A DNA stretch of 39,809 nt, from positions 1 through 39,809 of the forward strand of contig JAUXWU010000118.1 of assembly GCA_030680085.1 (NCBI GenBank), read 5' to 3'. This document shows, piece after piece, positions 1-39,809 of the stretch. This DNA is from Rhodocyclaceae bacterium. Lineage in GTDB: Bacteria > Pseudomonadota > Gammaproteobacteria > Burkholderiales > Rhodocyclaceae. The position numbers and the translations under genes were made by a program. Positions within the stretch are counted from its first letter, which is position 1. Each line of letters starts with the position of its first letter. A model generated the notes under the pieces. The model ran no database searches. It was not told the DNA's origin and saw only the letters and a program-made list of their open reading frames with translations.

Positions 1-1261
1 GCGCGCCCTGCGTCGTCGCGCGCTTCCAGAAGATGCCCGCCACCAGCGGCACGAAGGCCCCAGCCATGGTCCCCTTGTAGGCGCTTTCGACCATGCCGAA
101 AATCGTCGCTTTGGAGTTGAGCGCATACACCAGCACCACGCAGGTGAAGCAGACCAGCGTGACGCGCATCACGAGCAGGAAGCGGTGGTCGCCCATCCGC
201 GGGTAGAAGCCCTTGATGATGTTTTCGGCAAAGGTGACTGAAGGGGCAAGCAAGGTGGCCGACGAACAGCTCATGATCGCGGAGAGCACCGCGCCGAAGA
301 AAATCACCTGCGCGAACAGCGGTGTGTGCTGCAGAACGAGTGTCGGCAGCACGAGCTGCGAATCCTCCTCAATTAACTTGCCAAACAACACCGGGTCGAT
401 GAGGGTGGCCGAGTAGGCGATGAACATCGGCACAAAGGTGAAGCAGAAATAGATCGAGGCGCCGATGATCGAGCCCCACAGGGCGATCCGCGCGCTTTTC
501 GCCGAGGTGATGCGCTGGAACACGTCCTGCTGCGGCACCGAGCCGAGCATCATGGTGAGCCAGGCGCCGAGGAAGGCGACCCATTTCCACGGATCGGCCG
601 CAGGGAAGAAGTCGAGCTTGCCGGCCAGCGCGGCATGGTCGATGACCGCGGGCGCGCCGCCCTCGACCTTGCCGCCGATGAGGATGGCGATGAAGAGCAG
701 TCCGCCCATCGACACGGCCATCTGCACAAAGTCGAGAATCGCCACCGAGAACATGCCGCCGAAGGTGGTGTAGGAGAGCACGATCGCCGCGCCGAGGATC
801 ATGCCGGTGTCCTGGCTGATCGCGCCATCGGTGACGACGAAAAAGATCAGGCCGAGCGCCTTGATCTGCGCCGCCACCCAGCCGAGGTAGGCGGAGACGA
901 TGCACAGCGTGGTGAGCACCTCGACCGTGCGGTTGTAGCGCATGCGATAGAAGTCGCCCAGCGTCAGGATGTTGAGCTTGTAGAGATAGCGCGAAAACAG
1001 CACGCTGGCAATCACCAGGCACAGCGCCGCGCCGAACGGGTCGGCCACGACGCCGCCGAGACCTTCCTTGACGAAAGTCGCCGAGACGCCGAACACCGCT
1101 TCCGCGCCAAACCAGGTGGCGAACACAGTGGCGCTGACGACCGGCAGCGGCAGCGACCGACCGGCGACGGCGAAGTCCTTGGCGCTGTGCACGCGGGTCG
1201 CGGCGAACAGGCCGATGCCGACCGAGACCATCAGGTAGAGGATGACGAACCACAAGAGCAT
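1..1261 (-). CDS. Sodium:solute symporter (SSF) family protein, truncated by the window edge
   Basis: Manual reverse-strand translation from ATG at 1261: MLLWFVILYLMVSVGIGLFAATRVHSAKDFAVAGRSLPLPVVSATVFATWFGAEAVFG..., multi-TM SSF-like, open to base 1. Not in the supplied ORF list. Confidence 0.85.
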   Translation of the reverse strand, partial: MLLWFVILYLMVSVGIGLFAATRVHSAKDFAVAGRSLPLPVVSATVFATWFGAEAVFGVSATFVKEGLGGVVADPFGAALCLVIASVLFSRYLYKLNILTLGDFYRMRYNRTVEVLTTLCIVSAYLGWVAAQIKALGLIFFVVTDGAISQDTGMILGAAIVLSYTTFGGMFSVAILDFVQMAVSMGGLLFIAILIGGKVEGGAPAVIDHAALAGKLDFFPAADPWKWVAFLGAWLTMMLGSVPQQDVFQRITSAKSARIALWGSIIGASIYFCFTFVPMFIAYSATLIDPVLFGKLIEEDSQLVLPTLVLQHTPLFAQVIFFGAVLSAIMSCSSATLLAPSVTFAENIIKGFYPRMGDHRFLLVMRVTLVCFTCVVLVYALNSKATIFGMVESAYKGTMAGAFVPLVAGIFWKRATTQGA

Positions 1262-1346
1262 GACCGACCTCGTTAAATTGCCGCAATCGGGGCGGAATTA
1301 TCGCATTTCGACGTGGTGTGACCGATGTCAGATTCCAAGGCAGATT

Positions 1347-1841
1347 TCATGCCTTGGGATATGTGGGTAATGGTATGCGCTGTGGTACGTCATCTATCAA
1401 CTCGTCTTCATCTTCAATATCCATTAAATTTTCAGGGAACACGCGGCTCATTTCCGCTTCAATTTCTTCCTTTGACTTGACGTTCCTGATTGAACATGTT
1501 TGCCTAAAATCGCGAGCCTCTGCAATTTTCGTAAACTCGATTACATACTCGTTATCGTGCGCAAATTCCTCAAGGTCATTCAATGTGACGTTGAAAAACT
1601 CTTTCCTGTTATTTATCAAGTTCAGTCTGTTATATGCGAATTTTTTGTGGAATTTGCTTTCCAGTTCTGGAGCATTTTTGGAATAAATCATGGCGTGTAT
1701 GTCAAACCCAAAAGGTACAGACGCACCACTCAGTTCTCTGACGCGGTCTGAGGGTTCCATCCTTCGTGTCATTCCTATTTTGTAAACGTTATCTCCAAAA
1801 GAGCCAATATTGGAAATTACATAAACGTGCCTCCATTTATG
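1347..1841 (-). pseudogene. C-terminal remnant of a GIY-YIG/T5orf172 (DUF4041-type) protein
   Basis: Reading upstream of the listed ORF gives WRHVYVISNIGSFGDNVYKIGMTRRMEPSDRVRELSGASVPFGFDIHAMIYS..., a GIY-YIG/T5orf172 motif. An in-frame TGA at 1842-1844 removes the N-terminal part. AT-rich relative to its flanks. Confidence 0.7.
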
Positions 1842-1989
1842 TCAATGCCTTGTATCTAATCAATTCCGAAACGACTACCACTAGAAAAACCAGGATGCCG
1901 GACATTTCGGCAACAGGTGCGGTCTGCCATTCGCCATCAGGCAGTGTGAGCGCATAAGGCTTTGCGTTCTTGGGGTGCGCCCCATTCCA

Positions 1990-2109
1990 TTACCCACACC
2001 TCTCGTCTGGCAATAAAGGGTAGCGTCCCCTTTTTGCCGGCCGCCGGTCGCGCTCGGGCAACAGGCGCCGGAGCTGCTCGGGGGAGTAGTCGTCGTAGTT
2101 GTCGGCCAT
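1990..2109 (-). pseudogene. N-terminal stub resembling a DNA methyltransferase (MADNYDDYSPEQLRRLLPERDRRPAKRG...)
   Basis: ATG overlaps the higA stop as ATGA. The first ~28 aa resemble the start of adenine-specific methyltransferases of Mod type (from memory), then the frame runs into unrelated sequence and stops. Confidence 0.4.
2015..2033. repeat. Short hairpin AAAGGG-tagcgtc-CCCTTT
   Basis: Inverted repeat aaagggtagcgtcccctttt at the point where the methyltransferase-like stub loses homology. Confidence 0.5.
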
Positions 2110-2405
2110 CAGGCGGCGAGTGCTGCGTAAGTTTTTGGCAAATGACCGGCGACGCGCTGTTCCGCCAGCCAGAGGTCGCGGCGCGTCTGCATGTCGATCC
2201 ACAACTGCGGGCCATTGCCGAAGAATGCCCCCAAGCGTAGCGCCATCTCGGGCGATACCGCCGACCTTTCGGCCAGAATGCCATGCACCATCTGCCGCGA
2301 CACACCCAGCGCACGCGCGAAGGCCGCCACGGACAACCCCAGCGCCGGCAGGCTATCCTCTCTCAAGATGGCGCCAGGATGGGTCGGGCAGCGTGTCGCG
2401 GTCAT
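2109..2405 (-). CDS. higA: HigA-family antitoxin (HTH)
   Basis: MTATRCPTHPGAILREDSLPALGLSVAAFARALGVSRQMVHGILAERSAVSPEMALRLGAFFGNGPQLWIDMQ: typical HigA/VapI HTH. Confidence 0.9.
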   Translation of the reverse strand: MTATRCPTHPGAILREDSLPALGLSVAAFARALGVSRQMVHGILAERSAVSPEMALRLGAFFGNGPQLWIDMQTRRDLWLAEQRVAGHLPKTYAALAA

Positions 2406-2415
2406 GGTTCGCTCC

Positions 2416-2691
2416 TCAATGATAGTTTTCCAGATCGACGTTGACGGCGTTTTCGCCATCCCAGCCGAAGGTGATGCACCACGGGCCATTCACATGGACG
2501 CTGTAGCGCTGTGGGCTGCCCCGCAAGGGATGAAAGTCGAACCCTGGCACCCGTAACGCCTCCGGTGTCTTGGCCGTCGCGATGGCATCAAGCCGACGCA
2601 AGGCGCGGGACCACAGATCGGGCCTCACCCTGGCTGACTTCCCGGCCCCGACCAGCTCTTGCAAGCCCTTGTGCTTGAAGCTCGAAATCAT
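2416..2691 (-). CDS. higB: HigB/RelE-family toxin
   Basis: MISSFKHKGLQELVGAGKSARVRPDLWSRALRRLDAIATAKTPEALRVPGFDFHPLRGSPQRYSVHVNGPWCITFGWDGENAVNVDLENYH: HigB-like, directly upstream of higA. Confidence 0.92.
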   Translation of the reverse strand: MISSFKHKGLQELVGAGKSARVRPDLWSRALRRLDAIATAKTPEALRVPGFDFHPLRGSPQRYSVHVNGPWCITFGWDGENAVNVDLENYH

Positions 2692-2772
2692 GACCGAAGT
2701 GTAAAGTCATGATTGACGGCTGTCAAACGGATATTTACAGTGCTCCAATCTTCTCTCGCAAGGGGAGAAAAC

Positions 2773-2890
2773 CAGTAGTCTCGCCGCCGGGCCGCCCCAA
2801 GGCGAGACGGCACGCGCCGCCAGGCGCAACCTGCTCCCCAGCATGAACGGGCGCTCCCCGTAACAGACGAGCGCAGCGACAACAAGCGAC
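2773..2890. repeat. Long repeat copy 1 (AGTCTCGCCGCCGGGCCGCCCCAAGGCGAGACGGCACGCG...)
   Basis: The first ~45 nt are identical to 25601 onward; weaker similarity continues through GAGCGCAGCGA. Confidence 0.85.
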
Positions 2891-2913
2891 ATAGTCGCGC
2901 CGTTGCGGCGAAG

Positions 2914-2995
2914 GCTAATGTCGGCGTAGCCGACGTTAAGCCGCGAAGCGGCGGCCGTAGGCAAAAAAACCGTCACCCCTCCCGCAAGGGAGGGG
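2914..2995. repeat. Array of three hairpins downstream of ntrC
   Basis: GCTAATGTCGGC-gta-GCCGACGTTAAGC (2914-2941), GCCGC-gaa-GCGGC (2940-2952), CCCCTCCC-gcaa-GGGAGGGG (2976-2995). Confidence 0.8.
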
Positions 2996-4397
2996 CCGGG
3001 GGAGGGCGGGCCTCAACAGCCTCAATTTCCTGAATCTTCCGGGTGATCGTGTTGCGGCCGATGCCCAGCAATTGCGCCGCTTCGATGCGGCGGCCGCCGG
3101 TGGCTTTGAGCGTGCAGCGGATCAGTGTTGATTCAAAAGCCAGGCTCAGGTTTGCCCACACGCTGCCGGGCTGCCTGGCCAGCAGCTCATCCACCGTTGC
3201 CGCCAGGAGCGTCTGCCAATCGGCCGCACCGGGTGCGGTGCTGATATCGCGCATTTCGGCCGGCAGGTCGTCAATCTCGATTTGCTGCCCGGGCGCCATC
3301 ACGGTCAGCCAGTGACAAAGATTTTCGAGTTGGCGGACGTTGCCCGGCCAGGGCGCGGCTTGCAGGAATTTGAGCGCGCCCTCGGTCAGGCGCTTGGCTT
3401 CGACGCCGAGTTGTTGCGCGCTGCTCGCGAGGAAATGCCGGGCCAGCGCCGGAATATCTTCGCGCCGTTCCCGCAGCGGCGGCAGGCGCAGGCGGATGAC
3501 GTTGAGGCGATGAAACAGGTCTTCGCGGAACAGGCCATCCTTGACGCGCTGTTCGAGATTCTGGTGGGTCGCGGTGATGACGCGCGCATTGCTGCGCAGG
3601 GGCTCCCGGCCGCCGACGCGATAGAACTGGCCGTCGGAGAGCACGCGCAGCAGGCGGGTTTGCAGTTCGGCGGGCATGTCGCCGATCTCGTCGAGAAACA
3701 GCGTGCCGCCGGCGGCCTCTTCGAAGCGGCCGCGCCGCTGCGCGGCGGCCCCGGTAAAGGCGCCCTTTTCATGGCCAAACAGTTCGGATTCGAGCAGGTC
3801 GCGCGGGATGGCCGCCGTATTGAGGGCGATGAAGGGCCCGTCCCTGCGGGGACTGTGGCGATGCAGCGCACGCGCCACCAGTTCCTTGCCGGTGCCGGAT
3901 TCGCCGTTGATCAGCACCGTCGCATGGGATTGGGCCAGGCGACCGATGGCCCGAAACACCTCCTGCATCGCCGGGGCCTGCCCGAGAATTTCTGGCGCAA
4001 CGGGTTCGACGGCCGGCGCACCAGATTGGGGCGCAACCTGCTCCAGCGCGCGGCGAACCAGGGCGACGGCCTGATCGATGTCGAAAGACTTGGGCAGGTA
4101 TTCGAAGGCGCCGCCCTGAAAGGCCGCCACGGCGGAATCGAGGTCGGAATAGGCGGTCATGATGATGACCGGCAGATCCGGGTGGGCTTGTTTCACCTGA
4201 CGCAAGAGATCAAGTCCGCTCGCGCCGGGCATGCGAATGTCGGAGACCAGCACACGCGGCGCTGCCCCCGCGCCGAGTTTCGCCAGCGCCTCGTCGGCGG
4301 AAGCGAAGCTGACGCAATCAATGTTTTCGCGCGCCAGCGCTTTTTCGAGCACCCAGCGAATCGAACGGTCGTCGTCGACGATCCAGACGTCGGTCAT
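2973..4397 (-). CDS. ntrC: Nitrogen regulation response regulator NtrC
   Basis: Receiver, sigma-54 AAA+ (GESGTGKE, GAFTGA) and Fis HTH; directly downstream of ntrB. Confidence 0.96.
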   Translation of the reverse strand: MTDVWIVDDDRSIRWVLEKALARENIDCVSFASADEALAKLGAGAAPRVLVSDIRMPGASGLDLLRQVKQAHPDLPVIIMTAYSDLDSAVAAFQGGAFEYLPKSFDIDQAVALVRRALEQVAPQSGAPAVEPVAPEILGQAPAMQEVFRAIGRLAQSHATVLINGESGTGKELVARALHRHSPRRDGPFIALNTAAIPRDLLESELFGHEKGAFTGAAAQRRGRFEEAAGGTLFLDEIGDMPAELQTRLLRVLSDGQFYRVGGREPLRSNARVITATHQNLEQRVKDGLFREDLFHRLNVIRLRLPPLRERREDIPALARHFLASSAQQLGVEAKRLTEGALKFLQAAPWPGNVRQLENLCHWLTVMAPGQQIEIDDLPAEMRDISTAPGAADWQTLLAATVDELLARQPGSVWANLSLAFESTLIRCTLKATGGRRIEAAQLLGIGRNTITRKIQEIEAVEARPPPAPPLREG

Positions 4398-5500
4398 GCG
4401 GACTTACCCCTTTCATTATTTAGCGGCAGGCGCAGGGTGAAGCAGGTGCGACCGGGCGCCGACTCGGCTTCGATGCTGCCATGATGGTGCTGAACGAAGC
4501 TTTGTGCCAGCGCCAGCCCGAGCCCGGTGCCACCCTGCCTTCCCGAAACGAGCGGGTAGAAAATCCGGTCGCGGATTTCTTCGGGGATGCCGGGGCCGTT
4601 GTCGATGATTTGCAATTCCAGCGCCAGCCGGTAGCGTTTTTTGGCCAGCGTGACCTGACGGATCGCCCGGGTGCGGGTGATGATTTCTCCCGCGCCGTTC
4701 ATTGCCTGCGCGGCATTGCGCAGGATGTTGAGCAGGGCCTGAATCAATTGTTCGCGGTCGCCGGTGAGGTCGGGCAGCGAGGTGTCGTAGTCGCGCCGCA
4801 CGCGCACGCCGGGAAATTCGGCGTGGATCAGCCGCCGCACGCGTTCGAGGATTTCGTGGATGCTGATTTGCGTCGGCTGCATGGCGCGATGCGATGACAG
4901 CAGCCGGTGCAGCAGGTCCTGCAGCCGGTCGGCTTCGTGGATGATGACATCGGTGTACTCGCGGAGCGCCGCCGCGTTTTCCATGCCCGCCAGTTCGCGG
5001 TCGAGCAGTTGCGCCGAACCGCGGATGCCGCCGAGCGGGTTTTTGATCTCGTGCGCCAGGTTGCGGATCAGTTCCTGGGTGGCGCGTTGCTGCACGGCCT
5101 CCTGCTCTTCGCGCACCACGCGCAACTGCTGGTCGATGGGGCGAAATTCCAATAGCAGGCTGGCCGCGCCGGCCTCGATGGGACTGACGGTGCAGTCGAG
5201 GTGGAGCGGCTCGGTACTCATTTCGCCATGCTCACGCGCTACAACGATGTCGTGGCCGGTGTAGCTCCACTGGTTGGCGAGTGCGTTTTCGAGCGCGGCG
5301 ATCAGCGTCGACGGCGTGCCCAACAGTTGTGCCAACGGCTGGCCGAGGCAGGCGCGCTGGCTGACGGCGAAGAGGTTTTCGGCGGCAGGATTGCAGTGGC
5401 GAATCCGCAACTGGCCGTCCAGCAGGAGCACTGCGGAGGACAGCAGATCAAGCCCGGCGAATGCCGGGTCGGCTGGGCTGGGGTGGGTCTGGACGTTCAT
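4394..5500 (-). CDS. ntrB: Nitrogen regulation sensor kinase NtrB
   Basis: PAS plus HisKA (NLAHEIKNPLGGIRGSAQLL) plus HATPase; coupled to ntrC. Confidence 0.95.
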   Translation of the reverse strand: MNVQTHPSPADPAFAGLDLLSSAVLLLDGQLRIRHCNPAAENLFAVSQRACLGQPLAQLLGTPSTLIAALENALANQWSYTGHDIVVAREHGEMSTEPLHLDCTVSPIEAGAASLLLEFRPIDQQLRVVREEQEAVQQRATQELIRNLAHEIKNPLGGIRGSAQLLDRELAGMENAAALREYTDVIIHEADRLQDLLHRLLSSHRAMQPTQISIHEILERVRRLIHAEFPGVRVRRDYDTSLPDLTGDREQLIQALLNILRNAAQAMNGAGEIITRTRAIRQVTLAKKRYRLALELQIIDNGPGIPEEIRDRIFYPLVSGRQGGTGLGLALAQSFVQHHHGSIEAESAPGRTCFTLRLPLNNERGKSA

Positions 5501-5532
5501 GGCAAAACCAGTCGCAAGAACCGCGCCAGACT

Positions 5533-6015
5533 TTATCTTAAGTTGCCGATTTCCCTGCGAATCGACTCGATGTTGCGCTCGTGGAGCTGCGCTTTGTCGC
5601 GGAAGGACTGGATGCGCGCCTCGCGCTTGCCGCCCTGGATGCCGCCGCCGGCGATGCGCTCTTCGGGCAGGATGAGGTTTTCCTGTTCGGCCAGCGTTTT
5701 CTTCGCCGCGTCGAGATTTCTTTGCTCGTTCGCCAGTTCCTGCTCAAGGATAGCGCGGCGGTCGCTGTCGCGGGCCTTTTGCTGCTCGCCGCCGACACGC
5801 GGGAAGTCGCTGGGCGTGGCCTGGCGCGGTTTTTGCGTCGGCGGGCTGAAGGTCGACACCGGCTTGTCCTGCGCGATGATCTCGCAGCTTTTGGCGCCCG
5901 TCACCTTCTGGTTGGTGTAGGTCATGCGTCCATCGGCGCCCTCGCACTTGTAGAGCGTGTTGGCTTGGGCGGCAGACGTGCCGAGCAATACAAGCAGCAG
6001 GATGCGTTTTCTCAT
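5533..6015 (-). CDS. DUF4124 domain-containing periplasmic protein
   Basis: Signal peptide plus TLYKCEGADGRMTYTNQKVTGAKSCEII. Confidence 0.85.
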   Translation of the reverse strand: MRKRILLLVLLGTSAAQANTLYKCEGADGRMTYTNQKVTGAKSCEIIAQDKPVSTFSPPTQKPRQATPSDFPRVGGEQQKARDSDRRAILEQELANEQRNLDAAKKTLAEQENLILPEERIAGGGIQGGKREARIQSFRDKAQLHERNIESIRREIGNLR

Positions 6016-6054
6016 GGCGGGCAGTGTATGCGAATCGGTCGGGGAATGGACAAG

Positions 6055-6083
6055 AAAAAAGGACGGGCGCCCCGTCCTTTTTT
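6055..6083. terminator. Intrinsic terminator downstream of glnA
   Basis: AAAAAAGGACGGG-cgc-CCCGTCCTTTTTT; flanking A and T tracts make it bidirectional. Confidence 0.9.
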
Positions 6084-6100
6084 CCGGCTTGCGCCGACGT

Positions 6101-7519
6101 TCAGATAGAGAAGTACATGTCGTATTCGACCGGGTGGGTCGTCATGCGGTAGCGCTGGACTTCCTCCATCTTCAGCTCGATGAAGGCATCGATGAAGTCG
6201 TTGGAGAACACGCCGCCACGGGTGAGGAACTCGCGGTCCTTGTCCAGATACTCCAGCGCCTGGTCGAGGCTGGAGCAGACGGTCGGGATCTTGGCATCCT
6301 CTTCCGGCGGCAGGTCGTAGAGGTTCTTGTCGGCCGGTTCGCCCGGATGGATTTTGTTTTGCACGCCGTCCAGGCCGGCCATCATCATGGCGGTGAAGGC
6401 CAGTTAGGGGTTGGCACCCGGATCCGGGAAGCGCACTTCGTTGCGGCGCGCCTTGTCCGAATGCACGTAGGGAACGCGGATCGAGGCGGAACGGTTGCGC
6501 GCCGAATAGGCCAGCTTGACGGGGGCCTCGAAGCCGGGCACCAGGCGCTTGTAGCTGTTGGTGCCGGGGTTGGTGATGGCGTTCAACGCGCGGGCGTGCT
6601 TGATGATGCCGCCGATGTAGTAGAGCGCGAAATCGCTGAGACCCGCATAACCGTTGCCGGCGAACAGGTTCTTGCCGTCCTTCCAGATCGACTGGTGCAC
6701 ATGCATGCCGGAGCCGTTGTCGCCGACGATCGGCTTGGGCATGAAGGTTGCCGTTTTCCCGTAGGAGTGGGCGACGTTATGCACGATGTATTTCAGCACC
6801 TGGGTCTGGTCGGCGCGGCGCACCAGGGTGTTGAAGACGGTGCCGATCTCGCACTGGCCGGCGGTGGCGACTTCGTGGTGATGGACTTCGACCGGGCAGC
6901 CGCAGGCTTCGAGCGCCAGGCACATGGCGGAGCGGATGTCGTGGAGGCTGTCGACCGGCGGCACGGGGAAATAGCCGCCCTTGACGGTGGGCCGGTGGCC
7001 GGTGTTGCCGCCATCGAATTTATCCCCGGTCGCCCAGGCGGCTTCTTCCGAAAACACCTTGCAGTAGGAGCCGGACATGTCGATTTTCCATTCGACGCTG
7101 TCGAAGATGAAGAACTCGGGCTCGGGGCCGAAGTAGGCGGTGTCGCCCAGGCCGGAAGCCTTCAGATAGGCCTCGGCGCGCTTGGCGATGGAGCGCGGGT
7201 CGCGGTCATAGCCCTTGCCATCGGCCGGCTCGACCACGTCGCAGGTGATGACCAGCGTGGTCTCGTCCATGAATGGGTCGATGTAGGCGGTGGCGGGGTC
7301 GGGCATCAACTGCATGTCCGACGCTTGAATGCCTTTCCAGCCGGCGATCGAGGAGCCGTCGAAGGCATGGCCGTCCTCGAATTTTTCAAGGCCGAAGGCG
7401 GAGACCGGCACGCTGACGTGCTGTTCCTTGCCGCGGGTGTCGGTGAAGCGGAAATCGACGAAACGGACTTCCTTTTCCTGAACCATCTGGATGATGTCTT
7501 GGGGTGTCATGGGGGTCAT
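6101..7519 (-). pseudogene. glnA: Glutamine synthetase type I, full-length frame interrupted by one in-frame TAA at 6404-6406
   Basis: 7519-6404 (371 aa, ends [12 protein letters not shown]) and 6403-6101 ([36 protein letters not shown]...) are the same frame (473 codons), split only by TAA where Tyr is expected. Confidence 0.93.
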
Positions 7520-7575
7520 GGGGTGAGCTCCTGGAGGGTGTCTGAAAGAATGCGGAATTAAACGTGGATAAACCT

Positions 7576-7591
7576 AGCAGCAAACGTGCCA
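7576..7591 (-). promoter_or_regulatory. Sigma-54 promoter of glnA (TGGCACGTTTGCTGCT)
   Basis: GG-N10-GC with near-consensus -24 (TGGCACG) and -12 (CTGCT) elements. Confidence 0.85.
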
Positions 7592-7653
7592 GGACGGAAT
7601 GTGGCGCAGGTAATTGTCCCATAAGGCAAAGCGCCGGAAACCTCCGCCCGTAT

Positions 7654-7670
7654 CGCACCGCGATGGTGCG
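7654..7670. promoter_or_regulatory. NtrC-binding-site-like palindrome (CGCACCGCGATGGTGCG)
   Basis: Close to TGCACCA-N3-TGGTGCA; upstream of the glnA sigma-54 promoter. Confidence 0.75.
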
Positions 7671-7684
7671 TATCTGCCGCAGAG

Positions 7685-7701
7685 CGCACCATTATTGTGC
7701 A
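7685..7701. promoter_or_regulatory. NtrC-binding-site-like palindrome (CGCACCATTATTGTGCA)
   Basis: Close to the NtrC consensus; 31 bp (about 3 helical turns) from the other site; overlaps the stop codon of the CDF gene. Confidence 0.8.
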
Positions 7702-8609
7702 TCGTTTTCTGCATCGAGGTGAATCAGCACATCGAGCACTTCGGGGTGCGCCGCCAGCACCCGGTGGCGGGCCGCCTCGCCGATGTCGTGGCCTGCGGCC
7801 ACCGTGATGCGGCCATCCACCTGGATATGCACATCGACGAGCACCTGGTGCGCCATGCGGCGCGTGCGCAATTCATGCAGGTCGATCACGCCGGGCGTGG
7901 CGGCGAGCGTGGCGCGAATGCGCGCCACCTCGTCGGCCGCCAGGCCGGTGTCGACCAGTTCGCGCATCGCTTCCAAGGCGAACCCCCCGCCCGCCTTGAT
8001 GATCATGCCGCCGACGATGATGGCCGCCGCGCTATCGGCGACGGGGAAGCCGAGCAGCGCACCGCCGACGCCAGCCGCCACCACCAGCGAGGACAGCGCA
8101 TCGGCGCGGGCATGCCAGGCATTGGCGATCAGCATCGGCGAGCGCAGGCGTTCGGCCACCTTGCGCATGTAGCGGAACAGGCCTTCCTTGGCCGCCAGCG
8201 TGAAGAGCGCCGCCCAGATTGCCGCGACACCCACGGCGGGCAGGGCATCCAGATTCTGCAGCCGACCGGCGGCCGAGATCAGGATGCCGGCGCCCGTCAC
8301 CATCAACAACAGCCCGAGCACCAGCGAGGCGGCGGTCTCGTAGCGACCATGGCCATAGGGATGCTCGTCGTCGGCCGCTTCTGCGCCCTTGCGGTTGGCC
8401 CAGAGCACAAAGGCATCGGCGAAGATATCCGAGAGCGTGTGCATCGCGTCGGCCACCAGCGCCATCGAATGGGCCAGGAAGCCGACCACGATCTGCATGG
8501 CCGTCAGCACCACATTCACCGCCACGCTCACCCAGGTAATGCGCTGCCCTTCGCGGAAGCGCTGCGGGTCGACCCGGATGGCAGGGGGAGGCGTGTCGTG
8601 CTGGTGCAT
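7692..8609 (-). CDS. Cation diffusion facilitator (FieF/CzcD-like) transporter
   Basis: MALVADAMHTLSDIFADAFVLWANRKGAEAADDEHPYGHGRYETAASL: CDF signature. Confidence 0.92.
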   Translation of the reverse strand: MHQHDTPPPAIRVDPQRFREGQRITWVSVAVNVVLTAMQIVVGFLAHSMALVADAMHTLSDIFADAFVLWANRKGAEAADDEHPYGHGRYETAASLVLGLLLMVTGAGILISAAGRLQNLDALPAVGVAAIWAALFTLAAKEGLFRYMRKVAERLRSPMLIANAWHARADALSSLVVAAGVGGALLGFPVADSAAAIIVGGMIIKAGGGFALEAMRELVDTGLAADEVARIRATLAATPGVIDLHELRTRRMAHQVLVDVHIQVDGRITVAAGHDIGEAARHRVLAAHPEVLDVLIHLDAENDAQ

Positions 8610-8658
8610 GGGTAAATCGCTATACTCGTTGGCCGCCAAAATTTGGATTCTACCGCCC

Positions 8659-9756
8659 ATGCAAGTTGTGCCTATTCAGTTCGAGCCCTTCAACGCGTTG
8701 TCAGACCAGGCTGCGGCAGCGCGCATCACCGCCGCCCGTCAGGTGCTTGGCAAGCGCGCCGTGCTGTTGTGTCACCACTACCAGCGCGCCGATGTTTATG
8801 CCCACGCAGACATCACCGGCGATTCGCTGAAACTCTCGCGTCTTGCCGCGCAGTCGGACGCCGAATTCATCGTCTTCTGCGGCGTGCATTTCATGGCCGA
8901 GGTCGCCGACATCCTCTCGCGCCCGGAACAGATTGCCATCCTGCCCGACCTCGCCGCCGGCTGCTCGATGGCCGACATGGCGAGCCTGGCCAAGGTCGAG
9001 CGCTGCTGGCGCGAACTGGCCACGGTGCTCGATCCCGACGAGCACGTCACTCCCGTCACCTACATCAACTCCGCCGCCGACCTCAAGGCCTTTTGCGGCG
9101 AACACGGTGGCATTGTCTGCACGTCATCCAACGCAACAAAAATACTCGAATGGTCGTTCGCCCGCCGCGACAAGGTGCTGTTCTTCCCCGACCAGCACCT
9201 CGGCCGCTGGAGCGGTCACCGGATGGGCATTCCGCTGGAGCAGATGGTCATCTGGACTCCCGACCTCGAAATGGGCGGCCTGACGGCCGAACAAATCCGC
9301 AATGCGAAGATCATTCTCTGGCACGGCTTCTGTTCGGTGCATCAGATGTTCCAGCCGGCGCAGATCGCGAAATTTCGTGCCCGCTATCCCGACGGCAAGG
9401 TGATCAGTCATCCCGAATGCAGCTTTGAAGTCTGCGCGCAATCCGATGCCATCGGCTCGACCGAGACCATCATCCGCGTCGTCAAGGAATCGCCGCCCGG
9501 CACGCGCTGGCTGGTCGGCACCGAGCTGAATCTGGTCGACCGGCTGGCCAACGAGGTCAAGAGCGAGGGCAAGATCGTCCAGTTCATGGCCGATACCGTG
9601 TGCATGTGCTCGACCATGCAGCGCATCGACCCGCAACACCTCGCCTGGACGCTGGAAAACTTGGTCGCCGGCAACGTGGTGAATCAGATCAAGGTGCCCG
9701 AACACGAGGCGAAGCTGGCGAAGATCGCGCTGGAACGGATGCTGGCCGCTTCCTGA
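8659..9756 (+). CDS. nadA: Quinolinate synthase NadA
   Basis: LLCHHYQRADVYAHADITGDSLKLSRLAA..., SHPECSFEVC, MADTVCMCSTMQRI. Confidence 0.96.
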   Translation: MQVVPIQFEPFNALSDQAAAARITAARQVLGKRAVLLCHHYQRADVYAHADITGDSLKLSRLAAQSDAEFIVFCGVHFMAEVADILSRPEQIAILPDLAAGCSMADMASLAKVERCWRELATVLDPDEHVTPVTYINSAADLKAFCGEHGGIVCTSSNATKILEWSFARRDKVLFFPDQHLGRWSGHRMGIPLEQMVIWTPDLEMGGLTAEQIRNAKIILWHGFCSVHQMFQPAQIAKFRARYPDGKVISHPECSFEVCAQSDAIGSTETIIRVVKESPPGTRWLVGTELNLVDRLANEVKSEGKIVQFMADTVCMCSTMQRIDPQHLAWTLENLVAGNVVNQIKVPEHEAKLAKIALERMLAAS

Positions 9757-9786
9757 GTGACACACTCTCCCGGGGGACTCAACCGC

Positions 9787-10938
9787 ATGCGCCTCCTTGC
9801 ACTCTCCGCCACCTTGATGATGACGCTTTCGACCGCCTGTTCCGGTTCGCAGCCCCCCGCACCGCCCTGCGGCCAGGCGGGGCAATGGCTGACGCCAGCG
9901 GCGGCAACTGCCCAGATCATCCAGCCCGGCCCGCTGCTGGAACGCCTGGCGCGGCAGCCGGTGGTGCTGCTCGGCGAAGCGCATGACAGTGCCGAGGACC
10001 ATCGCTGGCAACTGCATACGCTGACGCAGTTGTATGCGTTCCAGCCGCGTCTCGCCATCGGCTTCGAGATGTTCCCGCGCCGCATTCAGCCGGTGCTGGA
10101 CCAGTGGGTGGCGGGTGCGCTGTCGGAGGACGAATTCCTCAAGCGCAGCGAATGGGAGAAGGTCTGGAGCTTCGACCCGCGCGACTATCTACCCTTGTTC
10201 CACTTCGCGCGCATGAATCGTCTGCCGATGCTCGCGCTCAACGTCGAGCGCAGCCTGGTCGAGGCGGTGGGCAAACAGGGCTGGGATGCCGTGCCCGATG
10301 CAGAGAAAGAAGGCGTGACCCGGCCGGCGGCACCCAGTCCGGCCTATCAAAAGGAGCTGCGCGTGGTGTTCGACCACCACCCGGTGAAGGAGCGCGAGCA
10401 GGTGCAGGCCGCCTTCCTGCGCTTCGTCGAGGCGCAGACACTGTGGGACGGGGCCATGGCCCAGGTCATGGCGCGGCATCTGGAAAAGAACCACGGCACG
10501 CTGGTGGTCGGCATCCTGGGGGCTGGCCATGTGAGGAACGGCCACGGCGTGGCGCATCAACTCAAGCATCTCGGCATCGCGCCGGTGGGCACCCTGTTGA
10601 CCTGGGATCGCGCCGAAAGCTGCGAGTCTCTCGGCGAGGAATTTGCCGATGCCATCTATCTCGTCGAACAGCCCAAGAGCAATCCACCCCGGCTGGGCGT
10701 GTCGACGGATCAGGTCGGGGACAGCCTGCGCATCACCAGCGTGATGGCGGGTAGCGTGGCGGAACAGGCCGGACTCAAGAGCGGCGACGTGATTGTCGCG
10801 GTCGCCGGGCAGCCGGTGAAAGGTATCGAGACGCTGCGCGCCGCCGTGCAGCGGCAGGCGCCGGGGACCTGGCTGCCCCTGAAGATCCGCCGCGAGAACA
10901 GCGAGCTGGAGATCATTGCGCGCTTTCCAAATCCATGA
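9787..10938 (+). CDS. ChaN-family lipoprotein with C-terminal PDZ domain
   Basis: Lipobox-like STACSGS, PVVLLGEAHDSAEDHRWQ, FEMFPRRIQPVLD; C-terminal DSLRITSVMAGSVAEQAGLKSGDVIVAVAGQPV. Confidence 0.85.
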   Translation: MRLLALSATLMMTLSTACSGSQPPAPPCGQAGQWLTPAAATAQIIQPGPLLERLARQPVVLLGEAHDSAEDHRWQLHTLTQLYAFQPRLAIGFEMFPRRIQPVLDQWVAGALSEDEFLKRSEWEKVWSFDPRDYLPLFHFARMNRLPMLALNVERSLVEAVGKQGWDAVPDAEKEGVTRPAAPSPAYQKELRVVFDHHPVKEREQVQAAFLRFVEAQTLWDGAMAQVMARHLEKNHGTLVVGILGAGHVRNGHGVAHQLKHLGIAPVGTLLTWDRAESCESLGEEFADAIYLVEQPKSNPPRLGVSTDQVGDSLRITSVMAGSVAEQAGLKSGDVIVAVAGQPVKGIETLRAAVQRQAPGTWLPLKIRRENSELEIIARFPNP

Positions 10939-12896
10939 AGTCCTGGTTCGCCCTGCTGCTCTGGCTGCCGCTGGCGGCGCTGGCCCTGCCGCGCCTCGAT
11001 CTGGACGTGCAACTCGATCCGGCAACCCGACAATTCAGCGCAACAGCCACGCTGAGCGATGAGCGTGACTTGACGGGTTTCCGCCTCGGCCCGGATTTCG
11101 AGATTACCGCCATGACGGTGAACGGGCAGTCGATGAAGCCCACCCGCCGTCTTGCCAGCGCCGACTTTCGCTTGCCGGCAGGCGCGCGCCGCGTGGTGAT
11201 TGCCTATCGTGCAACCCTGGCAGCGACGCCGAATCTCGATCACCGCCAGGTACTGGGCCAGAGATCGGGCACGGCAGCACCCGACGGCAGCTTTCTGCCC
11301 GGCGCGGCGGGATGGTACCCGGAGACCGGCCAACGCTTCAGCTACCGACTTGTGCTCAGGCTGCCGGCGGGCCAGAAAGGCCTGGTGCCGGGCAATCTGG
11401 TGGAGGAATCCGCCACGGCGGCAGGCTACCGCGCCGAGTTCGAATTTCCCCACCCGGCCGACGGCATCGACCTCATGGCCGGGCCCTACACCGTGAGCGA
11501 GCACACGCTGCGGCTGAACGACGGCGGCATGATCCGCGTCCGCACCTGGTTCCATGACGAGTTGGCTGGATTGGCGGAAGGCTATCTCGACGACTCGGCG
11601 CGTTACCTCGAACGCTACAGCAAGCTGATCGGCGAATATCCGTTCGGCATCTTCAGTGTGGTGTCGAGCCCGACTCCCACCGGCTTCGGCATGCCCAGCC
11701 TCACCTATCTGGGGCGCGAGGTCATCAAGCTGCCCTTCATCCGCGCCACCTCGCTGGGCCACGAGGTGCTGCACAACTGGTGGGGCAACGGCGTCTATCC
11801 GGATTGGCAAAAAGGCAACTGGTCCGAGGGGCTGACCACCTTCCTCGCCGATTACGCCTACAAGGAAGACGAGAGCGCCGAGGCCGCGCGCGAGATGCGC
11901 CTCGCCTGGCTGCGCGACCTGGCGGCGATCCCGGCCGGCGCGGATATTGCTCTCAAGGACTTCACCTCACGCCACCATGGCATCAATTCCATCGTCGGCT
12001 ACAACAAGGCGGCGATGGTTTTTCTCATGCTGGAGGACGAAATCGGCCGCGACGCCTTCCGGCGCGGCCTGCGCCTGTTGTGGCAGCAGAGGCGCTTCCA
12101 GAGCGCAGGCTGGGCCGATCTCGAAGCGGCCTTTGCCTCGGCGTCCGGGCAATCGCTGTCAGTCTTCTTCCGCCAATGGGTGGACCGTTCCGGCGCGCCG
12201 GAGATCCGGCTGAAATCCGCCGAACGCAGCGGCGACAAATTGACGGTACAGCTCGCCCAAAGCGGCAGCCATGCGCTGACGCTGCCGCTGCGGCTGGTTT
12301 ATCCGGAGCGGACTGAAATGCGCCGGGTCCGGCTCGCCGGGCGCGAGACCAGCGTGGTTCTCGACGGCATCGACGCCGCCCTTGAGGCTGTCGAAGCCGA
12401 TCCCGATTACCGCCTGTGGCGGCGCGTCGCCCCCGCCTTGCTGCCGCCGATCCTGCGGGAAGTCTTCGTCGCGCCCGGCGCGCAGGTTGTCGCGGCCGAC
12501 GCTGATGCCGCTATCCGCGTTGCCGCGCGCGCGCTCGCGGCCCGCGTGCTCGATGCGCAGCCGTCAACGGTCGGCGCGGAATGGCCCGCGACCGGCGCGG
12601 TGCTGCTCGTCGGCCTCGACCCATCGATCGATGCCATGCTCGCGCGGCTGGGACTGCCGGCCAGACCTTCGTCCCGGCGCGGCAGTGCGCAGGTGTGGGC
12701 GGGGCGCGACGCCGCGGGCCGCCCCTATGCCGTGATCGCGGCGCGCGATGCCGCCGCGCTCAAAGCGCTGGAACGCGGCCTGCCGCACTACGGCCGGCAG
12801 AGCTGGCTGTTGTTCGAGGGTGCCCGCATGGCGGAAAAAGGCGTGTGGCCGCCGCGCGTGGAATGCTTGCCGGTCAATGCTGCCCGCCTGCCTTGA
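10935..12896 (+). CDS. M1-like (gluzincin) metallopeptidase
   Basis: SLGHEVLHNWWGNGVYPDWQKGNWSEGLTTFLADY: HExxH zinc motif with downstream Glu. Confidence 0.85.
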   Translation: MKSWFALLLWLPLAALALPRLDLDVQLDPATRQFSATATLSDERDLTGFRLGPDFEITAMTVNGQSMKPTRRLASADFRLPAGARRVVIAYRATLAATPNLDHRQVLGQRSGTAAPDGSFLPGAAGWYPETGQRFSYRLVLRLPAGQKGLVPGNLVEESATAAGYRAEFEFPHPADGIDLMAGPYTVSEHTLRLNDGGMIRVRTWFHDELAGLAEGYLDDSARYLERYSKLIGEYPFGIFSVVSSPTPTGFGMPSLTYLGREVIKLPFIRATSLGHEVLHNWWGNGVYPDWQKGNWSEGLTTFLADYAYKEDESAEAAREMRLAWLRDLAAIPAGADIALKDFTSRHHGINSIVGYNKAAMVFLMLEDEIGRDAFRRGLRLLWQQRRFQSAGWADLEAAFASASGQSLSVFFRQWVDRSGAPEIRLKSAERSGDKLTVQLAQSGSHALTLPLRLVYPERTEMRRVRLAGRETSVVLDGIDAALEAVEADPDYRLWRRVAPALLPPILREVFVAPGAQVVAADADAAIRVAARALAARVLDAQPSTVGAEWPATGAVLLVGLDPSIDAMLARLGLPARPSSRRGSAQVWAGRDAAGRPYAVIAARDAAALKALERGLPHYGRQSWLLFEGARMAEKGVWPPRVECLPVNAARLP

Positions 12897-12925
12897 TATC
12901 GTCACGCCATTTTGGCCCTGGCAGC

Positions 12926-12950
12926 AAAAGTCGGCGCTGGCGGGACGGCG
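12926..12950 (-). repeat. 24-nt dispersed repeat, copy A
   Basis: AAAAGTCGGCGCTGGCGGGACGGCG in the M1 peptidase / EEP intergenic region. Confidence 0.9.
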
Positions 12951-13017
12951 GCGCGAATGTTCTACACTGACGGTTGACGGCGGAGATTGCTCTGCCCATG
13001 TTGGTTTGTCCCTCGCC

Positions 13018-13779
13018 ATGCTGTCCATCGCCACCTGGAATATCCACAAGGGTTTCTCGCAGTTCAATCGCCGCATGATGGTGCATGAGCTGCGCGAGCG
13101 GCTGCGCGCGCTCGACGCCGACATCGTATTTTTGCAGGAAGTGCAGGGCGAGCACCTGTTGCATGCCGAGCAGCACGCGGACTGGCCGGCCGAGCCGCAA
13201 CACGAGTTTCTTGCCGAGGGAGTCTGGGACAGCCATGCCTATGGCCGCAACATGGTGTATGACCACGGTCATCACGGCAATGCGATCCTCGCGCGTTTTC
13301 CCATCGCCAACGTGTTCAACCAGGATGTGACGCGCCTGCGTTTCGAGAAGCGCGGCATCCTGCATTGCACCGTCGCCGTGCCGGGGTTGGCGGTGCCGCT
13401 GCACTGCGTCTGCGCGCATCTGTCCTTGTTCGGCCGCTCGCGCCGCCACCAGATGGATGTGCTGGCGACGCACATCGAGGCCAGCGTGCCGCACGACGCG
13501 CCGCTGTTGATTGCCGGCGATTTCAACGACTGGCGCAACCGCGCCCAGATTCTCCTGGCGGCGCGCCTCGGCCTGACCGAGGTGTCCGCCGGCACCAGCA
13601 AACGGCCGCTGCGCAGCTTTCCGGCGGCGCTGCCGATGTTTCGCCTCGACCGGATCTATTCGCGCGGACTGCAGGTCGAGGCGAACGTCGTGCATCACGG
13701 CCTGCCGTGGTCGAAAATCTCCGACCATGCCGCGGTGTCGGCGCGGTTTTCGTTCGCGCTCGTCGATCCAGCGGGATGA
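13018..13779 (+). CDS. Endonuclease/exonuclease/phosphatase family protein
   Basis: MLSIATWNIHKGFSQFNRRMMVHELRERLRALDADIVFLQEVQGEH, LIAGDFNDWRNR, SDHAAV. Confidence 0.92.
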   Translation: MLSIATWNIHKGFSQFNRRMMVHELRERLRALDADIVFLQEVQGEHLLHAEQHADWPAEPQHEFLAEGVWDSHAYGRNMVYDHGHHGNAILARFPIANVFNQDVTRLRFEKRGILHCTVAVPGLAVPLHCVCAHLSLFGRSRRHQMDVLATHIEASVPHDAPLLIAGDFNDWRNRAQILLAARLGLTEVSAGTSKRPLRSFPAALPMFRLDRIYSRGLQVEANVVHHGLPWSKISDHAAVSARFSFALVDPAG

Positions 13780-15002
13780 GTGGCATGAGTGGAATGACCG
13801 GCATCGACTTCCACCGGCGCCGTCCCGCCGGGGCCGACTTTCTGGCCGACAATCGCGTGCTGCTGCTGGAAAACGGCACGCAGTTTTTTCCGGCGCTGCT
13901 CGCGGCCATCGAATCCGCCACCCACGAGATCGCGCTTGAAACCTATATCTTCGCCGCCGACGCCACCGGCTTGCGCATCGTCGCGGCGCTGGCGGCCGCC
14001 GCGCGGCGCGGCGTGGCGGTGCGAGTGCTGGTGGATGGTTTTGGCGCGCGCGACTTTCAGCAGGGATTGAACCTGGGCCTGGCGCTGACGGCCGCCGGCG
14101 CCGAGGTGGAGGTCTATCGCGCCGAGGCGGCGCGCCTCAAACTACGCCGTCACCGCCTGCGCCGCCTGCACCGCAAGCTCGCCGTGATCGACGGCCGCAT
14201 TGCTTTTGTTGGCGGCATCAACATCATCGACGATGACGATGCCATCCTCCACGGGTCGCGCCTTGACTATGCGGTAGAGGTCAGCGGGCCGCTGGCGGGC
14301 GTCATCCATGCCAGCATGCGGCACCTGTGGCGGCTGGTGGGCTGGGCGAAGCTGCAGCGCCGGCCGCCCAGCCTGCCCGTCTCTCCGCTGGCGGGGGAGG
14401 CGCCGGCCGGGACGATGGCAGCGGCATTTCTGGTGCGCGACAACCTGCGGCATCGGCGCGATATCGAGGAAGCCTATCTGGCCGCCATCGCCGGGGCGCG
14501 CGCGGAAGTGTTGCTGGCCAGCGCCTATTTCCTGCCCGGCCGGCGCTTTCGACATGCCCTGCTGGCTGCGGCGGCGCGCGGCGTCGCCGTGACGATTGTC
14601 CTGCAGGGGCGAGTGGAATATGCGCTGCAGCATTACGCCACCCAGGCGCTGTATGGCAACCTGCTGGCCGGCGGCGTGCGCATCTTCGAATATCACGCCG
14701 GTTTGCTGCACGCCAAGGTGGCGGTGGTGGATGGCGGCTGGGCGACGGTGGGCTCGTCCAACATCGACCCCTTCAGCCTGTTGCTGGCGCGCGAAGCCAA
14801 CGTGGTGGTGCAGGATGCCGGTTTCGCCAAGGAACTCTCCGCCAGCCTGCAACGCGCACTCGACAGCGGCGCCAGTGAAGTCGTCCTGGCCGATCTCCAG
14901 CGCCGCTCACTGCCAGCGCGCATCCTGCGCTGGGCAGCCTACGGCCTGGTGCGCCTGCTGCTGGGTATTACGCGCTACGGCGGTAATGACTATCGTGAGT
15001 AG
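13776..15002 (+). CDS. clsB: Cardiolipin synthase B-type (phospholipase D family)
   Basis: Two HKD motifs (LHRKLAVIDGRIAFVGGINI; LHAKVAVVDGGWATVGSSNIDPFS); ATGA overlap with the upstream gene. Confidence 0.93.
   Translation: MSGMSGMTGIDFHRRRPAGADFLADNRVLLLENGTQFFPALLAAIESATHEIALETYIFAADATGLRIVAALAAAARRGVAVRVLVDGFGARDFQQGLNLGLALTAAGAEVEVYRAEAARLKLRRHRLRRLHRKLAVIDGRIAFVGGINIIDDDDAILHGSRLDYAVEVSGPLAGVIHASMRHLWRLVGWAKLQRRPPSLPVSPLAGEAPAGTMAAAFLVRDNLRHRRDIEEAYLAAIAGARAEVLLASAYFLPGRRFRHALLAAAARGVAVTIVLQGRVEYALQHYATQALYGNLLAGGVRIFEYHAGLLHAKVAVVDGGWATVGSSNIDPFSLLLAREANVVVQDAGFAKELSASLQRALDSGASEVVLADLQRRSLPARILRWAAYGLVRLLLGITRYGGNDYRE
13816..13841 (+). repeat. Dispersed repeat, diverged copy B (GGCGCCGTCCCGCCGGGGCCGACTTT)
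   Basis: Inside the clsB N-terminal coding region. Confidence 0.65.
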
Positions 15003-15028
15003 GCGCCGTCCCGCCAGCGCCGACTTTT
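15001..15028 (+). repeat. Dispersed repeat, copy C
   Basis: AGGCGCCGTCCCGCCAGCGCCGACTTTT overlapping the clsB stop codon. Confidence 0.9.
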
Positions 15029-15111
15029 AGCCGAATAACCGCGCATATTCGATTTTCGGGCAGCGATCCATCTTTCGAGTATCCGGGCAATGGCGGCGTC
15101 GTCGGTGACGA

Positions 15112-16074
15112 TCATGGGATTTTTTCCTCGTAAAAGTGATGAGCGGGCAGCGTGAGAACGCGCGGCACATTCTCCAGCTTCCAATGAGCGAGTGCCCAGG
15201 CCCAAAAGTCGGCGCTGGCGCGACGGCGTTCCGCCGGCGCGCCGCCACTCCGGGCACGGCGTAACTCTGGCGGCGGCTGCTGGCCGAGAAAGGCCAGTGC
15301 GGCAAGCAGCGCGGGGCCGGGATGCGCCGCATCGACGGGTGCGGCGCGGGTTTGCTTCGACAGCTTGTTGCCGGCGGCATCGACGGCCACCGGCAGGTGG
15401 GCATAGGCCGGCGTGGGCAAGCCCAGCAGGCCTTGCAGATAGATCTGGCGCGGTGTCGAGTGCAGCAGATCGGCGCCGCGCACCACATGATCGACGCCCT
15501 GATCGGCGTCATCGACCACCACGGCGAGTTGATAGGCGAACAGACCGTCGGCGCGCAGCAGCACGCAGTCGCCGACGTCACGTGGCAGATTTTGGCACTG
15601 TGGCCCCTGCACGGCATCGTCAAATTCGATGTCGCCCGCGAGTCGCAAGCGCCAGGCGCGCGCCGTTTTGCCCGGCGGCAGACCGGCGCGACAGGTGCCG
15701 GGATAAACCGGCGCGCCGTCGATGCCTGGCGGTGCGTTGGCGAGTTCGCTGCGGGAGCAAGCGCAGGGATAAACCGCGCCCGCGGTGCGCAACTGCTCGA
15801 AAACCTCGCGATAGCGCTCGGTGCGGGTGCTTTGCAGCATGACCGCGCCGTCCCACTCGAAACCGCAGGCTTCCAGCGTGGCGAGGAGCTTGGCGGCGGC
15901 GCCCGGGCGACAGCGCGGCTGATCGACGTCTTCCATGCGCAACAGCCAGCGTCCGCCGCGCGAGCGCGCCTCCAGGCAACTGCCGAGTGCGGCGACCAGC
16001 GAGCCGAAATGGAGCGGCCCGGTGGGGGATGGCGCGAAGCGTCCGCAAGCGTTACTGATGACTTGAATCCTCAA
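15112..16074 (-). CDS. gluQ: Glutamyl-Q tRNA(Asp) synthetase
   Basis: GRFAPSPTGPLHFGSLVAALGSCLEARSRGGRWLLRMEDVDQPR; KLSKQ motif. Confidence 0.94.
   Translation of the reverse strand: MRIQVISNACGRFAPSPTGPLHFGSLVAALGSCLEARSRGGRWLLRMEDVDQPRCRPGAAAKLLATLEACGFEWDGAVMLQSTRTERYREVFEQLRTAGAVYPCACSRSELANAPPGIDGAPVYPGTCRAGLPPGKTARAWRLRLAGDIEFDDAVQGPQCQNLPRDVGDCVLLRADGLFAYQLAVVVDDADQGVDHVVRGADLLHSTPRQIYLQGLLGLPTPAYAHLPVAVDAAGNKLSKQTRAAPVDAAHPGPALLAALAFLGQQPPPELRRARSGGAPAERRRASADFWAWALAHWKLENVPRVLTLPAHHFYEEKIP
15204..15228 (-). repeat. Dispersed repeat, copy D (inside gluQ)
   Basis: AAAAGTCGGCGCTGGCGCGACGGCG; encodes RRRASADF in GluQ. Confidence 0.88.
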
Positions 16075-16137
16075 ACTTTGGTTAAGACGCGGGCTGATTT
16101 AGAATGCCCGGCCACCCTACCTATCACGGAGCGCCGC

Positions 16138-16506
16138 ATGGCCACCATCACCCTTACCGCCGACAACTTCAAGGAAACCATCTCCAGCCACGACATCGTG
16201 ATCGTCGATTTCTGGGCGGCGTGGTGCGCGCCTTGCCGCGCTTTTGCACCGATCTTCGAGGCGGCGTCCGAAAAATATCCCGAGATCGCCTTCGCCAAGG
16301 TGAACACCGAGGAAGAGCGCGAGATGGCCAACGGCTTCAACGTCCGCTCGATCCCGATGCTGATGATTTTTCGCGAGCAGGTCATTCTCTACGCCGAGGC
16401 GGGATCGCTGCCGGCCCCCGCGCTGGATCAACTGATCGAGCAGATTCGCGCGCTCGACATGGAAAAGGTGCGCGCCGAGATCGCCGCCGCGGAAGAGCAA
16501 GCCTAA
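16138..16506 (+). CDS. Thioredoxin family protein
   Basis: IVIVDFWAAWCAPCRAFAPIFEAASEKYPEIAFAKVNTEE. Confidence 0.94.
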   Translation: MATITLTADNFKETISSHDIVIVDFWAAWCAPCRAFAPIFEAASEKYPEIAFAKVNTEEEREMANGFNVRSIPMLMIFREQVILYAEAGSLPAPALDQLIEQIRALDMEKVRAEIAAAEEQA

Positions 16507-16510
16507 AACC

Positions 16511-17446
16511 TCAATCAAGGCTTTCGCCAAAGGCCGCGCGGAAATTTTCCGCGATTTCGGCGCGCGTCGGTTTGTGGTTCTGCCCGCCGCGCCGGGCGAT
16601 TTTGATGCTGCCCATCAGCGTGGCGAGGCGGCCTGATTTCTGCCAGTCCCAGCCGCGCGCCATGCCATACAGCAGGCCGGCGCGATAGGCGTCGCCGCAG
16701 CCGGTCGGGTCGACAAGCTGGGCTGGAGCAACAGCCGGGATGTCGAGGCGCGCGCCACCCGCATAAATTTGCGAACCGTTGCCGCCGAGTGTCACCACCA
16801 GCGCGCGCAATGAGTCGGCGAGCGCTTCGAGGCTTTTGCCGGTGCGTTCCGTGAGCAGTTTCGCCTCGTAGTCATTGACGGTGCAGACATCGGCGAGGCG
16901 GATGAAATCCAGCAGTTCCGCGCCGTCGAACATCGGCAAGCCCTGGCCCGGATCGAAAACGAAAGGAATGCCCGCCGTGTGAAATTCGCGCGCGTGCTGC
17001 AGCATGCCGGCGCGGCCGTCGGGAGAAACGATGCCCAGCGTGACGTCGCTGGCATCGGCGATGCGGTTTTCGTGCGAAAAATTCATCGCGCCCGGGTGAA
17101 AGGCGGTGATCTGGTTGTCGTCCAGATCGGTGGTGATGAAGGCCTGCGCGGTGAAGCTGTCGGGCACCGCGCGCACGTGCCGCGCCGACAAGCCGAGTTG
17201 CTTGAGCCGCGCCAGGTAGGGCGCGCTGTCGTCGCCAACCGCCGCCATGATGAGCGGTGCGCCGCCGAGCAGATTGAGGTTGTAGGCGATGTTGCCGGCG
17301 CAGCCGCCGTACTCGCGCCGCATGTCGGGCACCAGGAAGGCGACGTTGAGGATGTGGATTTGCTCCGGCAGGATGTGGTTCTTGAAGCGATCCTTGAACA
17401 CCATGATGGTGTCGTAAGCGAGCGAGCCGCAGATAAGGGTATGCAT
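16511..17446 (-). CDS. PfkB-family carbohydrate/adenosine kinase
   Basis: GGCAGNIAYNLNLLGGAPLIMAAVGDD; LVDPTGCGDAYRAGLLYG. Confidence 0.92.
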   Translation of the reverse strand: MHTLICGSLAYDTIMVFKDRFKNHILPEQIHILNVAFLVPDMRREYGGCAGNIAYNLNLLGGAPLIMAAVGDDSAPYLARLKQLGLSARHVRAVPDSFTAQAFITTDLDDNQITAFHPGAMNFSHENRIADASDVTLGIVSPDGRAGMLQHAREFHTAGIPFVFDPGQGLPMFDGAELLDFIRLADVCTVNDYEAKLLTERTGKSLEALADSLRALVVTLGGNGSQIYAGGARLDIPAVAPAQLVDPTGCGDAYRAGLLYGMARGWDWQKSGRLATLMGSIKIARRGGQNHKPTRAEIAENFRAAFGESLD

Positions 17447-17461
17447 TTCAGTGGTCAGTGG

Positions 17462-18265
17462 TCAGGGATAAAAGAGATAGAGGCGATAGCCGACGGCGGG
17501 CAGGCCGGAAATTTCGAGTGTCAACTGGACGGCGACCTCGGCGTTGGCGGCGAAGCCGGTGGTGGCGTCGTGGTCGGCGGGAAGATACTCGGCGGGCGCC
17601 AGCACCTTCTTCAGCAGGGCGGCGTCCTGGGTGTCGGTCAGGGTCAGTTCGAGGTGCGGGTATTCCTGGTCGAACGGCGCGCGGTTTTTCAGGGTGGCGG
17701 TGAGGAGCAGACGGCCAGCGCCTGCGGCTCCAGTCGCCTCGGCCGGCGCGAGGTCGGAGCTTTCGATGCCGATCAGCTCGGCTTTTTGCGGTCGCGGCAG
17801 CGTGCAGCCGAACTGCTCGCAAGCGGCCAGGAGCGCCGGACGCAGTTCGGGCGCCAGCACCGCCAGTTCGACGCGAAAAATGTACAGCAACTGGCCGGCA
17901 GCCAGCGCCAGCAGAATCAGCAGACCGGTGATCAATGGCCAGCGGCGCGCAGGCGGCGGTTCGCCAATGGTTTCCCACGCGGCGGGGACGGGCGTCTCTG
18001 CCGGGGGCGGCGGGCTGTCGTCTTCCGGCGCTGTGCTGGTTGCGGGTTCCGGTTCCGCTTCGGGTTCTGTCGCCAGAATGGGTTCGGGCAGCGCCTCGAC
18101 AGGTACTGCGGCCGGCCCGATCACCACCGGCACTTCATCGGCCAGACTGTCGATTGCATTGAACACCCCGCGGCAGGTGCCGCAACGTACCTGCCCCAGG
18201 CGCGCTTTCAACTGCTCGGGCGCAACGCGAAAGGTGGTCTGGCAATGGGGGCAGCGGGTCAGCAT
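17462..18265 (-). CDS. Zinc-ribbon / DUF3426 membrane protein
   Basis: MLTRCPHCQTTFRVAPEQLKARLGQVRCGTCRGVFNAID; C-terminal DUF3426-like. Confidence 0.88.
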   Translation of the reverse strand: MLTRCPHCQTTFRVAPEQLKARLGQVRCGTCRGVFNAIDSLADEVPVVIGPAAVPVEALPEPILATEPEAEPEPATSTAPEDDSPPPPAETPVPAAWETIGEPPPARRWPLITGLLILLALAAGQLLYIFRVELAVLAPELRPALLAACEQFGCTLPRPQKAELIGIESSDLAPAEATGAAGAGRLLLTATLKNRAPFDQEYPHLELTLTDTQDAALLKKVLAPAEYLPADHDATTGFAANAEVAVQLTLEISGLPAVGYRLYLFYP

Positions 18266-19149
18266 GCGCGACTTCCCTCAAGCCGTACCCAGCCTTCATG
18301 GGCCGCTCCCACTGCGAGCGGCAGATAGGGCGCATAGGCGGCGATGACCTGCCCGGCCTGGGTTTCCAGCACGCCGGAGAGCGCCAGTCGCCCGCCCGGT
18401 TTGAGGCGCGCGGTCAGCAGCGGGGCCAGCAACATCAGGGGGTTGGTGAGGATGTTGGCGACGACGCAGTCGAAGGTTGCGGTAAGCGCATCACCCGAAT
18501 TGGCGACCCGCAGACTGACCTGATTGCGGGCGGCGTTGGCGGTGGCGGCAGTCAGCGCGCTGGTGTCGATGTCGATGCCAAGCACATCGCTCGCGCCGAG
18601 TTTCAAAGCCGCGATGCCGAGAATGCCGGAGCCGCAGCCATAGTCGAGCAGCGTAAGGCCGGTGGCGATTTCCCGTTCCAGCCACAACAGGCACAGGCGC
18701 GTGGTGGGGTGGCTGCCGGTGCCGAAGGCCAGGCCGGGATCCAGTTCCAGATTGAGTGCCGTCGGGTCGGGGGCGCTGTGCCAGGAGGGCACGATCCACA
18801 GCCGGTCGGAGATGCGGATCGGGTCGAACTGCGACTGCGTCAGGCGCACCCAGTCCTCGTCGGCCACCTCGGCAAAACTGATCTTCGGCGGGTTCTCGAT
18901 GCCGGCGTCGCTGAGAGCGGCGTTAATTCGGGCGGAGAGGTCATCGGCCGGATCGAACAGCGCGACGACGCGGCTTATCTCCCAAAGTGGCGTCGTGGGC
19001 GAGCCGGGTTCGCCGAACTGCGGCGTTTCAAGTTCGGTGCCCGCCTGGGCATCCTCGACGCTGACCGAAATTGCGCCCGCCGCCAGCAGCGCATCCGAAA
19101 ACGCCTCGGCATGCGCCGCATCGGTGACGATTGCGGCTTCAACCCACAT
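18259..19149 (-). CDS. prmA: Ribosomal protein L11 methyltransferase
   Basis: LDPGLAFGTGSHPTTRLCLLWLE, LDYGCGSGILGIAALKLGA. Confidence 0.95.
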   Translation of the reverse strand: MWVEAAIVTDAAHAEAFSDALLAAGAISVSVEDAQAGTELETPQFGEPGSPTTPLWEISRVVALFDPADDLSARINAALSDAGIENPPKISFAEVADEDWVRLTQSQFDPIRISDRLWIVPSWHSAPDPTALNLELDPGLAFGTGSHPTTRLCLLWLEREIATGLTLLDYGCGSGILGIAALKLGASDVLGIDIDTSALTAATANAARNQVSLRVANSGDALTATFDCVVANILTNPLMLLAPLLTARLKPGGRLALSGVLETQAGQVIAAYAPYLPLAVGAAHEGWVRLEGSRAC

Positions 19150-20516
19150 TATTTGCGGCTGGCTTCCTCGCGCGCGGCGAGTTTTTCTTCAAGGTAGTGG
19201 ATGTTGGTGCCGCCCTTCATGAAGCGCTCGTCGAGCATCAGGTCCTGATGCAGCGGGATGTTGGTCTTGATGCCTTCGACCATCATTTCCGACAGGGCGA
19301 TGCGCATGCGGCGGATGGCCTGCTCGCGCGTGTCGCCGTAGGCGATCAGCTTGCCGATCATCGAGTCGTAATGGGGAGGCACGGTATAACCCGTGTAAAC
19401 ATGCGAGTCGACCCGGATGCCGGGGCCGCCCGGCGGGTGCCAATTGGTGATTTTACCGGGAGATGGAGTGAACTTGAAGGGGTCTTCGGCGTTGATGCGG
19501 CATTCAATGGCGTGGCCGCGAAGTTCGACGTCACGCTGGCGGAGCCAGAGTTTTTCACCGGCGGCGATACGAATCTGCGCCTGCACGATGTCGATGCCGG
19601 TGGTCAGTTCGGTCACCGGATGTTCGACCTGCAAGCGCGTGTTCATCTCGATGAAGTAGAACTCGTTGTTTTCGTAAAGGAATTCGAAGGTGCCGACGCC
19701 GCGATAGCCGATCTTCTTGCAGGCCTCGGCGCAGCGGTCGCCGATGCGCGTGATCAGGCGACGATTCACTTCCGGCGCGGGCGCCTCCTCGATCACCTTC
19801 TGGTGGCGGCGCTGCATCGAGCAATCGCGCTCGCCCAGCCACACCGCACTCTTGAAACTGTCGGCCAATATCTGGATTTCGATATGGCGGGGGTTTTCAA
19901 GGAATTTTTCCATGTAAACAACTGGGTTGCCGAATGCCGCATCCGCCTCGCTTCTTGTCATGGTCACGGCATTGATGAGCGCCGCTTCGGTATGCACCAC
20001 ACGCATGCCGCGTCCGCCGCCGCCGCCGGCCGCCTTGATGATGACGGGGTAGCCAATACTTCGCGCAATTTTCGCGATTTCCTTGTTATCTTCTGGCAAC
20101 GCGCCTTCAGAACCGGGTACGCAGGGTACGCCGGCCGCCTTCATGGCGTTCTTGGCCGAGACCTTGTCGCCCATCAGCCGGATGGTTTCGGGGCGCGGGC
20201 CGATGAAGACAAACCCGGATTTTTCGACGCGCTCGGCGAAGTCGGCGTTTTCCGACAGGAAGCCGTAGCCCGGATGAATCGCTTCCGAATCGGTGACTTC
20301 GGCCGCCGAAATAATCGCCGGAATATTGAGATAGCTCTGGGCGGACGGTGCGGGACCGATGCAGACCGATTCGTCGGCAAGCTTGACGTATTTGGCCTCG
20401 GCGTCGGCCACCGAATGGACCGCAACGGTGCGAATACCCAACTCGCGACAGGCGCGCAGAATCCTCAGCGCGATCTCTCCCCGGTTGGCGATCAGGAGTT
20501 TTTCAAACATTGCCAT
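19149..20516 (-). CDS. accC: Acetyl-CoA carboxylase biotin carboxylase subunit
   Basis: [33 protein letters not shown]..., [14 protein letters not shown]. Confidence 0.97.
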
Positions 20517-20992
20517 TAAACGATGATGAACAGCGGTTGGTCGAACTCGACAGCCTGGCCATTCTCAACCAGGACGGCCTTGATGACGCCGTCGGCGTCG
20601 GCCTCGATCTCGTTCATCAGTTTCATGGCTTCGATGATGCACAGGGTGTCGCCCTTCTTGATGGCCATGCCGACTTCGACCAGTGGCGCGGCGCCCGGAC
20701 TGCCGGCGCGGTAGAAGGAGCCGACCATCGGCGACTTCATCACGTGGCCTTCGGGTACGGCGGGAGCGGCGGGTGTGGCTTCGGCGGGCGCAAAAGTCGG
20801 CGCTGGCGGGACGGCGTGCCCCGCATGGGGTATGTTGCCCATATGACCCATGGGCATGCTGACCATGGTGGTCTGCACCGGGGCGGCATGCTTGGCGATG
20901 CGAATTTTTTCCTCCCCCTCGCTGATTTCCAGCTCCGAAATGCCGGAATTCTGTACCAGGTCGATCAGGGTTTTCAGTTTTCTGAGATCCAT
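20516..20992 (-). CDS. accB: Biotin carboxyl carrier protein
   Basis: [32 protein letters not shown]...; biotinylation motif EAMKLMNEI. Confidence 0.96.
20792..20816 (-). repeat. Dispersed repeat, copy E (inside the accB linker)
   Basis: AAAAGTCGGCGCTGGCGGGACGGCG, identical to copy A; encodes AVPPAPTF. Confidence 0.9.
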
Positions 20993-21069
20993 TTAGCCTC
21001 CTGACCCGCGGATGACGGGCGTTACTGTTGATGCTCCGGGTGAGGGCATGGATGCGCCCCGGGAGCGAT

Positions 21070-21585
21070 TCAAGCGGACTGCTGAATACGGGTAAGCGCT
21101 GCTTCGAGCGCGAGGGCGTAACCCTGTGCGCCCAGGCCGCAGATCACGCCGACGGCGATGTCCGAGAAATGGGAGTGATGCCGGAACGCTTCGCGGGCGA
21201 AAATGTTGGACAGATGCACCTCGACGAAGGGAATCGAGACGGCGGCCAGCGCATCGCGCAAGGCGATGCTGGTGTGGGTGTAGCCACCCGGGTTGATGAT
21301 GATGAATTCGATGCCTTCGGCCCCGGCGGCCTGGACGCGGTCGATCAGGCCGCCCTCGCTGTTGCTCTGGAAACTTTCGATTTGCACGCCCATGGCTCTG
21401 GCGCGTGCTTCCATCATGGTGTGGATGTCGGCCAGGGTGGTGCGCCCATAAACCTCGGGCTCGCGGGTGCCGAGCAGGTTCAGATTGGGGCCGTGCAGGA
21501 CGAGGATGCGGGCGTTGCGGCCGGTACCACTACCTGCGCCGCTATCCATTTTGGCAGAGGCCTTTTTGCTTTTTGAGTTCGACAT
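21070..21585 (-). CDS. aroQ: Type II 3-dehydroquinate dehydratase
   Basis: [43 protein letters not shown]. Confidence 0.96.
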
Positions 21586-21647
21586 GGCATCAAGTTTGCC
21601 GCAAATGAGGGCAAGTTGTCCAGATGGGAGAAATTATAGCCAAAGGC

Positions 21648-22271
21648 TCACGCTTGGCAAGGCGGTCCTGCTGGGATGTTCAGTGCCTCGACCGCCTCGA
21701 CCCGGGCACGCGTTCTGACACGGCCATCGTGGCCTTTCTGGGCTGCCCGTTCGTCGCGTGGCGGGAGCACGATCAGGTTGGCCGGCCGATTCTCGTCGTC
21801 AATCACAAAGACCGCTTCGACGCGTTCGCTCCGGGGGTTGCCGTGGTGGAAGGGGATGCCCTGGTCGAGCAGGAAGATTTCCAGTTCCTTGGCGCTGTCG
21901 GGAAAGAGCAGGAGGTCGATGCGCGCATGGCGCCCGGCCGTGCCCTCCAGAACCGATCCGCTGAGGTAGGGCGAAAACCGCGCCAGCCGGTGCATCAGGT
22001 CGATGGCCGCGCCGCGCAGGAAGGCGAGCCGCTCGGCCTGCTCATCCTCCTGGTAGATGGCCTGATACTCGCGCACGGCGGTTTCGATCTCGGCATTGCC
22101 AGGCAGCGGAAAACTTTCCGGCAAGCCCAGTTGGCGCAGCGCCTTCTTCTTGGCGAAGCCGTAGTCCACGCCGTCTTCGGCGATCATCCGCGCGGCGGCA
22201 TGGACCAGCTCGGAACGCAAAGCGGGCGCGCCTGGACTTGGGATGCGTGGAGAATGGTTGCGGCGTGACAT
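21648..22271 (-). CDS. Conserved hypothetical protein, possibly nucleotidyltransferase-like
   Basis: MSRRNHSPRIPSPGAPALRSELVHAAARMIAEDGVDYGFAKKKALRQLGL...; divergent from mpl. Confidence 0.75.
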   Translation of the reverse strand: MSRRNHSPRIPSPGAPALRSELVHAAARMIAEDGVDYGFAKKKALRQLGLPESFPLPGNAEIETAVREYQAIYQEDEQAERLAFLRGAAIDLMHRLARFSPYLSGSVLEGTAGRHARIDLLLFPDSAKELEIFLLDQGIPFHHGNPRSERVEAVFVIDDENRPANLIVLPPRDERAAQKGHDGRVRTRARVEAVEALNIPAGPPCQA

Positions 22272-22337
22272 GGAACCTGCTCCCGTAGAATACGGGCCCA
22301 TTCTATCCATATCCATATCCGCAACCGATTTTCCCCC

Positions 22338-23687
22338 ATGCACATCCACATTCTCGGCATCTGCGGCACCTTCATGGGCGGTATCGCACTGATCGCTCGT
22401 GCCGCCGGCCATCGTGTCACCGGTTGCGATACCAATGTATATCCGCCGATGAGCACCCAACTGGAAGCTCAAGGCATCGACCTGGTTGAAGGCTATGGGG
22501 CCGACCAAGTGGCGTTGAATGCCGACCTGTGGGTCGTCGGCAATGCCGTGTCGCGCGGCAATCCGCTGCTGGAGGCGATTCTGGCGCGCGGTCTGCCCTA
22601 TGTTTCGGGACCGCAATGGCTGGCCGAGAATATTTTGCGGGAGAAATGGGTTTTGGCGGTGGCCGGCACCCATGGCAAGACGACAACGGCGGCCATGCTG
22701 GCGTGGATACTCGAAGATGCCGGACTGCAGCCGGGATTCTTGATCGGCGGGGTGCCGCAGAATTTCAAAAAATCGGCTAATTTCAGCGAATCATCATTCT
22801 TCGTCGTCGAAGCTGATGAATACGACACGGCTTTCTGCGATAAGCGATCAAAGTTTGTGCATTACCATCCGCGCACGGCGATCCTGAATAACCTCGAATT
22901 CGATCATGCGGATATCTTCGCCGATCTAGCCGCTATCGAAACACAATTCCATCATTTTGTGCGCACAATTCCGGGGAATGGCCTGGTGGTGGCGAATGCC
23001 GCCGAACCGGCGCTGGAACGGGTATTGGAGCGCGGCTGCTGGACGCCGGTCGAGCGCTTCAATGAAATGTCTGGCTGGCACGCCACGGGTGACGACGCGA
23101 GCGGTCGGCTCGTTATCCGGCAGGGCGGGCAGGAAGTGGGTGCGATCACCTGGCAGCTTGCCGGTGAACACAATCGCAACAATGCGCTGGCCGCGCTTCT
23201 GGCCGCACGTCATGCCGGCGTGCCGCTGGCTCATGGACTCGCTGCGCTCACCCGCTTTGAAAACGTCAAGCGTAGGCTCGAAGTGCGCGGCACGGTGAAT
23301 GGGGTGACGGTCTATGACGACTTCGCCCATCATCCGACGGCGATTGCCACCACGCTGGCTGGTCTGCGCGGCAAGGTGTGTGCGTCCTCCATCCTCGCCG
23401 TGCTGGAGCCGCGCTCCAACACCATGAAACTCGGCGCCATGAAAGACGCCCTGCCCGGTAGCCTCGCGGCGGCTGACCGGGTGTTCTGTTACAGCGCCAA
23501 CCTGGGTTGGGATGCCGCCGCCGCCCTGGCCCCGCTGGGTGGCAAAGCCGCAGTGACCGATGACCTGACCGATCTGGTGGTGCAAATCGCCGCCGTCGCA
23601 GCGCCGGGCGACCATGTGCTGGTGATGAGCAACGGCGGTTTCGGCGGCATCCACGACAAATTGCTGGCGGCGCTCGCCGCGCGCTAG
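22338..23687 (+). CDS. mpl: UDP-N-acetylmuramate:L-alanyl-gamma-D-glutamyl-meso-diaminopimelate ligase
   Basis: MHIHILGICGTFMGGIALIARAAGHRVTGCD, AGTHGKTTTAAMLAW, YDDFAHHPTAI. Confidence 0.96.
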   Translation: MHIHILGICGTFMGGIALIARAAGHRVTGCDTNVYPPMSTQLEAQGIDLVEGYGADQVALNADLWVVGNAVSRGNPLLEAILARGLPYVSGPQWLAENILREKWVLAVAGTHGKTTTAAMLAWILEDAGLQPGFLIGGVPQNFKKSANFSESSFFVVEADEYDTAFCDKRSKFVHYHPRTAILNNLEFDHADIFADLAAIETQFHHFVRTIPGNGLVVANAAEPALERVLERGCWTPVERFNEMSGWHATGDDASGRLVIRQGGQEVGAITWQLAGEHNRNNALAALLAARHAGVPLAHGLAALTRFENVKRRLEVRGTVNGVTVYDDFAHHPTAIATTLAGLRGKVCASSILAVLEPRSNTMKLGAMKDALPGSLAAADRVFCYSANLGWDAAAALAPLGGKAAVTDDLTDLVVQIAAVAAPGDHVLVMSNGGFGGIHDKLLAALAAR

Positions 23688-23693
23688 CGCGCC

Positions 23694-23873
23694 ATGTTCA
23701 TCAAGATCGTCATCATCCTGCTGCTGCTGATTGTGGCGGCCAGCCTGCTCGGCGGGCGTGGCGCCCAACCAGCCGGCGGACGGATCAAGCCCGGCGTGCG
23801 CAAATTGATGTTCCGTGTTGCGGCCGTGTTGCTGGCCATTGGCGTGGTGGTGGCCGTCTTGCACATCGCGTAA
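23694..23873 (+). CDS. Small (59 aa) two-TM membrane protein
   Basis: MFIKIVIILLLLIVAASLLGGRGAQPAGGRIKPGVRKLMFRVAAVLLAIGVVVAVLHIA; immediately after mpl. Confidence 0.7.
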   Translation: MFIKIVIILLLLIVAASLLGGRGAQPAGGRIKPGVRKLMFRVAAVLLAIGVVVAVLHIA

Positions 23874-23885
23874 AAGCGGTAGAAA

Positions 23886-24788
<903 letters not shown>

Positions 24789-24813
24789 ATTCAAAGCCTC
24801 CATTCTGGGAATT

Positions 24814-24840
24814 TTAGCACTCGGTCGCTGTGAGTGCTAA
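24814..24840. promoter_or_regulatory. CIRCE operator (HrcA site)
   Basis: Perfect TTAGCACTC-GGTCGCTGT-GAGTGCTAA, upstream of rpoH. Confidence 0.95.
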
Positions 24841-24910
24841 TAGTCTAACAAGTTCCCGACTGATTTACTATGGTTTTGTTGATTTCGGCTCTCGCCTAGA
24901 ATATCCCCAC

Positions 24911-25594
24911 ATGGAAAATCACCTCGTCACCCTGATCAAGCGCATGCCGTCGTTTGGGGATTTGCCGGCGCCAACACGCGCGCGGATCGCCGCCGCGACC
25001 GAGGAGCGCCGCTACGGGCGGGGTGTCGTGGTCTTGCAAAAAGGTGCGCGGCCGAGCGGTCTGTTTGTCGTCGTCTCTGGCAAGCTCAAGGAGTCCTGCT
25101 GCTCGCCCGGCGGCGAGGAGAAGGTCGTGGAAATCCTCGGCGTCGGCCAGACCTGCGGCGAGGCGGCGCTGTTTCTCGATAGCCCTTACCCGATGTGCGC
25201 CAGCGCACTGACCAACGCGGTGCTATTGCATGTCGAGAAGCAGGCCATCGAGGAGCTCATCGACGGCGCCCCGAAATTTGTCGGCCGGCTGCTGCAGGCG
25301 CTGGCCGAGCGACAGGATGCGATCCTGCGCGACATCGAGGCCGATGCCCGCTCCAGTCCGCTGCAGCAGGTGGTCGGTTATCTGCTCGAACAATGCCGCG
25401 CGGACGGCGCGGACACGGCGAGCATCACCCTGCCGGCGGCCAAACAGGTGATCGCCTCCCGCCTGAGCATGACGCCCGAGGCCCTGTCGCGCACCTTTCG
25501 CGATCTTGCCGACGCCGGCCTGATCGAGATGAGCGGCAAACGGGTAAAGCTGCTCGATGCCGCCCGGCTCGGTGAATTCGCGCGTTTACCGTAA
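24911..25594 (+). CDS. Crp/Fnr family transcriptional regulator
   Basis: Cyclic-nucleotide-binding-like fold plus HTH (AAKQVIASRLSMTPEALSRTFRDLADAGLIEM). Confidence 0.9.
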   Translation: MENHLVTLIKRMPSFGDLPAPTRARIAAATEERRYGRGVVVLQKGARPSGLFVVVSGKLKESCCSPGGEEKVVEILGVGQTCGEAALFLDSPYPMCASALTNAVLLHVEKQAIEELIDGAPKFVGRLLQALAERQDAILRDIEADARSSPLQQVVGYLLEQCRADGADTASITLPAAKQVIASRLSMTPEALSRTFRDLADAGLIEMSGKRVKLLDAARLGEFARLP

Positions 25595-25597
25595 AAC

Positions 25598-25700
25598 AGC
25601 AGTCTCGCCGCCGGGCCGCCCCAAGGCGAGACGGCACGCGGCGCCAGCCGCAATCCGCTCCGCTGCCAAAAGAAGCACCCCGTGATAAGCGAGCGCAGCG
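25598..25700. repeat. Long repeat copy 2
   Basis: CAGTCTCGCCGCCGGGCCGCCCCAAGGCGAGACGGCACGCG... matches 2773 onward. Confidence 0.85.
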
Positions 25701-25705
25701 AGCCG

Positions 25706-26260
25706 TTAAGACCCCCCCGCGAGGGGGGCGAAGGGGGACGGGCGTTTCCCCAGTTTGCGCTGTAGCGTGCGGCGATGCATCTGCAGGGCACGGGCCGTGG
25801 CCGAGATATTCCCCTCATTTGCCTGCAATATGCGCTGAATGTGCTCCCATTCAAGTCGGCTGACCGACATGGGTTCGGCGGTGATGGCACCTTCGATTTC
25901 CGGGGTGGCATCCTCAAGGGCGGCGAGAATGGCGTCGATCTCTACTGGTTTGGCCAGGTACTGCATTGCGCCCAGCTTGATGGCTTCGACCGCGGTGGCG
26001 ATGCTGGCATAGCCGGTGAGCACGACAATGCGGCAGTCCTGCCGTGCCGCCAGCAATTCCGGGATCAGCGTCAGGCCTGAGGTGCCAGCCAGATTGAGAT
26101 CGAGCACGACAAGTTCCGGCGCCGCCTGCCGGATGACCGCCCGGGCCTCGTCCGGGCTGGTGACGCCGCGGGCGGGCATGCCACGCCGCACGAAGGCGCG
26201 CACCAGCACTGCATTGAAGGTGGCGTCGTCGTCGATAATCAGAATAGGAGCGGTGGTCAT
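25706..26260 (-). CDS. regA: RegA/PrrA/ActR-type response regulator
   Basis: Receiver plus short linker plus Fis HTH (HIQRILQANEGNISATARALQMHRRTLQRKLGKRPS), adjacent to a RegB-like kinase. Confidence 0.9.
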   Translation of the reverse strand: MTTAPILIIDDDATFNAVLVRAFVRRGMPARGVTSPDEARAVIRQAAPELVVLDLNLAGTSGLTLIPELLAARQDCRIVVLTGYASIATAVEAIKLGAMQYLAKPVEIDAILAALEDATPEIEGAITAEPMSVSRLEWEHIQRILQANEGNISATARALQMHRRTLQRKLGKRPSPFAPLAGGS

Positions 26261-27534
26261 GGTGAAATTCTATCCAGCGGTAGTTCGATGCGCGCCAGTC
26301 CGCCGCCACCCGCCGCGTTGGCGAGGACCAGTCGACCGCCCAGTCGATCGATGACGCCCTGTGTCAGCAGCAGGCCGATGCCGCTGCCGCCGCTGCCACC
26401 GAAATTGGCCGAAAACGGTATCCGGCCGGCCTGCCGCAGCACTTCAGCGGAAAATCCGGGACCCTGATCGCGCACCTCGATCACCAGCGTCGTCGCGTTC
26501 CATTGCACGCCAAGGACGATTTCGCCGCCGCCAACATTGGCGGCATTGTTGAGCAGGTTGATTACGCCCTGTTCCAGCGCCGGATCGGCGATGATTTCTG
26601 GCGTCGGCGGCTGTGCTGAAATCTCGACCCGGCTCGCGCAATGCGTTCGCTGCTGGCGCCAGCGACGATGAAGCGCGTCGATCCAGATATCGACGGCAAC
26701 GGCCGAGGCATTTTCAAGCCGGCCGACACCGGCACGCTCGGTCAGGCCGGTGAGGAGGGTCTTGCAGGCGGCAATCTGGCCGCGCAGGATGCCGATATCG
26801 GCACGCGCAGCCTCGTTCAAAGTGGTGTCATGCTCCAGTTCGCCGGCAATCACCGCCATGGTCGCCAACGGCGTGCCCAGCTCGTGCGCGGCGCCCGCCG
26901 CCAGGGCGCCCAGGGCGACGAGATGCTCGTCCCGCAGCGCCCGCTCGCTGGCGGCCGCAAGTTCGGCGTCGCGCTGACGGATGGTCGCCATCATGCGCAT
27001 GATGAACCAGGCCATCAGCGCCGCCGAAACCACGAAGGTCAGCCACATGCCGGAGAGGTGCAACTGCGCCGCGCGGCTGCCGTCGCCGATCGGCAACGGC
27101 ACGAACACCACCATCAGCGCCGAATAGGCGGCAATCGCCAGCCCGGTGACAACGACGACATAGGGGCGCGGCAGGGTCAGCGCCGCAAAGGCGACGGACG
27201 GCAGCAGCAGCGAAATCAGCGGATTGGTGGCGCCACCGCTAAAAAACATCAGGGCGGCGAGCGTCGCCAGATCGAGGCAAATCTGGCGGAACAGTTCGGC
27301 GGCGCTGGCCGCGGATATTGAACGGAAACGCCGCCAGGCAAAGCCGTTGAACAGGGCCGCGACGCCAATGATGGCGAGCAAGGGCAGCGCCATCAGCGGA
27401 ATGGCCAGCAGGAACGGGGCGACAAGAATTACCGCCGCCGCCAGGCCTAAGACGACCCAGCGCACGGCAATCAAACGGCGCAGGCTGGCGAGGGTTTGGG
27501 CGCCGTCCCAGCTCCGGCTCAGGTTCGATATCAC
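26257..27534 (-). CDS. regB: RegB/PrrB-type sensor kinase
   Basis: Multi-TM N-terminus; ALGALAAGAAHELGTPLATMAVIAGELE (H-box of RegB type), HATPase domain; GTG start inferred at 27534. Confidence 0.88.
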   Translation of the reverse strand: MISNLSRSWDGAQTLASLRRLIAVRWVVLGLAAAVILVAPFLLAIPLMALPLLAIIGVAALFNGFAWRRFRSISAASAAELFRQICLDLATLAALMFFSGGATNPLISLLLPSVAFAALTLPRPYVVVVTGLAIAAYSALMVVFVPLPIGDGSRAAQLHLSGMWLTFVVSAALMAWFIMRMMATIRQRDAELAAASERALRDEHLVALGALAAGAAHELGTPLATMAVIAGELEHDTTLNEAARADIGILRGQIAACKTLLTGLTERAGVGRLENASAVAVDIWIDALHRRWRQQRTHCASRVEISAQPPTPEIIADPALEQGVINLLNNAANVGGGEIVLGVQWNATTLVIEVRDQGPGFSAEVLRQAGRIPFSANFGGSGGSGIGLLLTQGVIDRLGGRLVLANAAGGGGLARIELPLDRISP

Positions 27535-27569
27535 GAGCGGATTATCCTGAAAAACCGACGCCGCAGTGC

Positions 27570-28061
27570 CTAGAACTTGCCGTCGTCGAGCCGTGCGGGC
27601 AAATCGCGCGTTACCTGATCGAAGCGCAGAATTTTCTGGCCCTTGTGCTCCCGGAGGAAATCCTCGGCATCGGTGCGGGTGGCCAGCGGTATCAATTCGT
27701 GGCCCATCGGCCCCAGGACATCCGAGCCGATCACGTAGAAAGCATTTTTTGCGTCGACCTTCTGGAGGTTGTAATAATCGGTGACGGCAATCGTCATGAT
27801 GTCCTCGCGGCGGTGGTTCGGCGCATATTTGGGCAAATCGAACAGATATTTGAACATGTCCTTGGCGCCGTCGAAATGATGCGCGTGGCCGTTTCGGTAG
27901 AGCACCGTCGCCACCCAGTTCGGATATTTCGACACCAGCATGCCGCAGACGGGGCAAAGGTCGCGCGGCCCCGGCTTGGGCACGACGAGCGCCTGGGCGG
28001 AGGCCAGCCCCACCCAGACACAAAGTAAAACGATGAAAAAAACGCGCAGGCTACGCGGCAT
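27570..28061 (-). CDS. nosL: NosL-family copper-binding protein
   Basis: Signal peptide, PRDLCPVCGMLVSKYPNWVATVLYRNGHAHHFDGAKDMFKYLFD. Confidence 0.85.
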   Translation of the reverse strand: MPRSLRVFFIVLLCVWVGLASAQALVVPKPGPRDLCPVCGMLVSKYPNWVATVLYRNGHAHHFDGAKDMFKYLFDLPKYAPNHRREDIMTIAVTDYYNLQKVDAKNAFYVIGSDVLGPMGHELIPLATRTDAEDFLREHKGQKILRFDQVTRDLPARLDDGKF

Positions 28062-28672
28062 CAGGATTTGCCCTGCTGCTCCAGCATGCGCTTGCGCCGT
28101 TCGGCGCGATTTTTGCGGATCATGCTGACGTCCTGCGACATGTCGGTGTAGGCGGCCAGTAGCGCCTGGTCGAAATTGGCCAGCTCGCCGCCGTGGGCCG
28201 CCCGCGAGGCGGCAGCCGCGTCGGCCGTGCCATAGGCGACTTTGCTGCGCTTGGTCATCACGCCCTTGAGCGACGAGCCGACGAGGAAGCGCGCCTTGTC
28301 GACATCGACCAGCGGTTTCAGCTCGGCGGGCGAAGCATTGTCGCCGACCCAGATCGCCTTCGGCTCCCGGTCGATATTGATCGAGAGACTGATGGCGGCG
28401 CAGTGGAGCGAGCAGGTGCCGTCGGCGAGGTCGTCGCCGTAGTGGATCAGCATGCGCGAGTGGTGAAACTGCTTGCGGTCCATGCCGCAATAGGGGCACT
28501 TGGGATACTTCTCGATGTCGCTTTCATGCGCCTGTGGATCCGGCGCCTGCTTGGGAATGAACTGCGTCGGCGTGCCGTCGCCATGACATTGGGCGGCGTG
28601 GGCGGGGGTGGCGCTGACAGCGAGGCCGACGCCGGCGAACAGGGACAATTTCAGGGCTGCGCGACGATCCAT
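28061..28672 (-). CDS. Second NosL-like protein (CPYCGMD, CSLHC)
   Basis: YPKCPYCGMDRKQFHHSRMLIHYGDDLADGTCSLHCAAISLSINIDREPKAIWVGDN; overlaps the start of the adjacent nosL. Confidence 0.8.
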   Translation of the reverse strand: MDRRAALKLSLFAGVGLAVSATPAHAAQCHGDGTPTQFIPKQAPDPQAHESDIEKYPKCPYCGMDRKQFHHSRMLIHYGDDLADGTCSLHCAAISLSINIDREPKAIWVGDNASPAELKPLVDVDKARFLVGSSLKGVMTKRSKVAYGTADAAAASRAAHGGELANFDQALLAAYTDMSQDVSMIRKNRAERRKRMLEQQGKS

Positions 28673-28735
28673 GACGATCTCCTTCCAAGGTTAAAAAAGA
28701 TAACGATATTAGGCGCAGAAGATCCGGACGCGGCT

Positions 28736-28750
28736 GCGGCATTTTGTCGC
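28736..28750. promoter_or_regulatory. RegR/RegA-box-like site GCGGCATTTTGTCGC
   Basis: Fits GNGRCRTTNNGNCGC at every defined position; divergent nosL-like/TonB receptor intergenic region. Confidence 0.65.
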
Positions 28751-28828
28751 GTGCGACGACACGTCGCAGAGCAGCGGCCCGTCATCTGACTAGGATGGCG
28801 GCTCCCTCATTTCTCCTCCACTCTATCC

Positions 28829-31048
28829 ATGAAACAGCACCGATTTTCCATCGCGCTAGCCATCGCGGCCCTGCCTTTCACCTTGCACGCTCAGGACGAC
28901 GAACTGTTCACTGTCGTCGTGACGGCCCAGAAAATCCAGAGCTTGAATGCCACTCGTCTCGGTGGCGCAGACCTGGCTCCCTTGCGTCCGGCCACCAGCG
29001 ATACCGCCAGCCTGCTGCGTGACATTCCCGGCGTCAGCCTCTACGGCGCCGGCGGCGTTTCCAGCCTCCCGGCGATTCACGGCCTTGCCGATGACCGGCT
29101 GCGCATCAAGGTCGATGGCATGGACCTTATTTCCGCCTGCGGCAACCACATGAATCCGCCACTCTCCTACATCGATCCGACCCACGTCGGCAGCATCAAC
29201 GTATTTGCCGGCATCGCGCCGGTAAGCTCCGGCGGCGACAGCATCGGCGGCACGATTCTGGTCAATTCCCCCGCTGCGGAATTTGCCAAGGCCGGGCAAG
29301 GCCTGCTCCTCAAGGGCGCGGCAGGTGCCTTTTACCGCAGCAACGGCAATGCCAATGGCGGCAACCTTTCCGCGACCATCGCCAACGAAAAACTGAGCAT
29401 GACCTACAGCGGTTCGACCGCCAAGGCCGATAACTACACGGCGGGCGGCGACTTCAAGCCAGCCGGGCTTGCGGCAGCCGGTCGCGGCTGGCTGGCTGGC
29501 GACGAGGTTGGCTCGTCCATGTATGAGTCGACCAATCAGTCGCTCAAATTCGCGCTGCGCCACGAAAACCACCTGGTCGAGTTCAAGTACGGCGTGCAGG
29601 ACATCCCTGTCCAGGGCTGGACCAACCAGCGCATGGACATGACCGGCAACGACAGCACACAACTCAACCTGCGTTACCGGGGCCAGTTCGACTGGGGCGC
29701 ACTGGAGGCGCGTGCCTATAACGAAAAGACGCGGCACGTCATGCAATTTGGCGACGACAAGCTTTACTGGTATGGCTCAACCACGGCGGTGGACGGCATT
29801 CCCTGCGTGCCCAGCGGCGGCACCACCGGTTGTGCGGCGGGTATGCCGATGGATACCCAGGGCGACAACACCGGCGTGGTCGTCAAGGCGGACATCATCC
29901 TTTCGGCGCGCGATCTGCTGCGGGTGGGTGGCGAGGCCCAGCGTTATCGCCTCGACGACTGGTGGGATCCGTCCGGCAAAGGAATGTGGCCCAATGTTTT
30001 CTGGAATATCAACAATGGCGAGCGTGATCGTCTGGCCCTCTTCGGTGAATGGGAGGCGCAGTGGAATCCGCAATGGCTGACGCAATTGGGCCTGCGGCAC
30101 GAAACTGTCGATATGAATGCGGGCAATGTGCAGGGCTATAACGTTCTCTCCTATGGCGCTGATGCAACTGCCTTCAATGCCAAAGACCGCAAGAAGACCG
30201 ACCACAATCTGGACTTCACCGCACTGGCGCGCTATACGCCGGATGCCACGCAAACCTTCGAGGCCGGTTATGCCCAGAAAACCCGCTCACCCAACCTCTA
30301 CGAGCGCTACGCCTGGTCGACGGGCGGGATGGCGATGCGCATGATCAACATGACTGGCGACGGCAACGGCTATGTCGGCAATCTCGACCTGAAGCCGGAA
30401 GTGGCCCATACCCTGAGCGCCACCGCCGACTGGCACGATGCCGCGAAGGAGCAATGGGGCTTCAAGCTCACGCCCTACCTCACCTACGTCGATGATTACA
30501 TCGATGCCGCCCGGATCGCCACCACCTACACATCGACACAGTACGTCTATCTCCGCTTCGTCAATCAGTCTGCCCGGCTGTATGGCCTGGATCTCTCGGG
30601 CCACTTCCCGTTGGCGAAGATCGATGGTTACGGCAGTTTCACCGCAACCGGCAAGTTGAATTACGTGCGCGGCAAGAACCGCACGACCGGCGACGATCTC
30701 TACAACATGATGCCGCCGAACGCGAAACTGGCTGTGGTGCATAAGCTCGGTGCCTGGACCAATACCCTCGAAACCGAACTGGTGAGCGCCAAGGACCAGG
30801 TTAACGCAGAGCGCAACGAAGTCCGGACGTCCGGCTATGGCCTGATCCACCTGCGCAGTAGTTACGAGTGGAAGCAGGCGCGCTTCGATATCGGTATCGA
30901 GAACCTGTTCGACAAGCTCTACAAGCATCCGCTGGGCGGCGCTTACCTGGGCCAGGGCAAGACCATGTCCGGAACGATTGTCCCCTGGGGCGTTACCGTT
31001 CCCGGCATGGGCCGCTCGATTTACGCCGGGGTGAACGTCAAGTTCTGA
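28829..31048 (+). CDS. TonB-dependent receptor, OprC-like (probable copper receptor)
   Basis: Plug and barrel architecture; C104-GNH-M108 and H303-V-M305 match the CxxxM/HxM pattern of OprC. Confidence 0.85.
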   Translation: MKQHRFSIALAIAALPFTLHAQDDELFTVVVTAQKIQSLNATRLGGADLAPLRPATSDTASLLRDIPGVSLYGAGGVSSLPAIHGLADDRLRIKVDGMDLISACGNHMNPPLSYIDPTHVGSINVFAGIAPVSSGGDSIGGTILVNSPAAEFAKAGQGLLLKGAAGAFYRSNGNANGGNLSATIANEKLSMTYSGSTAKADNYTAGGDFKPAGLAAAGRGWLAGDEVGSSMYESTNQSLKFALRHENHLVEFKYGVQDIPVQGWTNQRMDMTGNDSTQLNLRYRGQFDWGALEARAYNEKTRHVMQFGDDKLYWYGSTTAVDGIPCVPSGGTTGCAAGMPMDTQGDNTGVVVKADIILSARDLLRVGGEAQRYRLDDWWDPSGKGMWPNVFWNINNGERDRLALFGEWEAQWNPQWLTQLGLRHETVDMNAGNVQGYNVLSYGADATAFNAKDRKKTDHNLDFTALARYTPDATQTFEAGYAQKTRSPNLYERYAWSTGGMAMRMINMTGDGNGYVGNLDLKPEVAHTLSATADWHDAAKEQWGFKLTPYLTYVDDYIDAARIATTYTSTQYVYLRFVNQSARLYGLDLSGHFPLAKIDGYGSFTATGKLNYVRGKNRTTGDDLYNMMPPNAKLAVVHKLGAWTNTLETELVSAKDQVNAERNEVRTSGYGLIHLRSSYEWKQARFDIGIENLFDKLYKHPLGGAYLGQGKTMSGTIVPWGVTVPGMGRSIYAGVNVKF

Positions 31049-31071
31049 AAGTCGGCTCTGGTGGGACGGCG
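31048..31071 (-). repeat. Dispersed repeat, diverged copy F
   Basis: AAAGTCGGCTCTGGTGGGACGGCG; fills the gap between two convergent genes. Confidence 0.8.
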
Positions 31072-31076
31072 CGAGG

Positions 31077-32165
31077 CTATCGAGGAAACGTCAGCCGCAC
31101 GGCCAGCCCCGGCTGGCCGATCCCGTCGGCCAGTTCGAGATGCGCGCCATGCAGCTCGGCGATGCGGGCGACGATGGACAGGCCCAGGCCGCTGCCTTCA
31201 ATGTCCTGCCCGGCCAGGCGATGCAGGCGCCGCAGCGCCTGGTCACGCTGATCGGCGGGTATGCCCGGCCCGCTATCGCTGACCATCAGGAGGACATCGC
31301 TTCCTGTCGACGTGACGGCAACGCGCACCTGCCCGCCCGCCGGCGTATAGCGCACCGCATTGTCGAGCAGGTTGCGCAGCAGGATGCGCAGCATGGCGTC
31401 GTTGGCCATCAGGCTGACCGGCGCGGGTGCAGCGAGTTCGAGCGCGATATTTTTTTCCAGCGCCGCCACGCCGTGATCCGCGCAGATCGCCACGGCCAAC
31501 TCGTCGAGACGCACCGTGTCCATGGGCAACCCGGCGGCCGGATCGAGCCGGGCGAGTGTCAGCAATTGTTCGACCAGATGGCTGGCGCGGCGCGCACCGG
31601 CGGCCAGTTGCGCGATGGCATGATCGCGTTCCGCCGCATCGCGCGCGCGCAAGGCGACCTGCGCCTGGGCGGCGATGGCGGCAAGCGGCGTGCGCAGTTC
31701 GTGGGCCGCATCGGCGGTGAAGCGACGCTCATTCTCGAGCGCGCGATCGACGCGGGTAAACAGTTTGTTGAGGGCTTCGAGCAGGGGCCGGATCTCGCGT
31801 GGCGCCACCGCAGGCGCTACCGGATCGAGGCGCTCGGGCGCACGTTTGCCGAGTTCGGCGGCGACTTCGTCGAGCGGCGCCAGTCCGCGCCGCGTGGCGA
31901 ACCAGATCCAGCCCCCCAGCAAGGGCAGGCCGAACAGGAGCGGGGTCAGCAGGCCTTGGATGAAATGCTCATCGAATTCTTCACGCAAGCGATCCCGGGC
32001 TTCATGGCGATCGCGCTTTTCCTCATGCTTGTGCAACTTGGCCAGTTCGTGGCGCGCCTCGAAGTAGACAACGCCCATCGCCCCCAGCCAGCCGATGGTG
32101 ATGCCGCCCAGCAGCCAGACGAGCAGGCGCCGCCGCAACGAGAACCAGCGCGTCTGCCCGCTCAT
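31077..32165 (-). CDS. Sensor histidine kinase (QseC/PmrB-like)
   Basis: Two TMs, HisKA (RRFTADAAHELRTPLAAIAAQAQVAL), HATPase. Confidence 0.9.
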   Translation of the reverse strand: MSGQTRWFSLRRRLLVWLLGGITIGWLGAMGVVYFEARHELAKLHKHEEKRDRHEARDRLREEFDEHFIQGLLTPLLFGLPLLGGWIWFATRRGLAPLDEVAAELGKRAPERLDPVAPAVAPREIRPLLEALNKLFTRVDRALENERRFTADAAHELRTPLAAIAAQAQVALRARDAAERDHAIAQLAAGARRASHLVEQLLTLARLDPAAGLPMDTVRLDELAVAICADHGVAALEKNIALELAAPAPVSLMANDAMLRILLRNLLDNAVRYTPAGGQVRVAVTSTGSDVLLMVSDSGPGIPADQRDQALRRLHRLAGQDIEGSGLGLSIVARIAELHGAHLELADGIGQPGLAVRLTFPR

Positions 32166-32821
32166 GCCCTGGCCACCATGTAGCCCACGCCACGCAGCGT
32201 CTTGATCAGCTCGGCGCCGAGTTTTTTGCGCAAATGATGGATATGCACTTCAAGCGCGTTGCTGTCCGGCTCGTCGCGCCAGCCATAGAGCGCGCCTTCG
32301 AGCTGGGCACGCGTCATGACCCGGCCGCGGTTTTCCAGCAGGGTCTGCAACAAGGAAAACTCGCGCACCGAAAGCTCCACGGCCGTTCCGGCCCGCGTGA
32401 CCTGGCGGGCGGCGGGATCAAGCACCAGATCGCCATGCCGCAACAAGGGCACCGCGCGACCCGCCGTACGCCGCGCCAGCGCTCGCACGCGCGCCGCCAG
32501 TTCGTCGAGATCGACCGGCTTGACGAGGTAATCGTCGGCGCCGCCATCGAGTCCGGCGATCTTGTCGCCGGTGGCGTCGCGCGCGGTCAGGATCAGCACC
32601 GGCAGCGTCTGTCCGCGCCCGCGCAGGCGCGCCAGCACCTCCATGCCCGCCAGGCGCGGCAGGCCGAGATCGAGCACCAGCAGGTCGAAGCTTTCGCTCT
32701 TGAGGGCGAGGTCGGCGGCAATGCCGTCCTTCACCCAGTCGACGGCATAGCCGTCTTGGCGCAGGCCAACCATCAGGCCATCGCCCAGTTGTGGATCATC
32801 TTCGGCAAGGAGTATGCGCAT
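32162..32821 (-). CDS. OmpR-family response regulator (QseB/PmrA-like)
   Basis: MRILLAEDDPQLGDGLMVGLRQDGYAVDWVKDG..., winged-helix C-terminus. Confidence 0.93.
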   Translation of the reverse strand: MRILLAEDDPQLGDGLMVGLRQDGYAVDWVKDGIAADLALKSESFDLLVLDLGLPRLAGMEVLARLRGRGQTLPVLILTARDATGDKIAGLDGGADDYLVKPVDLDELAARVRALARRTAGRAVPLLRHGDLVLDPAARQVTRAGTAVELSVREFSLLQTLLENRGRVMTRAQLEGALYGWRDEPDSNALEVHIHHLRKKLGAELIKTLRGVGYMVARA

Positions 32822-32831
32822 GCCCGTAATC

Positions 32832-33437
32832 TTAGCGCGCCAACCACCATGCGCAGACAGCCACCCAGCCGAGCAGCAACACGACCGCCAGCGGGCGGGT
32901 ACTGCTGATCGCCTCGTCGGGCCGTCCCTGCTTCAATCCGGTGAACATCGCCTGCACCAGATTCTCGCGATGGGCAAGACTGCTGACGACGACGCCGCCC
33001 ACGTGCAGCAGGGCCACGGCCAGCATGCCCGACGCCAGCGCTTCATGCACTTCCTCCAGCCACTCCCCACCGATGTCTTGATAGACAAGCCAGCCGCTCG
33101 CCCCAGCCAGCAGCCCCAGGCTCAGCAAGGCAAGGATGGCCCAACCGCCTGCGGCATTGTGGCCGGCATACTGCGACTCTTCACGCCGGAACAGGCCAGA
33201 GACATAGTCCAGCACCGCCCCCGGGCCGCGCACGAAGCTGGAAAAACGCGCATGGCGCGTACCGAAAACTCCCCAGAGCAGGCGAAACAGCACGACGCCG
33301 ACGACGGTGCCGCCGGCGAAGGCATGCACCAGACGCCATTCCTCGCTCTCGCCGGTAATCCAGGCCAGCGCGAACGCGCCAACCAGCAACCAGTGGCCGA
33401 TGCGCACCGGCCAGTCCCAGACCCGGATCTTGTTCAT
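32832..33437 (-). CDS. Cytochrome b561-type membrane protein
   Basis: RVWDWPVRIGHWLLVGAFALAWITGESEEWRLVHAFAG. Confidence 0.92.
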   Translation of the reverse strand: MNKIRVWDWPVRIGHWLLVGAFALAWITGESEEWRLVHAFAGGTVVGVVLFRLLWGVFGTRHARFSSFVRGPGAVLDYVSGLFRREESQYAGHNAAGGWAILALLSLGLLAGASGWLVYQDIGGEWLEEVHEALASGMLAVALLHVGGVVVSSLAHRENLVQAMFTGLKQGRPDEAISSTRPLAVVLLLGWVAVCAWWLAR

Positions 33438-33438
33438 G

Positions 33439-33918
33439 TCAGTCCTTCCTGTGCTTGCCGTTCGGCATCACGATCTCGCGCTCGCGATAACTTCCATCCG
33501 CCGCCCTGGTATGGCAGGCCGCGCAGTTGGCCGGCGTTTTCACCTTGGCATGCGTCCAGTCGGCGCGCGGTACCTCGCGGTGTTCGCGCAGGAACCAGTC
33601 CGTCTGCGTGAGCCGCGGCAGCTCGCCGGCTGGTGCCGTCCTGCCAGCGCCGACTTTTCTGCCGCCCGCATTGCGGACGTGAAAGTCTTCGAGGGTCTGG
33701 CGCGTTTTCTCATCAAGGCTCGCGTTGTCGCCGTAGTGCTTGTCCAGCGAGCGCATCACGCGCCGCCAGTCGTCCGCCACCAGCAACTGCGGGGGAAAGG
33801 CCACGTGGCAGCTCCCGCACTCGGCCTGGAAGGCCGGCGGCGCATTGAGGGGCAGGCGCAGGTCGTCCGCATAGGCGGCCAGCGGGAGCAATGCAATCAG
33901 CAACAGGGATTTGTTCAT
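33439..33918 (-). CDS. Diheme cytochrome c (DHC-like)
   Basis: CGSCH and CAACH heme motifs; between b561 and SHP-like genes. Confidence 0.9.
   Translation of the reverse strand: MNKSLLLIALLPLAAYADDLRLPLNAPPAFQAECGSCHVAFPPQLLVADDWRRVMRSLDKHYGDNASLDEKTRQTLEDFHVRNAGGRKVGAGRTAPAGELPRLTQTDWFLREHREVPRADWTHAKVKTPANCAACHTRAADGSYREREIVMPNGKHRKD
33633..33658 (+). repeat. Dispersed repeat, copy G (inside the DHC gene)
   Basis: GTGCCGTCCTGCCAGCGCCGACTTTT; encodes KVGAGRTA in the cytochrome. Confidence 0.88.
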
Positions 33919-33919
33919 G

Positions 33920-34324
33920 TCAGCGTCCTCCGGTCAGAAAAGCGATGTAGTCGGCCTTCTCGGCCGGGTTGCATTCGCGGCCTACGACTTCGGTGCAGTT
34001 GCGCTTGAACCACTTCTCCACCTTGGCCGGATCGGTGAAGCGTTCCGCATTCGCGGCAGGCGCCAGCGGCTTGATCGACTTGTCGGTGACGACATGGCGG
34101 CCGGCCTGTGCTGGCGCATCGGTATGGCAACTGGCGCAGGACGACAACTTCGCCGAAACGCCAAAGCGGCGCGCATGGAACTCGGCACCGCGCTGGGCGG
34201 AAGGCTGGAAGCCCGCAGCCTGTTGCGCGGCTTCCGTGCGATAACCTGCCAGCAGTTCGGCGGGTGTGGCAGCCTGGGCGGATGCGGCGCACAGGACAGT
34301 CAGGACAGCAATGACGATTTTCAT
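33920..34324 (-). CDS. DUF1924 / SHP-like cytochrome c
   Basis: Signal peptide; CASCHTDAPAQAGRHVVTDKSIKPLAPAANAERFTDPAKVEKWFKRNC. Confidence 0.88.
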   Translation of the reverse strand: MKIVIAVLTVLCAASAQAATPAELLAGYRTEAAQQAAGFQPSAQRGAEFHARRFGVSAKLSSCASCHTDAPAQAGRHVVTDKSIKPLAPAANAERFTDPAKVEKWFKRNCTEVVGRECNPAEKADYIAFLTGGR

Positions 34325-34376
34325 GGCCGGTCTCCTTTGGGTGGGTTGAACATGGCCCGCAGTGTGACGACCGGAA

Positions 34377-34415
34377 CTTAAGATCGGCTTAAGCCAGGCT
34401 TACGGCAGGCTTAAG
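34377..34415. promoter_or_regulatory. PmrA/QseB-type operator array: four CTTAAG-like hexamers at 11-bp period
   Basis: CTTAAG-N5-CTTAAG-N5-CTTACG-N5-CTTAAG upstream of the SHP operon. Confidence 0.8.
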
Positions 34416-34480
34416 CCGACTGAAACACGCGACCCAACAAGCGCTGCGATTACCGACCACGAACCAGACTTGTAAAGTCG

Positions 34481-35479
34481 TCAGCCGATCAGGATCAGGT
34501 TGGAGCGCAGGATCATGGCCGTGGCAACTGCCGCGAAAATCAGATAGCCGACGGCAGCGGCGCCGGCCAGCCGCGCGGCGGTGCGCGGCACGACCTCGGC
34601 CAGGCTGGGGACGCGGCGAAAGGCCTGCAGGGCGCCGACCGCCAGGCCGGCGGCGGTGGCGGCGAACAGGGGGATGTAGAGCAGGTAACCCTGGTAGTCG
34701 TATTCCGGCTTGAGGATGCAGAACGGGCAATGGTGGTGCGGATGTTCGTAGATGTAGAGCGAGACGAAAGAAATGATGCCGGCGATGGCGGCAACAAATG
34801 CGGCGGCGCTCGCCAGGGCGACGAGATAACCGCCGCGCCTTGTTGCGGCGTGGAGTGTCGCCATCAGTAGCGCCGCGCCCAGCGCGGCATAGAAACCGAT
34901 CATGGCCGGCTGCGGCGGCAAGGCGGCAAGGTCGCCGGTGAGTGTCTGGGCACCCGCCGAAAACAGGCTGCCGCAGCAGGAGGTGATGACATCGGCTTTG
35001 AGGCCGAGAAAATACCAGAGCTGGAGTAGGAAATTCGCCGCCAGCAGCGGCACGAGCGCCAGCAGCAGCGCGTATTTGATGCGCACCAGGGGATAGTCCG
35101 GGGCGCGGGTATCGACGTGGTTGATGACCAGCCAGAGGGCGGTCAGGAAGAAGCTGGCTATCTGAGCGATCAGGGCCGGATAGCCATAGGCATTGACGTT
35201 CAAGACCCCGGCGGCGCACATCGCACCGACGAAATGCCCCGCCAGGCGGTCGGCATTGAAGATGAACAACAGCAGGGCGATGCCCTGGATGGCGAGCACG
35301 AAGCTCAGCAGCGTCGAGAAGAGATAGGTGCGGCGCTCCAGTTGCAGTTGCCGTTCGGAGCCGCTACGGATGTTCCAGTGGCGGATGATCTGCACGGCGA
35401 AAGGCGCGGCAGCCAGCAGCATGGCCAGCCCCAGGCCGGCAGCCAGCAGCAGGGCGATGATCGTCGGCTGGAATATCAC
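34481..35479 (-). CDS. Uncharacterised polytopic membrane protein with HPHHHCPFC and CC motifs
   Basis: SLYIYEHPHHHCPFCILKPEYDYQGYLLYIPLF; VITSCCGSLF; overlaps the ABC ATPase gene. Confidence 0.85.
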   Translation of the reverse strand: MIFQPTIIALLLAAGLGLAMLLAAAPFAVQIIRHWNIRSGSERQLQLERRTYLFSTLLSFVLAIQGIALLLFIFNADRLAGHFVGAMCAAGVLNVNAYGYPALIAQIASFFLTALWLVINHVDTRAPDYPLVRIKYALLLALVPLLAANFLLQLWYFLGLKADVITSCCGSLFSAGAQTLTGDLAALPPQPAMIGFYAALGAALLMATLHAATRRGGYLVALASAAAFVAAIAGIISFVSLYIYEHPHHHCPFCILKPEYDYQGYLLYIPLFAATAAGLAVGALQAFRRVPSLAEVVPRTAARLAGAAAVGYLIFAAVATAMILRSNLILIG

Positions 35480-36150
35480 GCTGCCACGATGCGTCCGTCA
35501 CGCATGTTGATGACGCGATGGACGGCGGCCGACTGGATCACTAGCGGATCGTGGCTGCTCAGAATGACCGTCCGCCCCGCGCTGGCGAAGCCGTCCAGGA
35601 TGGCGAGAAATTCCCTGGCCAGGGTGGTGTCGAGGTTGGCGGTCGGCTCGTCGGCGATCAGCACTTCCGGGTCGTTGATCAGCGCCCGGGCAATGGCGAC
35701 GCGTTGCTGCTCGCCGCCGGAGAGCCACTCGACCTTCGCGTCGCGACGGTGGGCGAGTTGCAGTTGATCGAGGAGCATGGCGGCCTTGGCGCGCACCTCA
35801 TGTTGCGGGCGGCCGCAGGGCGCGGCGGGCAGCATGACGTTTTCTTCCGCCGACAGGCCGCGGATCAGGTTGAACTGCTGGAAGACGAAGCCGAAGCTGC
35901 GGCGGCGCAGTTGCGTCAGGAAGCGCTCGGGCAGGCCGGAGATGTCCTCGCCCTTGAAGCGCGCACGGCCGCTGGTCGGCCGCGCCAGGCAGCCGATCAG
36001 CGTCAAGAGCGTGGTCTTGCCCGAGCCGCTGGGACCGCAGATGGCTGTAACCCGATTTGCCTCGATGCTGAGATTGATGCCATCCAGGGCCCGGAACTCG
36101 TTGTGCTGTCCCTGGTTGAACACCTTGCGAACGTCGGCTAGTTCGATCAT
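35476..36150 (-). CDS. ABC transporter ATP-binding protein (LolD/MacB type)
   Basis: GPSGSGKTTLLTLIGCLARPTSG, LSGGEQQRVAIARALINDPEVLIADEPTANLD. Confidence 0.94.
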   Translation of the reverse strand: MIELADVRKVFNQGQHNEFRALDGINLSIEANRVTAICGPSGSGKTTLLTLIGCLARPTSGRARFKGEDISGLPERFLTQLRRRSFGFVFQQFNLIRGLSAEENVMLPAAPCGRPQHEVRAKAAMLLDQLQLAHRRDAKVEWLSGGEQQRVAIARALINDPEVLIADEPTANLDTTLAREFLAILDGFASAGRTVILSSHDPLVIQSAAVHRVINMRDGRIVAA

Positions 36151-37283
36151 GAACGCATGGCCGCGTCGGGGTCGGTGGTCGCCGCGCGCCAGATCGGCAC
36201 CAGCACCGCCGCCGTGTAGGGAATCACCGTGAAAAAGCCCAGCGTCACCACGGCCAGGCCGTCAATCTCGGGGGTAAGTTGAAAACGCGGGTAGAGCACG
36301 GACCAACCCTTGAGCACCGGTTCGAACAATATGCCGCCAGCGTAAAACACATGCAGATAGGCGGCGAGATAGCCGAGCAGAAAAGCCGTGAGCGAAATCA
36401 ACACGCCCTCCCAGAGCTTCATGCGGATGACGTCGCCGGTCTCCCAACCAATCGCTTTGAGGATGCCGATCTCGCGCTTTTCCTCGGCGGAAAGCCCTGC
36501 CGCCTTGTCCCAGGCGAGAATGGCGAAGGCCAGGATCGCGCCCGAGAGAATCGCCAGGACGATACCCTCGCGCCAGTCAAAGATCGACGCATAGGTGCGC
36601 AGCACTTCCTCGCGCAGGATGGGCCGCGAATCGGGCAGCGCGGCGGCCAGCTTGGCGGCGACGTTCCGCACCTCCTGCGGATTGGCCACGGAGAGCGTGA
36701 TATCGGTGTAATGCCCGGCCGGGAAACCGAAGAAGTCACGGAAATCGTCTGCGTGCATCAGCACCAGATCGGCGCTGATCAGCTCGGAGTCATGCGGCAG
36801 GATGTCGGCGACGATGAAGGAGTACAACTTGCCCGAATAGGCGCGGAAGGAGATGCCGGTCTCCTGCGTCAGCCCGCGTATGCGCTCAAGGCCCGAGCCG
36901 ATCACGATGGTGCCGCGCTCGACGTCGCCGGCGGTGGGCGCCATGAAGGTGTAGTTGGCCTTGATCACGGGGTCGTAGTAGTAACCCCACAGCCGTCCTT
37001 CCATCTTCTGCACGCCGCGGATCTTCCCGATCTTGTCCAGGTAGCCGGGTGGAATCAGGTCGTGGCGACCCGCCACCATGCGCTGCAGGATGAGTTCGGG
37101 CGAATCGGCGAGCACGCGCGTCGCCTCGTGGCGCAGCGCATGGGAAAACAGCGTCACCGAGGCCAGCACGAACACCAGTAGCGTGTAGACGGCCAGCAGG
37201 CCGAGGTTCTTCGCCTTGCGCCGCGCCAGCGAAGCCAGCGTGAAGTCAATCAGCGCGCGCTGCTGTTCTATCCAGATACGCAT
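36147..37283 (-). CDS. ABC transporter permease (FtsX/MacB type)
   Basis: N-terminal TM, large periplasmic domain, C-terminal FtsX-like TMs; coupled to the ATPase. Confidence 0.9.
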   Translation of the reverse strand: MRIWIEQQRALIDFTLASLARRKAKNLGLLAVYTLLVFVLASVTLFSHALRHEATRVLADSPELILQRMVAGRHDLIPPGYLDKIGKIRGVQKMEGRLWGYYYDPVIKANYTFMAPTAGDVERGTIVIGSGLERIRGLTQETGISFRAYSGKLYSFIVADILPHDSELISADLVLMHADDFRDFFGFPAGHYTDITLSVANPQEVRNVAAKLAAALPDSRPILREEVLRTYASIFDWREGIVLAILSGAILAFAILAWDKAAGLSAEEKREIGILKAIGWETGDVIRMKLWEGVLISLTAFLLGYLAAYLHVFYAGGILFEPVLKGWSVLYPRFQLTPEIDGLAVVTLGFFTVIPYTAAVLVPIWRAATTDPDAAMRS

Positions 37284-37581
37284 GACTATGGCTTGGCGGA
37301 ATGATCAAGCTACCGGTGGGGAAATGTTCCAGCGCCAGGGGGTGATCCTGAAAGGCGGCATGCCGGTCGGCCTGGGAAGGATGGCGCGTATAGCGCGCTT
37401 CGGTGAACAGCGCGAGGTCGGTCAGCCCCAGGCGTTCCGCCAGCGCGCGGTTGGCCTCAATGCGCACGGCGTGCTGTTTACGCAGCAGTGCCGCATCGAC
37501 AAAGCTCATGGCGAAACCTAACAGCGCCACGGCCAGGCAGGGCAAGACAAGGCGGCGCTTGTTGAATGATCTGATGAGCAT
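37246..37581 (-). CDS. Small membrane-anchored protein upstream of the permease
   Basis: MLIRSFNKRRLVLPCLAVALLGFAMSFVDAALLRKQHAVRIEANRALAERLGLTDLALFTEARYTRHPSQADRHAAF...; same operon. Confidence 0.65.
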   Translation of the reverse strand: MLIRSFNKRRLVLPCLAVALLGFAMSFVDAALLRKQHAVRIEANRALAERLGLTDLALFTEARYTRHPSQADRHAAFQDHPLALEHFPTGSLIIPPSHSHAYLDRTAARAD

Positions 37582-37588
37582 TGCAGAA

Positions 37589-37624
37589 GTGTAGCGGAGA
37601 CGCCGTCCCCATGCTGGCGGCGTG
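37589..37624 (+). repeat. Partial dispersed-repeat unit (GTGTAGCGGAGACGCCGTCCCCATGCTGGCGGCG)
   Basis: Shares AGTGTAGCGGAG and CGCCGTCCCCATGCTGGCGGCG with 38249-38320. Confidence 0.85.
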
Positions 37625-37643
37625 GCGGCGGCAAGACTGCATC

Positions 37644-38141
37644 TCAGTGCTTCATCTTGCTGTGATCCATGCCGCCCATGTCACCCTTGGGCGGCGCGTC
37701 CGCTGTTGGCTTTTTCACCGGCGCTTCGATGGTCTTGCTGCTGCCGTCGGCAAAGCCAAGCGTAATGGCGACCTGGTCACCCTCCCTGAGCGACACCTTC
37801 ATGTCGATCAACATGACGTGGTAGCTGCCGGGTTTGAGCAGTACCTCACCCTTGGCCGGCGCGACGATCTCCTTCACCTGGCGCATCCGCATCACGCCAC
37901 CATCGTTGATGTGGTTATGCAACTCGGTGATGCTGGCGGCCGTGGCGGCTGCGCTGACCAGCGGGATGGCCTTGTCGCCGGCGTTACGGAGTGTCATGAA
38001 GGCGCCGGTTGCCCTGGCGCCGGGAGGCGCCAGGCGGACACGGGGATCGACCACGCTGATCTGGTCGGCCATGCCGGCGGCAGCGGCCGGGGTGGCAAGA
38101 CTCGTCAGGACAAGGGCGGCGAGCGAGAGAAGGATTTTCAT
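37644..38141 (-). CDS. Periplasmic copper chaperone PCu(A)C with Met/His-rich tail
   Basis: DPRVRLAPPGARATGAFMTLRNAGDKAIPLVSA..., ELHNHINDGGVMRMRQVKEI...; tail GDMGGMDHSKMKH. Confidence 0.93.
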   Translation of the reverse strand: MKILLSLAALVLTSLATPAAAAGMADQISVVDPRVRLAPPGARATGAFMTLRNAGDKAIPLVSAAATAASITELHNHINDGGVMRMRQVKEIVAPAKGEVLLKPGSYHVMLIDMKVSLREGDQVAITLGFADGSSKTIEAPVKKPTADAPPKGDMGGMDHSKMKH

Positions 38142-38248
38142 ATTGAACTCCGTTCAGTTTGTGGGTGGGTTTGCGAATTTCGCTGATCAGTCGCCTTGCT
38201 CAAGGTACGCTTCGAGCGCGTTGATTGCCGATGGTGATGACGGCTTCA

Positions 38249-38348
38249 AGTGTAGCGGAGGCGCCGTCCCCGTGGTGGCGCGCCGGCTAGCGCCGTCCCC
38301 ATGCTGGCGGCGCGCCGGCTATCGCCGTCCCGCCAGCGCCGACTTTCC
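38249..38348 (+). repeat. Compound tandem array of three dispersed-repeat units (copy H)
   Basis: GCGCCGTCCCCGTGGTGGCGCGCCGGCTA / GCGCCGTCCCCATGCTGGCGGCGCGCCGGCTAT / CGCCGTCCCGCCAGCGCCGACTTTCC. Confidence 0.88.
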
Positions 38349-38387
38349 GTGATAATCCCCACGTCTTTCACCACGGAGCCAACCACC

Positions 38388-39299
38388 ATGCGCCAATTTC
38401 TCCTGCTCTTCTTCGCCGCTGCCCTTGCCGGAACAGCCGGCGCCGGCGACACGCCCGTTTCACCCATTGCGCCGAAAGTGGCCGACCCGGTCGCCATCGC
38501 GGCGGCGGTGCAGGAACTCGGCGGCATCAACGGCATTGCGCTGGCCTGTGGCCAGAAGGAGGTGGTGGCCCGCGCCAAAACACTGATGATCATGCGCGTG
38601 CCGAAAACGCGCGAATACGGCGAGATCTTCGAGAAGGCGACCAATGACGGTTTCCTGGCCCAGTCGGCGGGCAAGGCCTCCTGCCCCAGCCGCGCCAGCG
38701 TCGCGGCGCGGCTGGAAACCGCGGCACGGCCGCTGCCGGCGGCGCCCAGCCACCAGGCAATCACCGAAACCGCCGCGCCCGCGGTCGGCGTCAATCCGCG
38801 TTACCTGCTGCAAGACACCCAGGGCCGCGCCTTCATGGACAGCGACTTTCGCGGCCGCTTCCAGTTGATTACCTTTGGCTACACCTTCTGTCCCGACATC
38901 TGCCCGACCACGCTGATCGAGATGGCCGAGGTGCTCAAGCTGCTGGGCGCCGACGCGGCGCGACTCCAGCCCATTTTCGTCTCGGTCGATCCCGAGCGCG
39001 ACACGCTCGATGTGCTGCGGAGCTACACCGGCTTTTTCGACCAGCGCATCCTCGGCGCCACCGCTTCGCCGGAACTGGTGCGCCGCGCCGCCGACAACTT
39101 CAAGGTGCGCTACGAAAAGGTCCAGGAGACAGGCGCCGCGCCCCTGCAGTACGCGGTCGACCACTCGGCCGGCATGTACCTGCTCGGCCCCGGCGGCGAG
39201 TTCATCACCAAGTTCAGCTACGCCACGCCGGTCGCCGACGTGGCGACGCGCATCCGCGCGCACATGGCGCAGGCGCCGACGACCCCGGCCGGAAATTGA
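38388..39299 (+). CDS. SCO1/SenC-family protein with extra N-terminal Cys-containing domain
   Basis: FGYTFCPDICPTTLIEMAEVLKLLG..., VDPERDTLDVLRSY; ~100 aa N-terminal extension. Confidence 0.92.
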   Translation: MRQFLLLFFAAALAGTAGAGDTPVSPIAPKVADPVAIAAAVQELGGINGIALACGQKEVVARAKTLMIMRVPKTREYGEIFEKATNDGFLAQSAGKASCPSRASVAARLETAARPLPAAPSHQAITETAAPAVGVNPRYLLQDTQGRAFMDSDFRGRFQLITFGYTFCPDICPTTLIEMAEVLKLLGADAARLQPIFVSVDPERDTLDVLRSYTGFFDQRILGATASPELVRRAADNFKVRYEKVQETGAAPLQYAVDHSAGMYLLGPGGEFITKFSYATPVADVATRIRAHMAQAPTTPAGN

Positions 39300-39355
39300 C
39301 AGAGGTCAAGGCCATCCGACCGGCAGGGGACTACTGTGTGCGTCAAATTGCCGCA

Positions 39356-39370
39356 GCGGCGTTTTGCCGC
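39356..39370. promoter_or_regulatory. RegR/RegA-box-like site GCGGCGTTTTGCCGC
   Basis: Fits GNGRCRTTNNGNCGC at every defined position; 67 bp upstream of the nosZ ATG. Confidence 0.6.
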
Positions 39371-39437
39371 ATGGCGACTGTAGTTGGACAAGTGGTGGGA
39401 CAAGTGGCACAACACACAGTGTTTATCGGAGGATGTT

Positions 39438-39809
39438 ATGAATAAATTTTCAGTGCGGACCGTCGCGCTATTTCTGGCGGCGGGACTCGGACTTGCGGCG
39501 GCCGGCGCGGCCTGGTCGCAGGAATCTTTGCAAGACGTGATGAAGCGGCGCGGCCTGAGCCAGCAGGACCTGCTGGCGGCGTCCAAGACCTACGTACCCA
39601 CCGGCAAGCGCGACGAGTTCGTCGCCTTCAGTTCCGGCGGCCAGTCGGGTCAGGTCATCGTCTATGGCATTCCCTCGATGCGCATCCTCAAGTACATCGG
39701 CGTGTTCACGCCCGAGCCCTGGCAGGGCTACGGCTTCGACGAGAACTCGAAAGCCGTGCTGCGTCAGGGCAACATCGACGGCAAGGAAATCAACTGGGGC
39801 GACACCCAC
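39438..39809 (+). CDS. nosZ: Nitrous-oxide reductase NosZ, N-terminal part (truncated by the window edge)
   Basis: LQDVMKRRGLSQQDLLAASKTYVPTGKRDEFVAFSSGGQSGQVIVYGIPSMRILKYIGVFTPEPWQGYGFDENSKAVLRQGNIDGKEINWGDTH; Sec-type signal without twin Arg. Confidence 0.92.
   Translation, partial: MNKFSVRTVALFLAAGLGLAAAGAAWSQESLQDVMKRRGLSQQDLLAASKTYVPTGKRDEFVAFSSGGQSGQVIVYGIPSMRILKYIGVFTPEPWQGYGFDENSKAVLRQGNIDGKEINWGDTH

Follow-up and report, generated by a model that had tools for sequence, protein, structure and literature searches.

The outer-membrane receptor OprC of Pseudomonas aeruginosa holds copper in its crystal structures through C143, M147, H323 and M325, and its residues M286, M341 and M343 take part in silver sites (PMC8610252). 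A related but distinct importer, CrtA (BfrG) of Bordetella, takes chelated Cu(II) and is sometimes accompanied by SCO or PCuAC (PMC12914433). On the side of regulation, the cco and nos genes are known targets of the RegBA/PrrBA/ActSR regulon, and in other bacteria nos genes are known to be controlled by RegA. The RegA sites mapped by ChIP and footprinting in Rhodobacter share a 15-bp form, exemplified by GCGACCGTTCGTCGC at ccoN (PMC5359404). The nosA gene of Brucella is predicted to lie under NnrR (PMC1274295).

The window, a stretch of 39,809 nucleotides that makes up one entire contig in the 2.44-Mb draft genome of a Rhodocyclaceae bacterium, encodes a TonB-dependent receptor in which an earlier note had recognized a copper-binding pattern of the OprC kind. 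The gene and the codons of its putative metal site are arranged as follows:

28829–31048, plus strand: TonB-dependent receptor of the OprC-sister clade, 739 residues (open reading frame, Pfam, profile, fold and tree)
29138–29152, plus strand: plug motif C104-G-N-H-M108, corresponding to OprC C143xxxM147 (profile alignment, column conservation)
29633–29635, plus strand: codon of M269, corresponding to OprC M286 of the methionine track (profile alignment, conservation)
29735–29743, plus strand: barrel-wall motif H303-V-M305, corresponding to OprC H323xM325 (profile alignment, conservation, model)
29843–29851, plus strand: loop M339-P-M341, corresponding to OprC M341 and M343 of the methionine track (profile alignment, conservation)

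The product carries the Pfam Plug and TonB_dep_Rec barrel domains, and the two peptides cited in the note, SACGNHMNPPLSY (C104 and M108) and TRHVMQF (H303 and M305), are indeed present in the 739-residue frame. In a profile alignment to solved OprC chains, C104, M108, H303 and M305 fall on C143, M147, H323 and M325, so the CxxxM/HxM pattern is not a chance match. Among 139 relatives, drawn from the same family and from other proteobacteria, every one keeps H303 and M305, and 138 keep C104 and M108, where the remaining one has a gap. All four ligand residues are also kept in 24 of 24 OprC proteins. The same four columns hold different residues or gaps in 57 hemin-type and other TonB receptors, with one methionine at the M108 column. 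Beyond the ligands, OprC M286, M341, M343 and M387 align with M269, M339, M341 and M386 of the receptor, and these counterparts are conserved, with OprC M339 replaced by A337. M269, M339 and M341 are invariant in the receptor clade and form a partial match to the methionine track of OprC. The plug motif is invariantly CxNHM in the receptor clade, as against CxxRM in OprC.

With respect to curated families, the receptor reaches 109 bits on the OprC/NosA model TIGR01778, which has a cut-off of 472, and 156 bits on the TonB-hemin receptor model TIGR01785, which has a cut-off of 317. A single-sequence search of the PDB returns OprC entries as its sole matches, and a profile of 59 relatives matches OprC at E 1e-35. 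In the AF2 model (pLDDT 88.3, pTM 0.87), CxNHM sits in the plug, with H303 and M305 in a barrel strand. When the PDB is searched by fold with this model, the best 28 matches are all OprC chains, at E 5e-42; the first protein after them reaches 3e-33. Over its length, the receptor is about 20% identical to OprC. In a tree of 100 receptors, the receptor clade and OprC are two monophyletic sisters (SH-aLRT 98), the window receptor does not fall inside the OprC clade, and the hemin-type and other receptors branch outside the pair. The TIGR01778 cut-off and the tree together rule out filing the receptor as OprC/NosA; it is a member of a distant sister clade of these importers, outside the curated family.

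The higher score on the hemin model prompted consideration of a receptor for hemin or another siderophore-type ligand, with the copper motif incidental. However, that score lies well under the model's own cut-off, the hemin-type receptors lack every one of the four ligands and occupy another clade, and OprC comes first in the PDB whether the search is by sequence or by fold, which leaves a hemin-type receptor very improbable. Within the receptor clade, the window receptor matches those of Sedimenticola, Thiobacillus and Azoarcus at 69–72%, as against 59–62% for same-genus receptors (L093–L096), and this closer kinship suggests horizontal transfer or an old duplication.

The distribution of the two clades across genomes bears on function. 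In 200 genomes of the family, the receptor occurs in 74, true OprC in 41 and both in 2, where 15 would be expected (P 3e-7, by a Fisher test that ignores shared ancestry and after removal by hand of three short or OprC-derived matches). In genus g48, one genome (G194) carries the receptor and another (G048) carries OprC at the same chromosomal spot; both flanks, including PCuAC upstream, are 84–88% identical, and the receptor genes themselves are unalignable. The same exchange between syntenic flanks is seen in genus g67, with lower flank identity. The near-exclusion and the in-place swap in two genera are good evidence that the receptor clade does the same job as OprC/NosA. The proposal of an OprC-like copper receptor finds good support in residue mapping, model fold, tree, exclusion of OprC and in-place exchange.

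A variant of this reading retains the fold and the site and assigns them another substrate: in place of free ions, a copper chelate or copper bound to a peptide or protein. Chelate uptake by CrtA favors it, as do H107, M501 and M505, which are invariant in the receptor clade and absent from OprC. Yet the receptor retains all of the OprC ligands and some of the methionine track, and the swap with OprC at one locus suggests the same substrate, so that uptake of complexed copper is regarded as unlikely in comparison with uptake of the ions themselves.

Around the receptor, the window encodes further copper-related and regulatory proteins:

25706–26260, minus strand: RegA/ActR/PrrA-type response regulator (best match NF033791)
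26257–27525, minus strand: RegB-type sensor kinase, start codon uncertain (domain search; clusters with the RegB neighbours of other loci)
27570–28061, minus strand: NosL2, 163 residues, with CPVCGM (Pfam NosL, E 6e-32)
28061–28672, minus strand: NosL1, 203 residues, with an RR-type signal-like N-terminus and CPYCGM (Pfam NosL, E 2e-10)
37644–38141, minus strand: PCu(A)C periplasmic copper chaperone (Pfam)
38388–39299, plus strand: SCO1/SenC copper chaperone (Pfam)
39441–39809, plus strand: nosZ of the Sec-dependent clade II, first ~123 codons only, at the contig end (TIGR04246, E 2e-34)

The receptor had been described as divergent from two overlapping NosL-type genes, and this arrangement holds: NosL1 and NosL2 score 41.9 and 111 bits on Pfam NosL (PF05573), above the gathering cut-off of 24, and the two genes overlap by one base (TGATG). 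The response regulator has a receiver domain and a Fis-type HTH, and NF033791 is its best match by far, at 175 bits against a cut-off of 250 that none of 200 family genomes exceeds. The PCuAC, SCO and nosZ genes are real, and the description of them as part of the same block as the receptor is loose, because they sit 6.6–8.4 kb away behind a two-component system, a cytochrome operon and an ABC cassette.

These intervening genes recur elsewhere. The cytochrome operon (33439–34324 and 32832–33437) encodes a DUF1924 cytochrome, a DHC diheme cytochrome and a cytochrome b561 beside a QseBC/PmrAB-like two-component system, and in the same-genus loci L050, L059 and L065 the receptor is likewise followed by this set of genes. 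The cassette (34481–37581) comprises LolD/FtsX-like ABC components, a 332-residue membrane protein with an HPHHHCPFC stretch and with no match in Pfam or NCBIfam, and a 111-residue protein; its four genes recur in L036, L039, L044, L065 and L078, and in some of these loci NosL or nosZ lies close by.

The gene content of the window invites the view, put forward in the earlier note, that copper uptake here is a route dedicated to N2O reductase, with the receptor, the NosL pair, PCuAC, SCO and nosZ as one functional unit. All of these lie within 12 kb, RegA-type boxes are common to the receptor and nosZ, and several relatives (for example L044, L057 and L036) have the receptor gene within or close to a nos-type cluster. 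Comparison across genomes argues against such a unit. The receptor and nosZ show no association in the 200 genomes, nosZ being detected in 47 of the 74 genomes with the receptor, and not in the other 27, as compared with 71 of the 126 others (OR 1.35, P 0.37). NosL adjoins the receptor only in the window among 140 loci, the nearest cases elsewhere (L036, L037 and L065) being about 7–10 kb away, which rules out this adjacency as a conserved unit. The specific neighbours that recur most often beside the receptor are PCuAC and RegBA rather than nos genes. In 35 of 139 loci a PCuAC gene stands no more than 5 kb away, in genomes that mostly hold only one or two copies, and regBA adjoins the receptor in many loci, as it lies near it in the window. 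Genes for ExbB, ExbD and TonB are found within the same 5 kb in 18, 13 and 8 of the 139 loci, often directly adjacent. A dedicated unit is accordingly judged distinctly improbable on gene content. Shared control does have support, RegA-type boxes standing both between the receptor and NosL genes and before nosZ. The lack of association with nosZ, taken together with these common boxes, points to a general copper importer that RegBA probably keeps in step with the nos and oxidase genes.

Two observations concern nosZ itself. Pairs of nosZ with equal profile scores lie 4.7–7 kb apart in five genomes (G019, G080, G023, G029 and G088), and the break of the window contig within nosZ could result from such a duplication. 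In one relative (L092), nosZ lies in parts at 1271–2551 and about 3797–4549; an intein was suspected there and is ruled out, since the frame is broken by an insertion of ~1.2 kb.

The RegA-type box was defined as GCGRC-N5-GYCGC, 15 bp in length, and searched for up to 300 bp upstream of genes. The 156-bp region between the receptor and NosL1 holds two such boxes, and a tandem lies before nosZ:

28736–28750: RegA-type box GCGGCATTTTGTCGC, receptor/NosL1 intergenic region, 93 nt upstream of the receptor ATG
28753–28767: second RegA-type box GCGACGACACGTCGC, 76 nt upstream of the receptor ATG
39340–39370: tandem RegA-type boxes upstream of nosZ, starting at 39340 and 39356, 16 bp apart

The number of boxes in the window, 4 found with 2.3 expected, is not above chance, and the case for them rests for that reason on position and comparison. 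A box precedes 61 of 140 receptor genes, as against 2.7% of control stretches, mostly 60–140 nt before the start, whereas other spacer lengths occur in 0–4 of the 140; about half of the receptor clade is without a perfect box. Upstream of clade II nosZ in the family genomes (L263–L282), a box is present in 17 of 20 cases, and in 9 of the 20 tandem boxes stand exactly 16 bp apart. Among family loci, 33 of the 48 that have a detected RegA carry the box, as compared with 1 of the 11 that have none (P 4e-4, Fisher, shared ancestry ignored), and presence of the receptor is itself associated with RegA in the family genomes (OR 4.1).

A pattern search of the window's own genome finds the strict, AT-core form of the box at three sites: one is that of the receptor, one precedes a metal-efflux operon, and the third apparently falls within a coding sequence. 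The second of these (G000:C136:1409-1423, L307) lies just upstream of an operon for a membrane-fusion protein and a CusA/CzcA-like RND efflux pump. The boxes might accordingly belong to a different, perhaps copper-responsive, regulator; besides the strict box at the efflux operon, this would fit the presence of a box in only 5 of 24 OprC genes. The form of the box, however, matches the RegA footprint and ChIP sites (PMC5359404), its occurrence follows the presence of RegA, and regBA is a frequent neighbour, so that a regulator other than RegA is considered somewhat unlikely. Transcription of the receptor is probably under RegBA redox control together with the nos genes, with the boxes as predicted RegA sites.

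In conclusion, the receptor is likely an energised outer-membrane copper importer, a sister and equivalent of OprC/NosA that feeds periplasmic chaperones and is probably controlled by RegBA. Copper would first be caught by the methionines of the outer loop and then passed to a buried site formed by C104 and M108 on the plug and by H303 and M305 on the barrel wall. Pulling of the plug by TonB would release the copper into the periplasm, where PCuAC and SCO, and here also NosL, may take it over and deliver it to copper enzymes, among them cbb3 oxidases and NosZ. RegBA, encoded next door, would control the receptor through the two boxes shared with the NosL promoter, and boxes of the same kind stand in tandem before nosZ.

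Many copper atoms are required by N2O reductase, and denitrifiers are known to release N2O when copper is short. It is a tentative but serious possibility that the CxxxM-HxM copper importers include a second lineage, so far without a name, which takes the place of OprC across many beta- and gammaproteobacteria and, by way of RegBA, ties copper uptake to the redox state. Outer-membrane copper import would then be raised along with N2O reductase and the oxidases by electron-acceptor conditions, and not only by copper shortage, and redox control of uptake alongside nosZ would constitute a new link between copper supply and N2O removal. If the clade is the copper importer of many Rhodocyclaceae, Thiobacillus-like and related denitrifiers without OprC, the curated OprC models miss the main copper entry point of these organisms.

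Among known systems, the RegBA/PrrBA/ActSR regulon is matched by the RegA-family regulator encoded in the window and by the form of the box; it differs in its described targets, among which a search of the open-access literature turned up no copper receptor. ZnuD of Neisseria is likewise a metal-ion TonB transporter of similar fold, but ranks below OprC and PhuR in the fold search, at 14% identity. CrtA shares TonB-dependent copper uptake linked to respiration (PMC12914433); unlike the receptor clade, in which the Cys and Met ligands are invariant, it lacks conserved Cys and Met residues and is usually paired with a PepSY protein. With respect to OprC and to NosA of P. stutzeri, the receptor clade is set apart by its low identity and profile score, its separate clade, the CxNHM motif in place of CxxRM, the additional invariant M501 and M505, and the common RegA-type box. 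It shares with them the plug-and-barrel fold, the four CxxxM/HxM ligands and three silver-binding methionines of the track, often stands beside PCuAC as they do, and exchanges with OprC at the same locus.
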